Assembly (NCBI GenBank): GCA_900318335.1
Contig: ONKF01000033.1
Coordinates: forward strand, 1-45,895
DNA length: 45,895 nt
Origin: an uncultured Prevotellaceae bacterium
Lineage (GTDB): Bacteria > Bacteroidota > Bacteroidia > Bacteroidales > Muribaculaceae
Direction: 5' to 3'
Shown here: positions 1 to 45,895 of the stretch, in pieces
Position numbering within the stretch: the first letter of the stretch is position 1
How the letters are laid out: every line of letters starts with the position of its first letter
Program-made: the position numbers and the translations under genes
The notes under the pieces: model-generated
Told to the model about the DNA's origin: nothing
Seen by the model: only the letters and a program-made list of their open reading frames with translations
The model's database searches: none

Positions 1-87
1 CAACTCGTGTTCAATAATCTCGCTGATGCGGCCAACGTTGATGGCGGCATAATTTGCACCCTGTGCAATCTTTTCAATCTGTTTCAT
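1..87 (-). CDS. Cupin-like protein, N-terminal fragment (partial)
   Basis: Only the first 29 codons are inside the window; the gene continues off the left edge. The reading frame opens with ATG at 87-85 and reads MKQIEKIAQGANYAAINVGR, then a stretch ending in IIEHEL. From memory this resembles the start of small single-domain cupin proteins of Bacteroidetes, which usually follow this opening with a conserved beta-barrel that cannot be seen here. It lies 16 bp downstream of the HxlR-type regulator on the same strand, so the two are probably cotranscribed and this gene may be a regulatory target. The product call is tentative; the start and strand are fairly secure. Confidence 0.45.
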   Translation of the reverse strand, partial: MKQIEKIAQGANYAAINVGRISEIIEHEL

Positions 88-103
88 TGTGTAGTAAATG
101 TGA

Positions 104-484
104 TTAATGGTTTTTATTGGATGAATACTTCTTACGATCGTTCAAGATGTCGGCCAAGTTGGCCAGTGCCCACTCAATCAGGCTGTTGATGTGCGGCATG
201 AGCGACTTGCCGCGCTCGGTGATGCTGTACTCCACCCGTGGCGGTATCTCGGCATAGGCCTGCCTCGACACCAGCCCGTCGGCCTCCAGGTTGCGCAGCG
301 CGACGGTGAGCATCTTCTGCGAGATGTCGGGTATCGCTGCCAGGATATCTGAATACCTCATCGCCGTGTTCCTGCCGTCGAGCGTGTACAATATCAGCAT
401 CGACCATCGGTCGCTGATGCGCGACAGGATATTGCGTATCGGGCAATCAGGAAAATAAGGATCAACAATGATGTCTCGTAACAT
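104..484 (-). CDS. HxlR-family winged-helix transcriptional regulator
   Basis: A 126-residue protein of the usual HxlR length. It has the family hallmarks: a cysteine near the N-terminus (CPIRNILSRISDRWSMLIL, residues about 14-32), then the winged helix with DILAAIPDISQKMLTVALRNLE and the wing motif IPPRVEYSITERGKSL. HxlR proteins are cytoplasmic dimers that often sense electrophiles or redox state through that cysteine and control a neighbouring gene. The ATG at 484 is preceded by a -7 box and a short palindrome that could be its own operator. The downstream cupin-like gene is the obvious candidate target. The family call is firm; the inducer is unknown. Confidence 0.9.
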   Translation of the reverse strand: MLRDIIVDPYFPDCPIRNILSRISDRWSMLILYTLDGRNTAMRYSDILAAIPDISQKMLTVALRNLEADGLVSRQAYAEIPPRVEYSITERGKSLMPHINSLIEWALANLADILNDRKKYSSNKNH

Positions 485-502
485 ATTTTTGTTCTGATTA
501 TC

Positions 503-541
503 AGTTATACTAACTTTTCTCTCGTTTCGGTTGCAAAGTTA
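503..541 (-). promoter_or_regulatory. Promoter and possible operator of the HxlR gene
   Basis: On the minus strand a Bacteroidetes -7 box TAACTTTG lies at 534-541 (fits TAnnTTTG), putting the start of transcription near 527. Just downstream, at 503-515, AGTTA-TAC-TAACT is a perfect inverted repeat with a 3-bp centre, inside the short 5' leader. A palindrome there fits autorepression by a dimeric winged-helix protein. The operator role is inference. Confidence 0.5.
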
Positions 542-938
542 CTATCGATATTCCTAACCGCAATGAACCGCCCCAAATGTTCGCTACGCACTTTGATGTT
601 AGTAATGGATAAATCAACGGATTGCAAAATTAACTTTTATGTTTTGTTAAGAATTGATTACCTCATCCTTGAGAAAAATAAAACAATAATTACAATCTTT
701 GATTTCGGCAGACTATGTATTTATTGTACTTCTTGTTTTCCGATTCATTCGTTTCTTCAACACATGTGTGCATAACCCCCTTTTTGGGAAAAACAGATAT
801 TTTTTGCACAAAAAATGAAGATTATTTTTGGAACGAAAAAAGACTGCGGTCAGGCATATTTCCTTTGCAGCGACAAACGAAAACGAGGAAGTATGGCTGA
901 GTAGGTTAGAATCCTGCCTTTCCCACAAGCCAAATGAT
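542..938. other. Intergenic stretch with no convincing gene
   Basis: About 400 bp of AT-rich sequence. Short open frames here have no recognisable composition or motif. The one structured piece is at 901-925: a 5-bp stem (GTAGG/CCTGC) around a 7-base loop TTAGAAT followed by CTTTCCCA. This looks like the T-arm and 3' acceptor strand of a tRNA, but no D-arm or anticodon arm can be placed at normal distance, so it is at best a decayed tRNA. Confidence 0.4.
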
Positions 939-1012
939 GGCTCCGTAGCTCAGTAGGTCAGAGCACCACACTTTTAATATGGAGGTCCTGGGTCCGAGTC
1001 CCAGCGGAGTCA
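939..1012 (+). tRNA. tRNA-Lys (anticodon UUU), atypical
   Basis: The cloverleaf can be folded by eye. The acceptor is GGCTCCG/CGGAGTC with one G-T pair. The D-arm stem is GCTC/GAGC with loop AGTAGGTCA. The anticodon arm CCACA-CTTTTAA-TATGG has anticodon TTT, and the T-arm is CTGGG-TCCGAGT-CCCAG, followed by discriminator A. CCA is not encoded, which is common in this phylum. Two features are odd: a C-A mismatch in the anticodon stem, and C instead of the near-universal T at position 55 of the T-loop. It may be a diverged or decaying copy rather than the main lysine tRNA. Confidence 0.7.
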
Positions 1013-1032
1013 CTGATCAAATTACATGAATT

Positions 1033-1608
1033 ATGTTTAGACAATTATACATAAGATGGCTGGTCCATCGTGGCAAGGCCATAGATATATGGTCGCACAG
1101 CGAGTACCCCTCTCAAGTGTTATCCAACCTGTGCAGCAACCCATTCACCTTTGACGGAGTGGCGTGCGGCAGCATGGAGGGATTTCTTCAGTCACTGAAG
1201 CAGCAGGACCGCGACAAGCAGCGGCATATATGTGCCATGAAGGACCGCAATGCCAAGAGGGCGTCCAGCACCCATTGGCAGGCCGACCAGATCGTCTGGT
1301 GGAAGGACATCGCCATTGACCGGCAGTCTGATGAGTTCCAGCAGCTGATACGCCATGCCTATCAAGCCATGTTCGACCAGAGCGAACGGTTCCGTGCGGC
1401 GCTGATGGCGACACGGGGCATGAGGCTCTACCACTCCCGTGGCAAGAGTAACCCGTTCAAGACCATCCTGACCGAGCAAGAGTTCTGCCAGATACTCACC
1501 GACCTGCGCGACAACTACGACCGTCGCGACAAGGGCCTGGGAGGCAGAAGGCTCATCTTCGTTGAAGTGGAATACGAGCCAGACAATAATGATTCTTTGA
1601 AGCAATGA
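1033..1608 (+). CDS. Possible NADAR-like (YbiA-type) protein
   Basis: A 191-residue soluble protein starting at ATG 1033, just after the tRNA. Three motifs suggest the NADAR/YbiA group: SMEGFLQSLK (residues about 48-57), a central WW pair (WQADQIVWWK), and the C-terminal block LYHSRGKSNPFKTILTEQEF. The group comprises N-glycosidases acting on ADP-ribose derivatives or riboflavin-pathway intermediates. The segment EFQQLIRHAYQAMFDQSERF, followed by a leucine-rich stretch, matches the family's central helices. The resemblance is by pattern only, and an uncharacterised Bacteroidetes family with the same layout is possible. No partner gene is obvious; the next gene is convergent. It is a real gene by codon quality and length. 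Confidence 0.5.
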   Translation: MFRQLYIRWLVHRGKAIDIWSHSEYPSQVLSNLCSNPFTFDGVACGSMEGFLQSLKQQDRDKQRHICAMKDRNAKRASSTHWQADQIVWWKDIAIDRQSDEFQQLIRHAYQAMFDQSERFRAALMATRGMRLYHSRGKSNPFKTILTEQEFCQILTDLRDNYDRRDKGLGGRRLIFVEVEYEPDNNDSLKQ

Positions 1609-1621
1609 TAAATTCTTCTAG

Positions 1622-1749
1622 AATGCGATATTTTACATATTTCGCTGATTTTCCAGCGAATAGCAGCCACACTGCGCACTTTTTCTAACGAATAATTGCC
1701 ATTTCGTCGCACTTTTCCAACGAATAATAGTCATTTTGTACCAGATTGA
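1622..1749. repeat. 32-bp periodic array (four units)
   Basis: Four consecutive 32-bp units. The first (1622-1653) begins AATGCGATATTTTACA, the same 16-mer that is repeated upstream of the ATPase gene at 4346-4441. The next three begin at 1654, 1686 and 1718 with related sequence (CAGCGAATAGCAG, TAACGAATAATTG, CAACGAATAATAG) and share an internal GCACTTTT. The array sits between two convergent genes, so here it does not act as an obvious promoter. It may be the leftover control region of a lost ATPase cassette. Confidence 0.6.
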
Positions 1750-1756
1750 TTAAGTA

Positions 1757-1789
1757 GCCTCGGCTTCTTCGATGAGTTGAAGTCGGGGC
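1757..1789 (-). terminator. Hairpin downstream of the 304-residue gene
   Basis: GCCTCGGCTTC and GAAGTCGGGGC form an 11-bp stem with a few mismatches around an 11-base loop. It lies about 24 bp past the stop codon of the minus-strand gene 1813-2727. It belongs to the same sequence family as the hairpins at 2875, 4464 and 10836. A T-run is weak, so termination is inferred from position and family. Confidence 0.5.
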
Positions 1790-1812
1790 ATCGTTTTGCA
1801 CATGTATTTTTG

Positions 1813-2727
1813 CTAATTGATGATGATGCCGCAGTCGTATTCGACGAAAACTTTTCGGTCACTTTCCCCGAATATCACTGTCTGGTTGTATTTCTCTACA
1901 GGAATGATTTTTCGGCAAAATCCTTCCCAGTCACTCCAGTAACAGTAGGTTACCACAGCCTTGTCTCCATTTACCTCGACCGATGGCATGATGTCGTCCC
2001 GATTAATAAAGGATGCAAGCCTCTCATGATCCGCTTTTCTGAATTTAAACCACCTGCTAACCTCTACAGGATTGCGACCAAGAGACCTGTAATATGCCTC
2101 CAGTCGATCAAATTCATCATCAGTAAAATCATAGTATTTATGCTGGGCGTTGTCAATGATTTGCTGCATATCGGCTTTAGAATAGACGCAGTAATTGGGA
2201 TAGTATCCTTGTGGATATGGGACTTTTGTCTCTTCAAGCAATAAGGCTTGCCAGATTCCCACTTCAGTGAATTGGACAAGCAGTTCGTCCCAAATTGAGG
2301 GGATAGCATCACGGGCATAGATATTCAACGGCTCTTGGATTAGCATTGCTTTGTCAAATGGATTTGGAGCAGGGACTTTCTCAATCTCATCTTCTCCACG
2401 GAAAATGATAGTGTTTCCTATCCGCTTCACGCCTTCAGGCTTTTTAAAAGGTTTGTCAAATGGCACATATAATTGTGTCGCATTCCTGGCGTGAAAATAT
2501 AGCCGGGCGAGTTCTCGCCTCTCGCTTTCAATATCAAAAATGTCAAGAACGATTTCTTCAGCATGGCTGATGGCGTCCAGTGGCTCCAGCAGCCACTCCA
2601 TATTCCCGTCTTCCTTCTGCAACCTGTAATCCTTGACGTGGGCATTGATATTGTTTCTATACACGCACCCAATATCTCCAAGGATGAGACCTAAGTTATT
2701 CTGTTCCACGTCTGTTTTATTATCCAT
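1813..2727 (-). CDS. Conserved-type hypothetical protein, unrecognised
   Basis: A 304-residue acidic soluble protein that I do not recognise. There is no signal peptide, membrane segment or nucleotide-binding motif. It is rich in aromatic and charged residues. The C-terminal third has a tryptophan-rich stretch (YWSDWEGFCRKIIPVEKYNQ) leading to a beta-rich end, and the middle contains YPQGYYPNYCVYS. This composition resembles immunity-type or SUKH/Imm-like proteins of Bacteroidetes, but no toxin gene is next to it. Start ATG at 2727 has an AT-rich upstream region without a clear -7 box. It ends at a family hairpin that also terminates other local genes. Confidence 0.7.
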   Translation of the reverse strand: MDNKTDVEQNNLGLILGDIGCVYRNNINAHVKDYRLQKEDGNMEWLLEPLDAISHAEEIVLDIFDIESERRELARLYFHARNATQLYVPFDKPFKKPEGVKRIGNTIIFRGEDEIEKVPAPNPFDKAMLIQEPLNIYARDAIPSIWDELLVQFTEVGIWQALLLEETKVPYPQGYYPNYCVYSKADMQQIIDNAQHKYYDFTDDEFDRLEAYYRSLGRNPVEVSRWFKFRKADHERLASFINRDDIMPSVEVNGDKAVVTYCYWSDWEGFCRKIIPVEKYNQTVIFGESDRKVFVEYDCGIIIN

Positions 2728-2874
2728 TGCTTTCCGTTATTATGGTATGACAAAAATACTCATATTTCTTCTAAAACCCAATATAAAGTTGACAAAAATA
2801 CCAGTTTTATTTTGCAAGAATGTGCTTTTTTACAAATTCTCGAAAATGCACATGTGCTTTATAAGAAACACAGA

Positions 2875-2911
2875 ATGCCCCAGCTTCATTGATAAGTTGA
2901 AGTCGGGGCAT
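2875..2911 (-). terminator. Terminator hairpin after the ATPase gene
   Basis: On the minus strand ATGCCCCGACTTCA pairs with TGAAGCTGGGGCAT around a 9-base loop. It follows the stop of the regulator-tail fragment at 2916-3013 and so would end transcripts from the ATPase gene. It is one of four related hairpins in the window. Confidence 0.65.
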
Positions 2912-2915
2912 CGTT

Positions 2916-3013
2916 CTATCCGTAGTTCAAGAGGGCGGTGAGCCGCTCCCGCACAAGCGAGAGCACGTCCCGCATCTCGTTGAGCGTAGCCTTGCCGATG
3001 TCATCGAGCATCT
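2916..3013 (-). pseudogene. Detached C-terminal tail of a WYL-type regulator
   Basis: Read on the minus strand this gives EMLDDIGKATLNEMRDVLSL followed by VRERLTALLNYG and a stop. It is nearly identical to the last 32 residues of the regulator gene at 10878-11291 and in an intact frame. The fragment begins 2 bp after the stop codon of the ATPase gene and carries the same downstream hairpin as the full gene. A 31-codon ORF could start at its internal ATG (MLDDIGK). It may be the stump of a regulator paralogue disrupted by the ATPase cassette, or part of a repeated 3' cassette. Confidence 0.75.
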
Positions 3014-3015
3014 CT

Positions 3016-4299
3016 TTACAATCCAAGCCCGAGACTCCAGTCGTATACTGGTTGGACTTTTATTGCGTAGCCCGAGTCTTGAATGAGATTGTTTTCATGA
3101 TCGGTCAACAGCAGCAGATCGTTACAGCCTGTTTGTTTAGCCGCAAGCAAAAGCCCCTTGATTTCACGTTTCTTTGTCTTTTCTGCCGAGATGTCATAAG
3201 ATACTTGAATTGCTTGGATGACTTTGTTCTTCTCGCATACAAGAAAATCACACTCTCCAGAACGTTCATTCAAGTAATAGATATCAAGTCCACTCATCTT
3301 GCATTTGCGCATCAAGTGAATAAGCACAATGGTTTCAAGGCGATGACCGAGGTTCTCACCTGCAAAGGCATTATCCCGCTGGTCCATCATTGCCACGTCA
3401 ACTGCATAGACTTTTTCCTGTACCGATCTAACTTTGCTCTTTTGGGAATACTTCTTCACGCCAATCAACAAATAAGCCTTCTTTAGATAATCCACATAAT
3501 TTTTAGCTGTGTGATCAGACTTGAAATGGAAAATATTGGCTAAGTCTGAAGCAACAATAATCGCAGGACAGATGTTCAACAGATGATGAGCAAGATTCTC
3601 AAATGCCGCTTTATATGCAATGTTGTATCTTTGCTCAATATCTCGCTTCAGAATGTTGTCTACTAAGTTTTTTACATAGTTCTTGTTATCCTTAATTGAT
3701 AACAGTTCAGGAAAACCGCCCTGTCTTGAATAATCGTCAAATGCTGCCCTCCGAAATGCTTCAGCCTTAGTGGTTTTTTTATCAATATCCACTCCTTTCA
3801 TATCACAATACTCCCTAAATGAAAACGGGAATAATGGTATTTCCTTATTTCGGCCCGAAAGGTGAGTGGCTAGTTCCCCGCTCAATAGTTTTGCGTTAGA
3901 ACCCGTGACTATGACGTGCATCTTTTTCCTGAGCATACGATTCACGAAGAGGTGCCATCCCTCAATATTTTGTATCTCATCAATAAAAAGATATTTAAAA
4001 TCACCATAGATTTTGTATAAGATCTCAAGGACATCATTCAATTGGGAAACTTCGATATTCGCTAATCGTTCATCATCGAAATCAACATAGGCAAATTTCA
4101 CATCTTTGCTTTGTAGTACTTGACGACAAAGCGTTGACTTACCGCTGCGCCTCACTCCGATGACTACTTGAGCCTGCGTACTTGACAAGTCAACAAGTTC
4201 TTCCTCGCATCGATAGCAAATGATATCTTTTGCCCGATCTTCTAATTCTTCTTGCTGATCAGTAAGAATGAATTCTATTGTTCTTTTATCTATTAACAT
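3016..4299 (-). CDS. AAA ATPase with DUF4143 (archaeal-type ATPase family)
   Basis: A cytoplasmic P-loop ATPase. Walker A is GVRRSGKSTL near residue 50, and Walker B is YLFIDEIQN near residue 105. A sensor-like segment IVTGSNAKLLSGELATHLSG is followed by the family's central helices. The C-terminal DUF4143 region contains SGECDFLVCEKNKVIQAIQV, whose D...QV pattern resembles a degenerate PD-(D/E)XK fold. The frame extends to an ATG at 4320, but a -7 box at 4322-4329 would place the transcript start at about that point. I therefore take the next ATG at 4299 (MLIDKRTIEF), giving 427 residues. These ATPases are common in Bacteroidales, often in many copies, and their function is not settled. Codon use is more AT-rich than the cobalamin genes, which suggests transfer. 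Confidence 0.88.
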   Translation of the reverse strand: MLIDKRTIEFILTDQQEELEDRAKDIICYRCEEELVDLSSTQAQVVIGVRRSGKSTLCRQVLQSKDVKFAYVDFDDERLANIEVSQLNDVLEILYKIYGDFKYLFIDEIQNIEGWHLFVNRMLRKKMHVIVTGSNAKLLSGELATHLSGRNKEIPLFPFSFREYCDMKGVDIDKKTTKAEAFRRAAFDDYSRQGGFPELLSIKDNKNYVKNLVDNILKRDIEQRYNIAYKAAFENLAHHLLNICPAIIVASDLANIFHFKSDHTAKNYVDYLKKAYLLIGVKKYSQKSKVRSVQEKVYAVDVAMMDQRDNAFAGENLGHRLETIVLIHLMRKCKMSGLDIYYLNERSGECDFLVCEKNKVIQAIQVSYDISAEKTKKREIKGLLLAAKQTGCNDLLLLTDHENNLIQDSGYAIKVQPVYDWSLGLGL

Positions 4300-4321
4300 A
4301 ACTGCATTCGCTTCTAACATG

Positions 4322-4329
4322 CAAAGATA
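4322..4329 (-). promoter_or_regulatory. -7 box of the ATPase gene
   Basis: Minus-strand TATCTTTG matches TAnnTTTG exactly and abuts the upstream-most ATG of the frame. Transcription would begin near 4318. No clear -33 TTG is visible; the first of the phased 16-bp repeats occupies that region instead. Confidence 0.65.
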
Positions 4330-4345
4330 TAAAGAATTTTGATGA

Positions 4346-4441
4346 AATGCGATATTTTACAAATTTTATGCAAATGAAATGCGATATTTTACAAGTTCTG
4401 ATACTTTTGAATGCGATATTTTACAGTTTTTTCGGAATTTG
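4346..4441 (-). repeat. Three 16-bp repeats phased at exactly 32 bp upstream of the ATPase promoter
   Basis: AATGCGATATTTTACA occurs perfectly at 4346-4361, 4378-4393 and 4410-4425, with unrelated 16-bp spacers. The spacing equals about three helical turns, so three bound protein units would lie on the same DNA face. The nearest copy covers the -33 region of the ATPase promoter. This is the layout of an operator or activator array. A fourth perfect copy starts the array at 1622. Confidence 0.85.
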
Positions 4442-4463
4442 CACAGATTGTGTACTGAAAAAC

Positions 4464-4497
4464 GCCCCGGCTTCATGATAACAAGTGAAGTCGGGGC
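4464..4497 (-). terminator. Terminator hairpin downstream of the NRPS gene
   Basis: On the minus strand GCCCCGACTTCA and TGAAGCCGGGGC form a 12-bp stem (one mismatch) around a 10-base loop, followed by GTTTTT. This is the best intrinsic terminator of the four family members. It lies about 190 bp beyond the NRPS stop codon on the same strand. Confidence 0.75.
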
Positions 4498-4503
4498 AAC
4501 GTT

Positions 4504-4539
4504 CTATCCGTAGTTCAACAGGGTTATGGGCCGCTCGCG
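4504..4539 (-). pseudogene. Short copy of the regulator tail (RERPITLLNYG-stop)
   Basis: The minus strand reads RERPITLLNYG and a stop, matching the last 11 residues of the regulator at 10878-11291 (RERLAALLNYG) in frame. It is followed by the same hairpin. Similarity stops abruptly at 4539, where a different dispersed repeat begins. It is not in frame with any larger gene. Confidence 0.65.
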
Positions 4540-4628
4540 CCTTTCAATATGTCAACTCTCAGTGTCAGCATGATAGCCTTTCGTTAAAAAATGGCCGCAA
4601 AATTCCACCTTTTCGCCGAAACCGCCAG
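4539..4628. repeat. 90-bp dispersed repeat, copy 1
   Basis: GCCTTTCAATATGTCAACTC and the following 70 bp match 12301-12390 at roughly 80 percent by eye. On the minus strand both copies can be read as LTLRVDILKG, but copy 1 has a stop in that frame, so it is probably not coding. It is fused directly to the regulator tail copy at 4504-4539. Confidence 0.65.
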
Positions 4629-4685
4629 ATTCCCAGTGGATTAATTCAATCTCAGCGACTTAGCATTAACTCAACAGCTGTTGCC

Positions 4686-7600
4686 CTAACTATTGAAATA
4701 ATCGAAGCCCACGATGGTGTCGACGAAGCGATGCACATAGTATCGAGCGGTGGTGGGCCATTGGAAACCATAGCGGTAGAGCACCTGCGTGGTGTAGTTG
4801 TTCTCGGTTTCTATCCAGCGCATTTGGTGGGTACTGCTCAGGTTGTAAGCCATCAACGGACGCAGCAGGGTGACGAGGTCGGGATTATCCATCATCCGTT
4901 CCAGAGCCTGCTGAAATTCGTCTCTCTCCACATGCTTCAATGTGATGCCAGCGTCAGCAAAGCCGTTCAGTATATCGGCAAAGTACGGGTGGTGAATGTT
5001 GTAAGGATGGAATACTGTACAATCCTTAGGGGTCGTAGCCAGCAACATGATGGCATGGGCAACATCGTCGATGGGCGAAAACTCGAAGGTCTCACTAAGT
5101 GCATCATAGGGCACCATACCAATGATGACGTAGGCTCGAAGCAATGCCAGGAAGTTGTTGGTATTGAAGTTGATTTGGAACTCGCCGTCCTTTTGACGGG
5201 CCGAGAGGTTGCCCACACGCATGATTTTGGCATCGAGACCGTGATTGAAAACGGCATCGAGCACCAGTTCCTCGGCCTTGAACTTGGAATAGACGTACTT
5301 GTTGGCGTCGATGTTCTGTCCGAGCCACAGATCCTGTTCGGTGAGCTTGACATCAGGTCCCGGCACACCATCGACACTCAGGCCCGCAATGCTGGTCGTA
5401 GAGATGTGGATGAGACGCGAACCGGAGCGCAGGCAAAAAGCGATGAGGTTGCGCACGCTCTCGATGTTGACCAGTTCGATGTCGTTACCGGCCGAGAAGT
5501 GTTTCACGTTGGCCACGCAATTAACAACGGTGAGGCCCTGGCAGTCGAGGGTGTCGAGGGCTCCGGGCTGGGTAACCTCAGCGGCAAAGGGGGTGACGCG
5601 CTCGTCGAGACGTTTGAGCGCTTCGTTGTCGCCAAAGTAATAGAAGAACATCGTCTTGAGGCGGCGCATCGGGTCTTCACCCCCATGAATGCGCAACGGG
5701 CAGAAGATGTGGCCGTCGTGCGTCGTGAGCAACTCGTTGAGGATGTGCATGCCCAGATATCCCGTGGCGCCCGTGAGCAATACGTCTCCAACGGGTTGAC
5801 GTTCTCCGTCAAGGAAGGCTTGCAGGTTGTTCCTCTTCAGTTGAGCGTTGATAGACGAGAGTTGCGGGTCTGCTGGTGTTGCCGTGTCATCGGCTTTCAC
5901 GCTTGGCTCACTACTCTTGGCTTTTATTTCATCACATTCTTCACTCTTTTCTTTCACAAGGGCAGCCAATGCTCGTGGCGTCTTTTGATTGAAGAGATCA
6001 TTAAAGACAATCTGCACACCATGCTTGCTGGCTTCCACGATGACCTTGATGGCGTTGAGGCTGGTACCGCCAATCTCGAAGAAATCGTCGAGGGCACCCA
6101 CCTGTTCAATGCCTAAAACCTCGGAGAAGATGCGGACAAAGAGCTGCTCGGTTTCACCTTCGGGAGCCACATAATCGATGCTGCGCTTCAGTTCGGGCAT
6201 GGGCAGGACCTTGCGGTTGATTTTCCCGTTGGGCGTCATCGGCATGGCATCGAGTCGCATATAGGTGTCGGGCACCATGTATTCGGCCAAGGATGACGCG
6301 GCAAGGGCGGCGCGGAGCGCTTCATCGTCGATGTCAGAGCCCTCGACCACGGTATAGTAGAGCACCAGATGCTCGTTACCCATCACTTTGCGCACCTCGG
6401 CGGCAGCCTGTCGGATGCCGTTGATGTTGAGCGCTTTGCTCTCAATCTCACCCAACTCGATGCGGAAGCCACGCAGTTTCACCTGCGTGTCGATACGACC
6501 CATGTACTCTATCTGCCCCTGCTCGTTCCAGCGGCAGAGGTCGCCGGTGTGGTACATGCGGACAGGACGCCCCCAACGATCGTGCTGCACGAACGGGCAA
6601 TCGACAAACGACTTGGCCGTGCGCTCAGGCAAGCGCCAATAGCCGCGCCCCACCTGCACGCCGGCAAAGCACAGCTCACCGGCCACTCCCTGAGGCACCA
6701 GGTTGCCAGCTGTATCGACAATGAAGTTCCAGTTGTTGGCCACGCTCTGGCCGATGGGTATGTTCTCGATGCGCTGGCCTGGAGGAATGCTATAGTAAGA
6801 CGTGTCGTCGGTACACTCGGTGGGGCCATAGACATTGATGATCTCAACGTGATCGCTATAGACGCCATCCATCTTCTCGCCGCCACCCGTGGTGAAGCGG
6901 ATGGGCAAGTCGTCAAAGGTGTTGAGCAGCAGGCAGGTCATCGCCGTAGAGTAGCCGCCGCCGGTAATCTGATGGTCAATGAGGAACTGGCGTATGGCAT
7001 TCAGATCCTTGCGAATCCCGGTAGGCATGATGTGGAATGAGCCGCCCAATGTGAGCACGGGGTACATGTCCTCGATGTGGGCATCAAAGGAGAATGAGCG
7101 GTGGCCGCTGATGCGGTCGGCTGCGGTCAATCGCTCCATGTCGATAACCACGGCTATAAAGTTGCGCAGGCCTGCCTGGTGGAGCATAGCGCCCTTAGGC
7201 TTGCCCGTAGAGCCAGAGGTGTAGATCATATAGGCCAGTCCGTCGGGCTGTGAGAGGTCAATAGCCCCCACCGGAGACGCGTCGCTCACCATGGCCATGA
7301 AGTCGTCGATGAAGAACGTGCGGGCCTGGGCAGTATCCAGGTTTCCTTCAGCCTGCTTGGCTGCCAGCACCTCGTGCGAGGTGATGAGCACCTTGGACTC
7401 AGAGTTCTCGAGCATATAGCTCAGTCGCTCGTTAGGGTATTCAAAGTCAAGGGGGGTATAGGCGGCACCGGCCTTGTGGATAGCCAATACCGACAGCGGG
7501 AATTCCTTGGTGCGGTCAAGCATGACGCAGACAAAGTCATCGGGCCGCACGCCGAATTCAATAAGCTGGTGGGCAAGCATATTCGAGTAGTTGTCCATCT

Positions 7601-9038
7601 CGCCGTAAGTCAGTTGGCTGTCTTTATCCACCACGGCAGGGGCATCGGGCGTGCGACGGGCCTGCTCGGTAAACAGGTTGGCAAACGTCTTACTCAGGTC
7701 AACATCGATGTCCTTGCCGGTTCCGATCTTGATGATGCGCTCAGCCTCATCGTCACTGACGATGCTGATGCTGTTGATGGGCTCATCGAGGCGGGCCATC
7801 ATCTGCTCCATGGTGGCCTTGATGGCATCGGCCATCATGCGCAAGGTCTTGCGATTGTTCATGGCCAGGCTCGACTCCATGCGTATATCGTAATACTCGT
7901 CGCCCCCAGCAGCGTCGCCTGCAACCTCGGCGCCCACAATAAAGATGTGCGCCAGCATATCATAGAACACGTCGCCACGGTCTTGCTGCACAAACGGGCA
8001 ATGCTTGTCGCTAAAGTGGTATTCCTCCTCCCATCCGGGCAGAGCGGTGAAATTGAACGAAATGCCTGGCTGCACGCCCAGGTCGCGGCAGAAGTGTGAG
8101 AACGGATAAGCCAGCTGCGAGAGCGTGGCCTTCATTTCGGAGTGAACCGAGGCGACATACTCACGTACGGTCTGCTCCTTCTGTATTTCCATCATGAACG
8201 GTATGGTGCGTACAAACATGCCATAGGCCTCGCGCACACGCGGGTCGCGACGTCCATGATAGATGGTGGTATAGGCCACTTTGTCCTCGCGCAGGATGCG
8301 GGCGAGCACATAGCTGAATGCTGCCTGGAATATCTGATAAGGTGCAAAGCCATGCTCCTGGCACCAGCCATCGACCATCGGCCTGCTGATGTAAGCCGAC
8401 TCCTGACCCATTTCGCCAACCGGATTCTCAGGACGGCTTGAGAGCGTGGCCAGGTCCATTCCGGCATATTTCTCCTTCATCACGCTCTTGGCCCGCTGGT
8501 ATTCCTCGTCGCCCAACCGTGCATACTCGTCGGCTGCCGCTTCCAGCATGCCGTATTCCTGCACGGGCAGGGGCTTCCCTTCCCAGGCCAGAGGCAAGTC
8601 GCGCTGGGGGAACAGCGTCAGGTAACTCGTGCCATCGGTCACCATGTGGTGGATGTCCACCAGCAGGTAGTTCTTTTCAGGTACTGTCACCAGTTCCGCC
8701 CTGATGAGAGGCTCGTCGCCCATGATGTCGAAGGGACGGCAGAAGCCGTGATGGGCATAGTCCTGGAAATCGGCTTCCGACATCTCGCGGCGCACGACAG
8801 TCAGTTTCTTGGCTTCATCAACATACTGTCGCGGCTCGCCATTCTCGTCAATGAGGAAACGCGTTTTCAGTTCTTTCCTTGCCGCGAAAATAGTTTGTAA
8901 GGCGGCCTCAACGCGGTCGAGGTCAAGGTCGTCGGTCAGGGGTACGATACAAGGGATATTATACTGCATCACTTGCGGATACTTCATGCAGTCATAGAAT
9001 ACTCCCAATTGTGATTGGAGTAAAGGGTACAGTTCCAT
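4686..9038 (-). CDS. Single-module NRPS: condensation, adenylation, carrier, terminal reductase
   Basis: A 1450-residue cytoplasmic megasynthase. The condensation domain spans residues 1-430, with catalytic HHMVTDG at 130-136. Adenylation spans about 445-950: YTSGSTGKPKG at 606-616, FDAHIED at 651-657, VYGPTE at 736-741, YHTGD at 829-833, and NGKINRK at 937-943. The carrier (peptidyl carrier/thiolation) domain has EIGGTSL with the phosphopantetheine serine at about 993. The terminal thioester reductase runs from 1085 to the end, with the NADPH loop TGATGYLG at 1089-1096 and the Y-x-x-x-K pair at 1248/1252. The expected chemistry is condensation of an acyl or aminoacyl donor with one activated amino acid, then reductive release as an aldehyde or alcohol. 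By-eye specificity residues read about D-A-E-G-F-T-V-D; the substrate is unknown. No phosphopantetheinyl transferase or second module is nearby. It is divergent from a C1 cysteine peptidase. Confidence 0.95.
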   Translation of the reverse strand: MELYPLLQSQLGVFYDCMKYPQVMQYNIPCIVPLTDDLDLDRVEAALQTIFAARKELKTRFLIDENGEPRQYVDEAKKLTVVRREMSEADFQDYAHHGFCRPFDIMGDEPLIRAELVTVPEKNYLLVDIHHMVTDGTSYLTLFPQRDLPLAWEGKPLPVQEYGMLEAAADEYARLGDEEYQRAKSVMKEKYAGMDLATLSSRPENPVGEMGQESAYISRPMVDGWCQEHGFAPYQIFQAAFSYVLARILREDKVAYTTIYHGRRDPRVREAYGMFVRTIPFMMEIQKEQTVREYVASVHSEMKATLSQLAYPFSHFCRDLGVQPGISFNFTALPGWEEEYHFSDKHCPFVQQDRGDVFYDMLAHIFIVGAEVAGDAAGGDEYYDIRMESSLAMNNRKTLRMMADAIKATMEQMMARLDEPINSISIVSDDEAERIIKIGTGKDIDVDLSKTFANLFTEQARRTPDAPAVVDKDSQLTYGEMDNYSNMLAHQLIEFGVRPDDFVCVMLDRTKEFPLSVLAIHKAGAAYTPLDFEYPNERLSYMLENSESKVLITSHEVLAAKQAEGNLDTAQARTFFIDDFMAMVSDASPVGAIDLSQPDGLAYMIYTSGSTGKPKGAMLHQAGLRNFIAVVIDMERLTAADRISGHRSFSFDAHIEDMYPVLTLGGSFHIMPTGIRKDLNAIRQFLIDHQITGGGYSTAMTCLLLNTFDDLPIRFTTGGGEKMDGVYSDHVEIINVYGPTECTDDTSYYSIPPGQRIENIPIGQSVANNWNFIVDTAGNLVPQGVAGELCFAGVQVGRGYWRLPERTAKSFVDCPFVQHDRWGRPVRMYHTGDLCRWNEQGQIEYMGRIDTQVKLRGFRIELGEIESKALNINGIRQAAAEVRKVMGNEHLVLYYTVVEGSDIDDEALRAALAASSLAEYMVPDTYMRLDAMPMTPNGKINRKVLPMPELKRSIDYVAPEGETEQLFVRIFSEVLGIEQVGALDDFFEIGGTSLNAIKVIVEASKHGVQIVFNDLFNQKTPRALAALVKEKSEECDEIKAKSSEPSVKADDTATPADPQLSSINAQLKRNNLQAFLDGERQPVGDVLLTGATGYLGMHILNELLTTHDGHIFCPLRIHGGEDPMRRLKTMFFYYFGDNEALKRLDERVTPFAAEVTQPGALDTLDCQGLTVVNCVANVKHFSAGNDIELVNIESVRNLIAFCLRSGSRLIHISTTSIAGLSVDGVPGPDVKLTEQDLWLGQNIDANKYVYSKFKAEELVLDAVFNHGLDAKIMRVGNLSARQKDGEFQINFNTNNFLALLRAYVIIGMVPYDALSETFEFSPIDDVAHAIMLLATTPKDCTVFHPYNIHHPYFADILNGFADAGITLKHVERDEFQQALERMMDNPDLVTLLRPLMAYNLSSTHQMRWIETENNYTTQVLYRYGFQWPTTARYYVHRFVDTIVGFDYFNS

Positions 9039-9070
9039 AATGATTTATTACTTAAATATTATACTCTTTC

Positions 9071-9104
9071 ATACTTTAAAGTATATGTCACAGCTACAAA
9101 GGTA
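9071..9104 (-). promoter_or_regulatory. NRPS promoter with leader palindrome
   Basis: On the minus strand a -7 box TACCTTTG lies at 9097-9104, putting the start near 9090 and leaving a leader of about 50 bases. Inside the leader, ATACTTTAAAGTAT at 9071-9084 is a perfect 14-bp palindrome, a candidate operator just downstream of the transcript start. No matching regulator can be assigned. Confidence 0.55.
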
Positions 9105-9184
9105 GTGAATTCTTGCAATACACACTCGTTTTGCCTCTATTATTTTGCCTCACGTCCTGAATTGATGATGAACAGTCCGATATC

Positions 9185-9340
9185 TTGCGCAAGGTAGGCG
9201 GCGTCTCAACAATGCTCAAATAAATTTGGCATTGTCCTCGGCTTGCACTACCGTTCGCCTTGCGCAAGGTAGGCTGCGCCTCGGGAATGCAAGAAAAATT
9301 GATTTTTCTTGCCATTCCGCTCGGCTTGCACTACCTTTGC
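9185..9340 (+). repeat. Two tandem copies of a promoter-bearing hairpin element
   Basis: Copy 1 (9185-9258) and copy 2 (9259-9340) share outer sequences: GCGCAAGGTAGGC, then GCGCCTC or GCGTCTC on the left, and TCGGCTTGCACTACC on the right. Their centres differ but each is self-complementary: CAATGCTCAAAT/ATTTGGCATTG in copy 1 and AATGCAAGAAAAAT/ATTTTTCTTGCCATT in copy 2. Copy 2 ends in a good promoter, TTG at 9309-9311, a 20-bp gap and TACCTTTG at 9332-9339, which reads toward the peptidase gene. In copy 1 the box is broken (TACCGTTC). Further copies lie at 23810-23926 and 24176-24244. Confidence 0.8.
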
Positions 9341-9407
9341 AGTCAAAGAAGCTATTAATCCTGCGCAAAGGCCATGAGCCGCGTGCAAAACCATTTTACA
9401 ACTTGAT

Positions 9408-10811
9408 ATGAAAAAAACCATCACACTTGCTCTGGCATTAGGCCTCGCCTTTGCCGGCTCAGCACAAGACCGTTCTCAGGGAGGTATCAGCCCCGACATG
9501 ATGCGCCAGATTGTCGCTACCTCGGCAACCCACCAAAACAAGGCCATCAGCAATGCCATGGCGACAAATTCCATCGACGATCTTGCCCGGAACTACCGCA
9601 ACAACAAGGTTACGGACACCCACTTCAGCATCGAGACGCCCAAACAGTCGATCCACAACCAGCGGCAGAGCGGACGCTGCTGGATGTACTCCAGTTTCAA
9701 CGTGCTGCGCGCTAACTTCGCTCGTCAGCATGGCGACTCCATCAATGTGGAGTTCTCTCATGACTACCTCTTCTTCTACGACCAGCTCGAGAAGGCCAAC
9801 CTCATGCTGCAAGGTGTGATCGATTGCGCTGATAAGCCCATCGACGACACGCGCGTGCAGTTCTTTTTCCACCATCCCATGAACGATGGCGGCACCTTCT
9901 GCGGCGCTGCTGACCTTGCCGAGAAATACGGCCTCGTGCCTGTTGAGGTACAGCCCGAGACCTATTCGGCCGAACGCACCTCACGCATGAGCCAACTCGT
10001 CGCTTCCAAGCTGCGCGAATTCGGACTGGAACTGCGTCAGATGGTCGCTGACAAAAAGAATAAAAAAGCCATCAACCAGCGCAAGACCGAGATGCTGGGC
10101 ACCATCTATTCCATGCTCTCACTCACGCTGGGCGAGCCCATCAAGTCGTTCACCTATGCCTTCCGTGATAAGAACGGCAAGCCCGTGGGCCCCACACGCA
10201 CCTACACCCCGCTGGAATTCTACCGCGAGACGGTGGGAGGACCCATCAACGGCACGTTTATCATGGCGATGAACGACCCTCGCCGGGAATACTACAAGAC
10301 CTATGAGGTGGAATGGGACCGCCACACCTACGACGGACACAACTGGCGCTACATCAACCTGCCCATGGAGGATATCGCCGCCATGGCCATCGCTTCGCTG
10401 AAGGATTCCACTAAGCTCTATGCCAGCTTCGACGTGGGCAAACAGCTCAACCGCGACAACGGATACCTCGCGCTCGACAACTTTGACTACGGCACCCTGT
10501 TTGGCACCACATTCCCCATGAACAAAGCCCAGCGCATTGCCACCTTTGACAGCGGCTCGACGCATGCCATGACGCTCTGTGCTGTCGATCTTGACGAGAA
10601 CGGCAATCCCATCAAGTGGAAAGTGGAAAACTCCTGGGGTGGTGATAGCGGTCACAAGGGATATATCATCATGACCAACGAGTGGTTCAACGAGTATTCC
10701 TTCCGCCTGGTAGTGGACAAGAAATACGTGCCGCAACACATCCTCAAGGCTGCCGAAACCAAGCCCGTCATGGTCATGCCCGAAGACCCCCTCTTCGGCA
10801 CCGATGACTGA
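9408..10811 (+). CDS. pepC: Secreted C1-family cysteine aminopeptidase (bleomycin hydrolase / PepC type)
   Basis: A 467-residue papain-fold peptidase of the C1B group, which removes N-terminal residues from peptides and in soluble relatives forms self-compartmentalised hexamers. A signal peptide (KKTITLALALGLAFAGSAQ) indicates export, as is usual for the Bacteroidetes members. The catalytic cysteine lies in QSGRCWMYSSFN (about residue 89). The histidine is in GSTHAMTLCAVD and the asparagine in KVENSWGGDSGHKGY, so the triad is complete. It is transcribed from the promoter in the tandem hairpin element upstream. It sits divergently beside an NRPS expected to release an aldehyde, a class of compound that inhibits papain-fold enzymes. 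A link between the two is inference. Confidence 0.93.
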   Translation: MKKTITLALALGLAFAGSAQDRSQGGISPDMMRQIVATSATHQNKAISNAMATNSIDDLARNYRNNKVTDTHFSIETPKQSIHNQRQSGRCWMYSSFNVLRANFARQHGDSINVEFSHDYLFFYDQLEKANLMLQGVIDCADKPIDDTRVQFFFHHPMNDGGTFCGAADLAEKYGLVPVEVQPETYSAERTSRMSQLVASKLREFGLELRQMVADKKNKKAINQRKTEMLGTIYSMLSLTLGEPIKSFTYAFRDKNGKPVGPTRTYTPLEFYRETVGGPINGTFIMAMNDPRREYYKTYEVEWDRHTYDGHNWRYINLPMEDIAAMAIASLKDSTKLYASFDVGKQLNRDNGYLALDNFDYGTLFGTTFPMNKAQRIATFDSGSTHAMTLCAVDLDENGNPIKWKVENSWGGDSGHKGYIIMTNEWFNEYSFRLVVDKKYVPQHILKAAETKPVMVMPEDPLFGTDD

Positions 10812-10835
10812 TCATTGGCCATAACAGAATAAACA

Positions 10836-10874
10836 GATGCCCCGACTTCAACTTATCCGTGAAGCCGGGGCATC
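10836..10874. terminator. Bidirectional terminator between the peptidase and regulator genes
   Basis: GATGCCCCGACTTCA and TGAAGCCGGGGCATC form a 15-bp stem with one mismatch around a 9-base loop. It lies between two convergent genes, 25 bp from the peptidase stop and 3 bp from the regulator stop, so it probably serves both. Confidence 0.75.
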
Positions 10875-10877
10875 GTT

Positions 10878-11291
10878 CTATCCGTAGTTCAACAGGGCGG
10901 CGAGCCGCTCGCGCACGAGCGAGAGCACGTCCCGCATCTCATCGAGCGTAGCCTTGCCATCGTCGTCAAGCATCTCGACAGCCTGCTTGAGCAGGCGGCA
11001 GTCCTCGTCGGTGAGGGGCATCTCGTTGATCGAGTAGTTGGAGTCGGCGTACCGGTAGTATATCTTGTCAAAGACCTCTATCGGGGCGTTGTAGCCCAAC
11101 TTGTCGGACCTCATGATCTGGAGGTCGCCCTGCACGGTCCGCACAGACACGCCCTTGGTTATGCCCTCCATCTCGTATAGGGCATCGGAGCATGCCTCCG
11201 TCAGGTCGTCTATGGTCCACAGACGGTACCTGTTCCGCAGGCAGCGGTCTATAGTCTTGTAGCGTATTAACGCATTCTTGTTTGCCGGCAT
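10878..11291 (-). CDS. Truncated WYL-type regulator (HTH region only)
   Basis: A 137-residue protein whose first 90 residues match the opening of Bacteroidetes WYL-domain regulators. These include MPANKNALIRYKTIDRCLRN, a winged HTH with SVRTVQGDLQIMRSDKLGYN, and YYRYADSNYSINEMPLTDED. Full-length relatives run to about 330 residues and carry a WYL ligand-sensing domain. Here the chain instead ends in a short helical tail (about residues 100-137) closing with LLNYG. That tail with its terminator is found detached at 2916-3013 and 4504-4539. The protein could bind DNA without sensing, or act as a dominant competitor of full-length paralogues. It lies downstream of the phosphoesterase gene on the same strand, 40 bp away. 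Confidence 0.8.
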   Translation of the reverse strand: MPANKNALIRYKTIDRCLRNRYRLWTIDDLTEACSDALYEMEGITKGVSVRTVQGDLQIMRSDKLGYNAPIEVFDKIYYRYADSNYSINEMPLTDEDCRLLKQAVEMLDDDGKATLDEMRDVLSLVRERLAALLNYG

Positions 11292-11331
11292 CTTTATGTG
11301 GTGTAATTGAATTGTCCATAATGTTTGTTAG

Positions 11332-11982
11332 TTAAAATGATGATTGCATTTGACTGGTTGTACGACTACTGATGATGTCGCGAATCTGATAGAATGAGAT
11401 GGACGTATAATTGTTGTTGTCAACACCCACGTCATATTGAGTCGCCATCAGCAGGGGCAGCCGTTGTTTATCCTTTTCCTTGCCCTGGCCGTTTCCTCGT
11501 GTATGCACATGGCCGAACAGTTGCCACACTTTGCCATGAGAGTCACCGTAGCTCAAGAAGGGATGGTGATTGAGGAAGATGGGCTGATTATCAATGACGA
11601 CGTACAACTCAAATGCGACTTGCTCGAAGCGTTCAAGCATTTCGGCTCTCAGGTGATAGATGTCGTGGTTGCCCACAACCAGCACAATCCTTCCGTTGAG
11701 CTGGTCAAGGAAACGGTTCCACACTTCAGCTCCGCCGAAAGCGAAATCGCCCAAGTGGAACACCAGGTCATTCTTGCCGACCACACGGTTCCAGTTCTCA
11801 ACGAGCGCCTGGTTCATCTCTTCAATGTCACCGAAGGGACGATTGCAGTGGCGCAGGATGGATGTGTGTCCGAAGTGGGTATCCGACGTGAAAAACACGT
11901 TCTTTCCCGAGAGCGCATTCCCGGGTTTCAATTTGCATGCCTGCATCAGGTGCAAGGCAATCGTGTCAAGTCTATTGTTCAT
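11332..11982 (-). CDS. Calcineurin-like metallophosphoesterase
   Basis: A 216-residue cytoplasmic protein with the full metallophosphoesterase motif set: DTHFGH (about 34-39), GDFAFGG, GNHD, NHHPFLSYG and GHVHTRG. These supply the dimetal site and catalytic histidine. The DTHFGHxxI and hairpin layout is like the small YfcE/phage-type phosphoesterases; the substrate cannot be told. It is the first gene of a likely two-gene unit with the truncated WYL-type regulator 40 bp downstream. The C-terminal 30 residues are polar and probably disordered. Confidence 0.88.
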   Translation of the reverse strand: MNNRLDTIALHLMQACKLKPGNALSGKNVFFTSDTHFGHTSILRHCNRPFGDIEEMNQALVENWNRVVGKNDLVFHLGDFAFGGAEVWNRFLDQLNGRIVLVVGNHDIYHLRAEMLERFEQVAFELYVVIDNQPIFLNHHPFLSYGDSHGKVWQLFGHVHTRGNGQGKEKDKQRLPLLMATQYDVGVDNNNYTSISFYQIRDIISSRTTSQMQSSF

Positions 11983-12084
11983 GATTCAACATTTTGTGCG
12001 CCACAGTCGGCGCTGGTTATTAAATATGGGCATCAGCCTCACATGACTCTAAACTGCTGCCACAGCGAGTATCAAAACAAGAAA

Positions 12085-12122
12085 AGTGGTTGGAATGTCC
12101 GCTTCTGGACTTTCCAACCACT
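12085..12122 (-). terminator. Terminator of the LRR-dockerin gene
   Basis: Minus-strand AGTGGTTGGAAAGTCC and GGACATTCCAACCACT form a 16-bp stem with one mismatch around a 6-base loop, followed by TTTTCTTGTTTTG. It lies about 310 bp past the stop of the gene at 12432-14372. The intervening 300 bp hold only the dispersed repeat at 12301-12390. Confidence 0.75.
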
Positions 12123-12300
12123 CTGATTAGTCTGTAAGAGTAGTATCTCTAATTTTAGGATGATTACACGTTTACATCACGGTAGGACTGTAATTAGGTC
12201 GTGTAATCCGGAAAGCCGTTGAGCTGATATGTGGTACGTTTAACGCTTGAGGGACAGAAATGGCATAGCCTTCAAAGCTGGTTTTGCTCTGAATGCTGTT

Positions 12301-12390
12301 GCCTTTCAATATGTCAACTCTCAATGTCAGCACAACTGTACTTTCCTTAAAATTGGGCGCAAAATTACACCTTTTCAGCGAAACCGCCAA
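12301..12390. repeat. 90-bp dispersed repeat, copy 2
   Basis: Matches 4539-4628. On the minus strand it includes TAATTTTG, a fair -7 box that is degenerate in copy 1. A 72-codon open frame runs through it (12172-12390, minus) and reads LTLRVDILKG in the shared part. That frame is interrupted in copy 1, so I do not call it a gene. Confidence 0.6.
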
Positions 12391-12431
12391 ATTTCTGACG
12401 AATTATTTGATTTCTGGTTTCATCCAGTGGG

Positions 12432-14372
12432 CTAATTCGCCAACAGCATATCAATCAGTGCGGTCACATCAGCGATATCGACTTTTCCATCTGCATTCAA
12501 GTCAGAATTGGCGATATTGACAGCTGATGTGTCTTCGGTAAGCAGCACGTCAACCAGTGCGGTCATGTCGCTGATACTCAATCGTGAATCCCCGTTCACA
12601 TCACCCTTGTTGATGGGGAGGATAGTGGCGAAACGGCTCCAGCAGTCTGTTGATTTGTAAGCTTCCAATGCCTCTTCGGGCACATAGAGTACAGTCGTGT
12701 TGTAGTTACTGAACGTGTTGGCATTGGTCATCGTGGGGGGTGTTACGGCATAACTAATCAGGGATTTCAGCTTGCGGCAGTAGTGGAATGCGTTTTCTCC
12801 GATTGAGGTAACCGTCGCGGGAAGAGTGACAGACTCGAGGCTTTCACACAGATAGAAAGCATAAGCCGCGATTGTCTTCAATGACTTTCCAAAAGTCGCT
12901 TTAGCCAAGCTTCGGCAGTCATAAAATGCGCTATGGCCAATAGTGGTTGCCGAATCACCTAATGCAATCGATTGTAGTTCGTAGCAATCTTCAAACGCTT
13001 CACTTCCAATGATTTTAACCGACTTGGGGATGACAGTGTTTTTGCAACCGTAGAGCAATTGGTCGGTAGCGGTTTCAATAATCGCATTGCAACTGTCGCG
13101 AGAGTCATACACGGGGTTATCACTATCGACCGTCATCGAGGTCACGGCTGAACAGCCATTGAAGGCATCATGCTCTATAAAAGTGACAGAATTGGGAATA
13201 TGGATTTTTTTCAGGCTACGGCAAAGCCAAAAAGCGATCCACCCGATTTTTTTGACGGAATTGGGTATGGGCATGGAATCCACGTTGATTTCTTTGAAAG
13301 CGGCATCACCGATGACCTCGACGGTGTTAGGGATAACCGTAGTCTTGCACCCCTTGACCAGGGTGTTGGTTGATGTCTGGATAATGGCGTTGCAGTTATC
13401 GCGGGAATCAAAGTAAGGATTATCGTTGACGACGTTGATTGACGTTAACCGATAGCAATCATCAAATGCTAACCTGTCAATTTTGGCAACCGACCTGGGG
13501 ATGGTTAATGACAACAACCCGGTGCAATAGGAAAATGAATTGCCCACGATGTCGGTTACTGAATTGCCGATAGTTACCGTTTGCAATCTGTCACAACTAT
13601 AGAATAAAAAGGATTCAAGCCTTTTTACAGAGTTGCCGATAATTACAGAAGTCAGGCCGTCGCATCTTGAGAACACACTGCCGCCGAGGTCCACAACCGA
13701 GTCGGGAACCCTCGCGGTGACTAAACTCCTGCAGTCCTGAAATGCGGCTGCCCCAATACTCGTTACTGATTCTCCGATAGTGACCGAAGTCATATATGAG
13801 CAATGGGAGAACGCATACTTCCCGATGGTGATAACGCTGTTTGGTATTGTGGCAGAGGTAAATCCATCACAGTTAAAGAACACATGATTCTTGATCTCGG
13901 TCACTCCTTCAGGAATAACCAGTTCCGTTATCTCTTGATCGTTCAAGAACAGATGGCGGGCATAGAAGGTGGGATTGTCGACATAATCGGTGAAGTTCAC
14001 ATTGCACCATGACTCAATGCTTGAGATGTGCACCTCGGCCAACGTGTTGCAATTACTAAAAGCACTGTCGCCCACTGTAGTAATGGTCGAGGGAATGGTA
14101 ATCGACCGCAAGGTGGTGGTCTCTTTAAAAGCGTTGTTGGCGATTGAAGTCACGGTGTAGGTAATGCCTTGATTTGTCACAGTTTCGGGAATAACCGCCA
14201 CACTCAATTGGGAATACCTGGGAGATGAATTGTTTTCACTGGTTACCGCAACTTCGGTTTCATTGACGATATCATAGGCGATACTGTCAACCATGAAATC
14301 ATAGGCAGATGCTGAAATTGAACACCATACCATTACAAGTAATACGAGAAATTTAAGTTTTTCCTGTTTCAT
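12432..14372 (-). CDS. BspA-like leucine-rich repeat surface protein with C-terminal dockerin
   Basis: A 646-residue exported protein. It has a signal peptide (KLKFLVLLVMVWCSISASA), then a beta-rich opening. The body is made of BspA/LRR_5-type repeats (motifs such as VTSIGAAAFQDCRSLVTARV, recurring every 22-24 residues from about 60 to 560). The last 55 residues form a dockerin type I module: GDVNGDSRLSISDMTALVDV and SDLNADGKVDIADVTALIDM, each a calcium-binding F-hand. BspA-like proteins mediate adhesion and protein binding. In Bacteroidales such dockerin-like ends occur outside true cellulosomes and their partners are mostly unknown. It has its own -7 box and terminator, so it is monocistronic. 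Confidence 0.93.
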   Translation of the reverse strand: MKQEKLKFLVLLVMVWCSISASAYDFMVDSIAYDIVNETEVAVTSENNSSPRYSQLSVAVIPETVTNQGITYTVTSIANNAFKETTTLRSITIPSTITTVGDSAFSNCNTLAEVHISSIESWCNVNFTDYVDNPTFYARHLFLNDQEITELVIPEGVTEIKNHVFFNCDGFTSATIPNSVITIGKYAFSHCSYMTSVTIGESVTSIGAAAFQDCRSLVTARVPDSVVDLGGSVFSRCDGLTSVIIGNSVKRLESFLFYSCDRLQTVTIGNSVTDIVGNSFSYCTGLLSLTIPRSVAKIDRLAFDDCYRLTSINVVNDNPYFDSRDNCNAIIQTSTNTLVKGCKTTVIPNTVEVIGDAAFKEINVDSMPIPNSVKKIGWIAFWLCRSLKKIHIPNSVTFIEHDAFNGCSAVTSMTVDSDNPVYDSRDSCNAIIETATDQLLYGCKNTVIPKSVKIIGSEAFEDCYELQSIALGDSATTIGHSAFYDCRSLAKATFGKSLKTIAAYAFYLCESLESVTLPATVTSIGENAFHYCRKLKSLISYAVTPPTMTNANTFSNYNTTVLYVPEEALEAYKSTDCWSRFATILPINKGDVNGDSRLSISDMTALVDVLLTEDTSAVNIANSDLNADGKVDIADVTALIDMLLAN

Positions 14373-14478
14373 AACGAGTAGAGTTTATTTAAGGGTTAAA
14401 TCAATGAATTCTAACTAATTGGCCAAAAGTTAGACAATAAACCACAACTGGCCGTAGGTTACAATAGATTTTTGCTTG

Positions 14479-14486
14479 CAAATATA
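14479..14486 (-). promoter_or_regulatory. -7 box of the LRR-dockerin gene
   Basis: Minus-strand TATATTTG at 14479-14486 fits TAnnTTTG and implies a leader of about 100 bases before the ATG at 14372. Confidence 0.55.
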
Positions 14487-14765
14487 GCAAAAAATATAGG
14501 AACAATATAGAAGTTGACCCTGAAAGTTTTTTAATGCTCATTACACTAAATAGACTATTTTCACGGATGAATTAGATATAAATCTTAGTGGCAATCGGTT
14601 AAATTCGTGAAATTCGCATTAGCCCCCACAGGGTTTTGGCTTACATATATATCATTGCAAAAAATAATCTGCTTGCAAATAAATGAAAGGATTGTCTTTC
14701 AGGATTGGGTGCGGTCGGGGTGGGGCATTTTCTTTTTTTATTTTTGGAATATTTTTGCAGAATGG
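14487..14765. other. Intergenic, AT-rich, no gene seen
   Basis: No coding frame or RNA could be supported. Around 14597-14622, AAATTCGTGAAATTCGCATTA is a degenerate relative of one arm of the ACTACGAATT hairpin family found at 18218, 26981 and 36039. Confidence 0.4.
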
Positions 14766-14795
14766 TTGGTAGTTGAGGAAAAAGTTGTACCTTTG
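14766..14795 (+). promoter_or_regulatory. Promoter of the riboswitch-controlled transport operon
   Basis: A -33 TTG at 14766-14768, a 19-bp gap and a -7 box TACCTTTG at 14788-14795 match the Bacteroidetes consensus closely. Transcription would start near 14800, just before the riboswitch. Confidence 0.75.
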
Positions 14796-14809
14796 CGGCC
14801 GTAAATGAT

Positions 14810-14977
14810 GGTAATCGGGTGGCTGGAGCCACCTCGATGCAAGGGAATCCGGTGAGAGTCCGGAACTGTACCTGCAGCTGTAATCCCCTCAAACACAGGG
14901 TCTGCTTACTGAATGTCACTGGCCGTTAACATGGCTGGGAAGGCAAAGCAGACTGGGGAAAAGTCAGAAGACCTGCC
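14810..14977 (+). promoter_or_regulatory. Cobalamin riboswitch
   Basis: The aptamer core can be read directly. It has an opening stem (GGTGGCTGGAGCCACC), then AAGGGAATCCGGTGAGAGTC and CGGAACTGTACCTGCAGCTG, TAATCCCC, and the B12 box region GTCAGAAGACCTGCC at about 14962-14977. The outer pieces GGGAAGGC and CTGGGGAAAAGTCAGAAGAC are in the expected order. Family knowledge: binding of adenosyl- or methylcobalamin folds this RNA so as to shut down expression of uptake and synthesis genes. A downstream stem ATAGTTG/CAACTAT at about 15010-15030 could belong to the expression platform. It is the only B12 riboswitch I can find in the window. Confidence 0.95.
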
Positions 14978-15103
14978 ATTCAGTTTATAGTTAATAGTTA
15001 ACAACTGATAGTTGGTTTCGCATCAACTATGACTGGGAACTTGAGGCTACAGACTAATAACTATTTAGTACGTTCACTCAGGAACAGGTGTGACGGAAAG
15101 CAA

Positions 15104-17125
15104 ATGAAGAAAAGAAAAAGACTGACGGCAGCAGTGCTGGCTTTATGCGCGTTTGCGGCTGTCAATGCACAGAATGACATCTGGATCGAGGACATCCTGG
15201 GTGGCCTCACGGCATCGTTTGCCTTTAACCAGGACGATATGGGCTCGCAAATGCAGCTCAACGGCCTGGGCAACTCCTATATCCTGATTCTGATTGACGG
15301 CAAGCGCATCCACGGCGACGTGGGCGGGCAGAATGACTTGTCACTGATTGATCCGCAGAATATCGAGAAAATCGAGATTGTGAAGGGTGCGTCGAGCGCG
15401 CTGTATGGCTCGGACGCCATTGCCGGCGTGGTCAACATCATCACCAAGAAGCACCGCGAGGAGGGCCTGCTGGTCGAGAACACGACCCGCGTGGGCAGCT
15501 ACGGCGACGTGCGCCAGCACAACGGCCTGGCGCTGAATTACGGCAAATTCAGCAGTTACACCAACTTCCAGTTGCAGCACAGCGACGGCTGGCAGAACAC
15601 GACTGTGGAGCATACCGAAGGCTCGGAGCCGCCCATTACCGACTCCCGTAACAAGACCGTGAACCGCCACACCAACTGGCAAATCGCCGAGCGCCTGACC
15701 TACCAGCCGATCAAGAACCTGGAACTCTATGCCGAGGGAAGCACCTACTGGAAACGCATCTACCGCGTGAGCGGCCGTCACCCCCACTATGACGTCAAGA
15801 CCTGGGACATGGAGTACCACAACGGCTCGGCATCGGTCGGCGGCAAGTGGAGCCGTTCCAAGACCGACTATATCTCGCTGGATGTGGACTGGCACCGCCA
15901 TGCCTATTATTACTACTACACCGCCACGACGCTCGTCGAGGACTACGAGAAGAGCGCCGGGACGCCCTATTATCCCTATTTCCCGTATCTGCCCGACCAG
16001 AAGGAGTTGCAGAGCGACCAGCAGCGCACGATGGCGGCCCTGAAGGGCGTGTTCACCTTGCCCAAAGAGAACATCCTGAGCGCCGGCATGGAATTCCGCT
16101 ACGACTGGCTCCATGCACCCACGCGTGTCAAGGGCGGCAAAGCCAGCGACTGGACCGCTGCCGTGTATGTGCAGGATGAGTTCAATCTCATCCCCAACGT
16201 GAACATCACCGCTGGCCTGCGCTTGAATCAGAACCAGCAGTTCGGCACAAAACTGACGCCCAAGGTATCGGCCATGTGGAAACCCGGAAACGCCTGGCGG
16301 TTGCGCGCCACGTGGAGCCAGGGCTTCAAGACGCCCGCCATACGCGAACTGTTCTACCGCTACGTGCGCCAGATGAGCGGTACCTACCTGTATCTGGGCA
16401 ACACCGGCCTCAAGCCCCAGTCGAGCAACTATTTCTCGCTGAGCGGCGAGTATGGCTGGCGCGGCTTGAGCGTGACCGTCACGGGTTATTACAACAAGGT
16501 CAAGGACATGATTGCCCTGGTGACCATCCCCAACTATCAGGCCCCCGACGAGTACATCATCCAGTATGACCCCGTCAAGACCCGCCAGTACCAGAACATC
16601 GAGGACGCCAAGACCTGTGGCGTTGACGTGAACGTCAATTACCAGTGGCGGGAGTTTGCCTTCGGCTTGGGCTACAGCTACCTGGACACCGATGCCAACC
16701 AGTATGACACCAACCACGACCAGATGCGCAAAGTCACCATCGACGGCATGGCCCACCACAAGGGCAACTGGTTTGTCACCTGGGGTCACCGCTTCTCGGG
16801 CGATTACCGCCTGGGTGTGGGCATCTATGGCCGCATGTCGAGCAAGCGCTATTATCAGGACGACGGCGACGGCAAGGGTTACCAGACCTGGCGCCTGTCC
16901 ACTACCCACGACCTGGGACACTTCAAGGCTACCACCTGGCGCGTGGAGGCCGGGGTGGACAACATCTTCAACTACTGTGACCGCACGCCCCACGGGCTGC
17001 ACCTGGGCACGACCACTCCGGGCCGCACGTGCTATGTCTCGTTGACCATCCGTTTCAACCAAGGAAAGAAACTTTCTAATAAATATAAGTCTAACTATAA
17101 ACAACAAAACAATGATGAAGATTAA
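15104..17125 (+). CDS. TonB-dependent outer-membrane receptor lacking the TonB box and early plug
   Basis: A riboswitch-controlled porin-type receptor, presumably for corrinoids or a related tetrapyrrole. I take the ATG at 15104 (MKKRKRLTAAVLALCAFAAV, a signal peptide) rather than the earlier frame opening. After NAQND the chain jumps straight to IEDILGGLTASFAFN and GSQMQLNGLGN, which are normally about 40 residues further in. The TonB box (usually a DEVVVT-like segment) and the first plug strand are missing; the receptor at 18305 keeps them. The rest of the plug (ASSALYGSDAIAGVVNIITK) and the 22-strand barrel look intact. The barrel's usual terminal strand (CYVSLTIRF) is followed by an AT-rich extension of about 20 codons that runs into the next gene. 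Function is doubtful unless TonB coupling is replaced. Confidence 0.88.
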   Translation: MKKRKRLTAAVLALCAFAAVNAQNDIWIEDILGGLTASFAFNQDDMGSQMQLNGLGNSYILILIDGKRIHGDVGGQNDLSLIDPQNIEKIEIVKGASSALYGSDAIAGVVNIITKKHREEGLLVENTTRVGSYGDVRQHNGLALNYGKFSSYTNFQLQHSDGWQNTTVEHTEGSEPPITDSRNKTVNRHTNWQIAERLTYQPIKNLELYAEGSTYWKRIYRVSGRHPHYDVKTWDMEYHNGSASVGGKWSRSKTDYISLDVDWHRHAYYYYYTATTLVEDYEKSAGTPYYPYFPYLPDQKELQSDQQRTMAALKGVFTLPKENILSAGMEFRYDWLHAPTRVKGGKASDWTAAVYVQDEFNLIPNVNITAGLRLNQNQQFGTKLTPKVSAMWKPGNAWRLRATWSQGFKTPAIRELFYRYVRQMSGTYLYLGNTGLKPQSSNYFSLSGEYGWRGLSVTVTGYYNKVKDMIALVTIPNYQAPDEYIIQYDPVKTRQYQNIEDAKTCGVDVNVNYQWREFAFGLGYSYLDTDANQYDTNHDQMRKVTIDGMAHHKGNWFVTWGHRFSGDYRLGVGIYGRMSSKRYYQDDGDGKGYQTWRLSTTHDLGHFKATTWRVEAGVDNIFNYCDRTPHGLHLGTTTPGRTCYVSLTIRFNQGKKLSNKYKSNYKQQNNDED

Positions 17126-18206
17126 ATCTTTACTGATTGCCATGATGGCAGTCTGCCTGACCATGGGTTTCACCTCTTGCAGTGACGACAAGGACGATCC
17201 CATTGAGAACAACTACACCATCTACCAGAAAGCCGTTACGCAGACCGTCAAGAACCAGAAGAAGCATGACAAGGCTATCCTGCTGGTTGCCTTCGGCTCG
17301 ACCTGGGAGCAGGCTTACAACGCATTTGATGCCACTGTCGAAGCCTACAAGAAGGCTTTCCCCGGTTATGACGTGTACCTGTCATTCTCATCAGCCATCT
17401 GCATCAACCGTGCAGCTGCTGGTGAGAACGTTGATCCCCGCAACTTCTATGCTCCTCCCTTCTGGCTCAACGCATTTGCCGAGGTTGAGTACATGGAGAT
17501 CGTCGTTCAATCGCTGCAGGTGATTCCCGGAGAGGAATACACCCGCGTGATCAACTACATCAAGGACTTTGCCAACAACGCCAACGGTGACATCAGCGAC
17601 AAGTATCTGTCGATCGTTGACCTCAAGTTAGGTGTGCCCCTGCTGCAGGATGCTGAAGCCGACATTAACCTTGTTGCCAGCGAGCTGAACAAGCTCTATA
17701 AGGACAAAGCTAATGAAGGCGTCGTTGCCTTTATGGGCCACGGTAACCCCGACTCCTATGACACCTACAAGGCCAACATTCGCTACACCCAGCTCGAGGA
17801 GGCCCTCCAGCAGTACAATAAGAACTACTTCGTGGGTACTGTTGATATGATTGACAACTTCAAGACCGACGTCTATGAGCGCATGCTTGCTGCCGGTATC
17901 ACCAGCGGTAAGGTGTATTGCCACCCCCTGATGTCGATTGACGGTGACCACGGCCACAACGACATGGCAGGTGACGACGATGACAACTGGGACGGCGAGA
18001 AGTTCACCCCCAACGAGGAGGGTGAGGTTGAGGACACCTCCTGGAAGATGTACTTCCAGCACCTGGGTTATGAGTGCAACAACTCGACCATGATCGAAAA
18101 GGGTCTGCTGGAACTCCCCACCATCCGTCAAGTGTGGATGAACCACACCACCGACGCCATCAACGGTGAGCCTCTGGATTTCTATCACAGCAAGAATCCC
18201 GAGTAA
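17112..18206 (+). CDS. cbiK: Lipoprotein sirohydrochlorin cobaltochelatase (CbiK family)
   Basis: A 364-residue class II chelatase inserting cobalt into sirohydrochlorin, the first step of the anaerobic B12 route. Core motifs are LLVAFGSTWEQAYNAFDATV, FMGHGNPDSYD (His about 210) and HPLMSIDGDHGHNDMAGDDD (metal/catalytic His about 280). The N-terminus is a lipoprotein signal (MMAVCLTMGFTSC, lipidated Cys about 23), so the enzyme sits in the periplasm or outer membrane, not the cytoplasm where the later enzymes act. Periplasmic CbiK homologues are known in some anaerobes. There is an acidic insertion (about residues 286-312) after the active-site histidines. It overlaps the receptor gene by 14 bp (start in ATGATG), which suggests translational coupling. 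Its place between two outer-membrane receptors suggests a role in metal or tetrapyrrole handling at the cell surface. Confidence 0.93.
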   Translation: MMKIKSLLIAMMAVCLTMGFTSCSDDKDDPIENNYTIYQKAVTQTVKNQKKHDKAILLVAFGSTWEQAYNAFDATVEAYKKAFPGYDVYLSFSSAICINRAAAGENVDPRNFYAPPFWLNAFAEVEYMEIVVQSLQVIPGEEYTRVINYIKDFANNANGDISDKYLSIVDLKLGVPLLQDAEADINLVASELNKLYKDKANEGVVAFMGHGNPDSYDTYKANIRYTQLEEALQQYNKNYFVGTVDMIDNFKTDVYERMLAAGITSGKVYCHPLMSIDGDHGHNDMAGDDDDNWDGEKFTPNEEGEVEDTSWKMYFQHLGYECNNSTMIEKGLLELPTIRQVWMNHTTDAINGEPLDFYHSKNPE

Positions 18207-18217
18207 ATCAATTCAAT

Positions 18218-18289
18218 ACTACGAATTACGCGAATTAAACTAACAGGCTTTGACGCGAAACGTTTGTTCAATTGGCGTAATTCGTGGTT
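18218..18289. repeat. ACTACGAATT inverted repeat, copy 1
   Basis: ACTACGAATTACGCGAATTA on the left is mirrored by AATTGGCGTAATTCGTGGTT on the right, a hairpin with about 30 bases between the arms. Related copies lie at 26981-27041 and 36039-36110, all in gaps of the corrinoid locus. Confidence 0.8.
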
Positions 18290-18304
18290 CGAATGTAAAG
18301 ACTC

Positions 18305-20371
18305 ATGATCAAGAGAATCCTATTAACTACAGTGGCACTCCTCACGTGGAGTGCCACATTTTCCCAAATCCACAAAATGGAACGCAGCGACTCGTCGATG
18401 ATGAGCCGCACTTATACCTTAAATCCTGTGGTCGTGACCGGATCGGGTCACCATCAGCGACTGAAATCCACCGCCACTCCCGTCCATGTGCTCAGCAGCC
18501 AGGAAATCAAGGAGCAGGGCATCACCACCTTTGACGGTGCCTTGACCCGCATGATGCCCCAGGTGTCGATGGCTCCCAACTCGATGGGTACCTTCCTGAG
18601 GCTCAATGGACTGGGCAACAAGTATATCCTGATACTCATCAACGGCCAGAAACTGTCGGGTGACATCTCCAATAATGTGGACTTGAACCGCATCAACATG
18701 GCACGTGTGAAGCGCATCGAGGTGCTCGACGGTGCCGCCTCGTCGCTCTACGGTTCGGACGCCATTGCTGGTGTCATCAACATCATCACCGACCAGCCCA
18801 CGCGCGACTTGGTGAGCGTGACAAGCGACACCCGTGTGTCGGGGCACGGCCAACTGACCGAAAACATCGCCCTGGACATCTACAAGAACGGCTTCGGCTC
18901 CTATACCTCGTTCTCGCGTGACCGTGCCGACAGTTACCGCATCAACGATGTGGAGTATGTCAAGGGCTCGGATACCGAGACCCAGCCGACCATTGCCCCG
19001 TTCTTCACGGGCTACCGTGCCAACCTCGTGGGCCAGAAGTTCACCTATGCCCCCAATAAGCACCTGGCACTGAATGCGGGTATCGACTATTCCTACAAGA
19101 TTACCGACCGTCCCGAGACCCGCGCTGACATCACGGGCGGCACCGACTATGAGATGCGCTACAAGGGCCTGCGCTGGAACGTGGGCGGCATCTACAAGTT
19201 CACGAGCCGCAACTCGTTGCAGGCCGACTTCACCGTCGACCGTTTCCGCTACGGCAAGCAGTATGACGTGGCCACCAAGACCTATGCCATCGACGATTAT
19301 GTGCAATCCAAGAAACAGCGTTCGATGGAAGCCCAGTTAAAAGCCATCCTGGGACTGATGAAAAACTCCACCACCATTCTGGGAGCCGACTGGCGCAAGG
19401 ACTATCTGACCGCCACCTCGGGCAACATCGACCAGAACGCCTATACCGCAGCCGCCTTTGCCCAGCACGAGATGCTGTTCTTTGACCGCTTGACCGCTAC
19501 GGTGGGCTTGCGACTGACCTATCACGAGACCTTCAACTGGCACCTCACCCCCAAGGCCACGCTGATGTATGCTCCGGGCAACTTCCGCCTGCGTGCCACC
19601 TATTCGGCCGGCTTCCGTGCTCCGGGTCTTGACGAACTGTATTACCACTATTTCTCGGTTAACCGCGGCAAGGCGCAGATTATCTTCGGCAACAAGGATC
19701 TCAAGCCCGAGAAAAGCAACTATTTCTCGCTCAACGCCGAGTACCGCAGCAATCTGCTTGCCGTGAGCGTGACGGGCTTCATGAACCGCATCAACGATAT
19801 GGTCATCAGGGACAACATCGACGTGGACGCTGCCTCACTGGCTATGCTCCAGGCCGAATTTCCCGAGATGACCGATGACCAGGCCCAGAAACTGGAGCGC
19901 TACTCGCTGTATAAGAACAGCGACAAGGGCGATGTCAAGGGCGTGCAGGTCAACATTTCGGCCAACCTGTTCAGGGGCTTTAACCTGTCTGCCAACTATG
20001 TTTACACCTATGCCCGCAGTTGTAGCGGAGGCCAATGGACCCCGCTGGAACGCAGCATCCGCCATGCAGCCACCGTTGCAGCCAACTATTTCCACAGTTG
20101 GGGCAATTACGGCCTGAACGTGAACATAAACGGGCGCTTGCAGTCCAAGACCTACTATCCCGACTATGAGGATGCTCCTGGCTACGGCGTCTGGAACCTG
20201 AACACAACCCACTCGTTTGACGGGTTGAAGCATCTCTATCTGGAGCCGAGCATCGGCATTGACAACATCTTTGACAAGGTGGACCGCCGCATCGACTCGA
20301 CCAACCGCAAGTATGCCCTGTACTCACCTGGGCGCATGCTCGTGATTGGCCTGAAATTGAAAATCAAGTAA
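18305..20371 (+). CDS. TonB-dependent outer-membrane receptor (intact)
   Basis: A 688-residue receptor. It has a signal peptide (MIKRILLTTVALLTWSATFS) and a TonB-box-like TLNPVVVTGSG at about residues 37-47. The plug starts STATPVHVLSSQEIKEQGIT and includes ASSLYGSDAIAGVINIITDQ. The 22-strand barrel ends in MLVIGLKLKIK. It is related to the receptor at 15104 and belongs to the HmuR/BtuB-like group. As the third gene of the riboswitch operon it probably carries a corrinoid or cobalt-tetrapyrrole across the outer membrane using TonB energy. A strong terminator follows. The 98-bp gap to cbiK holds a dispersed inverted repeat. Confidence 0.93.
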   Translation: MIKRILLTTVALLTWSATFSQIHKMERSDSSMMSRTYTLNPVVVTGSGHHQRLKSTATPVHVLSSQEIKEQGITTFDGALTRMMPQVSMAPNSMGTFLRLNGLGNKYILILINGQKLSGDISNNVDLNRINMARVKRIEVLDGAASSLYGSDAIAGVINIITDQPTRDLVSVTSDTRVSGHGQLTENIALDIYKNGFGSYTSFSRDRADSYRINDVEYVKGSDTETQPTIAPFFTGYRANLVGQKFTYAPNKHLALNAGIDYSYKITDRPETRADITGGTDYEMRYKGLRWNVGGIYKFTSRNSLQADFTVDRFRYGKQYDVATKTYAIDDYVQSKKQRSMEAQLKAILGLMKNSTTILGADWRKDYLTATSGNIDQNAYTAAAFAQHEMLFFDRLTATVGLRLTYHETFNWHLTPKATLMYAPGNFRLRATYSAGFRAPGLDELYYHYFSVNRGKAQIIFGNKDLKPEKSNYFSLNAEYRSNLLAVSVTGFMNRINDMVIRDNIDVDAASLAMLQAEFPEMTDDQAQKLERYSLYKNSDKGDVKGVQVNISANLFRGFNLSANYVYTYARSCSGGQWTPLERSIRHAATVAANYFHSWGNYGLNVNINGRLQSKTYYPDYEDAPGYGVWNLNTTHSFDGLKHLYLEPSIGIDNIFDKVDRRIDSTNRKYALYSPGRMLVIGLKLKIK

Positions 20372-20388
20372 CCTTATATTATGACATT

Positions 20389-20424
20389 ATGGAGGTTTGT
20401 CGTGAGACAGTACCTCCATTTTTT
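20389..20424 (+). terminator. Terminator of the riboswitch transport operon
   Basis: ATGGAGGTTTGTC and GACAGTACCTCCAT form a near-perfect stem around GTGA, followed directly by TTTTTT. It lies 18 bp past the receptor stop codon. Confidence 0.85.
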
Positions 20425-20566
20425 AATTTGTAAAAGCGGTACATCTCAACTCAGACTCACGACAAGACGCTAAGTTTTTGGGTGAGAAGACAATAAATAC
20501 AAAAAGGACAAATGTTTTTATCATCCGCTCACTTTTGCATCACGCTAAGTCGCTAATCAGCAAAAT

Positions 20567-21053
20567 TTTATCATCGCCCCTATAGCCGCTGCCATGGCCG
20601 TGGCCGCAGGTGCCATGCAGGTGGCCGCCATCAAAAAGCAGCAGCAGGCGAGCCAGGCCCAAGGCTACGGAGAGGGCGGTTTCACCCGCAAGGGCCGTGC
20701 AGACGAGGTGGCAGGCGTGGTCCATGCCGGGGAATGGGTGGCGAGTCAGAAACTGGTCGCTTCACCCGTTGCCCGTCCTCTGATCGAGGCTCTGGACTAC
20801 GCGCAGCGCACCACTCGCCTTGCACCAATTTTCAAGGTCAATCACCGCGCCGATGGCTTTGGCCCAAAGCCAACCGCAGGTGATTGTCCAGGAGAGTAAA
20901 GACTTGAAAGAGATTATCGCCCGTCTCAACGAGCGATTGGACGAGCCCTTCGTCACCGCGGGCACCGTGACCGGCGACAAGGGCATAAAGCAGGCGCAGG
21001 ACGAGTACCAGCGCCTCATGAACAATAAATCACCGAAAAATAAAAGAAAATAG
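20567..21053 (+). pseudogene. C-terminal fragment of a phage tail tape-measure gene, frameshifted
   Basis: From 20567 the frame reads IIAPIAAAMAVAAGAMQVAA then GYGEGGFTRKGRADEVAGVV and HAGEWVASQKLVASPVARPL. This is the typical end of a Bacteroidetes phage tape-measure protein. Near 20825 the frame slips; the next frame continues SRSITAPMALAQSQPQVIVQ and ESKDLKEIIARLNERLDEPF to a stop at 21053. There is no start and the upstream bulk of the gene is missing. Its last 165 bp are duplicated at 22481-22646. Confidence 0.85.
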
Positions 21054-21206
21054 AAGAATTCAATCATGGTATTTTTATTGGCTTTTGGGGTTCAAAACAA
21101 TGCCGAATTAACTGCATTTTCCCCATAATGAATATTTTGTTTTTTACATGTTTGAATTTCAGTTATTTACAAAATGCAAAATGAACTCAAAAAACTACCG
21201 AATTTC

Positions 21207-21237
21207 TTGGAAAATATGTTAAAATGCAGTATCTTTG
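21207..21237 (+). promoter_or_regulatory. Promoter of the dockerin-FISUMP gene
   Basis: TTG at 21207-21209, a 20-bp gap, and TATCTTTG at 21230-21237 fit the Bacteroidetes consensus. The leader would be about 100 bases. Confidence 0.7.
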
Positions 21238-21342
21238 CTATCGACTAGTGATGCCATTTGGCAAAAAATACCCATTTAGGTATTGTAGGAAAGAAAGGGC
21301 ATTCATATTTTTGTGCTGATATTAACTAAAACAATATACACT

Positions 21343-22215
21343 ATGAAGAAGATTACTGGTTTATCACTTATTCTGTTGTTGGTAATGTGGCTCATTCCGT
21401 TGAATGTTCATGCCGATAACATAGCTGGTGATGTCAACAATGATGGTGAAGTCAATATTGCTGACGTAAACACTGTTATCGACTATATTCTTGGCGACAG
21501 AAGTCGACTGAGTATTGATGTAAATGGCGACGGCGAGGTCAACATTGCCGACGTGAATGCAATCATTGCCATTATACTGAATGACACATCGGCGTCAGAG
21601 GAACATGAGTACGTTGACTTGGGCCTCCCCAGCGGTACGCTGTGGGCAACCTGCAACGTGGGTGCCGATACCCCTGAGGACTACGGCGACTACTTTGCCT
21701 GGGGCGAGACAGAATCTAAGGATGTATATAACTGGGATACCTACAAGTGGTGCAATGGCAGCGAAGGTACGATAACGAAGTATTGCATTGATGACAACCA
21801 TGGTTATAATAACTTCACTGATGGCAAGACAGAGTTGGATTTTGCCGATGATGCAGCATATGTTAACTTTGGTACTTCTTGGCGCATGCCAACTTGGGAG
21901 CAAGCGTGTGAGCTAGTTGAGTATTGCAGTTGGACGTGGACATCAAAGAACGGTGTACATGGTCAGTTGGGAACCGGCCCGAATGGAAACTGCATCTTCT
22001 TACCCGCTGCTGGCGGCCGTTGGAACCAGTCGCTCTACCACGTGGGATCATGGGGCGTCTATTGGTCCTGCACGCTTAGCCCTAGCTACTCAATAGGCTC
22101 CACTTCCAACGTTGCATGCTGTCTGGGCTTCTACAAGGACGACATTCACTGGTACGGCAACGACTATCGCTTCTTCGGGTTTTCTGTCCGCGCGGTTCGC
22201 ATCTTGCAGAATTAG
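21343..22215 (+). CDS. Exported protein with N-terminal dockerin and FISUMP (paralogous surface) domain
   Basis: Starting at ATG 21343, the protein has 290 residues. A signal peptide (KKITGLSLILLLVMWLIPLN) leads into two dockerin F-hands, GDVNNDGEVNIADVNTVIDY and DVNGDGEVNIADVNAIIAII. A FISUMP domain follows, with the signature YVDLGLPSGTLWATCNVGAD, then YFAWGETE, WRMPTWEQ, and the ending FFGFSVRAVRI. FISUMP domains are frequent in secreted lipoproteins of gut Bacteroidales; their function is undefined. The gene has its own promoter and lies between two pieces of phage tail genes, so it may be cargo carried by the former phage. Confidence 0.9.
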   Translation: MKKITGLSLILLLVMWLIPLNVHADNIAGDVNNDGEVNIADVNTVIDYILGDRSRLSIDVNGDGEVNIADVNAIIAIILNDTSASEEHEYVDLGLPSGTLWATCNVGADTPEDYGDYFAWGETESKDVYNWDTYKWCNGSEGTITKYCIDDNHGYNNFTDGKTELDFADDAAYVNFGTSWRMPTWEQACELVEYCSWTWTSKNGVHGQLGTGPNGNCIFLPAAGGRWNQSLYHVGSWGVYWSCTLSPSYSIGSTSNVACCLGFYKDDIHWYGNDYRFFGFSVRAVRILQN

Positions 22216-22284
22216 TGCAGCAGCGTCTTTTCAAGGTCTAATCGGATGGTTTACTTTTGTCAAAGTAATCCAACCGATTTTCTT

Positions 22285-22482
22285 ATGATACTGACGATAA
22301 ACGGAAAACAGGCAGCGCTGAAGAAGGGGTCTTCGATAGAGTATGTCTCGGAAAACCGCATCTTCACCGATGCCGACGACTACAGCATGGAGATAGAACT
22401 GCCCCTGGCAGACTGTCCGCAGAACCTTGACATCTTCGGGATGATCACCCGCAAGGATGTGGACACTGGCGACATCAAGTCC
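22285..22482 (+). pseudogene. N-terminal fragment of a phage tail-region gene, copy 1
   Basis: Reads MILTINGKQAALKKGSSIEY and continues to MITRKDVDTGDI, where it joins the tape-measure tail at about 22481 out of frame. It is nearly identical to 23583-23780. In related phages a gene of this kind lies just downstream of the tape-measure gene (inference from the arrangement here). Confidence 0.75.
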
Positions 22483-22646
22483 AGGAGAGTAAAGACTTGA
22501 AAGAGATCATCGCCCGTCTCAACGAACGATTGGACGAGCCTTTCGTCACCGCGGGCACCGTGACCGGCGACAAAGGCATTAAACAGGCGAAGGACGAATA
22601 CCAGCGCCTCATGAATAATAAATCACCGAAAAATAAAAGAAAATGA
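22481..22646 (+). pseudogene. Tape-measure tail fragment, copy 2
   Basis: Starts at GTCCAGGAGAGTAAAGACTT and reads ESKDLKEIIARLNERLDEPF through LMNNKSPKNKRK and a stop at 22646. It is about 95 percent identical to 20891-21053. The shared sequence starts sharply at the junction, so it marks a recombination point. Confidence 0.8.
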
Positions 22647-22667
22647 GAGTTTAGCAAAGATTTTTGC

Positions 22668-22675
22668 TACCTTTG
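22668..22675 (+). promoter_or_regulatory. -7 box of the aspartic protease gene
   Basis: TACCTTTG at 22668-22675, 32 bp before the ATG. It directly follows the phage fragment, so the promoter came with the cargo gene. Confidence 0.6.
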
Positions 22676-22707
22676 CACATCAAAATCAGAAAGATAAATC
22701 GGAATTT

Positions 22708-23502
22708 ATGAAGAAATCAATATTAGTAGGATTACTTTTGCTACTACAAGGTATCGCTGAAGCACAAACCATCGATATTACATATCAGGACAACCACATT
22801 TATCTTCCTTGTCAGGTTAATGGTAAAGATGCAAATCTCGTCTTCGATACGGGAGCGGAACTCATCTATCTTGACAGCACCTTTATTGCCTCCAGCGGAC
22901 TGACTTTCAAGCAGGTTGGTCAAGCGAATATAGGCGGAGCCGGACTTGAAGTCAAGAAGACAAAAATCATCTTCGGCGAAGTCGCTGTCGCTGTGGGAGG
23001 CAAGACCTATACCCCACAGTATGTTCCACTGATAAATTTAAGACCCATCCTTGGTGCTGATGCCGACGGGTTATTCGGATTAAAAGAGATTGGAGACAAG
23101 GTTATCTGTATTGATGTCCAAGACGGAAAGATGTCATTTGCCGACAGGGTGACTGCGGACATGACGGACGGCTTCACAAGGATTCCGATTGAGTATGCTT
23201 CAGGTCGGGTGCTGATTCCCTTTACGATCATGGTCGGTGAAAGACAAACCATCTCGGGTAAGGCCTTGATGGATATGGGTTCAGGACAAGGGCTGGAATT
23301 TACAAGCAAAACAGCCGCTAAGTACCATCTGGAACAAATTGAGGACAAGATACCCTTTCACTATGCACACGGCGGTATCGGCGGCGAATCGTCTGGCTAT
23401 GAATTTACCGTTACCACAAGTTTGAAGTTAGGCGATGTGGAAATTGTTTTCGTGGTTTTGGACTTGAAGAACAAGAGCCTATATCTAAAGAAAATCCAGT
23501 GA
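22708..23502 (+). CDS. Exported retropepsin-like aspartic protease
   Basis: A 264-residue protein with a signal peptide (KKSILVGLLLLLQGIAEAQ) and a duplicated aspartic-protease fold. The first lobe has the canonical LVFDTGAELIYLD (Asp about 47). The second has ALMDMGSGQGLEF (Asp about 190), where the usual DTG/DSG is DMG. Each lobe is followed by the hydrophobic-Gly element (ADGLFGLKEIG in the first). Proteins of this type are common in Bacteroidetes as periplasmic or surface enzymes; substrates are unknown. The changed second motif may lower activity or simply be a family variant. It sits between two phage tail fragments and has its own promoter, as the dockerin-FISUMP gene does. Confidence 0.85.
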   Translation: MKKSILVGLLLLLQGIAEAQTIDITYQDNHIYLPCQVNGKDANLVFDTGAELIYLDSTFIASSGLTFKQVGQANIGGAGLEVKKTKIIFGEVAVAVGGKTYTPQYVPLINLRPILGADADGLFGLKEIGDKVICIDVQDGKMSFADRVTADMTDGFTRIPIEYASGRVLIPFTIMVGERQTISGKALMDMGSGQGLEFTSKTAAKYHLEQIEDKIPFHYAHGGIGGESSGYEFTVTTSLKLGDVEIVFVVLDLKNKSLYLKKIQ

Positions 23503-23582
23503 ATTCCAATTTATCGGTACGTCTTTTCACAGCATACGCGGTTGATTTACCTTTGCATTAAGTAAATCAACCGCTATTCTTT

Positions 23583-24133
23583 ATGATACTGACAATAAAC
23601 GGAAAGCAGGCAGCGCTGAAGAAGGGGTCTTCGATAGAGTATGTATCGGAGAACCGCATCTTCACCGATGCCGACGACTACAGCATGGAGATTGAACTGC
23701 CCCTGGCAGACTGTCCGCAGAACCTAGACATCTTCGGGATGATCACCCGCAAAGACGTCGATGCAGGCGACATCTTCTTCGATGCGGTGCTGCAGGACAC
23801 CAACTTCTTCAAAAATAGAGCAAGCCGAATGCAGAGTCAAGCTTGCTTGAACTCTGTTAAGGCGTAGAAAATATGTGCAAGCCGAAAGCAATGCTAAGTT
23901 TACTTAAGCATTGCTAAGGCGCAGCCAAATTTATGCAGACCTACATCGACGAGCTTGACCTGGGCAAGTGGCCCAGCATCTACCCCGACAATTCGCCTAC
24001 CGGCGGCGGGGCCCAGCCAAGACCAGGGGAAGAAGTGACCTACGCCTCCCCGGTGCAGCTCTGTGGCAGGACGGAGGACTACACCGCCTTGCCGTGGGTC
24101 AACAACTCCAGCGGCAACCTGCAGAATTTTATG
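23583..24133 (+). pseudogene. Phage tail-region gene fragment, copy 2, interrupted by two hairpin elements
   Basis: Reads MILTINGKQAALKKGSSIEY to DTNFFKNR at about 23817, then loses sense in two inserted hairpin elements. It resumes at 23934 with MQTYIDELDLGKWPSIYPDN and EDYTALPWVNNSSGNLQNF, ending near 24133. There is no coding sense after that. It is a broken and truncated gene, the right edge of the phage debris. Confidence 0.75.
23810..23926 (-). repeat. Two tandem promoter-bearing hairpin elements, reversed, inserted in phage gene
   Basis: Read on the minus strand each unit has GGCTGCGCCTT or GCCTT, a variable hairpin, then TTCGGCTTGC. The centres are AGCAATGCTTAAG/CTTAGCATTGCT and CAGAGTTCAAG/CTTGACTCTG. 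The unit nearest 23810 ends in TATTTTTG (23810-23817), a valid -7 box. These are the same family as 9185-9340 in the opposite orientation. Confidence 0.75.
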
Positions 24134-24175
24134 TTTAGGAAGACGAAAAACGTTTTGTTCTCTCGCTGTGCTCGG

Positions 24176-24244
24176 GCAAGATAGGCTGCACCTTGGGATC
24201 ATAAAAATAGATTTTGTTTTCTGCTCGGTTTTCACTATCTTTGC
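24176..24244 (+). promoter_or_regulatory. Promoter-bearing hairpin element driving the corrin-ring operon
   Basis: This is the fifth copy of the family: GCAAGATAGGCTGCACCTT, a weak inner hairpin, then CTCGGTTTTCACTATCTTTG. The promoter is TTG at 24214-24216, a 19-bp gap and TATCTTTG at 24236-24243. Transcription would start at about 24250, so the message for the CbiH-CbiC gene (ATG 24252) would be essentially leaderless. Confidence 0.75.
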
Positions 24245-24251
24245 GGTCATT

Positions 24252-25652
24252 ATGGGTAAGATTATAGTAGCAGGCATCGGGCCTGGCAGTCAGCAGGACA
24301 TCACGCCCGCCGTACTTGAAACAGTGCGTGCGGCCGATGCCATTGTGGGTTACAAGTATTATTTCCAGTTTGTCCGGAAATACGTGCAGGATGGCTGCGA
24401 GTGTATCGACACGGGCATGAAGAAAGAACGCGAGCGAGCCGAGCAGGCCTTTGAACTGGCCGAGCAAGGCAAAACCGTCGTTGTCATCTCGTCGGGTGAC
24501 GCGGGCATCTATGGCATGACGCCGCTGATTTATGAGATGAAGCGAGAACGCCAGTCTGGCGTCGAAATTGAATCATTGCCTGGCATTTCGGCTTTCCAGA
24601 AAGCCGCATCGTTGCTCGGCGCTCCTATTGGCCATGACTTGTGCATCATTTCACTCAGCGACCTGATGACCCCGTGGGAGGTGATTGAGCGCCGCATCAA
24701 GGCCGCCGCTGTGGGCGATTTTGTCACAGCCATCTATAACCCTAAGTCCAATGGCCGCTACTGGCAGCTGTACCGCCTGGTGGAACTGTTCCTGCAGCAA
24801 CGCTCAGCCGATACTCCCGTGGGTTATGTGAGGCAGGCAGGCCGGGAAGAGCAGGAAATCAGGGTGACCACGCTTGGCGCGTTCGACCCCGAGGAGGTGG
24901 ACATGTTTACCGTTATCCTCATCGGCAACTCGCAATCCTATATTAGTGACGGGCAAATCATTACTCCTCGAGGTTATTACCGCGAACAGCAAGACCCAGC
25001 CGTCAAGCCTGGCCAGCAGATTATGATTGAGTCATTCCGCACGATCGAGAGCGAGCTCCGAAACAGGGACATTCCTCTTGACCACAAGTGGGCGCTATTG
25101 CATGCCATTCACACGACTGCCGACTTTGAGATGGAGCGAATCCTCTATACCGATGACCATGCGGTGGAAACACTTTATAACAAAGTCTCAAAGGGAGAAA
25201 TCAAGACCATCGTGACTGATGTGACTATGGTTACCAGCGGCATCCGCAAGGGGGCGCTTGCACGATTGGGCATGGAGGCCAAGTGCTACCTGAGTGACCC
25301 GCGCGTTGCCGAAATGGCCACTGCGCAAGGCATAACCCGCACCCAGGCAGGAATCCGTCTGGCAGTTGAGGAACACCCCGGCGCCCTTTTCGCCTTTGGT
25401 AACGCTCCCACGGCACTGATGGAACTGTGCGACCTCATCCGCAAAGGAAAGGCCCATCCTGCTGGCATCATTGCCGCACCCGTGGGTTTTGTCCATGTGC
25501 GCGAGTCCAAACACATGGTCAAACCGTTTAAAAACATCCCCAAAGTCATCGTCGAGGGACGCAAGGGCGGCAGCAATCTGGCAGCAACCCTGTGCAACGC
25601 CATCTTGACCCTGGATGACGCAGCACAACTAAAGCCGGGACGGGACTTATGA
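24252..25652 (+). CDS. cbiH-cbiC: CbiH-CbiC fusion: cobalt-precorrin-3 C17-methyltransferase / precorrin-8 methylmutase
   Basis: A 466-residue cytoplasmic fusion. The N-terminal half is a SAM-dependent tetrapyrrole methylase with MGKIIVAGIGPGSQQDITPA, the ISSGDAGIYGM loop and LPGISAFQKAASLLGAPIGHDLC-type motifs, which performs ring contraction with C17 methylation. From about residue 255 the CbiC domain begins. It has the catalytic-histidine segment LLHAIHTTADFEM, then TDVTMVTSGI, and the ending APVGFVHVRESKH with VVEGRKGGSN-like IVEGRKGGSN. CbiC moves the C11 methyl to C12 to give hydrogenobyrinic/cobyrinic acid. I use the ATG at 24252, because the longer frame runs back through phage debris. 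It is first in a four-gene operon of fused ring enzymes. Confidence 0.95.
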   Translation: MGKIIVAGIGPGSQQDITPAVLETVRAADAIVGYKYYFQFVRKYVQDGCECIDTGMKKERERAEQAFELAEQGKTVVVISSGDAGIYGMTPLIYEMKRERQSGVEIESLPGISAFQKAASLLGAPIGHDLCIISLSDLMTPWEVIERRIKAAAVGDFVTAIYNPKSNGRYWQLYRLVELFLQQRSADTPVGYVRQAGREEQEIRVTTLGAFDPEEVDMFTVILIGNSQSYISDGQIITPRGYYREQQDPAVKPGQQIMIESFRTIESELRNRDIPLDHKWALLHAIHTTADFEMERILYTDDHAVETLYNKVSKGEIKTIVTDVTMVTSGIRKGALARLGMEAKCYLSDPRVAEMATAQGITRTQAGIRLAVEEHPGALFAFGNAPTALMELCDLIRKGKAHPAGIIAAPVGFVHVRESKHMVKPFKNIPKVIVEGRKGGSNLAATLCNAILTLDDAAQLKPGRDL

Positions 25653-25657
25653 CACCC

Positions 25658-25752
25658 AATCAAACAACCAAAACAACTATGAACAACACAAACAACAATA
25701 ATAATATTAAAAGTGGTTTCTGTTGTTATTTGTTGTTCATGTTGTTTGATTA
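25658..25752. repeat. AACAAC-rich inverted repeat between ring-enzyme genes
   Basis: AATCAAACAACC and ATGAACAACACAAACAACAA on the left are mirrored by GTTGTTATTTGTTGTTCATG and TTGTTTGATT on the right. A related element closes the operon at 30588-30662. It lies between two co-oriented genes, so it is an intra-operon hairpin. Confidence 0.7.
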
Positions 25753-25788
25753 AAAAGGTAGTTGTTTGAACATTAAATCAAGAATGAT

Positions 25789-27006
25789 ATGAAATTTTAC
25801 GTAATAGGCATCAGTGACGCGCCGCGGCCCTATTTGCCGCCAGAGGTGATTAAAATCATCTGTCAAGGGCGCATTTTCTCGGGTGGCAAACGCCATTATA
25901 GACTTGTCGCCCCCTATTTGCCTGAAGGGGCAAAGTGGATTGACATCACCACGCCGCTGGATGCGGTTTTTGAGCAATATCATGACGAGGTAATCGTTTT
26001 TGCCAGCGGCGACCCGCTGTTTTTCGGCTATGCCAACACCATCAAGCGCAGAATGCCTGATGCCGAGATTATTCTGTTCCCGTCATTTAACTCCCTGCAG
26101 TTGCTGGCCCACCGCCTGGTGATGCCCTACAATGATATGCGCATCGTCTCGTTGACTGGACGCCCCTGGCCCGAATTTGACAAGGCCCTGATTGAGAGGG
26201 CGGGCAAAATCGGTGTGCTCACTGATCACGAACACACGCCAGCCAATATCGCAAGCCGTATGCTGGAATATGGCTACAATGGTTATCAGATGCACGTGGG
26301 CGAGCACTTGGGCAATCCTCAGGAGGAGCGCATTTCCACAATGTCGCTTGAAGATGCCGCCGAGCGGGAATTTGACTATCCCAACTGCCTCATCCTGGTC
26401 GGCAATGACCCCAGGCCGCGTTACTTCGGTATCCCTGACAGCGAGTTTGACTTGTTGAACGGTAGAGAGAAAATGATTACCAAGTCACCGATACGCCTGT
26501 TGAGCCTCCAAGCCATGGAACTGCCGCCGAAGAGCGTCCTGTGGGACATCGGCTTTTGCACCGGCAGCGTGTCCATCGAGGCGAGGTTGCGGTTTCCGCA
26601 TCTGCATGTCGAGGCCTTTGAGGTAAGGCCCGAGTGCGAGACCTTGATGCAGGATAACAGCCGACGATTTGGCGCGCCGGGCATCAACTACCACATCGGG
26701 GATTTCCTCGAAATGGATATTGAAAATCTGCCTCGTCCCGATGCCGTATTCATCGGTGGGCATGGCGGGCATCTCAAGGAAATCATGGCACGTGTGCTGG
26801 CCGTGTTGGCCGATGACGGTTGCATCGTGATGAACAGCGTCACCTCGCCCATGGTGTATACCGACAGCCACAAACTGTTTGACGAAGCATGTGCCGAATT
26901 GGGCTTGACACCAGAGCAACCCCTGCGCATCATCCTGAATGACAATAACCCGATAGAGATACTGAAATGCAAAAACAAAAACTACGAATTACACGAACAC
27001 GACTAA
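25789..27006 (+). CDS. cobL: CbiE-CbiT fusion (CobL): precorrin-6Y/7 C5,C15-methyltransferase
   Basis: A 405-residue cytoplasmic fusion. The first 200 residues are a CbiE tetrapyrrole methylase (MKFYVIGISDAPRPYLPPEV, FASGDPLFFG, FPSFNSLQLLAHRLVMPYND). The second half is CbiT, a SAM methyltransferase and decarboxylase, with VLWDIGFCTGSVSIEARLRF, where the usual DIGxGTG loop reads DIGFCTG, and AVFIGGHGGHLKEI. The two activities methylate C5 and C15 and remove the C12 acetate carboxyl. The last codons (NYELHEHD and stop) are encoded inside the dispersed inverted repeat at 26981-27041, so the natural C-terminus has probably been rewritten by that element. Confidence 0.95.
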   Translation: MKFYVIGISDAPRPYLPPEVIKIICQGRIFSGGKRHYRLVAPYLPEGAKWIDITTPLDAVFEQYHDEVIVFASGDPLFFGYANTIKRRMPDAEIILFPSFNSLQLLAHRLVMPYNDMRIVSLTGRPWPEFDKALIERAGKIGVLTDHEHTPANIASRMLEYGYNGYQMHVGEHLGNPQEERISTMSLEDAAEREFDYPNCLILVGNDPRPRYFGIPDSEFDLLNGREKMITKSPIRLLSLQAMELPPKSVLWDIGFCTGSVSIEARLRFPHLHVEAFEVRPECETLMQDNSRRFGAPGINYHIGDFLEMDIENLPRPDAVFIGGHGGHLKEIMARVLAVLADDGCIVMNSVTSPMVYTDSHKLFDEACAELGLTPEQPLRIILNDNNPIEILKCKNKNYELHEHD

Positions 27007-27041
27007 AAACATTTTTTGTGTAATTGGCGAAATTCGTAGTT
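26981..27041. repeat. ACTACGAATT inverted repeat, copy 2, overlapping the cobL end
   Basis: ACTACGAATTACACGAACAC on the left mirrors GTGTAATTGGCGAAATTCGT with AGT on the right. The left arm supplies the last eight residues and stop codon of the CbiE-CbiT protein. Confidence 0.85.
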
Positions 27042-27060
27042 TAAAAAAGTGGCAACTGAA

Positions 27061-28836
27061 ATGCAGAAGATAGCCGTCATTCCCGTGAGCGAGGAAGGCC
27101 GTGATATGGCCGTAACGCTCCAGCAAGAATTCCAAGCCAAGGTCATCAAACGAGCCGAGGTCGCCAAGCGATGGAAAGAATTTGATGCTTTTGTCTTTAT
27201 TGGCGCGATGGGCATTTGTGTCCGCACGATTGCATCCCTGATTGAAGACAAGCACACCGACCCCGCGGTCATCTGCGTTGACAGTATGGGCAACCATGTG
27301 ATTTCGGTTCTTTCTGGCCATGTGGGCGGTGCCAACGACTTGACCCGCCGCGTGGCATCGGCATTGGGAGCCGACCCTGTTATTACCACCCAGAGCGATA
27401 ATGCGGGGCTGTGGGCGCTCGACACGTTGGAAGAACGTTTCAACTGGCCTATTGCCAGCGAGGATGACATGAATGCCTGCATCTTTGCCTTTGTCAACCG
27501 CAAACCCACGGCTTTGTTCATCGAGGTGCGTGACGAGGGCACCGATTATCTGGAAAAGACCCTTCCCAGTCACGTCACCATCATCAACGACCTCAGCGAG
27601 GCCGACCCGAAGAAATACAAACTCCTCATCATGGTGACGCCTTACCTGCGTTACGCGCCCGAGGGCATGTTGTCCTTGCACTATGTGCCCATGGTCGGCA
27701 CCATCGGTTTCGGCTTGGCTCATCACCCCGACGATTACAAGTTCATCTATGACAAAATGGACGAGGCGCTGGCCAAGTGGGGCATTCTGCCTTGTGCCTG
27801 CCGTTACTGCACGATTGACGTCAAAGCCGACGAACCGTTTGTGCAGCTGTTGAAAGAAGGCTATAACGAAGAGGTCGAGTTTTTTACGGCTGAGCAGCTG
27901 GCTGCCGTTGAGGTTCCCAACCCGAGCGACACGGTGGCCAAGCACGTGGGCACTCCCAGTGTGTGTGAGGCCGCAGCCATATTAGGCTCCAACCACGGTG
28001 AACTGATTGTTCCCAAAATCAAAGGCAAGAGTTTCACGGTAGCGTTGGCTATTGACAAAAAACACCTGCGTGATCAGCAGGGGCATATCGAGATTGTGGG
28101 TGCAGGTCCAGGTGACCCCGACTTGGTATCGGTGCGCGGACGCAAGATGCTGGAACGGGCCGACTTGATTCTGTATGCCGGTTCCCTGGTGCCGCGTGAA
28201 TTGACATTGTGTGCCAAGCCTGGTGCCATTGTCCGCAGTTCGGCGGGTATGGATTTGGAAGAGCAATGCGTGTTGATGAAAGAATTCTATGACAAGGGCC
28301 GTTTTATTGTTCGTTTGCACACGGGTGACCCTTGCATTTTTGGGGCAATACAGGAGCAGATGGCATTCTTTGACAAGCACGGAATGCGTTACCACATCAC
28401 GCCAGGCATTTCCTCGTTCCTGGCCGCAGCGGCCGAATTGAGGAGCCAGTTCACCATCCCCGAGCGCACGCAGACCATCATCCTGACCCGTGGCGAGGGC
28501 CGTACTCCCATGCCCGAGAAGGAGCAGCTGCATCTGCTGGCCCGCAGTCAGAGCACGATGTGCATTTTCCTGAGTGCCGCCATCGTGGACGATGTGCAGC
28601 GGGAATTGCTCATGGAATATCCCGAGGACACACCCGTTGCGGCTTGTTACCACCTCACCTGGCCCGACCAGCGCATCTATCGCGGCGTGTTGAAAGACCT
28701 CGCCAAGATTGTCCATGACAATAACCTCACCCTCACGACAATGCTCGTCGTGGGCGAGGCCATCGACAACCGCAAGGGCTTGTCAGAATTATACAACAAG
28801 CATTTCACACACCTGTTTAGAAAGGGCGACGCATGA
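27061..28836 (+). CDS. cbiG-cbiF: CbiG-CbiF fusion: cobalt-precorrin-5A hydrolase / precorrin-4 C11-methyltransferase
   Basis: A 591-residue cytoplasmic fusion from ATG 27061 (MQKIAVIPVSEEGRDMAVTL). CbiG spans residues 1-340, with FVFIGAMGICVRTIASLIED and LSGHVGGANDLTRRVA. It opens the delta-lactone and releases acetaldehyde, a step found only in the anaerobic pathway. CbiF/CobM follows (IEIVGAGPGDPDLVSVRGRK, LYAGSLVP, RLHTGDPCIFGAIQEQM, TPGISSFLAAAAELRSQFTI) and methylates C11. Its stop overlaps the next gene's start by 4 bp (ATGA), which indicates coupling. Confidence 0.95.
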   Translation: MQKIAVIPVSEEGRDMAVTLQQEFQAKVIKRAEVAKRWKEFDAFVFIGAMGICVRTIASLIEDKHTDPAVICVDSMGNHVISVLSGHVGGANDLTRRVASALGADPVITTQSDNAGLWALDTLEERFNWPIASEDDMNACIFAFVNRKPTALFIEVRDEGTDYLEKTLPSHVTIINDLSEADPKKYKLLIMVTPYLRYAPEGMLSLHYVPMVGTIGFGLAHHPDDYKFIYDKMDEALAKWGILPCACRYCTIDVKADEPFVQLLKEGYNEEVEFFTAEQLAAVEVPNPSDTVAKHVGTPSVCEAAAILGSNHGELIVPKIKGKSFTVALAIDKKHLRDQQGHIEIVGAGPGDPDLVSVRGRKMLERADLILYAGSLVPRELTLCAKPGAIVRSSAGMDLEEQCVLMKEFYDKGRFIVRLHTGDPCIFGAIQEQMAFFDKHGMRYHITPGISSFLAAAAELRSQFTIPERTQTIILTRGEGRTPMPEKEQLHLLARSQSTMCIFLSAAIVDDVQRELLMEYPEDTPVAACYHLTWPDQRIYRGVLKDLAKIVHDNNLTLTTMLVVGEAIDNRKGLSELYNKHFTHLFRKGDA

Positions 28837-30590
28837 TCCTGGTATTTGGTGGAACGACTGAAGGCCGCGTGGCGGCTAAGGTGCTCGAGGAATCGGGTGC
28901 CACTTATTACTATTCCACCCGCAGCAATACTCAGGAAATACATTTTGTCCACGGTGTCCACGTGTGCGGCTCAATGGAGGTGCCCGAGATGGTCACTTTC
29001 TGCCATGAGCACGGCATCCGCCTGATAGTTGATGCCGCCCATCCGTTTGCCGTCAATCTGCACCGCAATATCATTTCCCTTGCAGGACACGTCGGAGTGC
29101 CCGTCGTTCGCTACGACCGCATCTATCCGCCCCATGACGAGGACTTGGTTTGGTGTATGGATTATGATGATGCCATTGCCCAATTAAAAGCAAACGGCAT
29201 TCAACGCCTGTTGGCTCTCACCGGTGTCAATACCATTGCAAAACTGCGAGATTACTGGCAAGACTGTGAATGCTGGTTCCGCATCCTGAACCGTGACGAA
29301 TCGCAGGGTAGGGCACAGGCTGCTGGCTTTCCAGCCGACCACCTCGTTTACTACGAGAAAGACGACACGGCATCGCTGATTGAGCGATTGCATCCCCAGG
29401 CCATAGTCACTAAGGAGAGCGGTGTGAGTGGCGGTTTTGACGAGAAAGTTCATGCTGCCCGGCAAGCGGGAGTCAAAGTCTTTGTTGTCAAGCGGCCAGA
29501 CTATCCAACAGCCGATGGCGTGACCGTGAAGCACGTCAATGGCCCTCATGGGCTGCGCCGAATGGTCGAGAAACTATTGCCCGAGTTTTATCCTTTGCAC
29601 AGTGGTCTGACCACAGGCACTTGTGCAACTGCTGCCGCTATCGCAGCAACACAACGATTACTGACGGGTGAAGAGCCCACAACTGTTCCTGTTATCCTTC
29701 CCGATGGCGAGACGATTGATGTCGAAGTGACTTACGGTAACGGCTATGCTGCCGTGTTCAAGCAGGCAGGCGATGATCCCGATGTGACCAACGGCATTGA
29801 AATCCGCGCTCATGTCCAATCCAGCGATTCTTTTGAAATCCATGGCGGCGAGGGCGTCGGGCGGTTCACCTTGCCGGGCTTCGACTTTCCGCCAGGCGAG
29901 CCAGCCATCAATAAGGCGCCTCGTCAGATGATGCGCGACAACATCAAGCAGAATGTCAGCATCACCATCAGCGTGCCCCAAGGTGCCGAGATTGCCCGTC
30001 GCACGTTCAATCCCCGTCTGGGCATCGAGGGCGGCATCAGCATCATCGGGGTATCGGGCATTGTCAAACCTTTCAGCGAGGAGGCGTTTGTTGCGAGCAT
30101 TCGCAAGTGTATGCAGGTGGCAAAGGCTTCGGGAAGCGACCGCGTGGTCATCAACAGCGGCGGCAAGAGTGAGCGCTTTGTAAAAGGGCTTTACCCCGAC
30201 CTGCCGCAACAGGCCTTTGTGGAATATGGCAATTACATCGGCGAGACCTTGGCCATCGCCAACGAAATTGACATCAAGAATGTCACTATGGGTGTGATGC
30301 TGGGCAAGGCAGTGAAACTTGCTGCGGGCAACCTCGACACCCACAGCCGTCACACCACGATGGACCGGGATTTCGTCATGGGGATGCTTCTCGAGGCGGG
30401 CATTGATATTGATATCAGTGACCTCACCCTCGCCCGCGAGTTGTGGGACAGAATCCCCCAGGAGAAACTTCAAGAATTCGCTAACGTCGTCATCAAGCAC
30501 TGCGCCCAGTACTGCACTCCACTGCTCCCCAACGGCCATCTCACCCTCCTCCTCATCACCGACACTGGCACGATTTACAAACAACAATAA
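28833..30590 (+). CDS. cbiJ-cbiD: CbiJ-CbiD fusion: cobalt-precorrin-6A reductase / cobalt-precorrin-5B C1-methyltransferase
   Basis: A 585-residue cytoplasmic fusion. CbiJ occupies about 1-245: MILVFGGTTEGRVAAKVLEE, VDAAHPFA, and IVTKESGVSGGFDEK. It reduces the macrocycle with NADPH. CbiD occupies the rest, starting at HSGLTTGTCATAAAIAATQR, with KAPRQMMRDNIKQN and VINSGGKSERFVK, and methylates C1. Together with its three upstream neighbours it completes ring formation from cobalt-factor III to cobyrinic acid. It ends 19 bp before the convergent-terminator repeat. Confidence 0.95.
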   Translation: MILVFGGTTEGRVAAKVLEESGATYYYSTRSNTQEIHFVHGVHVCGSMEVPEMVTFCHEHGIRLIVDAAHPFAVNLHRNIISLAGHVGVPVVRYDRIYPPHDEDLVWCMDYDDAIAQLKANGIQRLLALTGVNTIAKLRDYWQDCECWFRILNRDESQGRAQAAGFPADHLVYYEKDDTASLIERLHPQAIVTKESGVSGGFDEKVHAARQAGVKVFVVKRPDYPTADGVTVKHVNGPHGLRRMVEKLLPEFYPLHSGLTTGTCATAAAIAATQRLLTGEEPTTVPVILPDGETIDVEVTYGNGYAAVFKQAGDDPDVTNGIEIRAHVQSSDSFEIHGGEGVGRFTLPGFDFPPGEPAINKAPRQMMRDNIKQNVSITISVPQGAEIARRTFNPRLGIEGGISIIGVSGIVKPFSEEAFVASIRKCMQVAKASGSDRVVINSGGKSERFVKGLYPDLPQQAFVEYGNYIGETLAIANEIDIKNVTMGVMLGKAVKLAAGNLDTHSRHTTMDRDFVMGMLLEAGIDIDISDLTLARELWDRIPQEKLQEFANVVIKHCAQYCTPLLPNGHLTLLLITDTGTIYKQQ

Positions 30591-30662
30591 CAAAAAAAAA
30601 CAACTAACCACAACATAATTGTTGATGATGTTGTGAAAAAAAATAGTTGTTCGTGTTGTTTG
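30588..30662. terminator. Convergent-gene hairpin, AACAAC family
   Basis: CACAACAT and ATGTTGTG (30609-30635) form the core stem, nested in a longer AACAAC/GTTGTT symmetry. Downstream there is a run of A on the plus strand, and T-runs on both sides in the minus reading. It lies between the convergent cbiJ-cbiD and btuC genes and probably terminates both. It is a relative of the repeat at 25658-25752. Confidence 0.65.
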
Positions 30663-30668
30663 AAAAAA

Positions 30669-31700
30669 TTACTCGTAGGAGGTTTTGCGGCGGCGGTAGA
30701 GTACGTAGATGATGATGGGGGCGCCGATGAGGGCGGTGACGCTGTTGACGGGCATGGCACCCTCGAAGCCGGGAGCGCGGGCAATCAGGTTACAGATGAG
30801 GGCCAGCAATGCGCCACACAGGGCGGTGGCGGGCATCAACTTCCAGTGATCGCTGGTGCGGAAGATACCACGGGCCAGATGGGGCACGGCCATACCGATG
30901 AACATGATGGGACCGCAATAGGCGGTGACGATAGCGACCAACGTGCCCGAGCAAACGATGATCCAAGTGCGGGCGCGCTTGACGTTGACACCCAGGTTGG
31001 CGGCATAACGGTCGCCCAGCAACATGGCGTTCAAAGGCTTCACCAACAGGAAACTCAAGGGCAGCAGGATGCACATGAGCACGACAAAAAGTATCATCTG
31101 GTCTCCTGACACGCGGGAGAAGGAGCCAAGTCCCCAAACCACAAAAGCCTTGACATCTTCCTCGGGGCTGAGGAATTTCAAGACACCGATGATGGCGGTG
31201 GCGAGGTAACCGATCATCACGCCGATAATCAGCAGGGTAACATTGCCCTTGACTTTGCCCGAAATCCACACAATCAGCATCATCACGGCAATGGCACCGA
31301 CGATAGCAGCAACTGAAACAGCCGCGTCCCCCAGATAACCCAACGAACTCAATGCCACGCCGCCCAACTGTCCCGACAGCAGCACGACAAATGCCACACC
31401 CAGGCTGGCGCCGTTGGAGATACCCAGGATGGACGGTCCCGCCAGCGGGTTGTGGAAGATGGTCTGCATCATCAGGCCGCTCACGGCAAGGCCAGCTCCC
31501 GCCACAATGGCGGTGAGCACCTGTGGCAGTCGGGAACTGAGGATGATATTGGTCCAGATCTCGGACTCGCTGCCCTGGCCGACAAGAATACGGCAGATGT
31601 CGCCCACCGGTATCTTTACCGAACCGATGAACAGGTTGACAATCACCATCACGAGGATTGCCACCACAAGGGCTAACATCAAGGGCAACGTGCGTCTCAT
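30669..31700 (-). CDS. btuC: FecCD-type ABC permease (BtuC-like)
   Basis: A 343-residue inner-membrane permease with about ten membrane segments. FecCD hallmarks include SRLPQVLTAIVAGAGLAVSG, MQTIFHNPLAGPSILGISNG and GPIMFIGMAVPHLARGIFRT, plus the late cytoplasmic end RRRKTSYE. It would pass a corrinoid delivered by the binding protein encoded just upstream. The expected ATPase gene (btuD) does not follow; the gene ends facing cbiJ-cbiD. The corrinoid substrate is inferred from location. Confidence 0.93.
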   Translation of the reverse strand: MRRTLPLMLALVVAILVMVIVNLFIGSVKIPVGDICRILVGQGSESEIWTNIILSSRLPQVLTAIVAGAGLAVSGLMMQTIFHNPLAGPSILGISNGASLGVAFVVLLSGQLGGVALSSLGYLGDAAVSVAAIVGAIAVMMLIVWISGKVKGNVTLLIIGVMIGYLATAIIGVLKFLSPEEDVKAFVVWGLGSFSRVSGDQMILFVVLMCILLPLSFLLVKPLNAMLLGDRYAANLGVNVKRARTWIIVCSGTLVAIVTAYCGPIMFIGMAVPHLARGIFRTSDHWKLMPATALCGALLALICNLIARAPGFEGAMPVNSVTALIGAPIIIYVLYRRRKTSYE

Positions 31701-31712
31701 ATAGTCAAGAGG

Positions 31713-31788
31713 AAAACAATAAGTACAATAAACACAATAATTGATTATCGTTTTATATCATTGTACTTGTTGTATTTATTGTTGTTTG
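31713..31788. repeat. AACAATAAGTACAATAA inverted repeat, copy 1
   Basis: AAAACAATAAGTACAATAAA and the mirrored TTGTACTTGTTGTATTTATT form a hairpin between btuF and btuC. The second copy is at 37061-37136 between cobD and cbiB, again inside an operon. Confidence 0.8.
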
Positions 31789-31804
31789 TTTAGTTTTATG
31801 ATTA

Positions 31805-32920
31805 TTATTTGTCGAGCAGGCGATAGAACGTGGGCTGGTAGTCTTTCTCGACCAGTTCGGGATGGAAGATGGCGACAAAGTCCTTGAGCAAGACGTCGGG
31901 TTTGACGGGAGCGATTTCGTAATAGGGCGTCTGCTTCATGTTGCAGTAGATGACCTTTTTCTCCTTGAAAGCCTTGAACATTTCGTTTCGCGGCTCACTG
32001 GCCTTCAGGGCCTCGTAGGAGAATTCGCCCTGGTAACTGTTCAGGATGCGCCAGTAGTCGGCGTTGGCCGATAGGGCATACATCTTCTCAAATTCAAGGT
32101 CCTCACCCGAGGTCTCGTCATCGTTGATGACATAGTCGGCTCCCGCGTCACGGAAGATTTGGGCCAAATAGTTCTTGCCACCCACGGCATGCCAGTTGCC
32201 GTAGTGCATCTCGCCGCTGGTGACGGTGGGACGCTGCTCCACCTTGGCGGCCTTCTCTTTCAGTTCATTGTAGCGGCTCTCGATGCCAGCGAAAATCTCG
32301 GCGGCTTCTTTTTCCTTGCCGATGAACATGCCGATAAATTTTATCCATTCGGCCTGTCCCAGCGGGTCAAGTTCCTTATATCCGAGGTGGGGCACGAGTG
32401 TGATGCCGATTTCCTTGATGGCATCATAACCGCCACGCTTGGACGGCGAAATGAAGATGACGTCAGGGTTGGCTGCCATGACCACTTCGGGGTCAAATTC
32501 ACCCTCCATGCCGATTTTGACAATTCGCCCGTCCTTGACACGGGCTTTGATGTCTTCGTTAAAGAGGTTCTTGGTGCCGGTGATGCCCTTAACCACGTCG
32601 TGTGCGTCAAGGATGGTGAAATTGGACAGTTGCAGCGAGGTCATGCAGATGGTACGTTCGATGGGTACCTTGACCTTGACGTAACCCTCGGGAACTGCCG
32701 CATCGGCATCGTGCACAAGAGCAAAATGGTCTTTTTTACCCACGTCAACCAGCCGGATGCCGGCCGAGTCGCGAACGCTGAATCCAGTGGCATACTTCAC
32801 GGTCACTTCTTCCATCGAATCGGTGCCCGACTGTGACTGCTTATCGCCCTGTGCTGAGCAGGCGCAAAGCAGCACTAAAACTGCAAATATTCCAAATAAT
32901 TTCTTCATTCCTTTGTTCAT
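31805..32920 (-). CDS. btuF: Corrinoid ABC transporter substrate-binding lipoprotein (BtuF/FecB family)
   Basis: A 371-residue lipoprotein with signal GMKKLFGIFAVLVLLCACSA (lipidated Cys after LLCA). The periplasmic-binding fold has VPIERTICMTSLQLSNFTIL, NPDVIFISPSKRGGYDAIKE and VPHLGYKELDPLGQAEWIKF. It is longer than E. coli BtuF, as is usual in Bacteroidetes. It is predicted to hand corrinoid to BtuC. ATG 32920 gives about a 10-base leader from the -7 box at 32934; an alternative start is 32908 (MKKLF). It is the first gene of a btuF-btuC unit lacking btuD. Confidence 0.9.
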   Translation of the reverse strand: MNKGMKKLFGIFAVLVLLCACSAQGDKQSQSGTDSMEEVTVKYATGFSVRDSAGIRLVDVGKKDHFALVHDADAAVPEGYVKVKVPIERTICMTSLQLSNFTILDAHDVVKGITGTKNLFNEDIKARVKDGRIVKIGMEGEFDPEVVMAANPDVIFISPSKRGGYDAIKEIGITLVPHLGYKELDPLGQAEWIKFIGMFIGKEKEAAEIFAGIESRYNELKEKAAKVEQRPTVTSGEMHYGNWHAVGGKNYLAQIFRDAGADYVINDDETSGEDLEFEKMYALSANADYWRILNSYQGEFSYEALKASEPRNEMFKAFKEKKVIYCNMKQTPYYEIAPVKPDVLLKDFVAIFHPELVEKDYQPTFYRLLDK

Positions 32921-32933
32921 CTGATTTATGGTA

Positions 32934-32993
32934 CAAAGGTACTACTTTTTTAGGGAACGGATGGCCGTAAACACTGAATATTTTGTACCTTTG
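32934..32993. promoter_or_regulatory. Divergent promoters of btuF and cobS
   Basis: Minus-strand TACCTTTG at 32934-32941 serves btuF; plus-strand TACCTTTG at 32986-32993 serves cobS. The two boxes are only 44 bp apart, with no room for a riboswitch. The cobS start codon lies 5 bp past its box, implying a leaderless message. Confidence 0.7.
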
Positions 32994-32998
32994 CAGGT

Positions 32999-33787
32999 AT
33001 GGAAGAGACAACTGAGAAAAACAAGTGGTATCAAGTCCTGTGGGCTGCGCTGATTTTCTTCACCAGGCTGCCGTTTTGGCGTGTCTATCAGCCGCCACAA
33101 GCGTGTTATAAGGCGGTTGTTGAGTTCTGGCCATTGACCGGCTGGCTCACGGGTGGAGCAATGGCTGCAACGCTGTATCTTGTCAGCCTGGTATTGCCAT
33201 GGCCCGTGGCTGTGATTGCCGCTATTATAGTGAGGTTGCTCATTACGGGAGCATTGCATGAGGACGGCCTGGCCGATTTCCTTGATGGTTTTGGCGGCGG
33301 TGGTGGCCGTGACCGCATCCTCGCTATCATGAAGGACTCCCACATCGGCACCTATGGTGTGCTGGGTCTCATCCTCTACCTGTCGTTATTGGGAGCTGCA
33401 CTTTATAGCATGACCCCGATAATTGCCGCGCTCACTGTCTTTGCCGCTGACCCGTTTTCCAAGATGGTCGCCAGCCAACTGATCAATATGCTCCCCTATG
33501 CCCGGCGTGAGGAAGAAGCAAAGAACAAGACCGTTTACCGCAAGCCCAGCCTGGCTGCCGGATTGAGCCTGACTGTCCAGGGTTTATTACCGATGGCCTT
33601 GATGATCTGGCTGACGGGCATCAGTTGGTATTTCGTTATCGCTATACCTGCTGTGGTGATGTATTTCCTGTACTTGCTCATGCTGCGCAAGATTAAGGGT
33701 TACACGGGCGACTGCTGCGGTGCCGTGTGCTTGCTGGTTGAACTGGCGGTTTATCTGACGGCTATTATTCAATTCATTAATAGTTGA
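32999..33787 (+). CDS. cobS: Adenosylcobinamide-GDP ribazoletransferase (cobalamin synthase)
   Basis: A 262-residue inner-membrane enzyme joining adenosylcobinamide-GDP with alpha-ribazole (phosphate), the last assembly step of B12. The family signature is HEDGLADFLDGFGGG (about residues 84-98), with MKDSHIGTYGVLGLIL next and several hydrophobic segments. The usual FFTRLPF opening is present at about 19-25, so the annotated N-terminus has about 10 extra residues. The leaderless promoter position supports ATG 32999. It is first in the operon cobS-cobC-cobU-cobT. Confidence 0.95.
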   Translation: MEETTEKNKWYQVLWAALIFFTRLPFWRVYQPPQACYKAVVEFWPLTGWLTGGAMAATLYLVSLVLPWPVAVIAAIIVRLLITGALHEDGLADFLDGFGGGGGRDRILAIMKDSHIGTYGVLGLILYLSLLGAALYSMTPIIAALTVFAADPFSKMVASQLINMLPYARREEEAKNKTVYRKPSLAAGLSLTVQGLLPMALMIWLTGISWYFVIAIPAVVMYFLYLLMLRKIKGYTGDCCGAVCLLVELAVYLTAIIQFINS

Positions 33788-33793
33788 ACTTTT

Positions 33794-34324
33794 ATGGATA
33801 TCATCTTAATAAGACACACCAGTGTTGATGTGCCCAAGGGGACTTGCTACGGGTGGACCGATGTGCCCGTGCGTAATACCTTTGAGAAAGAGGCCGAGGT
33901 GACGCGCCAGTCGCTGGAGCCGTTTCTGCCATTTGACAAGGTGTTCTCGTCGCCACTGACACGCGCCCGTAAACTGGCGGCCTATTGCGGTTACCCCGAT
34001 GCCGAGACCGATGACCGCCTGAAGGAGATGAACATGGGCGAGTGGGAAATGCAGCTGTATGACAAAATCAAGGACCCGCACTTGCAGGAGTGGTATGATG
34101 ATTATATCCACCAGCCCACGACAGGCGGTGAGAGTTTCCTGCAACAGTACCAGCGTGTGGCGGCTTTCCTTGACGAACTCAAGGGCAAGCCCTACCAGCG
34201 GGTGGCCATTTTTGCCCATGCGGGGGTGCTTATCAGCGCGGGACTTTACGGCGGATTGTATTCGTGGGACAACGCATGGGACAATCTGGCCGATTACGGG
34301 GAGTTTATTGTAATTAGGAATTAG
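33794..34324 (+). CDS. cobC: Alpha-ribazole phosphatase, histidine phosphatase family
   Basis: A 176-residue cytoplasmic phosphatase. The catalytic motif is ILIRHTSVDVPKGTCYGWTD (nucleophile His 8), with SSPLTRARKLA and the second histidine in IFAHAGVLI. It removes the phosphate from alpha-ribazole 5'-phosphate or adenosylcobalamin phosphate. It starts 6 bp after the cobS stop, so the two are cotranscribed. Confidence 0.93.
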   Translation: MDIILIRHTSVDVPKGTCYGWTDVPVRNTFEKEAEVTRQSLEPFLPFDKVFSSPLTRARKLAAYCGYPDAETDDRLKEMNMGEWEMQLYDKIKDPHLQEWYDDYIHQPTTGGESFLQQYQRVAAFLDELKGKPYQRVAIFAHAGVLISAGLYGGLYSWDNAWDNLADYGEFIVIRN

Positions 34325-34374
34325 GGATCGGCATCCGCGTTCTTGCAACTTAGAACTTAAAACTTATAACTCTT
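34325..34374 (+). repeat. GGCATCCGC intra-operon repeat, copy 1
   Basis: The cobC-cobU gap carries GGGATCGGCATCCGCGTTCT followed by AACTTAGAACTTAAAACTTA. It shares GGCATCCGC plus TTCT and the ACTTA/ACTAA periodicity with 34884-34962 and 40104-40148. Confidence 0.6.
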
Positions 34375-34890
34375 ATGAGTAAAATAATATTAATCACTGG
34401 CGGACAGCGGTCGGGCAAGAGCAAGTATGCCGAGCAGTTGGCATTGAGCCTTGCCGACAACCCAGTGTATGTGGCGACTGCCCGTGTGTGGGACGAGGAG
34501 TTCCGTGAGCGGGTGCGCCGTCACCAGGAACGCCGCGGCCCGCAGTGGACCAATATCGAGGAGGAGAAATACCTGAGTCGGCATGACTTGACGGGGCGCG
34601 TGGCGGTGATTGACTGCGTGACGCTGTGGCTGACCAATTTCTTCTTCGAGAATCAGAATCAAGACACACAGCAGGTTTTAGAGGTTGCCCAAGCGGAGTT
34701 TGACCGTTTCACAGCCCAGGATGCGACCTTAATTTTCGTGACCAACGAGATCGGGAGTGGTGGCGTGAGCGTGGATGCCGTGCAACGGCGGTTTACCGAC
34801 CTTCAAGGCTGGATGAACCAGTACATTGCAAGCCGTGCCGACGAGGTCATCCTCATGGTATCGGGAATCCCGGTAAGGGTTAAAAGTTAA
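34375..34890 (+). CDS. cobU: Adenosylcobinamide kinase / adenosylcobinamide-phosphate guanylyltransferase
   Basis: A 171-residue bifunctional enzyme that phosphorylates adenosylcobinamide and activates it as the GDP derivative. Motifs: P-loop ITGGQRSGKSKYAEQ (residues 6-20), the VRRHQERRGPQW segment with the guanylylated histidine, DCVTLWLTNFFF, and VTNEIGSGGVSVDAVQRRFT. The protein ends GIPVRVKS, and its stop codon falls at the start of a dispersed TTAATAG repeat. Confidence 0.96.
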   Translation: MSKIILITGGQRSGKSKYAEQLALSLADNPVYVATARVWDEEFRERVRRHQERRGPQWTNIEEEKYLSRHDLTGRVAVIDCVTLWLTNFFFENQNQDTQQVLEVAQAEFDRFTAQDATLIFVTNEIGSGGVSVDAVQRRFTDLQGWMNQYIASRADEVILMVSGIPVRVKS

Positions 34891-34962
34891 TAGTTAATAG
34901 AGAATAGTTAATAGTTGGCATCCGCTTTCTGAAAACTAAGGACTAAGGACTAAAAACTAAGA
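34884..34962 (+). repeat. TTAATAG / GGCATCCGC intra-operon repeat, copy 2
   Basis: AGTTAATAGTTAATAGAGAA, then TAGTTAATAGTTGGCATCCG, then tandem ACTAAGG/ACTAAAA units up to the cobT start. The leading TTAATAG supplies the cobU stop. The same string in the same sense relative to transcription lies between cbiA and pduO. Confidence 0.75.
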
Positions 34963-36006
34963 ATGAAACAATTCAAAATACAACATACCGACAAGTCGAT
35001 GGCTGATGCCATCCAGCAGAAAATCGACCACTTGAACAAACCTAAAGGCTCACTGGGCCGCCTTGAGGAATTGGCTTTGCAGATTTGCCTCATCCAGCAG
35101 ACCTTGACACCCAGCCTCAACCATCCCTGCCACCTGCTGCTGGGTGGTGACCATGGCATTGAGCGCGAGGGCGTGAGCGTGTCGCCTCGTGAGGTCACTT
35201 GGCAGCAGATGATCAATTTCACCCGTGGTGGTGGCGGCGTGAATATGTTCTGCCGCCAACATGGCTTCAAGTTGCGCATCGTGGATACGGGCGTGGATTA
35301 TGACCTGAGTCATGTCGATGGCATCATCGACCGCAAGATTGCCCCCGGTACCCGCAATGTCTTGCACGAGCCCGCCATGAGCGAGGAGGAGTTTGACCGC
35401 GCCATTCAAGTCGGGTGTGACCTGGTGGATGACTGCGTTGGCGAGGGGTGCCAGGTGCTGTGCGTCGGCGAAATGGGCATTGCCAACACCTCGCCATCGA
35501 GCATATGGATGAGCCTGTTCGGCAACATTCCCTTGGATGAGTGTATCGGTGCGGGAGCGGGGCTTGACCATCCCGGCATCCGGCACAAGCGCGAAATCCT
35601 CGCCCAAGCCTTGAAGCATTACCGTGAGACGATGGAGGACACGACCGAGAATGCCATCCGCTATTTCGGTGGATTTGAAATGGTTACGGCCATTGGAGCG
35701 ATGCTGAGAGGGGCCGAGAAACACCTTGTCGTACTGGTTGACGGCTTTATTATGACCGCTTGTGCCATCGCCGCCATTCAACTCTATCCCGCTGCCCAGG
35801 ATTACATGATTTTCACCCATTGCGGTGACGAGAGCGGACACCGCCGCATGCTCGACATCGTCCATGCCAAGCCCATCCTCAATCTTGGCCTTCGTCTGGG
35901 CGAGGGGACCGGTGCCCTGTGCGCTTATCCCATCATCGATTCGGCCGTGAGGATGATCAACGAGATGAACAACTTCGACACCGCTTACATCACCAAATAC
36001 TTCTAA
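34963..36006 (+). CDS. cobT: Nicotinate-nucleotide:dimethylbenzimidazole phosphoribosyltransferase
   Basis: A 347-residue cytoplasmic enzyme making alpha-ribazole phosphate from a lower-ligand base and nicotinate mononucleotide. Motifs: DHLNKPKGSLGRLEELALQI-type opening, LLGGDHGIEREGVSVSPREV, GEMGIANTSPSS, GAGAGLDHPGI and the catalytic-Glu region LGLRLGEGTGALCAYPIIDS. No bluB or bza genes are in the window, so the lower-ligand base must come from elsewhere or be scavenged. Confidence 0.96.
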   Translation: MKQFKIQHTDKSMADAIQQKIDHLNKPKGSLGRLEELALQICLIQQTLTPSLNHPCHLLLGGDHGIEREGVSVSPREVTWQQMINFTRGGGGVNMFCRQHGFKLRIVDTGVDYDLSHVDGIIDRKIAPGTRNVLHEPAMSEEEFDRAIQVGCDLVDDCVGEGCQVLCVGEMGIANTSPSSIWMSLFGNIPLDECIGAGAGLDHPGIRHKREILAQALKHYRETMEDTTENAIRYFGGFEMVTAIGAMLRGAEKHLVVLVDGFIMTACAIAAIQLYPAAQDYMIFTHCGDESGHRRMLDIVHAKPILNLGLRLGEGTGALCAYPIIDSAVRMINEMNNFDTAYITKYF

Positions 36007-36038
36007 GAGAAATCGGCACTACAATAGCAAATTTTCAA

Positions 36039-36110
36039 ACTACGAATTTCACGAATTATACTAAATTGACGCAATGAATTCAATTAGTAAAATTAGCGAA
36101 ATTCGTAGTT
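36039..36110. repeat. ACTACGAATT inverted repeat, copy 3
   Basis: ACTACGAATTTCACGAATTA mirrors AATTAGCGAAATTCGTAGTT between the convergent cobT and cbiB genes. It may act as a terminator here. A second inner symmetry, GAATTCAATTAG, lies in the loop. Confidence 0.85.
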
Positions 36111-36119
36111 AATTTATTG

Positions 36120-37046
36120 CTATCGCAGATAGATTGCCAACAATGTCAAGGCAAGCATCAGGACCTCGGAGAGGCGGTTGATGCGGGTGGCGGTGTGCAT
36201 GTCCTGGGTGGTGAGATTGCGGTCGTTCTCACCGATGTAGGGCTTGTCGAAAAGTTCGCCAAAGTAGTAGTGGGGACCGCCGAAGCGGCAGTTAAGCGCG
36301 CCAGCGAGGGCGGCTTCGGGATAGCCACTGTTGGGGCTGGCGTGGCGGCGGCCGTTTTTCCACACGAATTTCAGGAGAGATAATTTGCCCGATGCGATGA
36401 CCATCAGCAGGGCGGTCAGTCGGGCGGGAATATAATTGGCCACGTCGTCGATGTGGGCAGCCCAACAGCCGAAGTCCTTGTAACGCTCAGTGCGGTAACC
36501 GATCATCGAGTCAAGGGTGTTGACCATCTTGTAGGCCAGCATACCGGGAGTGCCCAGCAAGGCCAGCCAGAACAGTGGGGCAATCACGCCGTCGCTCAGG
36601 TTTTCGGCAAGGGTCTCCAGGGCAGCGGTGCGCACTTCCTGGGCAGTGAGTTGTGAGGTGTCGCGCCCCACAATGCGTGCCACCTGCTGGCGTCCCTCGT
36701 CCAGCGAGCGGTCCAGTGCGAGGAACACCTCTCTCACCTCGCGGATGAGTGTCGTTCCTGCCAAGCAGTAGAAAATGATGATGGTGTCTAAAATCAGCCA
36801 CAAAATCATGTTGGGTATCAGCCGCTTGAGCCCCCACACGACAAAGAACACCAACAAGATGTAACATACCGCCATCACGGCACCCTTGGCCATGCGGTGT
36901 GCACCATGGTTGAGGCGGTGCTCGCCCCATGAAATCATCTTGCCGAACCACACGACGGGATGCGGCAACCCTGACGGGTCACCCAAAAAGAAATCCAGCA
37001 ACCATCCCAGCAGCAACGGCAATATGATTATCAATATCTCGTTCAT
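36120..37046 (-). CDS. cbiB: Adenosylcobinamide-phosphate synthase
   Basis: An inner-membrane enzyme attaching aminopropanol phosphate to adenosylcobyric acid. I take ATG 37046 (MNEILIIILPLLLGWLLDFF, 308 residues). The frame extends 16 codons further only because it runs through the AACAATAAG repeat. Family motifs: LDFFLGDPSGLPHPVVWFGK, ETLAENLSDGVIAPLFWLAL, MVNTLDSMIGYRTERYKDFG and DDVANYIPARLTALL. It is last in the minus-strand operon. Confidence 0.94.
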   Translation of the reverse strand: MNEILIIILPLLLGWLLDFFLGDPSGLPHPVVWFGKMISWGEHRLNHGAHRMAKGAVMAVCYILLVFFVVWGLKRLIPNMILWLILDTIIIFYCLAGTTLIREVREVFLALDRSLDEGRQQVARIVGRDTSQLTAQEVRTAALETLAENLSDGVIAPLFWLALLGTPGMLAYKMVNTLDSMIGYRTERYKDFGCWAAHIDDVANYIPARLTALLMVIASGKLSLLKFVWKNGRRHASPNSGYPEAALAGALNCRFGGPHYYFGELFDKPYIGENDRNLTTQDMHTATRINRLSEVLMLALTLLAIYLR

Positions 37047-37060
37047 CAGTTTTAAAAAAG

Positions 37061-37136
37061 AAAACAATAAGTACAATAAAAACAATATGATCAAGAAAAC
37101 TCCTATAATTGTATTTGTTGTATTTATTGTTGTTTT
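37061..37136. repeat. AACAATAAGTACAATAA inverted repeat, copy 2
   Basis: AAAACAATAAGTACAATAAA mirrors TTGTATTTATTGTTGTTTTA. It overlaps the cobD stop codon at 37135-37137 and extends the cbiB frame upstream without adding a real start. Confidence 0.8.
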
Positions 37137-38118
37137 ATCGTGTCTTTTGAAATTGTTTTATAGTCGTGACGAGGGCATCGTTTTCGGCGGGCGATTGGGT
37201 GGCGATGCGGAAGTGGTGTGGAGTGAGGCCCGTGAAATTGGAGGCGTCGCGGATGAGGATTCCGTGCTCCCGTGCCAGGTATTCCTTCAGCTCGGCAGCA
37301 GTGGCCTGACGGATGGTGCACAGGAAGAAATTGGTCTGAGTCGGTTGTGCCTCGATGCCTTCAATATCGTTCAGCATAGCGCGCAGGCGCTGGGTCTCGG
37401 CCAGATAGGAGGTCAGGTCGGGAATGGCGGTTTCGCCTCGTTGTACAAGCCATTTGCCAGCTTCAAGCGACAGGGCATTGATGGCCCATGGACGGTACTG
37501 TTCACGCAGGCGGCTGATCACCTGTGCCGATGCCGTGACGTAGCCCAATCGCAGCCCCGGCACCGCATAGCGTTTGGTCATTGAGTGCAATAGGATGATG
37601 TCATCACGGCCTACCACATCGGCGGGTCGCAGCAAGGGTGCCATCGTATAGTCCTCGTAGGACTGGTCAACGATGAGCAGGCGATGGCGCTCGGCAAGGG
37701 CAATCACCTCCTCCGTTGCCATCACGTCGCCCGTGGGATTGTTCGGGTTGCACAGCCAGCACAGGGTGCTGTCCTCGCGTTCCTGATAACCAAACACACG
37801 GCAAGCGTCCTCATATTCCCTGAACGTGGGTTGCATGATGTGGCATGTGCCCTCGTGGCGATAGGCCTGGGCAATCAGGTAAATGGCATCCACCGCACCA
37901 CTCGTCACCAGCACCTCGTCGGGGCTGATGCCACACTCGCTGGCAATCATCCTCTCGAGCGAAGCAGCCGAAGGTTCGGGATAGGAGCGGATGGCGGCCA
38001 TACGGGTACACAGGTAGGCATCCAGCGCACTCAGGTCAGTCCCGTTGTAAATGTTGGAACTGAAGTTCATCTTGATGTTGTCGTAGCGGTATAAATCGTC
38101 GCCGTGCCCTTCAATCAT
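37135..38118 (-). CDS. cobD: L-threonine-O-3-phosphate decarboxylase (PLP aminotransferase fold)
   Basis: A 327-residue PLP enzyme making (R)-1-amino-2-propanol phosphate for CbiB. Visible: NFSSNIYNGTDLSALDAYLC, PEPSAASLERMIA, CNPNNPTGD, DQSYEDYT, and the PLP-lysine region SMTKRYAVPGLRLGYVTASA. It is somewhat shorter than Salmonella CobD (364) but complete. Its start overlaps cbiP by 8 bp, which indicates coupling. The histidinol-phosphate aminotransferase alternative is rejected because of the cob context. Confidence 0.92.
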   Translation of the reverse strand: MIEGHGDDLYRYDNIKMNFSSNIYNGTDLSALDAYLCTRMAAIRSYPEPSAASLERMIASECGISPDEVLVTSGAVDAIYLIAQAYRHEGTCHIMQPTFREYEDACRVFGYQEREDSTLCWLCNPNNPTGDVMATEEVIALAERHRLLIVDQSYEDYTMAPLLRPADVVGRDDIILLHSMTKRYAVPGLRLGYVTASAQVISRLREQYRPWAINALSLEAGKWLVQRGETAIPDLTSYLAETQRLRAMLNDIEGIEAQPTQTNFFLCTIRQATAAELKEYLAREHGILIRDASNFTGLTPHHFRIATQSPAENDALVTTIKQFQKTR

Positions 38119-39595
38119 GGTCAGTCAGGATTTTATAGATTAGGTTCATATCGACGTATTGGCGCACGTGGGCAGCCAACTTGTCGTATTGCTCTTCTTT
38201 GAAAGCCGCATAGTCAAACGGCTTGTCCCCCTCGTTGATTTTGCTCCTAAACGGTTCCAGCAGGAAATCGACAAACGGGGCATTGTCGAGGATGCCATGG
38301 ACGTAGGTGCCCATGCACTTACCGTCAACGAGATAGCCGTCTTCGCGCCCATCATCGAGGTGTAGCAGGGGGGATGGGTTGGCATTGTCCACGGGGTGGG
38401 TCTCGCCCTGGTGAATCTCGTAGCCTTGCCCATATTGGCAGGTGACTTGGCGGGTCTGCTTGTCGCCGTTCATTGTGGTGGTCATGGGCAACAGGCCCAG
38501 GCCCGGCAACCGTTCGATATCACCCTCCACGTGGTCGGGGTCCAGCACTTCCATGCCCATCATCTGGTAGCCACCGCAGATGCCCATTACCGTGGCACCC
38601 TCGCGACGGGCCCGCACAATAGCTTGGGCGCAACCGTTGCGGCGCAATTCGTACAGGTCGTGCAAGGTGGACTTTGTGCCGGGCAGGATGATAATGTCGG
38701 CCTTTTTGATATCCTCGGTATTGTTGGTGTAGAAAAGGTGGACACGGGGGTCACGCTCCAGGGCGTCAAAGTCAGTGTAATTGGACAAGTGCCGTAACAT
38801 GATGACGGCCACGTTGACCTTGCCACGCTCGGCCTGCATCGACTTTTGGGCCAATGCCACGCTGTCCTCCTCCTCGATATAAATGTCCTTGTAGTAGGGA
38901 ATTACGCCCAGCACTGGAATGCCGCAGATGTCCTCCAGCATCTTGCGTCCCTCGTCAAACAGGCGCATGTCGCCCCTGAACTTGTTGATGATAATTCCCT
39001 TGATGAGATTGCGGTCTTCGGGCGATTGCAAGGCAATGCTGCCATAGACCGAGGCAAACACACCGCCCCGGTCGATGTCACCCACGAGAATGACATCAGC
39101 ATGGGCATGGCGTGCCATGGGCAGGTTCACCAGATCAGTGTCCTTGAGGTTAATCTCAGATATGCTGCCCGCTCCCTCCATCACGATGGGATTGAAACGG
39201 GAAGCCAGACGGTCAAAGGCATCACACACCTCACGGCGGTAGTCGATGTCCGATGTGCCACGACGCCAGTAATCATAGGCATTCTTGTTGCCGATGGGCT
39301 TGCCGTGCAGGATGACTTGAGAGGTGTGGTCCGACTGGGGTTTCAACAACAGCGGGTTCATGTCGGTGTGGCAAGGAATGCCTGCTGCCTCGGCTTGAAC
39401 GGCCTGGGCACGGCCGATTTCATAGCCTTCGGGCGTGGCAAAGGAGTTCAATGCCATATTTTGGGCCTTGAACGGGGCGGGACTGTAGCCGTCCTGCTTG
39501 AAAATTCGGCAGAAAGCAGCCGCAACGACGCTCTTGCCCACGTCGCTGCCCGTCCCGGCAAACATCACTGGATGCAATCGTTGATGGGTGTTCAT
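38111..39595 (-). CDS. cbiP: Cobyric acid synthase (glutamine-dependent amidase)
   Basis: A 494-residue cytoplasmic enzyme amidating four carboxylates of the corrin ring. The N-terminal dethiobiotin-synthetase-like ATPase has VMFAGTGSDVGKSVVAAAFC, FKAQNMALNSFATPEGYEIG, and VMEGAGSISEINL. The C-terminal glutamine amidotransferase has GICGGYQMMG with the catalytic cysteine, and HGILDNAPF. It overlaps pduO by 4 bp and cobD by 8 bp. Confidence 0.96.
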   Translation of the reverse strand: MNTHQRLHPVMFAGTGSDVGKSVVAAAFCRIFKQDGYSPAPFKAQNMALNSFATPEGYEIGRAQAVQAEAAGIPCHTDMNPLLLKPQSDHTSQVILHGKPIGNKNAYDYWRRGTSDIDYRREVCDAFDRLASRFNPIVMEGAGSISEINLKDTDLVNLPMARHAHADVILVGDIDRGGVFASVYGSIALQSPEDRNLIKGIIINKFRGDMRLFDEGRKMLEDICGIPVLGVIPYYKDIYIEEEDSVALAQKSMQAERGKVNVAVIMLRHLSNYTDFDALERDPRVHLFYTNNTEDIKKADIIILPGTKSTLHDLYELRRNGCAQAIVRARREGATVMGICGGYQMMGMEVLDPDHVEGDIERLPGLGLLPMTTTMNGDKQTRQVTCQYGQGYEIHQGETHPVDNANPSPLLHLDDGREDGYLVDGKCMGTYVHGILDNAPFVDFLLEPFRSKINEGDKPFDYAAFKEEQYDKLAAHVRQYVDMNLIYKILTDHD

Positions 39596-40092
39596 TCTTT
39601 CTCGTTGGCTAAGACAAACAGATAATCGGACAGGCGGTTCATCATCACCAGCACATTGTCGTTAACGGGGTGTTTCCGATTCAGCGACCACAGGCGGCGT
39701 TCCACCATGCGCGCGTGAGTGCGGACTAAATGGACAAACGCGGACAACTGTGAACCGCCACCAGGCACAACAAAACCACCCTGATAGTCAGCACGGTCAA
39801 TGGCCTGCTCCAACTCTGCGGTAATCTCACCGGCATGGAGTTCACGGGGATTGACACACCCCTCAGGTGTGGCAATATGACTCATCACCACCATCAATTC
39901 GCGCTGCACAGCGAGAATGAGCCGGGCATTCCCCTCGTCATCGCCGAGCATAGACCGCACGATACCCAAATGGGCATTGAGCTGATCTATCAGCCCGTTA
40001 GCCTCGATGCGCGGGTCATCCTTGGGGACCCTCACCCCGTCGCGCAGGCTGGTCATGCCCTCATCCCCGGTCTTGGTATATATCTGTTTCAT
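39592..40092 (-). CDS. pduO: ATP:cob(I)alamin adenosyltransferase, PduO type
   Basis: A 166-residue enzyme transferring adenosyl from ATP to reduced corrinoid cobalt. The PduO signature is present: MKQIYTKTGDEGMTSLRDG near the N-terminus, ANGLIDQLNAHLG, and the C-terminal RTHARMVERRLWSLNRKHPV helix, which lines the active site. In the operon it serves the step before CbiP. Confidence 0.93.
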   Translation of the reverse strand: MKQIYTKTGDEGMTSLRDGVRVPKDDPRIEANGLIDQLNAHLGIVRSMLGDDEGNARLILAVQRELMVVMSHIATPEGCVNPRELHAGEITAELEQAIDRADYQGGFVVPGGGSQLSAFVHLVRTHARMVERRLWSLNRKHPVNDNVLVMMNRLSDYLFVLANEKE

Positions 40093-40103
40093 GATTAGTT
40101 TTT

Positions 40104-40148
40104 CATCTATCAGAAGGCGGATGCCAACTATTAACTATTCTCTATTAA
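40104..40148 (-). repeat. TTAATAG / GGCATCCGC intra-operon repeat, copy 3
   Basis: On the minus strand TTAGTTAATAGAGAATAGTT, then AATAGTTGGCATCCGCCTTC. This is nearly the same string as at 34884, in the same sense relative to transcription. The cbiA frame ends inside it: its last residues LVNRE and stop are repeat-encoded. Confidence 0.8.
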
Positions 40149-41394
40149 CTAAATAAAGGTGTGTGTAGCTTGCCAATACGTTGTTGTATCGGATGACGGG
40201 TGTTGGCACCGGTTCGCCCTTGGCATTGAAGACCTGAGTGACTGATGGCGGTACCTCACCCAAGAATTGGGTGTAGTGGAACTCATGCCCCCGGTACTCC
40301 TGGCCATCAAGCGTGAAACTCCGATAGCCCAGCGACAGCTTGCGGTCGGCCTTGCGGGCCGTGACGCTGTAAGGAAGCACACCGCACATGGGGAATTCGC
40401 CCTCATCGGTGACGATTTTCTCACACAGGTACATCATGCCGCCGCACTCGGCGATGATGCGTCCGCCACGCTCGGCATATTCCTTAACGGCACGCCTTGT
40501 CGCCTCGGCTTTTACCAATGCGTCGAGATGTTTCTCGGGATATCCGCCAGGCAGATAGAGCAGCGCCACATCGTCAAGGCATGGCACGTCACATTCGGGA
40601 TCAAAGAAGGTCACATTCTCCAATCGGTCGATATTCTCCTGGTAGATAAAGGAAAAAGATTCATCGTTGCGGGCAATCAGGGTGTGCCCGACGAGTTCCT
40701 CATTCTTGCAAGGCAACGTGGTTGCTGCTGCCGCTCCGTTCGTCAGTTCTAACAGCCGTTGCCACCGGATGTTCTTTTCCAGCAGCTCTACCAGGAGTTC
40801 GCTTTCGGGTTTCTCGCTGAAGTCCAGCCCCAGGTAGCGGGAGCCTTGCTCGAGTTCTGCCTTCTTGGGCAGATAGCCATAGCATTCCACACCCAAGTCG
40901 TCACACACTTGCTGCAGCATCGCAAAATGCCTGGCAGAACCCACACGGTTGAATATCACGCCGCTGATGCGCACGTCCTTGCGGAAATTGACAAAGCCCT
41001 GGATGAGCGCCGCCATCGAGTAGGCTGCTGACTTAGCATCCACCACGAGCACAACAGGCAAGTCCAGTACGCGGGCCACCTCGGCCGACGACCCCCTGTC
41101 GCGGTCATAGCCGTCAAACAGGCCCATCATGCCCTCGACAACGCAAACGTCGGCATCCTTGCCATAGCTGTCAAACAATTCCAGCACATGCTCTGGCGTT
41201 GCCATAAACGTATCCAGATTGATGCTCGGCCGCCCGCACACCGCAGCATGAAACTTGGTGTCGATATAGTCTGGCCCGCACTTAAACGGCTGAACACAAT
41301 ACCCCTTGCGAGCAAACAACGCCATCAGCCCCCGGGCAACCGTCGTCTTGCCCGAGCCACTATTCGGCGCCGCTATCAAAAATCCACGTCCCAT
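40135..41394 (-). CDS. cbiA: Cobyrinate a,c-diamide synthase
   Basis: A 419-residue cytoplasmic enzyme amidating carboxylates a and c. The P-loop is FLIAAPNSGSGKTTVARGLM, followed by QPFKCGPDYIDTKFH, VVEGMMGLFDGY and VVDAKSAAYSMAAL. The C-terminal glutaminase-like domain has LYLPGGYPEKHLDAL and AECGGMMYLCEKI with the cysteine. The final residues YLVNRE come from an inserted TTAATAG repeat. It is first of the operon cbiA-pduO-cbiP-cobD-cbiB. Confidence 0.96.
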   Translation of the reverse strand: MGRGFLIAAPNSGSGKTTVARGLMALFARKGYCVQPFKCGPDYIDTKFHAAVCGRPSINLDTFMATPEHVLELFDSYGKDADVCVVEGMMGLFDGYDRDRGSSAEVARVLDLPVVLVVDAKSAAYSMAALIQGFVNFRKDVRISGVIFNRVGSARHFAMLQQVCDDLGVECYGYLPKKAELEQGSRYLGLDFSEKPESELLVELLEKNIRWQRLLELTNGAAAATTLPCKNEELVGHTLIARNDESFSFIYQENIDRLENVTFFDPECDVPCLDDVALLYLPGGYPEKHLDALVKAEATRRAVKEYAERGGRIIAECGGMMYLCEKIVTDEGEFPMCGVLPYSVTARKADRKLSLGYRSFTLDGQEYRGHEFHYTQFLGEVPPSVTQVFNAKGEPVPTPVIRYNNVLASYTHLYLVNRE

Positions 41395-41402
41395 TTATCC
41401 CG

Positions 41403-41410
41403 CAAATTTA
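41403..41410 (-). promoter_or_regulatory. -7 box of the cbiA operon
   Basis: Minus-strand TAAATTTG at 41403-41410, 8 bp before the cbiA ATG, again predicting a near-leaderless message. No riboswitch could be recognised in the 170 bp upstream. Confidence 0.5.
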
Positions 41411-41550
41411 CTCAAAAAATCCCTCACCCTGTCCACGAAAAAAGAATAAATTCATGGCTAATGCAGAAACGCAGTTCATCCCGTCCCAATCCCTGTTGTG
41501 ATAAGATATGCTTTCGGTAAGTCTTTATTGTTGATTATAGGTCTTTTTCT

Positions 41551-41581
41551 TTGCAATAAAGCATTAATAATTGTATATTTG
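41551..41581 (+). promoter_or_regulatory. Promoter of the small membrane protein gene
   Basis: TTG at 41551-41553, a 20-bp gap, and TATATTTG at 41574-41581, a close consensus match. Confidence 0.65.
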
Positions 41582-41618
41582 CACTAAATATTCAAGAACC
41601 CTTATATCTGTCAGACCA

Positions 41619-41960
41619 ATGAATGATAATCTCTTTCTTATAATTTGCATCGTTTTAATAGGTGCTTTACTGCTCATTTGGATAGCGTTCAGGCTGTATA
41701 AGAAATACGATACGGCTAAGTCCCTAATGCTGATGTATGTCATGCGAAAACATGGTCCCAACTCAATTGTCACGATAGACTTGTTGAAGGATATCGTCTG
41801 TAAAGCATTAGCAAAAGAGGGAATTAATGTAACTGACATCAGTATGGTCCATGAAATGGGCAATCGCTTTCATGCGATACTTAGTATTGGAAACGAAACG
41901 CATCAAATGACCGTCATGGCCGATAATGCAGGGACTGTGCACTATCAGCTTATCGATTAA
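41619..41960 (+). CDS. Small single-pass membrane protein, unrecognised
   Basis: From ATG 41619 the protein has 113 residues. One strong membrane helix (LFLIICIVLIGALLLIWIAF, residues about 4-23) is followed by a basic stop-transfer (RLYKKYD) and a cytoplasmic domain of about 85 residues. That domain is alpha/beta in look (SIVTIDLLKDIVCKALAKEG, then a beta-rich end with HQMTVMADNAGTVHYQLID). I do not recognise the family. It is monocistronic between two unrelated units. The longer frame start at 41571 lies within its promoter and is rejected. Confidence 0.75.
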   Translation: MNDNLFLIICIVLIGALLLIWIAFRLYKKYDTAKSLMLMYVMRKHGPNSIVTIDLLKDIVCKALAKEGINVTDISMVHEMGNRFHAILSIGNETHQMTVMADNAGTVHYQLID

Positions 41961-42132
41961 AGTTCAATAGAAGAGCCAAAGCCCATTTGTTTCATATGAC
42001 CTCAAACAAGGGACCGCATCAGGGCTCGTACAGAAACGTCCGAGCTTTGTGGGTGGGGTGGTGGGAGTGTGATTCTGCTAAATTGATAAAATGCACCGAA
42101 AAAAATGTAAAAACGGGGAGTTGAGATGGTTG

Positions 42133-42140
42133 TAATTTTG
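42133..42140 (+). promoter_or_regulatory. -7 box upstream of the 24-codon ORF and flavodoxin
   Basis: TAATTTTG at 42133-42140 fits TAnnTTTG. The rest of the gap 41961-42130 holds nothing recognisable. Confidence 0.5.
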
Positions 42141-42172
42141 CATCATCAAATTTTTTTTGAAGAATAACAATT

Positions 42173-42247
42173 ATGGATTTCAGAATGAATGGCCGCATGG
42201 CGTTGAAGGCTTCTGTGCATCCTGGAGTTGCACGAAAAAGGGGATAG
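42173..42247 (+). CDS. 24-codon ORF upstream of the flavodoxin gene (possible leader peptide)
   Basis: ATG 42173 to TAG 42247 encodes MDFRMNGRMALKASVHPGVA then RKRG, a basic 24-residue peptide. It sits between a -7 box at 42133 and the flavodoxin start at 42288, the usual place for a leader peptide or a small protein. Whether it is translated cannot be told from sequence. Confidence 0.35.
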   Translation: MDFRMNGRMALKASVHPGVARKRG

Positions 42248-42287
42248 CCCTTGTGGTTCTCCATTCAGACTATTAATGAAATATATT

Positions 42288-42803
42288 ATGGCAAAGACTT
42301 TAATTGCTTATTACTCCCGTCGCGGGGAGAACTACGTGAACGGCAGCATCAAGGACTTGAAACTCGGTAACACAGAGGTCGTTGCCGCCAAGATCAAGGC
42401 GCTGTTGCCCGATGCCGACATGTTCCGCATCGACACTACCTACGAGTACTCGAAATCCTACATGACCTGCATCGAGGAGGCCAAACAGGAACTGCATGAT
42501 CAGGCCCGCCCCGAGGTCAAAGACCCGCTGGAGAGCATCGACGAGTATGATACCATCATCCTGGGCTATCCCAACTGGTGGGGCACGATGCCGATGGTGT
42601 GCTACACGTTCCTGGAGTCGTATGACTTCACGGGCAAACGCATCATCCCCTTCTGTACCAACGAGGGCAGTGGCATGGGTTCGTCGGTGCGTTTCATCAA
42701 GAAACTTTGCCCCACTGCGATCGTGCTTGACGGCACTCCTATCCATGGCGCTGAGGCTCAGCGTGCCGACCGCGAGGCTAATAGAATCGCTGACATGGTA
42801 TAA
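42288..42803 (+). CDS. Flavodoxin
   Basis: A 171-residue FMN-binding electron carrier or quinone-reductase-like flavodoxin, starting at ATG 42288. The opening KTLIAYYSRRGENYVNGSIK matches the Bacteroidetes flavodoxin family, where the phosphate loop is YYSRRGENY. Later motifs are DEYDTIILGYPNWWGTMPMV and PFCTNEGSGMGSSV. It is first of a unit with an acetyltransferase and an SDR, 24 and 41 bp apart. Such sets are commonly controlled by AraC regulators; one is encoded downstream. Confidence 0.92.
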   Translation: MAKTLIAYYSRRGENYVNGSIKDLKLGNTEVVAAKIKALLPDADMFRIDTTYEYSKSYMTCIEEAKQELHDQARPEVKDPLESIDEYDTIILGYPNWWGTMPMVCYTFLESYDFTGKRIIPFCTNEGSGMGSSVRFIKKLCPTAIVLDGTPIHGAEAQRADREANRIADMV

Positions 42804-42827
42804 CAACAAATAATGTAATTGATTGAT

Positions 42828-43352
42828 ATGGAAGGATTTGTAGTTGACCCGAGAAAGACGACCCCCGAAGAGATGCAACAGGGGATGCGTGACGTGAAGC
42901 TGGTGTTTGATATCAACCACACCATGCCTTATACCGAGGAATATGACAATCTGGTGAAGGAACTCTTCAAGGGGAAGATAGGCGAGGGGAGCCGCGTGCT
43001 GCCGCCACTGAACCTTGTGTGTGCCAACCAGGTAACCATCGGTCGCAATGTGATGATTATGGGCGGCTGCCTGATGATGTCGCGCGGAGGCATCACCATC
43101 GATGACGATGTGCTGATCGCAGCCAATGCTCAGCTCATCTCCAACAACCATGACCTGCAAGACCACGCCCTGCTCATCTGCAAGCCCGTGCACATCTGCC
43201 GCAACGCGTGGATTGGCGCTGGAGCGACCATCCTGCCCGGTGTCACGGTGGGGGAGAACGCAGTTGTCGCCGCCGGATCCGTGGTGACCAAGGACGTGGC
43301 CCCTAACACCATCGTGGGCAGCAACCCGGCCAAGTTTATCAAGAACGCCTAA
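42828..43352 (+). CDS. Sugar O-acetyltransferase, left-handed beta-helix (maltose acetyltransferase-like)
   Basis: A 174-residue hexapeptide-repeat acetyltransferase. An N-terminal helical segment with YTEEYDNLVKELFKGKIGEG is followed by the coil-forming repeats (VTIGRNVMIMGGCLMMSRGG, ITIDDDVLIAANAQLISNNH). Then come the catalytic histidine region SNNHDL, the tail WIGAGATILPGVTVGENAVV, and the typical GSNPAKFI ending. It transfers acetyl from acetyl-CoA to a sugar hydroxyl; the acceptor is unknown. I use ATG 42828 rather than an upstream TTG. Confidence 0.9.
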   Translation: MEGFVVDPRKTTPEEMQQGMRDVKLVFDINHTMPYTEEYDNLVKELFKGKIGEGSRVLPPLNLVCANQVTIGRNVMIMGGCLMMSRGGITIDDDVLIAANAQLISNNHDLQDHALLICKPVHICRNAWIGAGATILPGVTVGENAVVAAGSVVTKDVAPNTIVGSNPAKFIKNA

Positions 43353-43393
43353 TAACAACAATCATAGCAAAAAAGAACTCAGGAGGACAGAAT

Positions 43394-44242
43394 ATGATCT
43401 TTGATAGAAACGATAAGAAAGAAGTGGTGGCCCTGTTGGGGGCAGGAAGCATGGGAACTGCAATCGTGCGCCGCATCGGTGCCGGAAAAAAGATCCTGTT
43501 GGGTGACATCAGCGAGAAGGCTCTGGAACGCGTCAGCGAGGACTTTAGCCGCTGTGGATATGACGTTGAAACCCAAGTGGTTAATGCGTTGGAGAAGGGT
43601 AGTGTTGAGGCTTTTGCCAAGCGGGCTGCCGAACTCGGTCCCGTGTTGTACTTTATCGACACGGCAGGCGCATCGCCTAACCAGGCCAGCCCCGAGCACA
43701 TCGTCAACCTTGACATGGTGGGCACGGGCTATGCTGTCGATGCCTTCGGGCAAGTGATGGCAGCGGGCGGTGCCGGACTCATCATATCGAGCCAGGCAGC
43801 CTACATGTATCCCATCCCCAACGACATTGAGCTGCAGCTGGTCAATACCCCGACCGAGGGGCTGCGTGATGTGCCCTTCATTCAGGAAGTGGCCTTGAAA
43901 GACTCAGGACTTGCCTACATGATCGCCAAGCGCATGAACCATCTGCAGGCTCAACGAGCCGCCGCCACGACCTGGCGTGCCCGTCGAGCACGCATCAACA
44001 CCATCTCGCCGGGCGTTATCGTTACGCCGCTGGCTTATGACGAATTCCGGGCCGCTGGCGAGGGCTATCAGGCCATGATTGACGCCTCGGCCGCCCAGCG
44101 CACTGGCACGAGCGACGAGATTGCCGAGGTTGCCGCTTTCCTGCTGGGTGAACATGCCGGATTCATCACCGGCACTGACTTGCTCGTCGATGGTGGTGTC
44201 ATCGCCTCGATAAGAACGGGAGAATTCAAGCTCTTCAGATAA
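43394..44242 (+). CDS. Short-chain dehydrogenase/reductase
   Basis: A 282-residue Rossmann oxidoreductase. The nucleotide loop is VALLGAGSMGTAIVRRI (near residue 12), and an acidic DIS follows beta-2, favouring NAD(H). The catalytic serine is in IISSQAAYM and the Y-x-x-x-K pair in AYMIAKRMN. ARINTISPGVIVTPL and GFITGTDLLVDGGV complete the family set. The substrate is unknown. It is third gene of the flavodoxin unit and is closed by a strong terminator. Confidence 0.92.
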   Translation: MIFDRNDKKEVVALLGAGSMGTAIVRRIGAGKKILLGDISEKALERVSEDFSRCGYDVETQVVNALEKGSVEAFAKRAAELGPVLYFIDTAGASPNQASPEHIVNLDMVGTGYAVDAFGQVMAAGGAGLIISSQAAYMYPIPNDIELQLVNTPTEGLRDVPFIQEVALKDSGLAYMIAKRMNHLQAQRAAATTWRARRARINTISPGVIVTPLAYDEFRAAGEGYQAMIDASAAQRTGTSDEIAEVAAFLLGEHAGFITGTDLLVDGGVIASIRTGEFKLFR

Positions 44243-44371
44243 CAAGCAGCTGTTATGGCGGGTTGAGTGGCCGATGTGCCACGCGATGGCCAGGAACCGC
44301 TCAGCCTGTAAATCTTCCTGGACAATAGCCAAGCCTTGAACTATTAGACTACAGAATAGGCAACAAAGGGG

Positions 44372-44421
44372 CCGGAATGAACAATACTGTGGAAAACAGA
44401 ATTGTCCGTTCCGGTTTTTTT
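44372..44421 (+). terminator. Terminator of the flavodoxin-acetyltransferase-SDR unit
   Basis: CCGGAATGAACAATACTGT and ACAGAATTGTCCGTTCCGG form a long stem with a few mismatches around GGAAA, followed by TTTTTTT. Confidence 0.85.
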
Positions 44422-44423
44422 AC

Positions 44424-44431
44424 TACCTTTA
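44424..44431 (+). promoter_or_regulatory. -7 box of the AraC-type gene
   Basis: TACCTTTA at 44424-44431 is one base off TAnnTTTG. It lies directly after the terminator and 26 bp before the start codon. Confidence 0.5.
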
Positions 44432-44456
44432 CACGTCAAAATTAAGAGCAACATGT

Positions 44457-45266
44457 ATGGAAACGATGCAACACATCATCATTGATGACACGCTGAAGCG
44501 AATCAGCGACAGCCAGTTTGCGGGCTACTTGTGCCACGCCTATTGTTATAAGGGGCATTGCACTTTCGCCCGTCATGGCAAGCGATTCCACCTTGAGGCC
44601 GGCGACTGCTTGATTGTTCCCCGGCGTGGCGACCTGGTGCGGGATATCAATGAGAGTGAGGACTTTCGCGTCAGCGTCATTTATGTGACCCAGGAATTCA
44701 TAGAGGTTTCCACGCCCCAGAGCAATTATGGCATGAAGGGACATCTGGCACTGTTTGAAAACCCCATCATGCGGCTCACGCCCGAGATGCAGGGGCGTTG
44801 CGCTGCCAATTTCGAGAACATCTGCCAGCGGTTGGCGCAGCCGCAGCACCACTTCTACCGCGAGGTGCTCATCAGCGCCATCCAGACGATGATTCTCGAC
44901 TTCTATGATTTCCATGCCGAGCTATACGGTTTTGACCGCATCTCCACGCAACATTACCAGTTGATGAACCAGTTTATCGAGTTGTTGGAGAATGGCGATT
45001 ACCGCCAGTATCGCGACATCGGCTATTATGCTGACAAACTGTGTGTTACATCCAAGTATCTATCGGAAGTCTCAAAGAAGGCGAGCGGGTTGCCCGCCAA
45101 CTACTGGATTACGCGTTACACCTCGCTCGACATCAGCCGATGCCTGCGTGACCGTAGCCTGTCATTTACCGACATCGCCGACATGTTCGGGTTCTCGTCG
45201 CCTGGCCACTTCAGCCGATATGTGCAGAACAACCTCGGTGCCAAGCCCAGTGACTTCAGGGAATAA
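44457..45266 (+). CDS. AraC-family transcriptional regulator
   Basis: A 269-residue protein. The N-terminal half is a cupin-like sensing domain (HCTFARHGKRFHLEAGDCLI and VPRRGDLVRDI). The C-terminal 100 residues form the two-helix-turn-helix AraC domain: YADKLCVTSKYLSEVSKKAS is the first HTH, and SFTDIADMFGFSSPGHFSRY the second, ending NLGAKPSDFRE. It is a likely activator of the flavodoxin/acetyltransferase/SDR unit upstream, judging by proximity. Confidence 0.92.
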   Translation: METMQHIIIDDTLKRISDSQFAGYLCHAYCYKGHCTFARHGKRFHLEAGDCLIVPRRGDLVRDINESEDFRVSVIYVTQEFIEVSTPQSNYGMKGHLALFENPIMRLTPEMQGRCAANFENICQRLAQPQHHFYREVLISAIQTMILDFYDFHAELYGFDRISTQHYQLMNQFIELLENGDYRQYRDIGYYADKLCVTSKYLSEVSKKASGLPANYWITRYTSLDISRCLRDRSLSFTDIADMFGFSSPGHFSRYVQNNLGAKPSDFRE

Positions 45267-45411
45267 TTGGGCTTACAAAAATCGAGTTCAGAAAGGGAAA
45301 AAACGTCAATAATCATTTTTGCTTCCTTCCAAGTGGATTAATCTTCATTAAAAATGCTGAAGATAGAGTCAAAAGAGGGGAGGAAGTGGTGGCTAATTGG
45401 AAAATAATGTG

Positions 45412-45419
45412 TACCTTTG
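45412..45419 (+). promoter_or_regulatory. -7 box of pnp
   Basis: TACCTTTG at 45412-45419, giving a leader of about 25 bases. No good -33 is seen. Confidence 0.6.
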
Positions 45420-45451
45420 CGCGATTTTTTACAATATTATAGTAATTTTTT

Positions 45452-45895
45452 ATGACACCTACTACAAAAACCATCGTACTGAGTGACGGACGTGAGATCA
45501 CTCTGCAGACTGGAAAGCTTGCTGAGCAAGAATTCTCGGCCTATGGCCGCTTCCCTGGTGGCTTTACCCGCCGCGAGGGTCGTGCCAGCGACTACGAGAT
45601 CCTGACCGCCCGCCTGGTCGATCGCGTGTTGAGGCCCTTGTTCCCCTCTAATTATCACGCCAACACTATCGTTCACATCTTGATGTTCTCGAGCGACGGT
45701 GTTGACGCCCCCGATGCCCTGGCAGGTCTTGCCGCATCGGCTGCCATCGCAGTGAGCGATGTGCCGTTTGAAGAGCCCATTGCCGAGGTGCGTGTAGCAC
45801 GCATCGACGGCGAATTCGTTATCGACCCGACGTTTGAGCAGATTGAGAAAGCTGACATGGAATTGATGGTAGGTGCGACTTACGATAATATTATG
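45452..45895 (+). CDS. pnp: Polynucleotide phosphorylase, 5' part, with apparent in-frame deletion
   Basis: The first 148 codons of a 3'-5' exoribonuclease of the RNase PH fold; the gene runs off the right edge. It opens [20 protein letters not shown] and then [20 protein letters not shown]. In normal Bacteroidales PNPases about 45 residues separate these blocks: the segment beginning ADGS, the first core strands and a VDYKEK-like stretch. Here KLAEQ is joined directly to EFSAYGR. After that the sequence is typical ([57 protein letters not shown]). The frame stays open. The lost segment forms part of the first RNase PH core, so this copy should fold poorly unless the deletion is a sequencing or assembly artefact. 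Confidence 0.9.

Follow-up and report, generated by a model that had tools for sequence, protein, structure and literature searches.

The window, the whole stretch of 45,895 nucleotides analysed here, encodes a nonribosomal peptide synthetase (NRPS) of one module that ends in a thioester reductase. In the explanation that we favour, and to which we give about an even chance, this NRPS is a self-contained reductive module that would make an N-acyl (or dipeptidyl) basic amino aldehyde or alcohol, and the peptidase encoded beside it has no part in the pathway. The substrate, donor, product and role given below for the standalone module are predictions from sequence comparison.

Architecture and family of the synthetase

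The NRPS and its domains are located as follows.
4686..9038, minus strand: monomodular NRPS, C-A-T-R, 1450 aa (open reading frame list and Pfam domains)
7731..9032, minus strand: condensation (C) domain with HHMVTDG; second His, Asp and Gly invariant in 30/30 copies; separate clade
6201..7700, minus strand: adenylation (A) domain with the code DAEGTGVDDK, predicted basic amino acid (code mapping checked on EntF)
5943..6164, minus strand: thiolation (T, carrier) domain with a GGTS phosphopantetheine site (Pfam and motif)
4692..5798, minus strand: thioester reductase (R) domain with TGATGYLG and YxxxK (Pfam, NCBIfam and motif)

The single reductase-ended module named in the original prediction was confirmed. 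The reading frame is intact, and Pfam places Condensation at residues 3-435, AMP-binding at 456-801, PP-binding at 967-1028 and NAD_binding_4 (thioester reductase type) at 1088-1330, in that order and with the catalytic residues present. The Pfam family matches of this reading frame and of the peptidase were far beyond chance. Furthermore, the catalytic residues of each domain, scored on motifs that we take to be the catalytic ones, are invariant in all 30 complete standalone copies (the window counted). The NRPS had also been called an orphan. This is true locally; outside the window, contig C27 of the same genome carries a separate dimodular NRPS (C-A-T-C-A-T-R), which is adjoined by a phosphopantetheinyl transferase candidate.

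By its sequence, the window NRPS appears to be a member of a family whose standalone reductive modules come from Bacteroidales, often ruminant-associated ones, and the standalone-type relatives are 74-91% identical to it. In addition, the terminal modules of multimodular NRPSs share the A-T-R family with the standalone module and differ from it in the C-domain clade. A search of plasmids returned only NRPSs with less than 60% identity to the window NRPS. Genes of recurrent exporter and regulator families accompany the module in a few relatives only. Among the matches listed in a literature search on rumen Bacteroidales synthetases and aldehyde inhibitors, none was about this family by its title or the opening of its abstract.

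The locus counts given here come from 37 loci, seven of which are fragments and perhaps partly terminal modules of larger NRPSs; L113, L132 and L134 look like such modules by identity or neighbours. The frame is broken in L105. Less than 3.5 kb is available on at least one side of L064, L069, L073, L075, L076, L079, L112, L114, L119 and the seven fragments. Meanwhile, the set of genus genomes overlaps the named loci (G007 matches L119, G011 matches L124, G017 matches L069, G019 matches L141, G027 matches L129 and G032 matches L063), and the two sets of counts are not independent.

Predicted substrate and possible donors

The code DAEGTGVDDK was found in 72 of the 142 A domains examined, including all 30 complete standalone copies; three more domains are cut before its last position and one has a one-letter variant. 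As a control of the mapping, EntF came out as DVWHFSLVDK. With Glu at position 3 and Asp at positions 8 and 9, the code is acidic; it is also invariant among the standalone copies, and a basic residue (Lys or Arg) is predicted. In the excerpt available of a paper on PosA, a solved Orn-activating domain, the side-chain amine is bound by Glu at code position 3, and Lys is associated with Ala at position 2 (PMC10522769). Thus, the A domain of the standalone module probably loads a basic amino acid, with Lys more likely than Arg, although a code of ten residues does not tell Lys, Arg or an unusual basic residue apart. A separate literature search found the code DAEGTGVDDK in none of the papers that it covered.

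The presence of an N-terminal condensation domain with no loading module, which had been noted before, was supported, and it means that the donor must come from elsewhere. In G007 and G011, the standalone module is the only Condensation-domain protein found, in draft genomes that are 90% and 93% complete and in which a partner could have been missed. In the phylogenetic tree, the 30 standalone C domains formed one clade, to which neither the first nor the internal C domains of the multimodular relatives belong. They are closer to the internal C domains (E 8e-58) than to the first ones (E 7e-41).

These results bear on an iterative mode of action, in which the C domain would join a basic amino acid to a second one of the same kind, each held on the carrier of its own protein copy, and the R domain would free a dipeptide aldehyde, which might then cyclise to a pyrazinone. 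It would agree with the nearness to internal C domains, which accept carrier-bound donors, and with the module's own carrier being the only NRPS carrier seen in G007 and G011. However, the clade sits on a long branch (1.25), and such strong divergence of the C domain suggests a changed donor. We regard the iterative module as unlikely, but worth keeping in view.

The standalone module could also be a detached terminal module that works in trans behind another assembly line or carrier, for instance the dimodular NRPS of the same genome. This is suggested by its A-T-R part, which is the same as that of the terminal modules of di- and trimodular NRPSs, and by two loci (L072 and L080) in which the module sits 22-23 bp behind a dimodular NRPS. 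However, the upstream NRPSs of both loci have a reductase domain of their own, as has the dimodular NRPS of the window genome, and G007 and G011 have the module with no other Condensation domain found. Furthermore, no docking extension was seen, and the C domain starts within a few residues in most complete copies. We consider work in trans quite improbable.

Small carrier proteins were inspected by eye as possible donors. A fatty-acid-type carrier protein, a possible acyl donor, is present in both G007 and G011. Contig C27 of G007 has an AMP-binding gene and two carriers among surface-sugar genes. The carriers of G011 adjoin a radical-SAM gene, and an FkbH-like gene with an acyltransferase. 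In the window genome, a 77-aa carrier related to that of G007 has a KAS III-like gene for a neighbour, within a surface-sugar locus; this carrier, common to the two genomes, would suit a module working in trans, and it was not seen in the stretches of G011 that were read. Thus, no common set of carriers was found across the three genomes, and the 77-aa carrier stays a candidate for G007 and the window genome.

In a profile search, the standalone C domain scored higher against carrier-accepting C domains (TycC, Txo1 and BacC) than against 7c1h and 4jn3, which we take to be starter-type C domains. These scores speak against a plain acyl-CoA starter, in a test that separates little because the N-terminal C1 profile is led by much the same entries. 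Profile searches against solved structures separate the C-domain types little: whether standalone, first or internal C domains were used, TycC came out on top (the searches with first and internal domains used stricter cut-offs, which hid weak matches). An AlphaFold model of the C domain built from 18 close sequences had a mean pLDDT of 47.9 and was set aside.

Comparison with known systems

MxcG, the myxochelin synthetase, has the same four domains in the same order, and the NCBIfam MxcG model (NF038078) aligns with the window NRPS end to end (protein 4-1443 to model 5-1434 of 1442). According to the part of PMC8400222 available, MxcG loads lysine and frees an aldehyde reductively; the window NRPS likewise has a predicted basic amino acid and reductase release. 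It could be a myxochelin-type C-A-T-R enzyme that joins aryl acids to lysine as a siderophore. However, its score is 377.9 bits, far below the family cut-off of 2300, and the 15 neighbour families read included no gene recognised as activating aryl acids. We hold this reading to be scarcely credible. The host also differs, being a member of Bacteroidales and not of the myxobacteria.

AusA and the gut NRPSs for dipeptide aldehydes and pyrazinones are also reductase-ended and share the gut setting, and AusA (NF047350) gave the best of the 25 NCBIfam scores shown. This score reached 607.3 of the required 2500 bits, and the window NRPS has one module, whereas AusA is described as dimodular in the excerpt of PMC8210680. 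The argininal aldehydes of leupeptin, livipeptin and aeruginosin type would be similar in having a basic C-terminal aldehyde freed by a reductase, if the substrate prediction is right. As far as the sources are available, livipeptin is made by an enzyme that is devoid of a C domain and works with a tRNA-dependent transferase (PMC10548850), and the aeruginosin line consists of several NRPS proteins (PMC3765200); such partners were not recognised for the window NRPS. The terminal modules of MATE-linked di- and trimodular NRPSs of the same Bacteroidales have the A code and A-T-R family in common with the window protein, and their identity to it is mostly about 60-66%. These modules differ in following at least one module in the same protein and in having C domains of another clade.

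The neighbouring peptidase and the proposed product

The genes and the gap beside the NRPS are as follows.
9408..10811, plus strand: C1B peptidase (bleomycin hydrolase / PepC family), 467 aa (Pfam, solved-structure matches and catalytic residues)
9039..9407, no strand: intergenic stretch, 369 bp (ends of homology blocks against relatives)
3016..4320, minus strand: AAA_14/DUF4143 ATPase, between a 191-aa gene and the NRPS; missing, as is the NRPS, from the corresponding site of G036

A complete C1B peptidase starting about 370 bp from the NRPS start had been reported, and this was found to be right: the two genes are divergent, with 369 bp between the start codons. The protein matches Peptidase_C1_2 (PF03051, E 5.6e-127) over nearly its whole length (residues 39-462 of 467 to 15-437 of 438) as well as solved bleomycin hydrolases and aminopeptidase C, and it has the catalytic Cys in QSGRCW, His in STHAMT and Asn in VENSWG. 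Its N-terminus is hydrophobic and, by eye, signal-peptide-like. Classical C1B enzymes (bleomycin hydrolase and aminopeptidase C) are cytosolic, whereas the window peptidase is probably exported.

The original prediction also proposed that the peptidase is a self-resistance or target homologue, or that it matures or degrades the product. One system of this kind would fit the closeness of the two divergent genes and the inhibition of serine and cysteine proteases by peptide aldehydes, as stated in the excerpt of PMC10548850. In addition, 6 of the 10 closest loci (the window and five others) keep both genes within about 3 kb, which exceeds random placement.

However, the neighbourhood data have already largely refuted it. 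They show what the original prediction had named as refuting: the NRPS mostly lacks the peptidase as a neighbour, and in most relatives the peptidase adjoins other genes. The peptidase was found in 31 of the 37 genus genomes, that is, in 6/7 with the NRPS and 25/30 without it (Fisher p = 1). G027 has the NRPS and no peptidase was found there; in G007, both genes lie less than 2 kb from contig ends, and the contigs leave linkage undecided. The peptidase is single-copy wherever found, with a single match in each such genome at E 1e-20 or better, so there is no spare resistant copy. Of the 37 loci with this type of NRPS or with fragments, only five have the peptidase within 10 kb of the NRPS; all five are close relatives, with differing layouts. 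When the count is limited to the 21 loci that extend at least 3.5 kb to either side, two have it. Its side also varies: it is convergent and downstream in four relatives and divergent in the window and one other. Furthermore, the corresponding site of G036 is free of the NRPS, and G021 has a PEP-N4 junction. The homology blocks of the two genes end separately in the intergenic stretch. The NRPS-side block stops at 9039-9069 in seven relatives, and the peptidase-side block starts at 9186-9276 in ten; the exception is L069, which has the layout of the window: its match begins at 9088 and is preceded by about 0.7 kb of additional sequence.

Thus, the pairing is not conserved, and we think it very improbable that the two genes form one system. 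The peptidase is probably an ordinary genus-typical gene that happens to adjoin the NRPS. It would be an exported aminopeptidase, and in one clade its gene would lie with the NRPS in a chromosomal region that has been shuffled. A divergent gene pair in a single genome is weak evidence for a pathway.

Two candidates in the intergenic stretch were rejected. A shared divergent promoter was judged unlikely, since both blocks stop within the gap in every relative read but L069, where the genes have the same layout but stand about 0.7 kb further apart. A 73-aa reading frame (9094-9315) was considered as a gene for a carrier or an MbtH-like protein; in the loci clustered, its only counterpart lies in a second copy of the window's own stretch.

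In the favoured reading of a self-contained module, the A domain would load the basic amino acid (Lys likelier than Arg) onto its own carrier domain, and the specialised C domain would acylate it with a donor that does not come from another NRPS. An acyl-CoA or acyl-ACP would be the likeliest donor; failing that, another copy of the module's own aminoacyl-carrier would serve. Release of the N-acyl (or dipeptidyl) amino aldehyde, or of the alcohol, would then fall to the R domain; the earlier expectation that reductase release leads to aldehydes or alcohols seems a fair one. Because basic aldehydes are leupeptin-like protease inhibitors, the most likely role of the product would be to inhibit extracellular proteases, or to act as a signal, in the gut community. 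We tentatively suggest, while thinking it rather less than evenly likely, that the family is one of single-gene, one-module reductive synthetases with a new C-domain subtype, borne by Bacteroidales associated with ruminants. It would make a leupeptin-like basic aldehyde without a partner NRPS, with an acyl donor from primary metabolism or two aminoacyl carriers of its own, and would have arisen when the terminal module of a multimodular NRPS was detached and its C domain refitted.

If the substrate prediction holds, ruminant Bacteroidales have the genes to make one class of protease inhibitors, the basic peptide or amino aldehydes, in standalone as well as multimodular forms. Rumen proteolysis wastes feed protein, and a native inhibitor would therefore be of practical interest. 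Where a lone C-A-T-R protein is the only condensation enzyme found in a genome, one gene makes up a compact system that allows a direct test of the C-domain donor.

The two genes and the relatives of the NRPS

The two genes of the original prediction were found as open reading frames at the positions that it had given, and its domain calls were borne out by domain matches for the NRPS and by a family match for the peptidase:

4686-9038, minus strand: NRPS, one C-A-T-R module, 1450 aa
9408-10811, plus strand: C1B peptidase, 467 aa

The catalytic residues of all four NRPS domains were retained in each of the 30 complete standalone copies (monomodular C-A-T-R NRPSs of this type, the window copy counted). 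In addition, the Cys, His and Asn of the peptidase were present in the motifs which we take to be those expected of C1B enzymes. The draft genome comprises 3.15 Mb on 70 contigs, and the window is its contig C54.

Relatives of the NRPS were collected by a scan of genome contigs, and 79 loci were retained, 37 of which were of the standalone type or unresolved fragments (30 with a C domain and 7 fragments). The record titles of the 79 loci named uncultured Prevotellaceae, Bacteroidales, Bacteroidaceae, Muribaculaceae and similar bacteria, and all titles naming an animal or organ referred to ruminants or ruminant stomachs. We infer that the bacterium of the window likewise lives in ruminants or their stomachs. 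Among 393 sampled genomes of the order, six (window genome counted) reached E 1e-230 or better; one other, G393, matched at 61% across residues 4-932, and the remainder at 36-38%. The standalone NRPS was present in 7 of the 37 genus genomes with 80-100% identity, in two of them in pieces. Meanwhile, an additional NRPS match with 30-47% identity, whose type was checked for only some, was found in 29 of the 37.

Distribution and arrangement of the NRPS and the peptidase

The original prediction joined the NRPS and the peptidase in one candidate small-molecule system and proposed a search for their co-occurrence. We found that the peptidase was present as a single copy in 31 of the 37 genus genomes, namely in 6 of 7 with the NRPS and in 25 of 30 without it (Fisher p = 1), and outside the genus in 7 of 24 genomes of the same search. 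It lay within 10 kb of the NRPS in 5 of the 37 standalone or fragment loci (L065, L066, L069, L112 and L141), and in 2 of the 21 among them that have 3.5 kb or more on each side. The four loci L065, L066, L112 and L141 have a convergent peptidase downstream of the NRPS, whereas the window and L069 have a divergent one upstream.

The homology of the two genes also ended separately. In seven relatives, the NRPS-side homology ended at window 9039-9069; in ten, the peptidase-side homology started at 9186-9276, so each gene brings its own ends in most relatives. The exception is L069, the sole relative with the window layout, in which homology continues from 9088 and is separated from the NRPS block by about 0.7 kb of additional sequence. 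In genome G036, a 191-aa gene (N15), the peptidase and a 137-aa gene (N6) follow each other with no NRPS between, and the N15 and peptidase blocks are about 80 bp apart, against 7.7 kb including the NRPS in the window. Similarly, the peptidase adjoins N4 in genome G021, and the NRPS stands between these two in L065 and L066. Thus, independent presence, rare adjacency and separate homology ends leave the pairing as a functional system unsupported.

The two genes are then probably incidental neighbours. Against this reading, both were within about 3 kb in 6 of the 10 closest loci (at least 89% identity, window counted), which would not be expected from random placement in a 3-Mb genome. The reason is likely to be regional, because the peptidase of several relatives without the NRPS sits among the same neighbour families (N2, N4, N6, N8, N9, N12, N15 and N18) in shuffled order. 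Some of these families also surround the NRPS in L063 and L085, with no peptidase in view, and in other relatives (e.g., L161, L162 and L169-L175) the peptidase lies amid unrelated genes. Furthermore, the NRPS and peptidase identities were roughly parallel across genomes (91/94, 90/96, 90/93, 89/95 and 80/80%), which fits vertical descent with loss and rearrangement.

Several repeats were observed in this region. Intergenic repeats of 39-56 nt at window 1757, 2877, 4465 and 10839 flank a DUF4143 ATPase gene and also follow the peptidase. In addition, a 117-nt stretch before the ATPase gene copies the 3'-end region of the 137-aa gene with 90% identity (2898-3014 versus 10860-10976). These may be joints of local rearrangement. 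A tandem pair of short elements upstream of the peptidase (9184-9338) is also found in relatives that lack the NRPS (e.g., L158), and a similar element with two mismatches is at 23875.

Substrate code, condensation domain and donor

The A, T and R domains of the standalone NRPS grouped in a single family with the terminal modules of di- and trimodular NRPSs from the same contig scan. The code DAEGTGVDDK was exact in 72 of 142 A domains examined (3 more were truncated ahead of the final position, and 1 was a one-letter variant) and was found in every one of the 30 complete standalone copies. For E. coli EntF, the column mapping gave DVWHFSLVDK, presumably the published serine code. In the ornithine enzyme PosA, Glu at code position 3 binds the side-chain amine, and Ala at position 2 accompanies lysine (PMC10522769, which also cautions about the degeneracy of the code). 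With its Glu at position 3, Ala at position 2 and Asp at positions 8 and 9, the DAEGTGVDDK code thus predicts a basic residue as the substrate, with Lys before Arg.

In the C-domain tree, the first domains of multimodular NRPSs, the internal domains and the 30 standalone domains formed separate clades, with a long standalone branch (1.25) and weakly supported deeper nodes. Profile comparison placed the standalone C domain nearer to the internal domains (33% identity, E 8e-58) than to the first domains (24%, E 7e-41). Standalone and internal domains also have their final segment ahead of the A domain in common. Judged from these sequences, the standalone module appears to be a terminal module that became detached and then diverged in its C domain. 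A profile search against solved structures did not sort the C domains by donor type, and an AlphaFold model of the C domain was dropped for its poor quality.

The module was the only Condensation-domain protein found in genomes G007 (90% complete) and G011 (93% complete). By eye, both have a fatty-acid-type carrier protein, and the genes around their remaining carriers are of surface-sugar, radical-SAM or FkbH-like kinds. G007 and the window genome both encode a 77-aa carrier within a surface-sugar locus, which was not found in the stretches of G011 that were read; thus, a partner shared by genomes with the module is unlikely. Given this survey, the two most likely donors are an acyl group supplied by primary metabolism and the module's own carrier, provided by a second copy of the protein. 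Phosphopantetheinyl transferase family matches were present in 7 of 7 genomes checked.

Gene settings and known systems

The standalone module is surrounded in L068 by a SpoIIE-like phosphatase (F3), a STAS protein (F8) and an outer-membrane protein (F5), all named by eye, and stands behind a multimodular NRPS with its own reductase in L072, L080 and L083. Contig C27 of the window genome carries a dimodular NRPS (codes DAMFSGLVFK and DAQSRGCVAK), accompanied by genes of the F3 and F5 types, an exporter of MATE type and a candidate phosphopantetheinyl transferase. This C-A-T-C-A-T-R cluster (L149, 7987-15246) recurs in L150 and L151, by eye with the phosphatase, outer-membrane protein and exporter, and in these two with a STAS protein. 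A partner-switching regulator beside the NRPS is possible in the three clusters. Elsewhere in the window, a BspA-type leucine-rich-repeat protein with a C-terminal dockerin domain (12432-14372, minus strand) was observed. A cobalamin riboswitch (14803-14994) precedes a vitamin B12 synthesis and uptake block (whole span 14803-41394) with two TonB receptors flanking a CbiK protein, CbiG, CbiD/CbiJ, a FecCD permease, a binding protein, CobS, CobU, a CobT-type transferase, CbiA-type amidotransferases and an adenosyltransferase.

The best NCBIfam models for the NRPS were AusA (607 bits against a cut-off of 2500) and MxcG (378 against 2300). Although MxcG aligned end to end, both scores are below the cut-offs, and the NRPS is therefore outside both families by the curated rule. 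MxcG combines lysine loading with reductive release (PMC8400222). Reports also describe dipeptide aldehydes and pyrazinones of the gut (PMC8210680, PMC12327764), small basic peptide aldehydes and their inhibition of proteases (PMC10548850), argininal aeruginosins (PMC3765200) and fungal one-module synthetases acting as a pair (PMC13278392). A rumen survey covered 5,346 NRPS clusters, and the standalone family is not named in the part of it available to us (PMC8241843).

Many di- and trimodular NRPSs adjoin a MATE-type exporter gene; this family, F2, was named by eye from a single sequence and occurs in 31 of the clustered loci. The NRPSs of L088-L140 (e.g., L090 3797-14278 and L106 6863-14284) end in an A-T-R unit with DAEGTGVDDK, many beside such a gene. 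Their predicted products are acyl-peptidyl basic aldehydes, and they may be better candidates for protease inhibition than the window NRPS. With the pairing unsupported, the remaining finding is ordinary but neat: a lone reductive module, confirmed in sequence and predicted to make a basic amino aldehyde.
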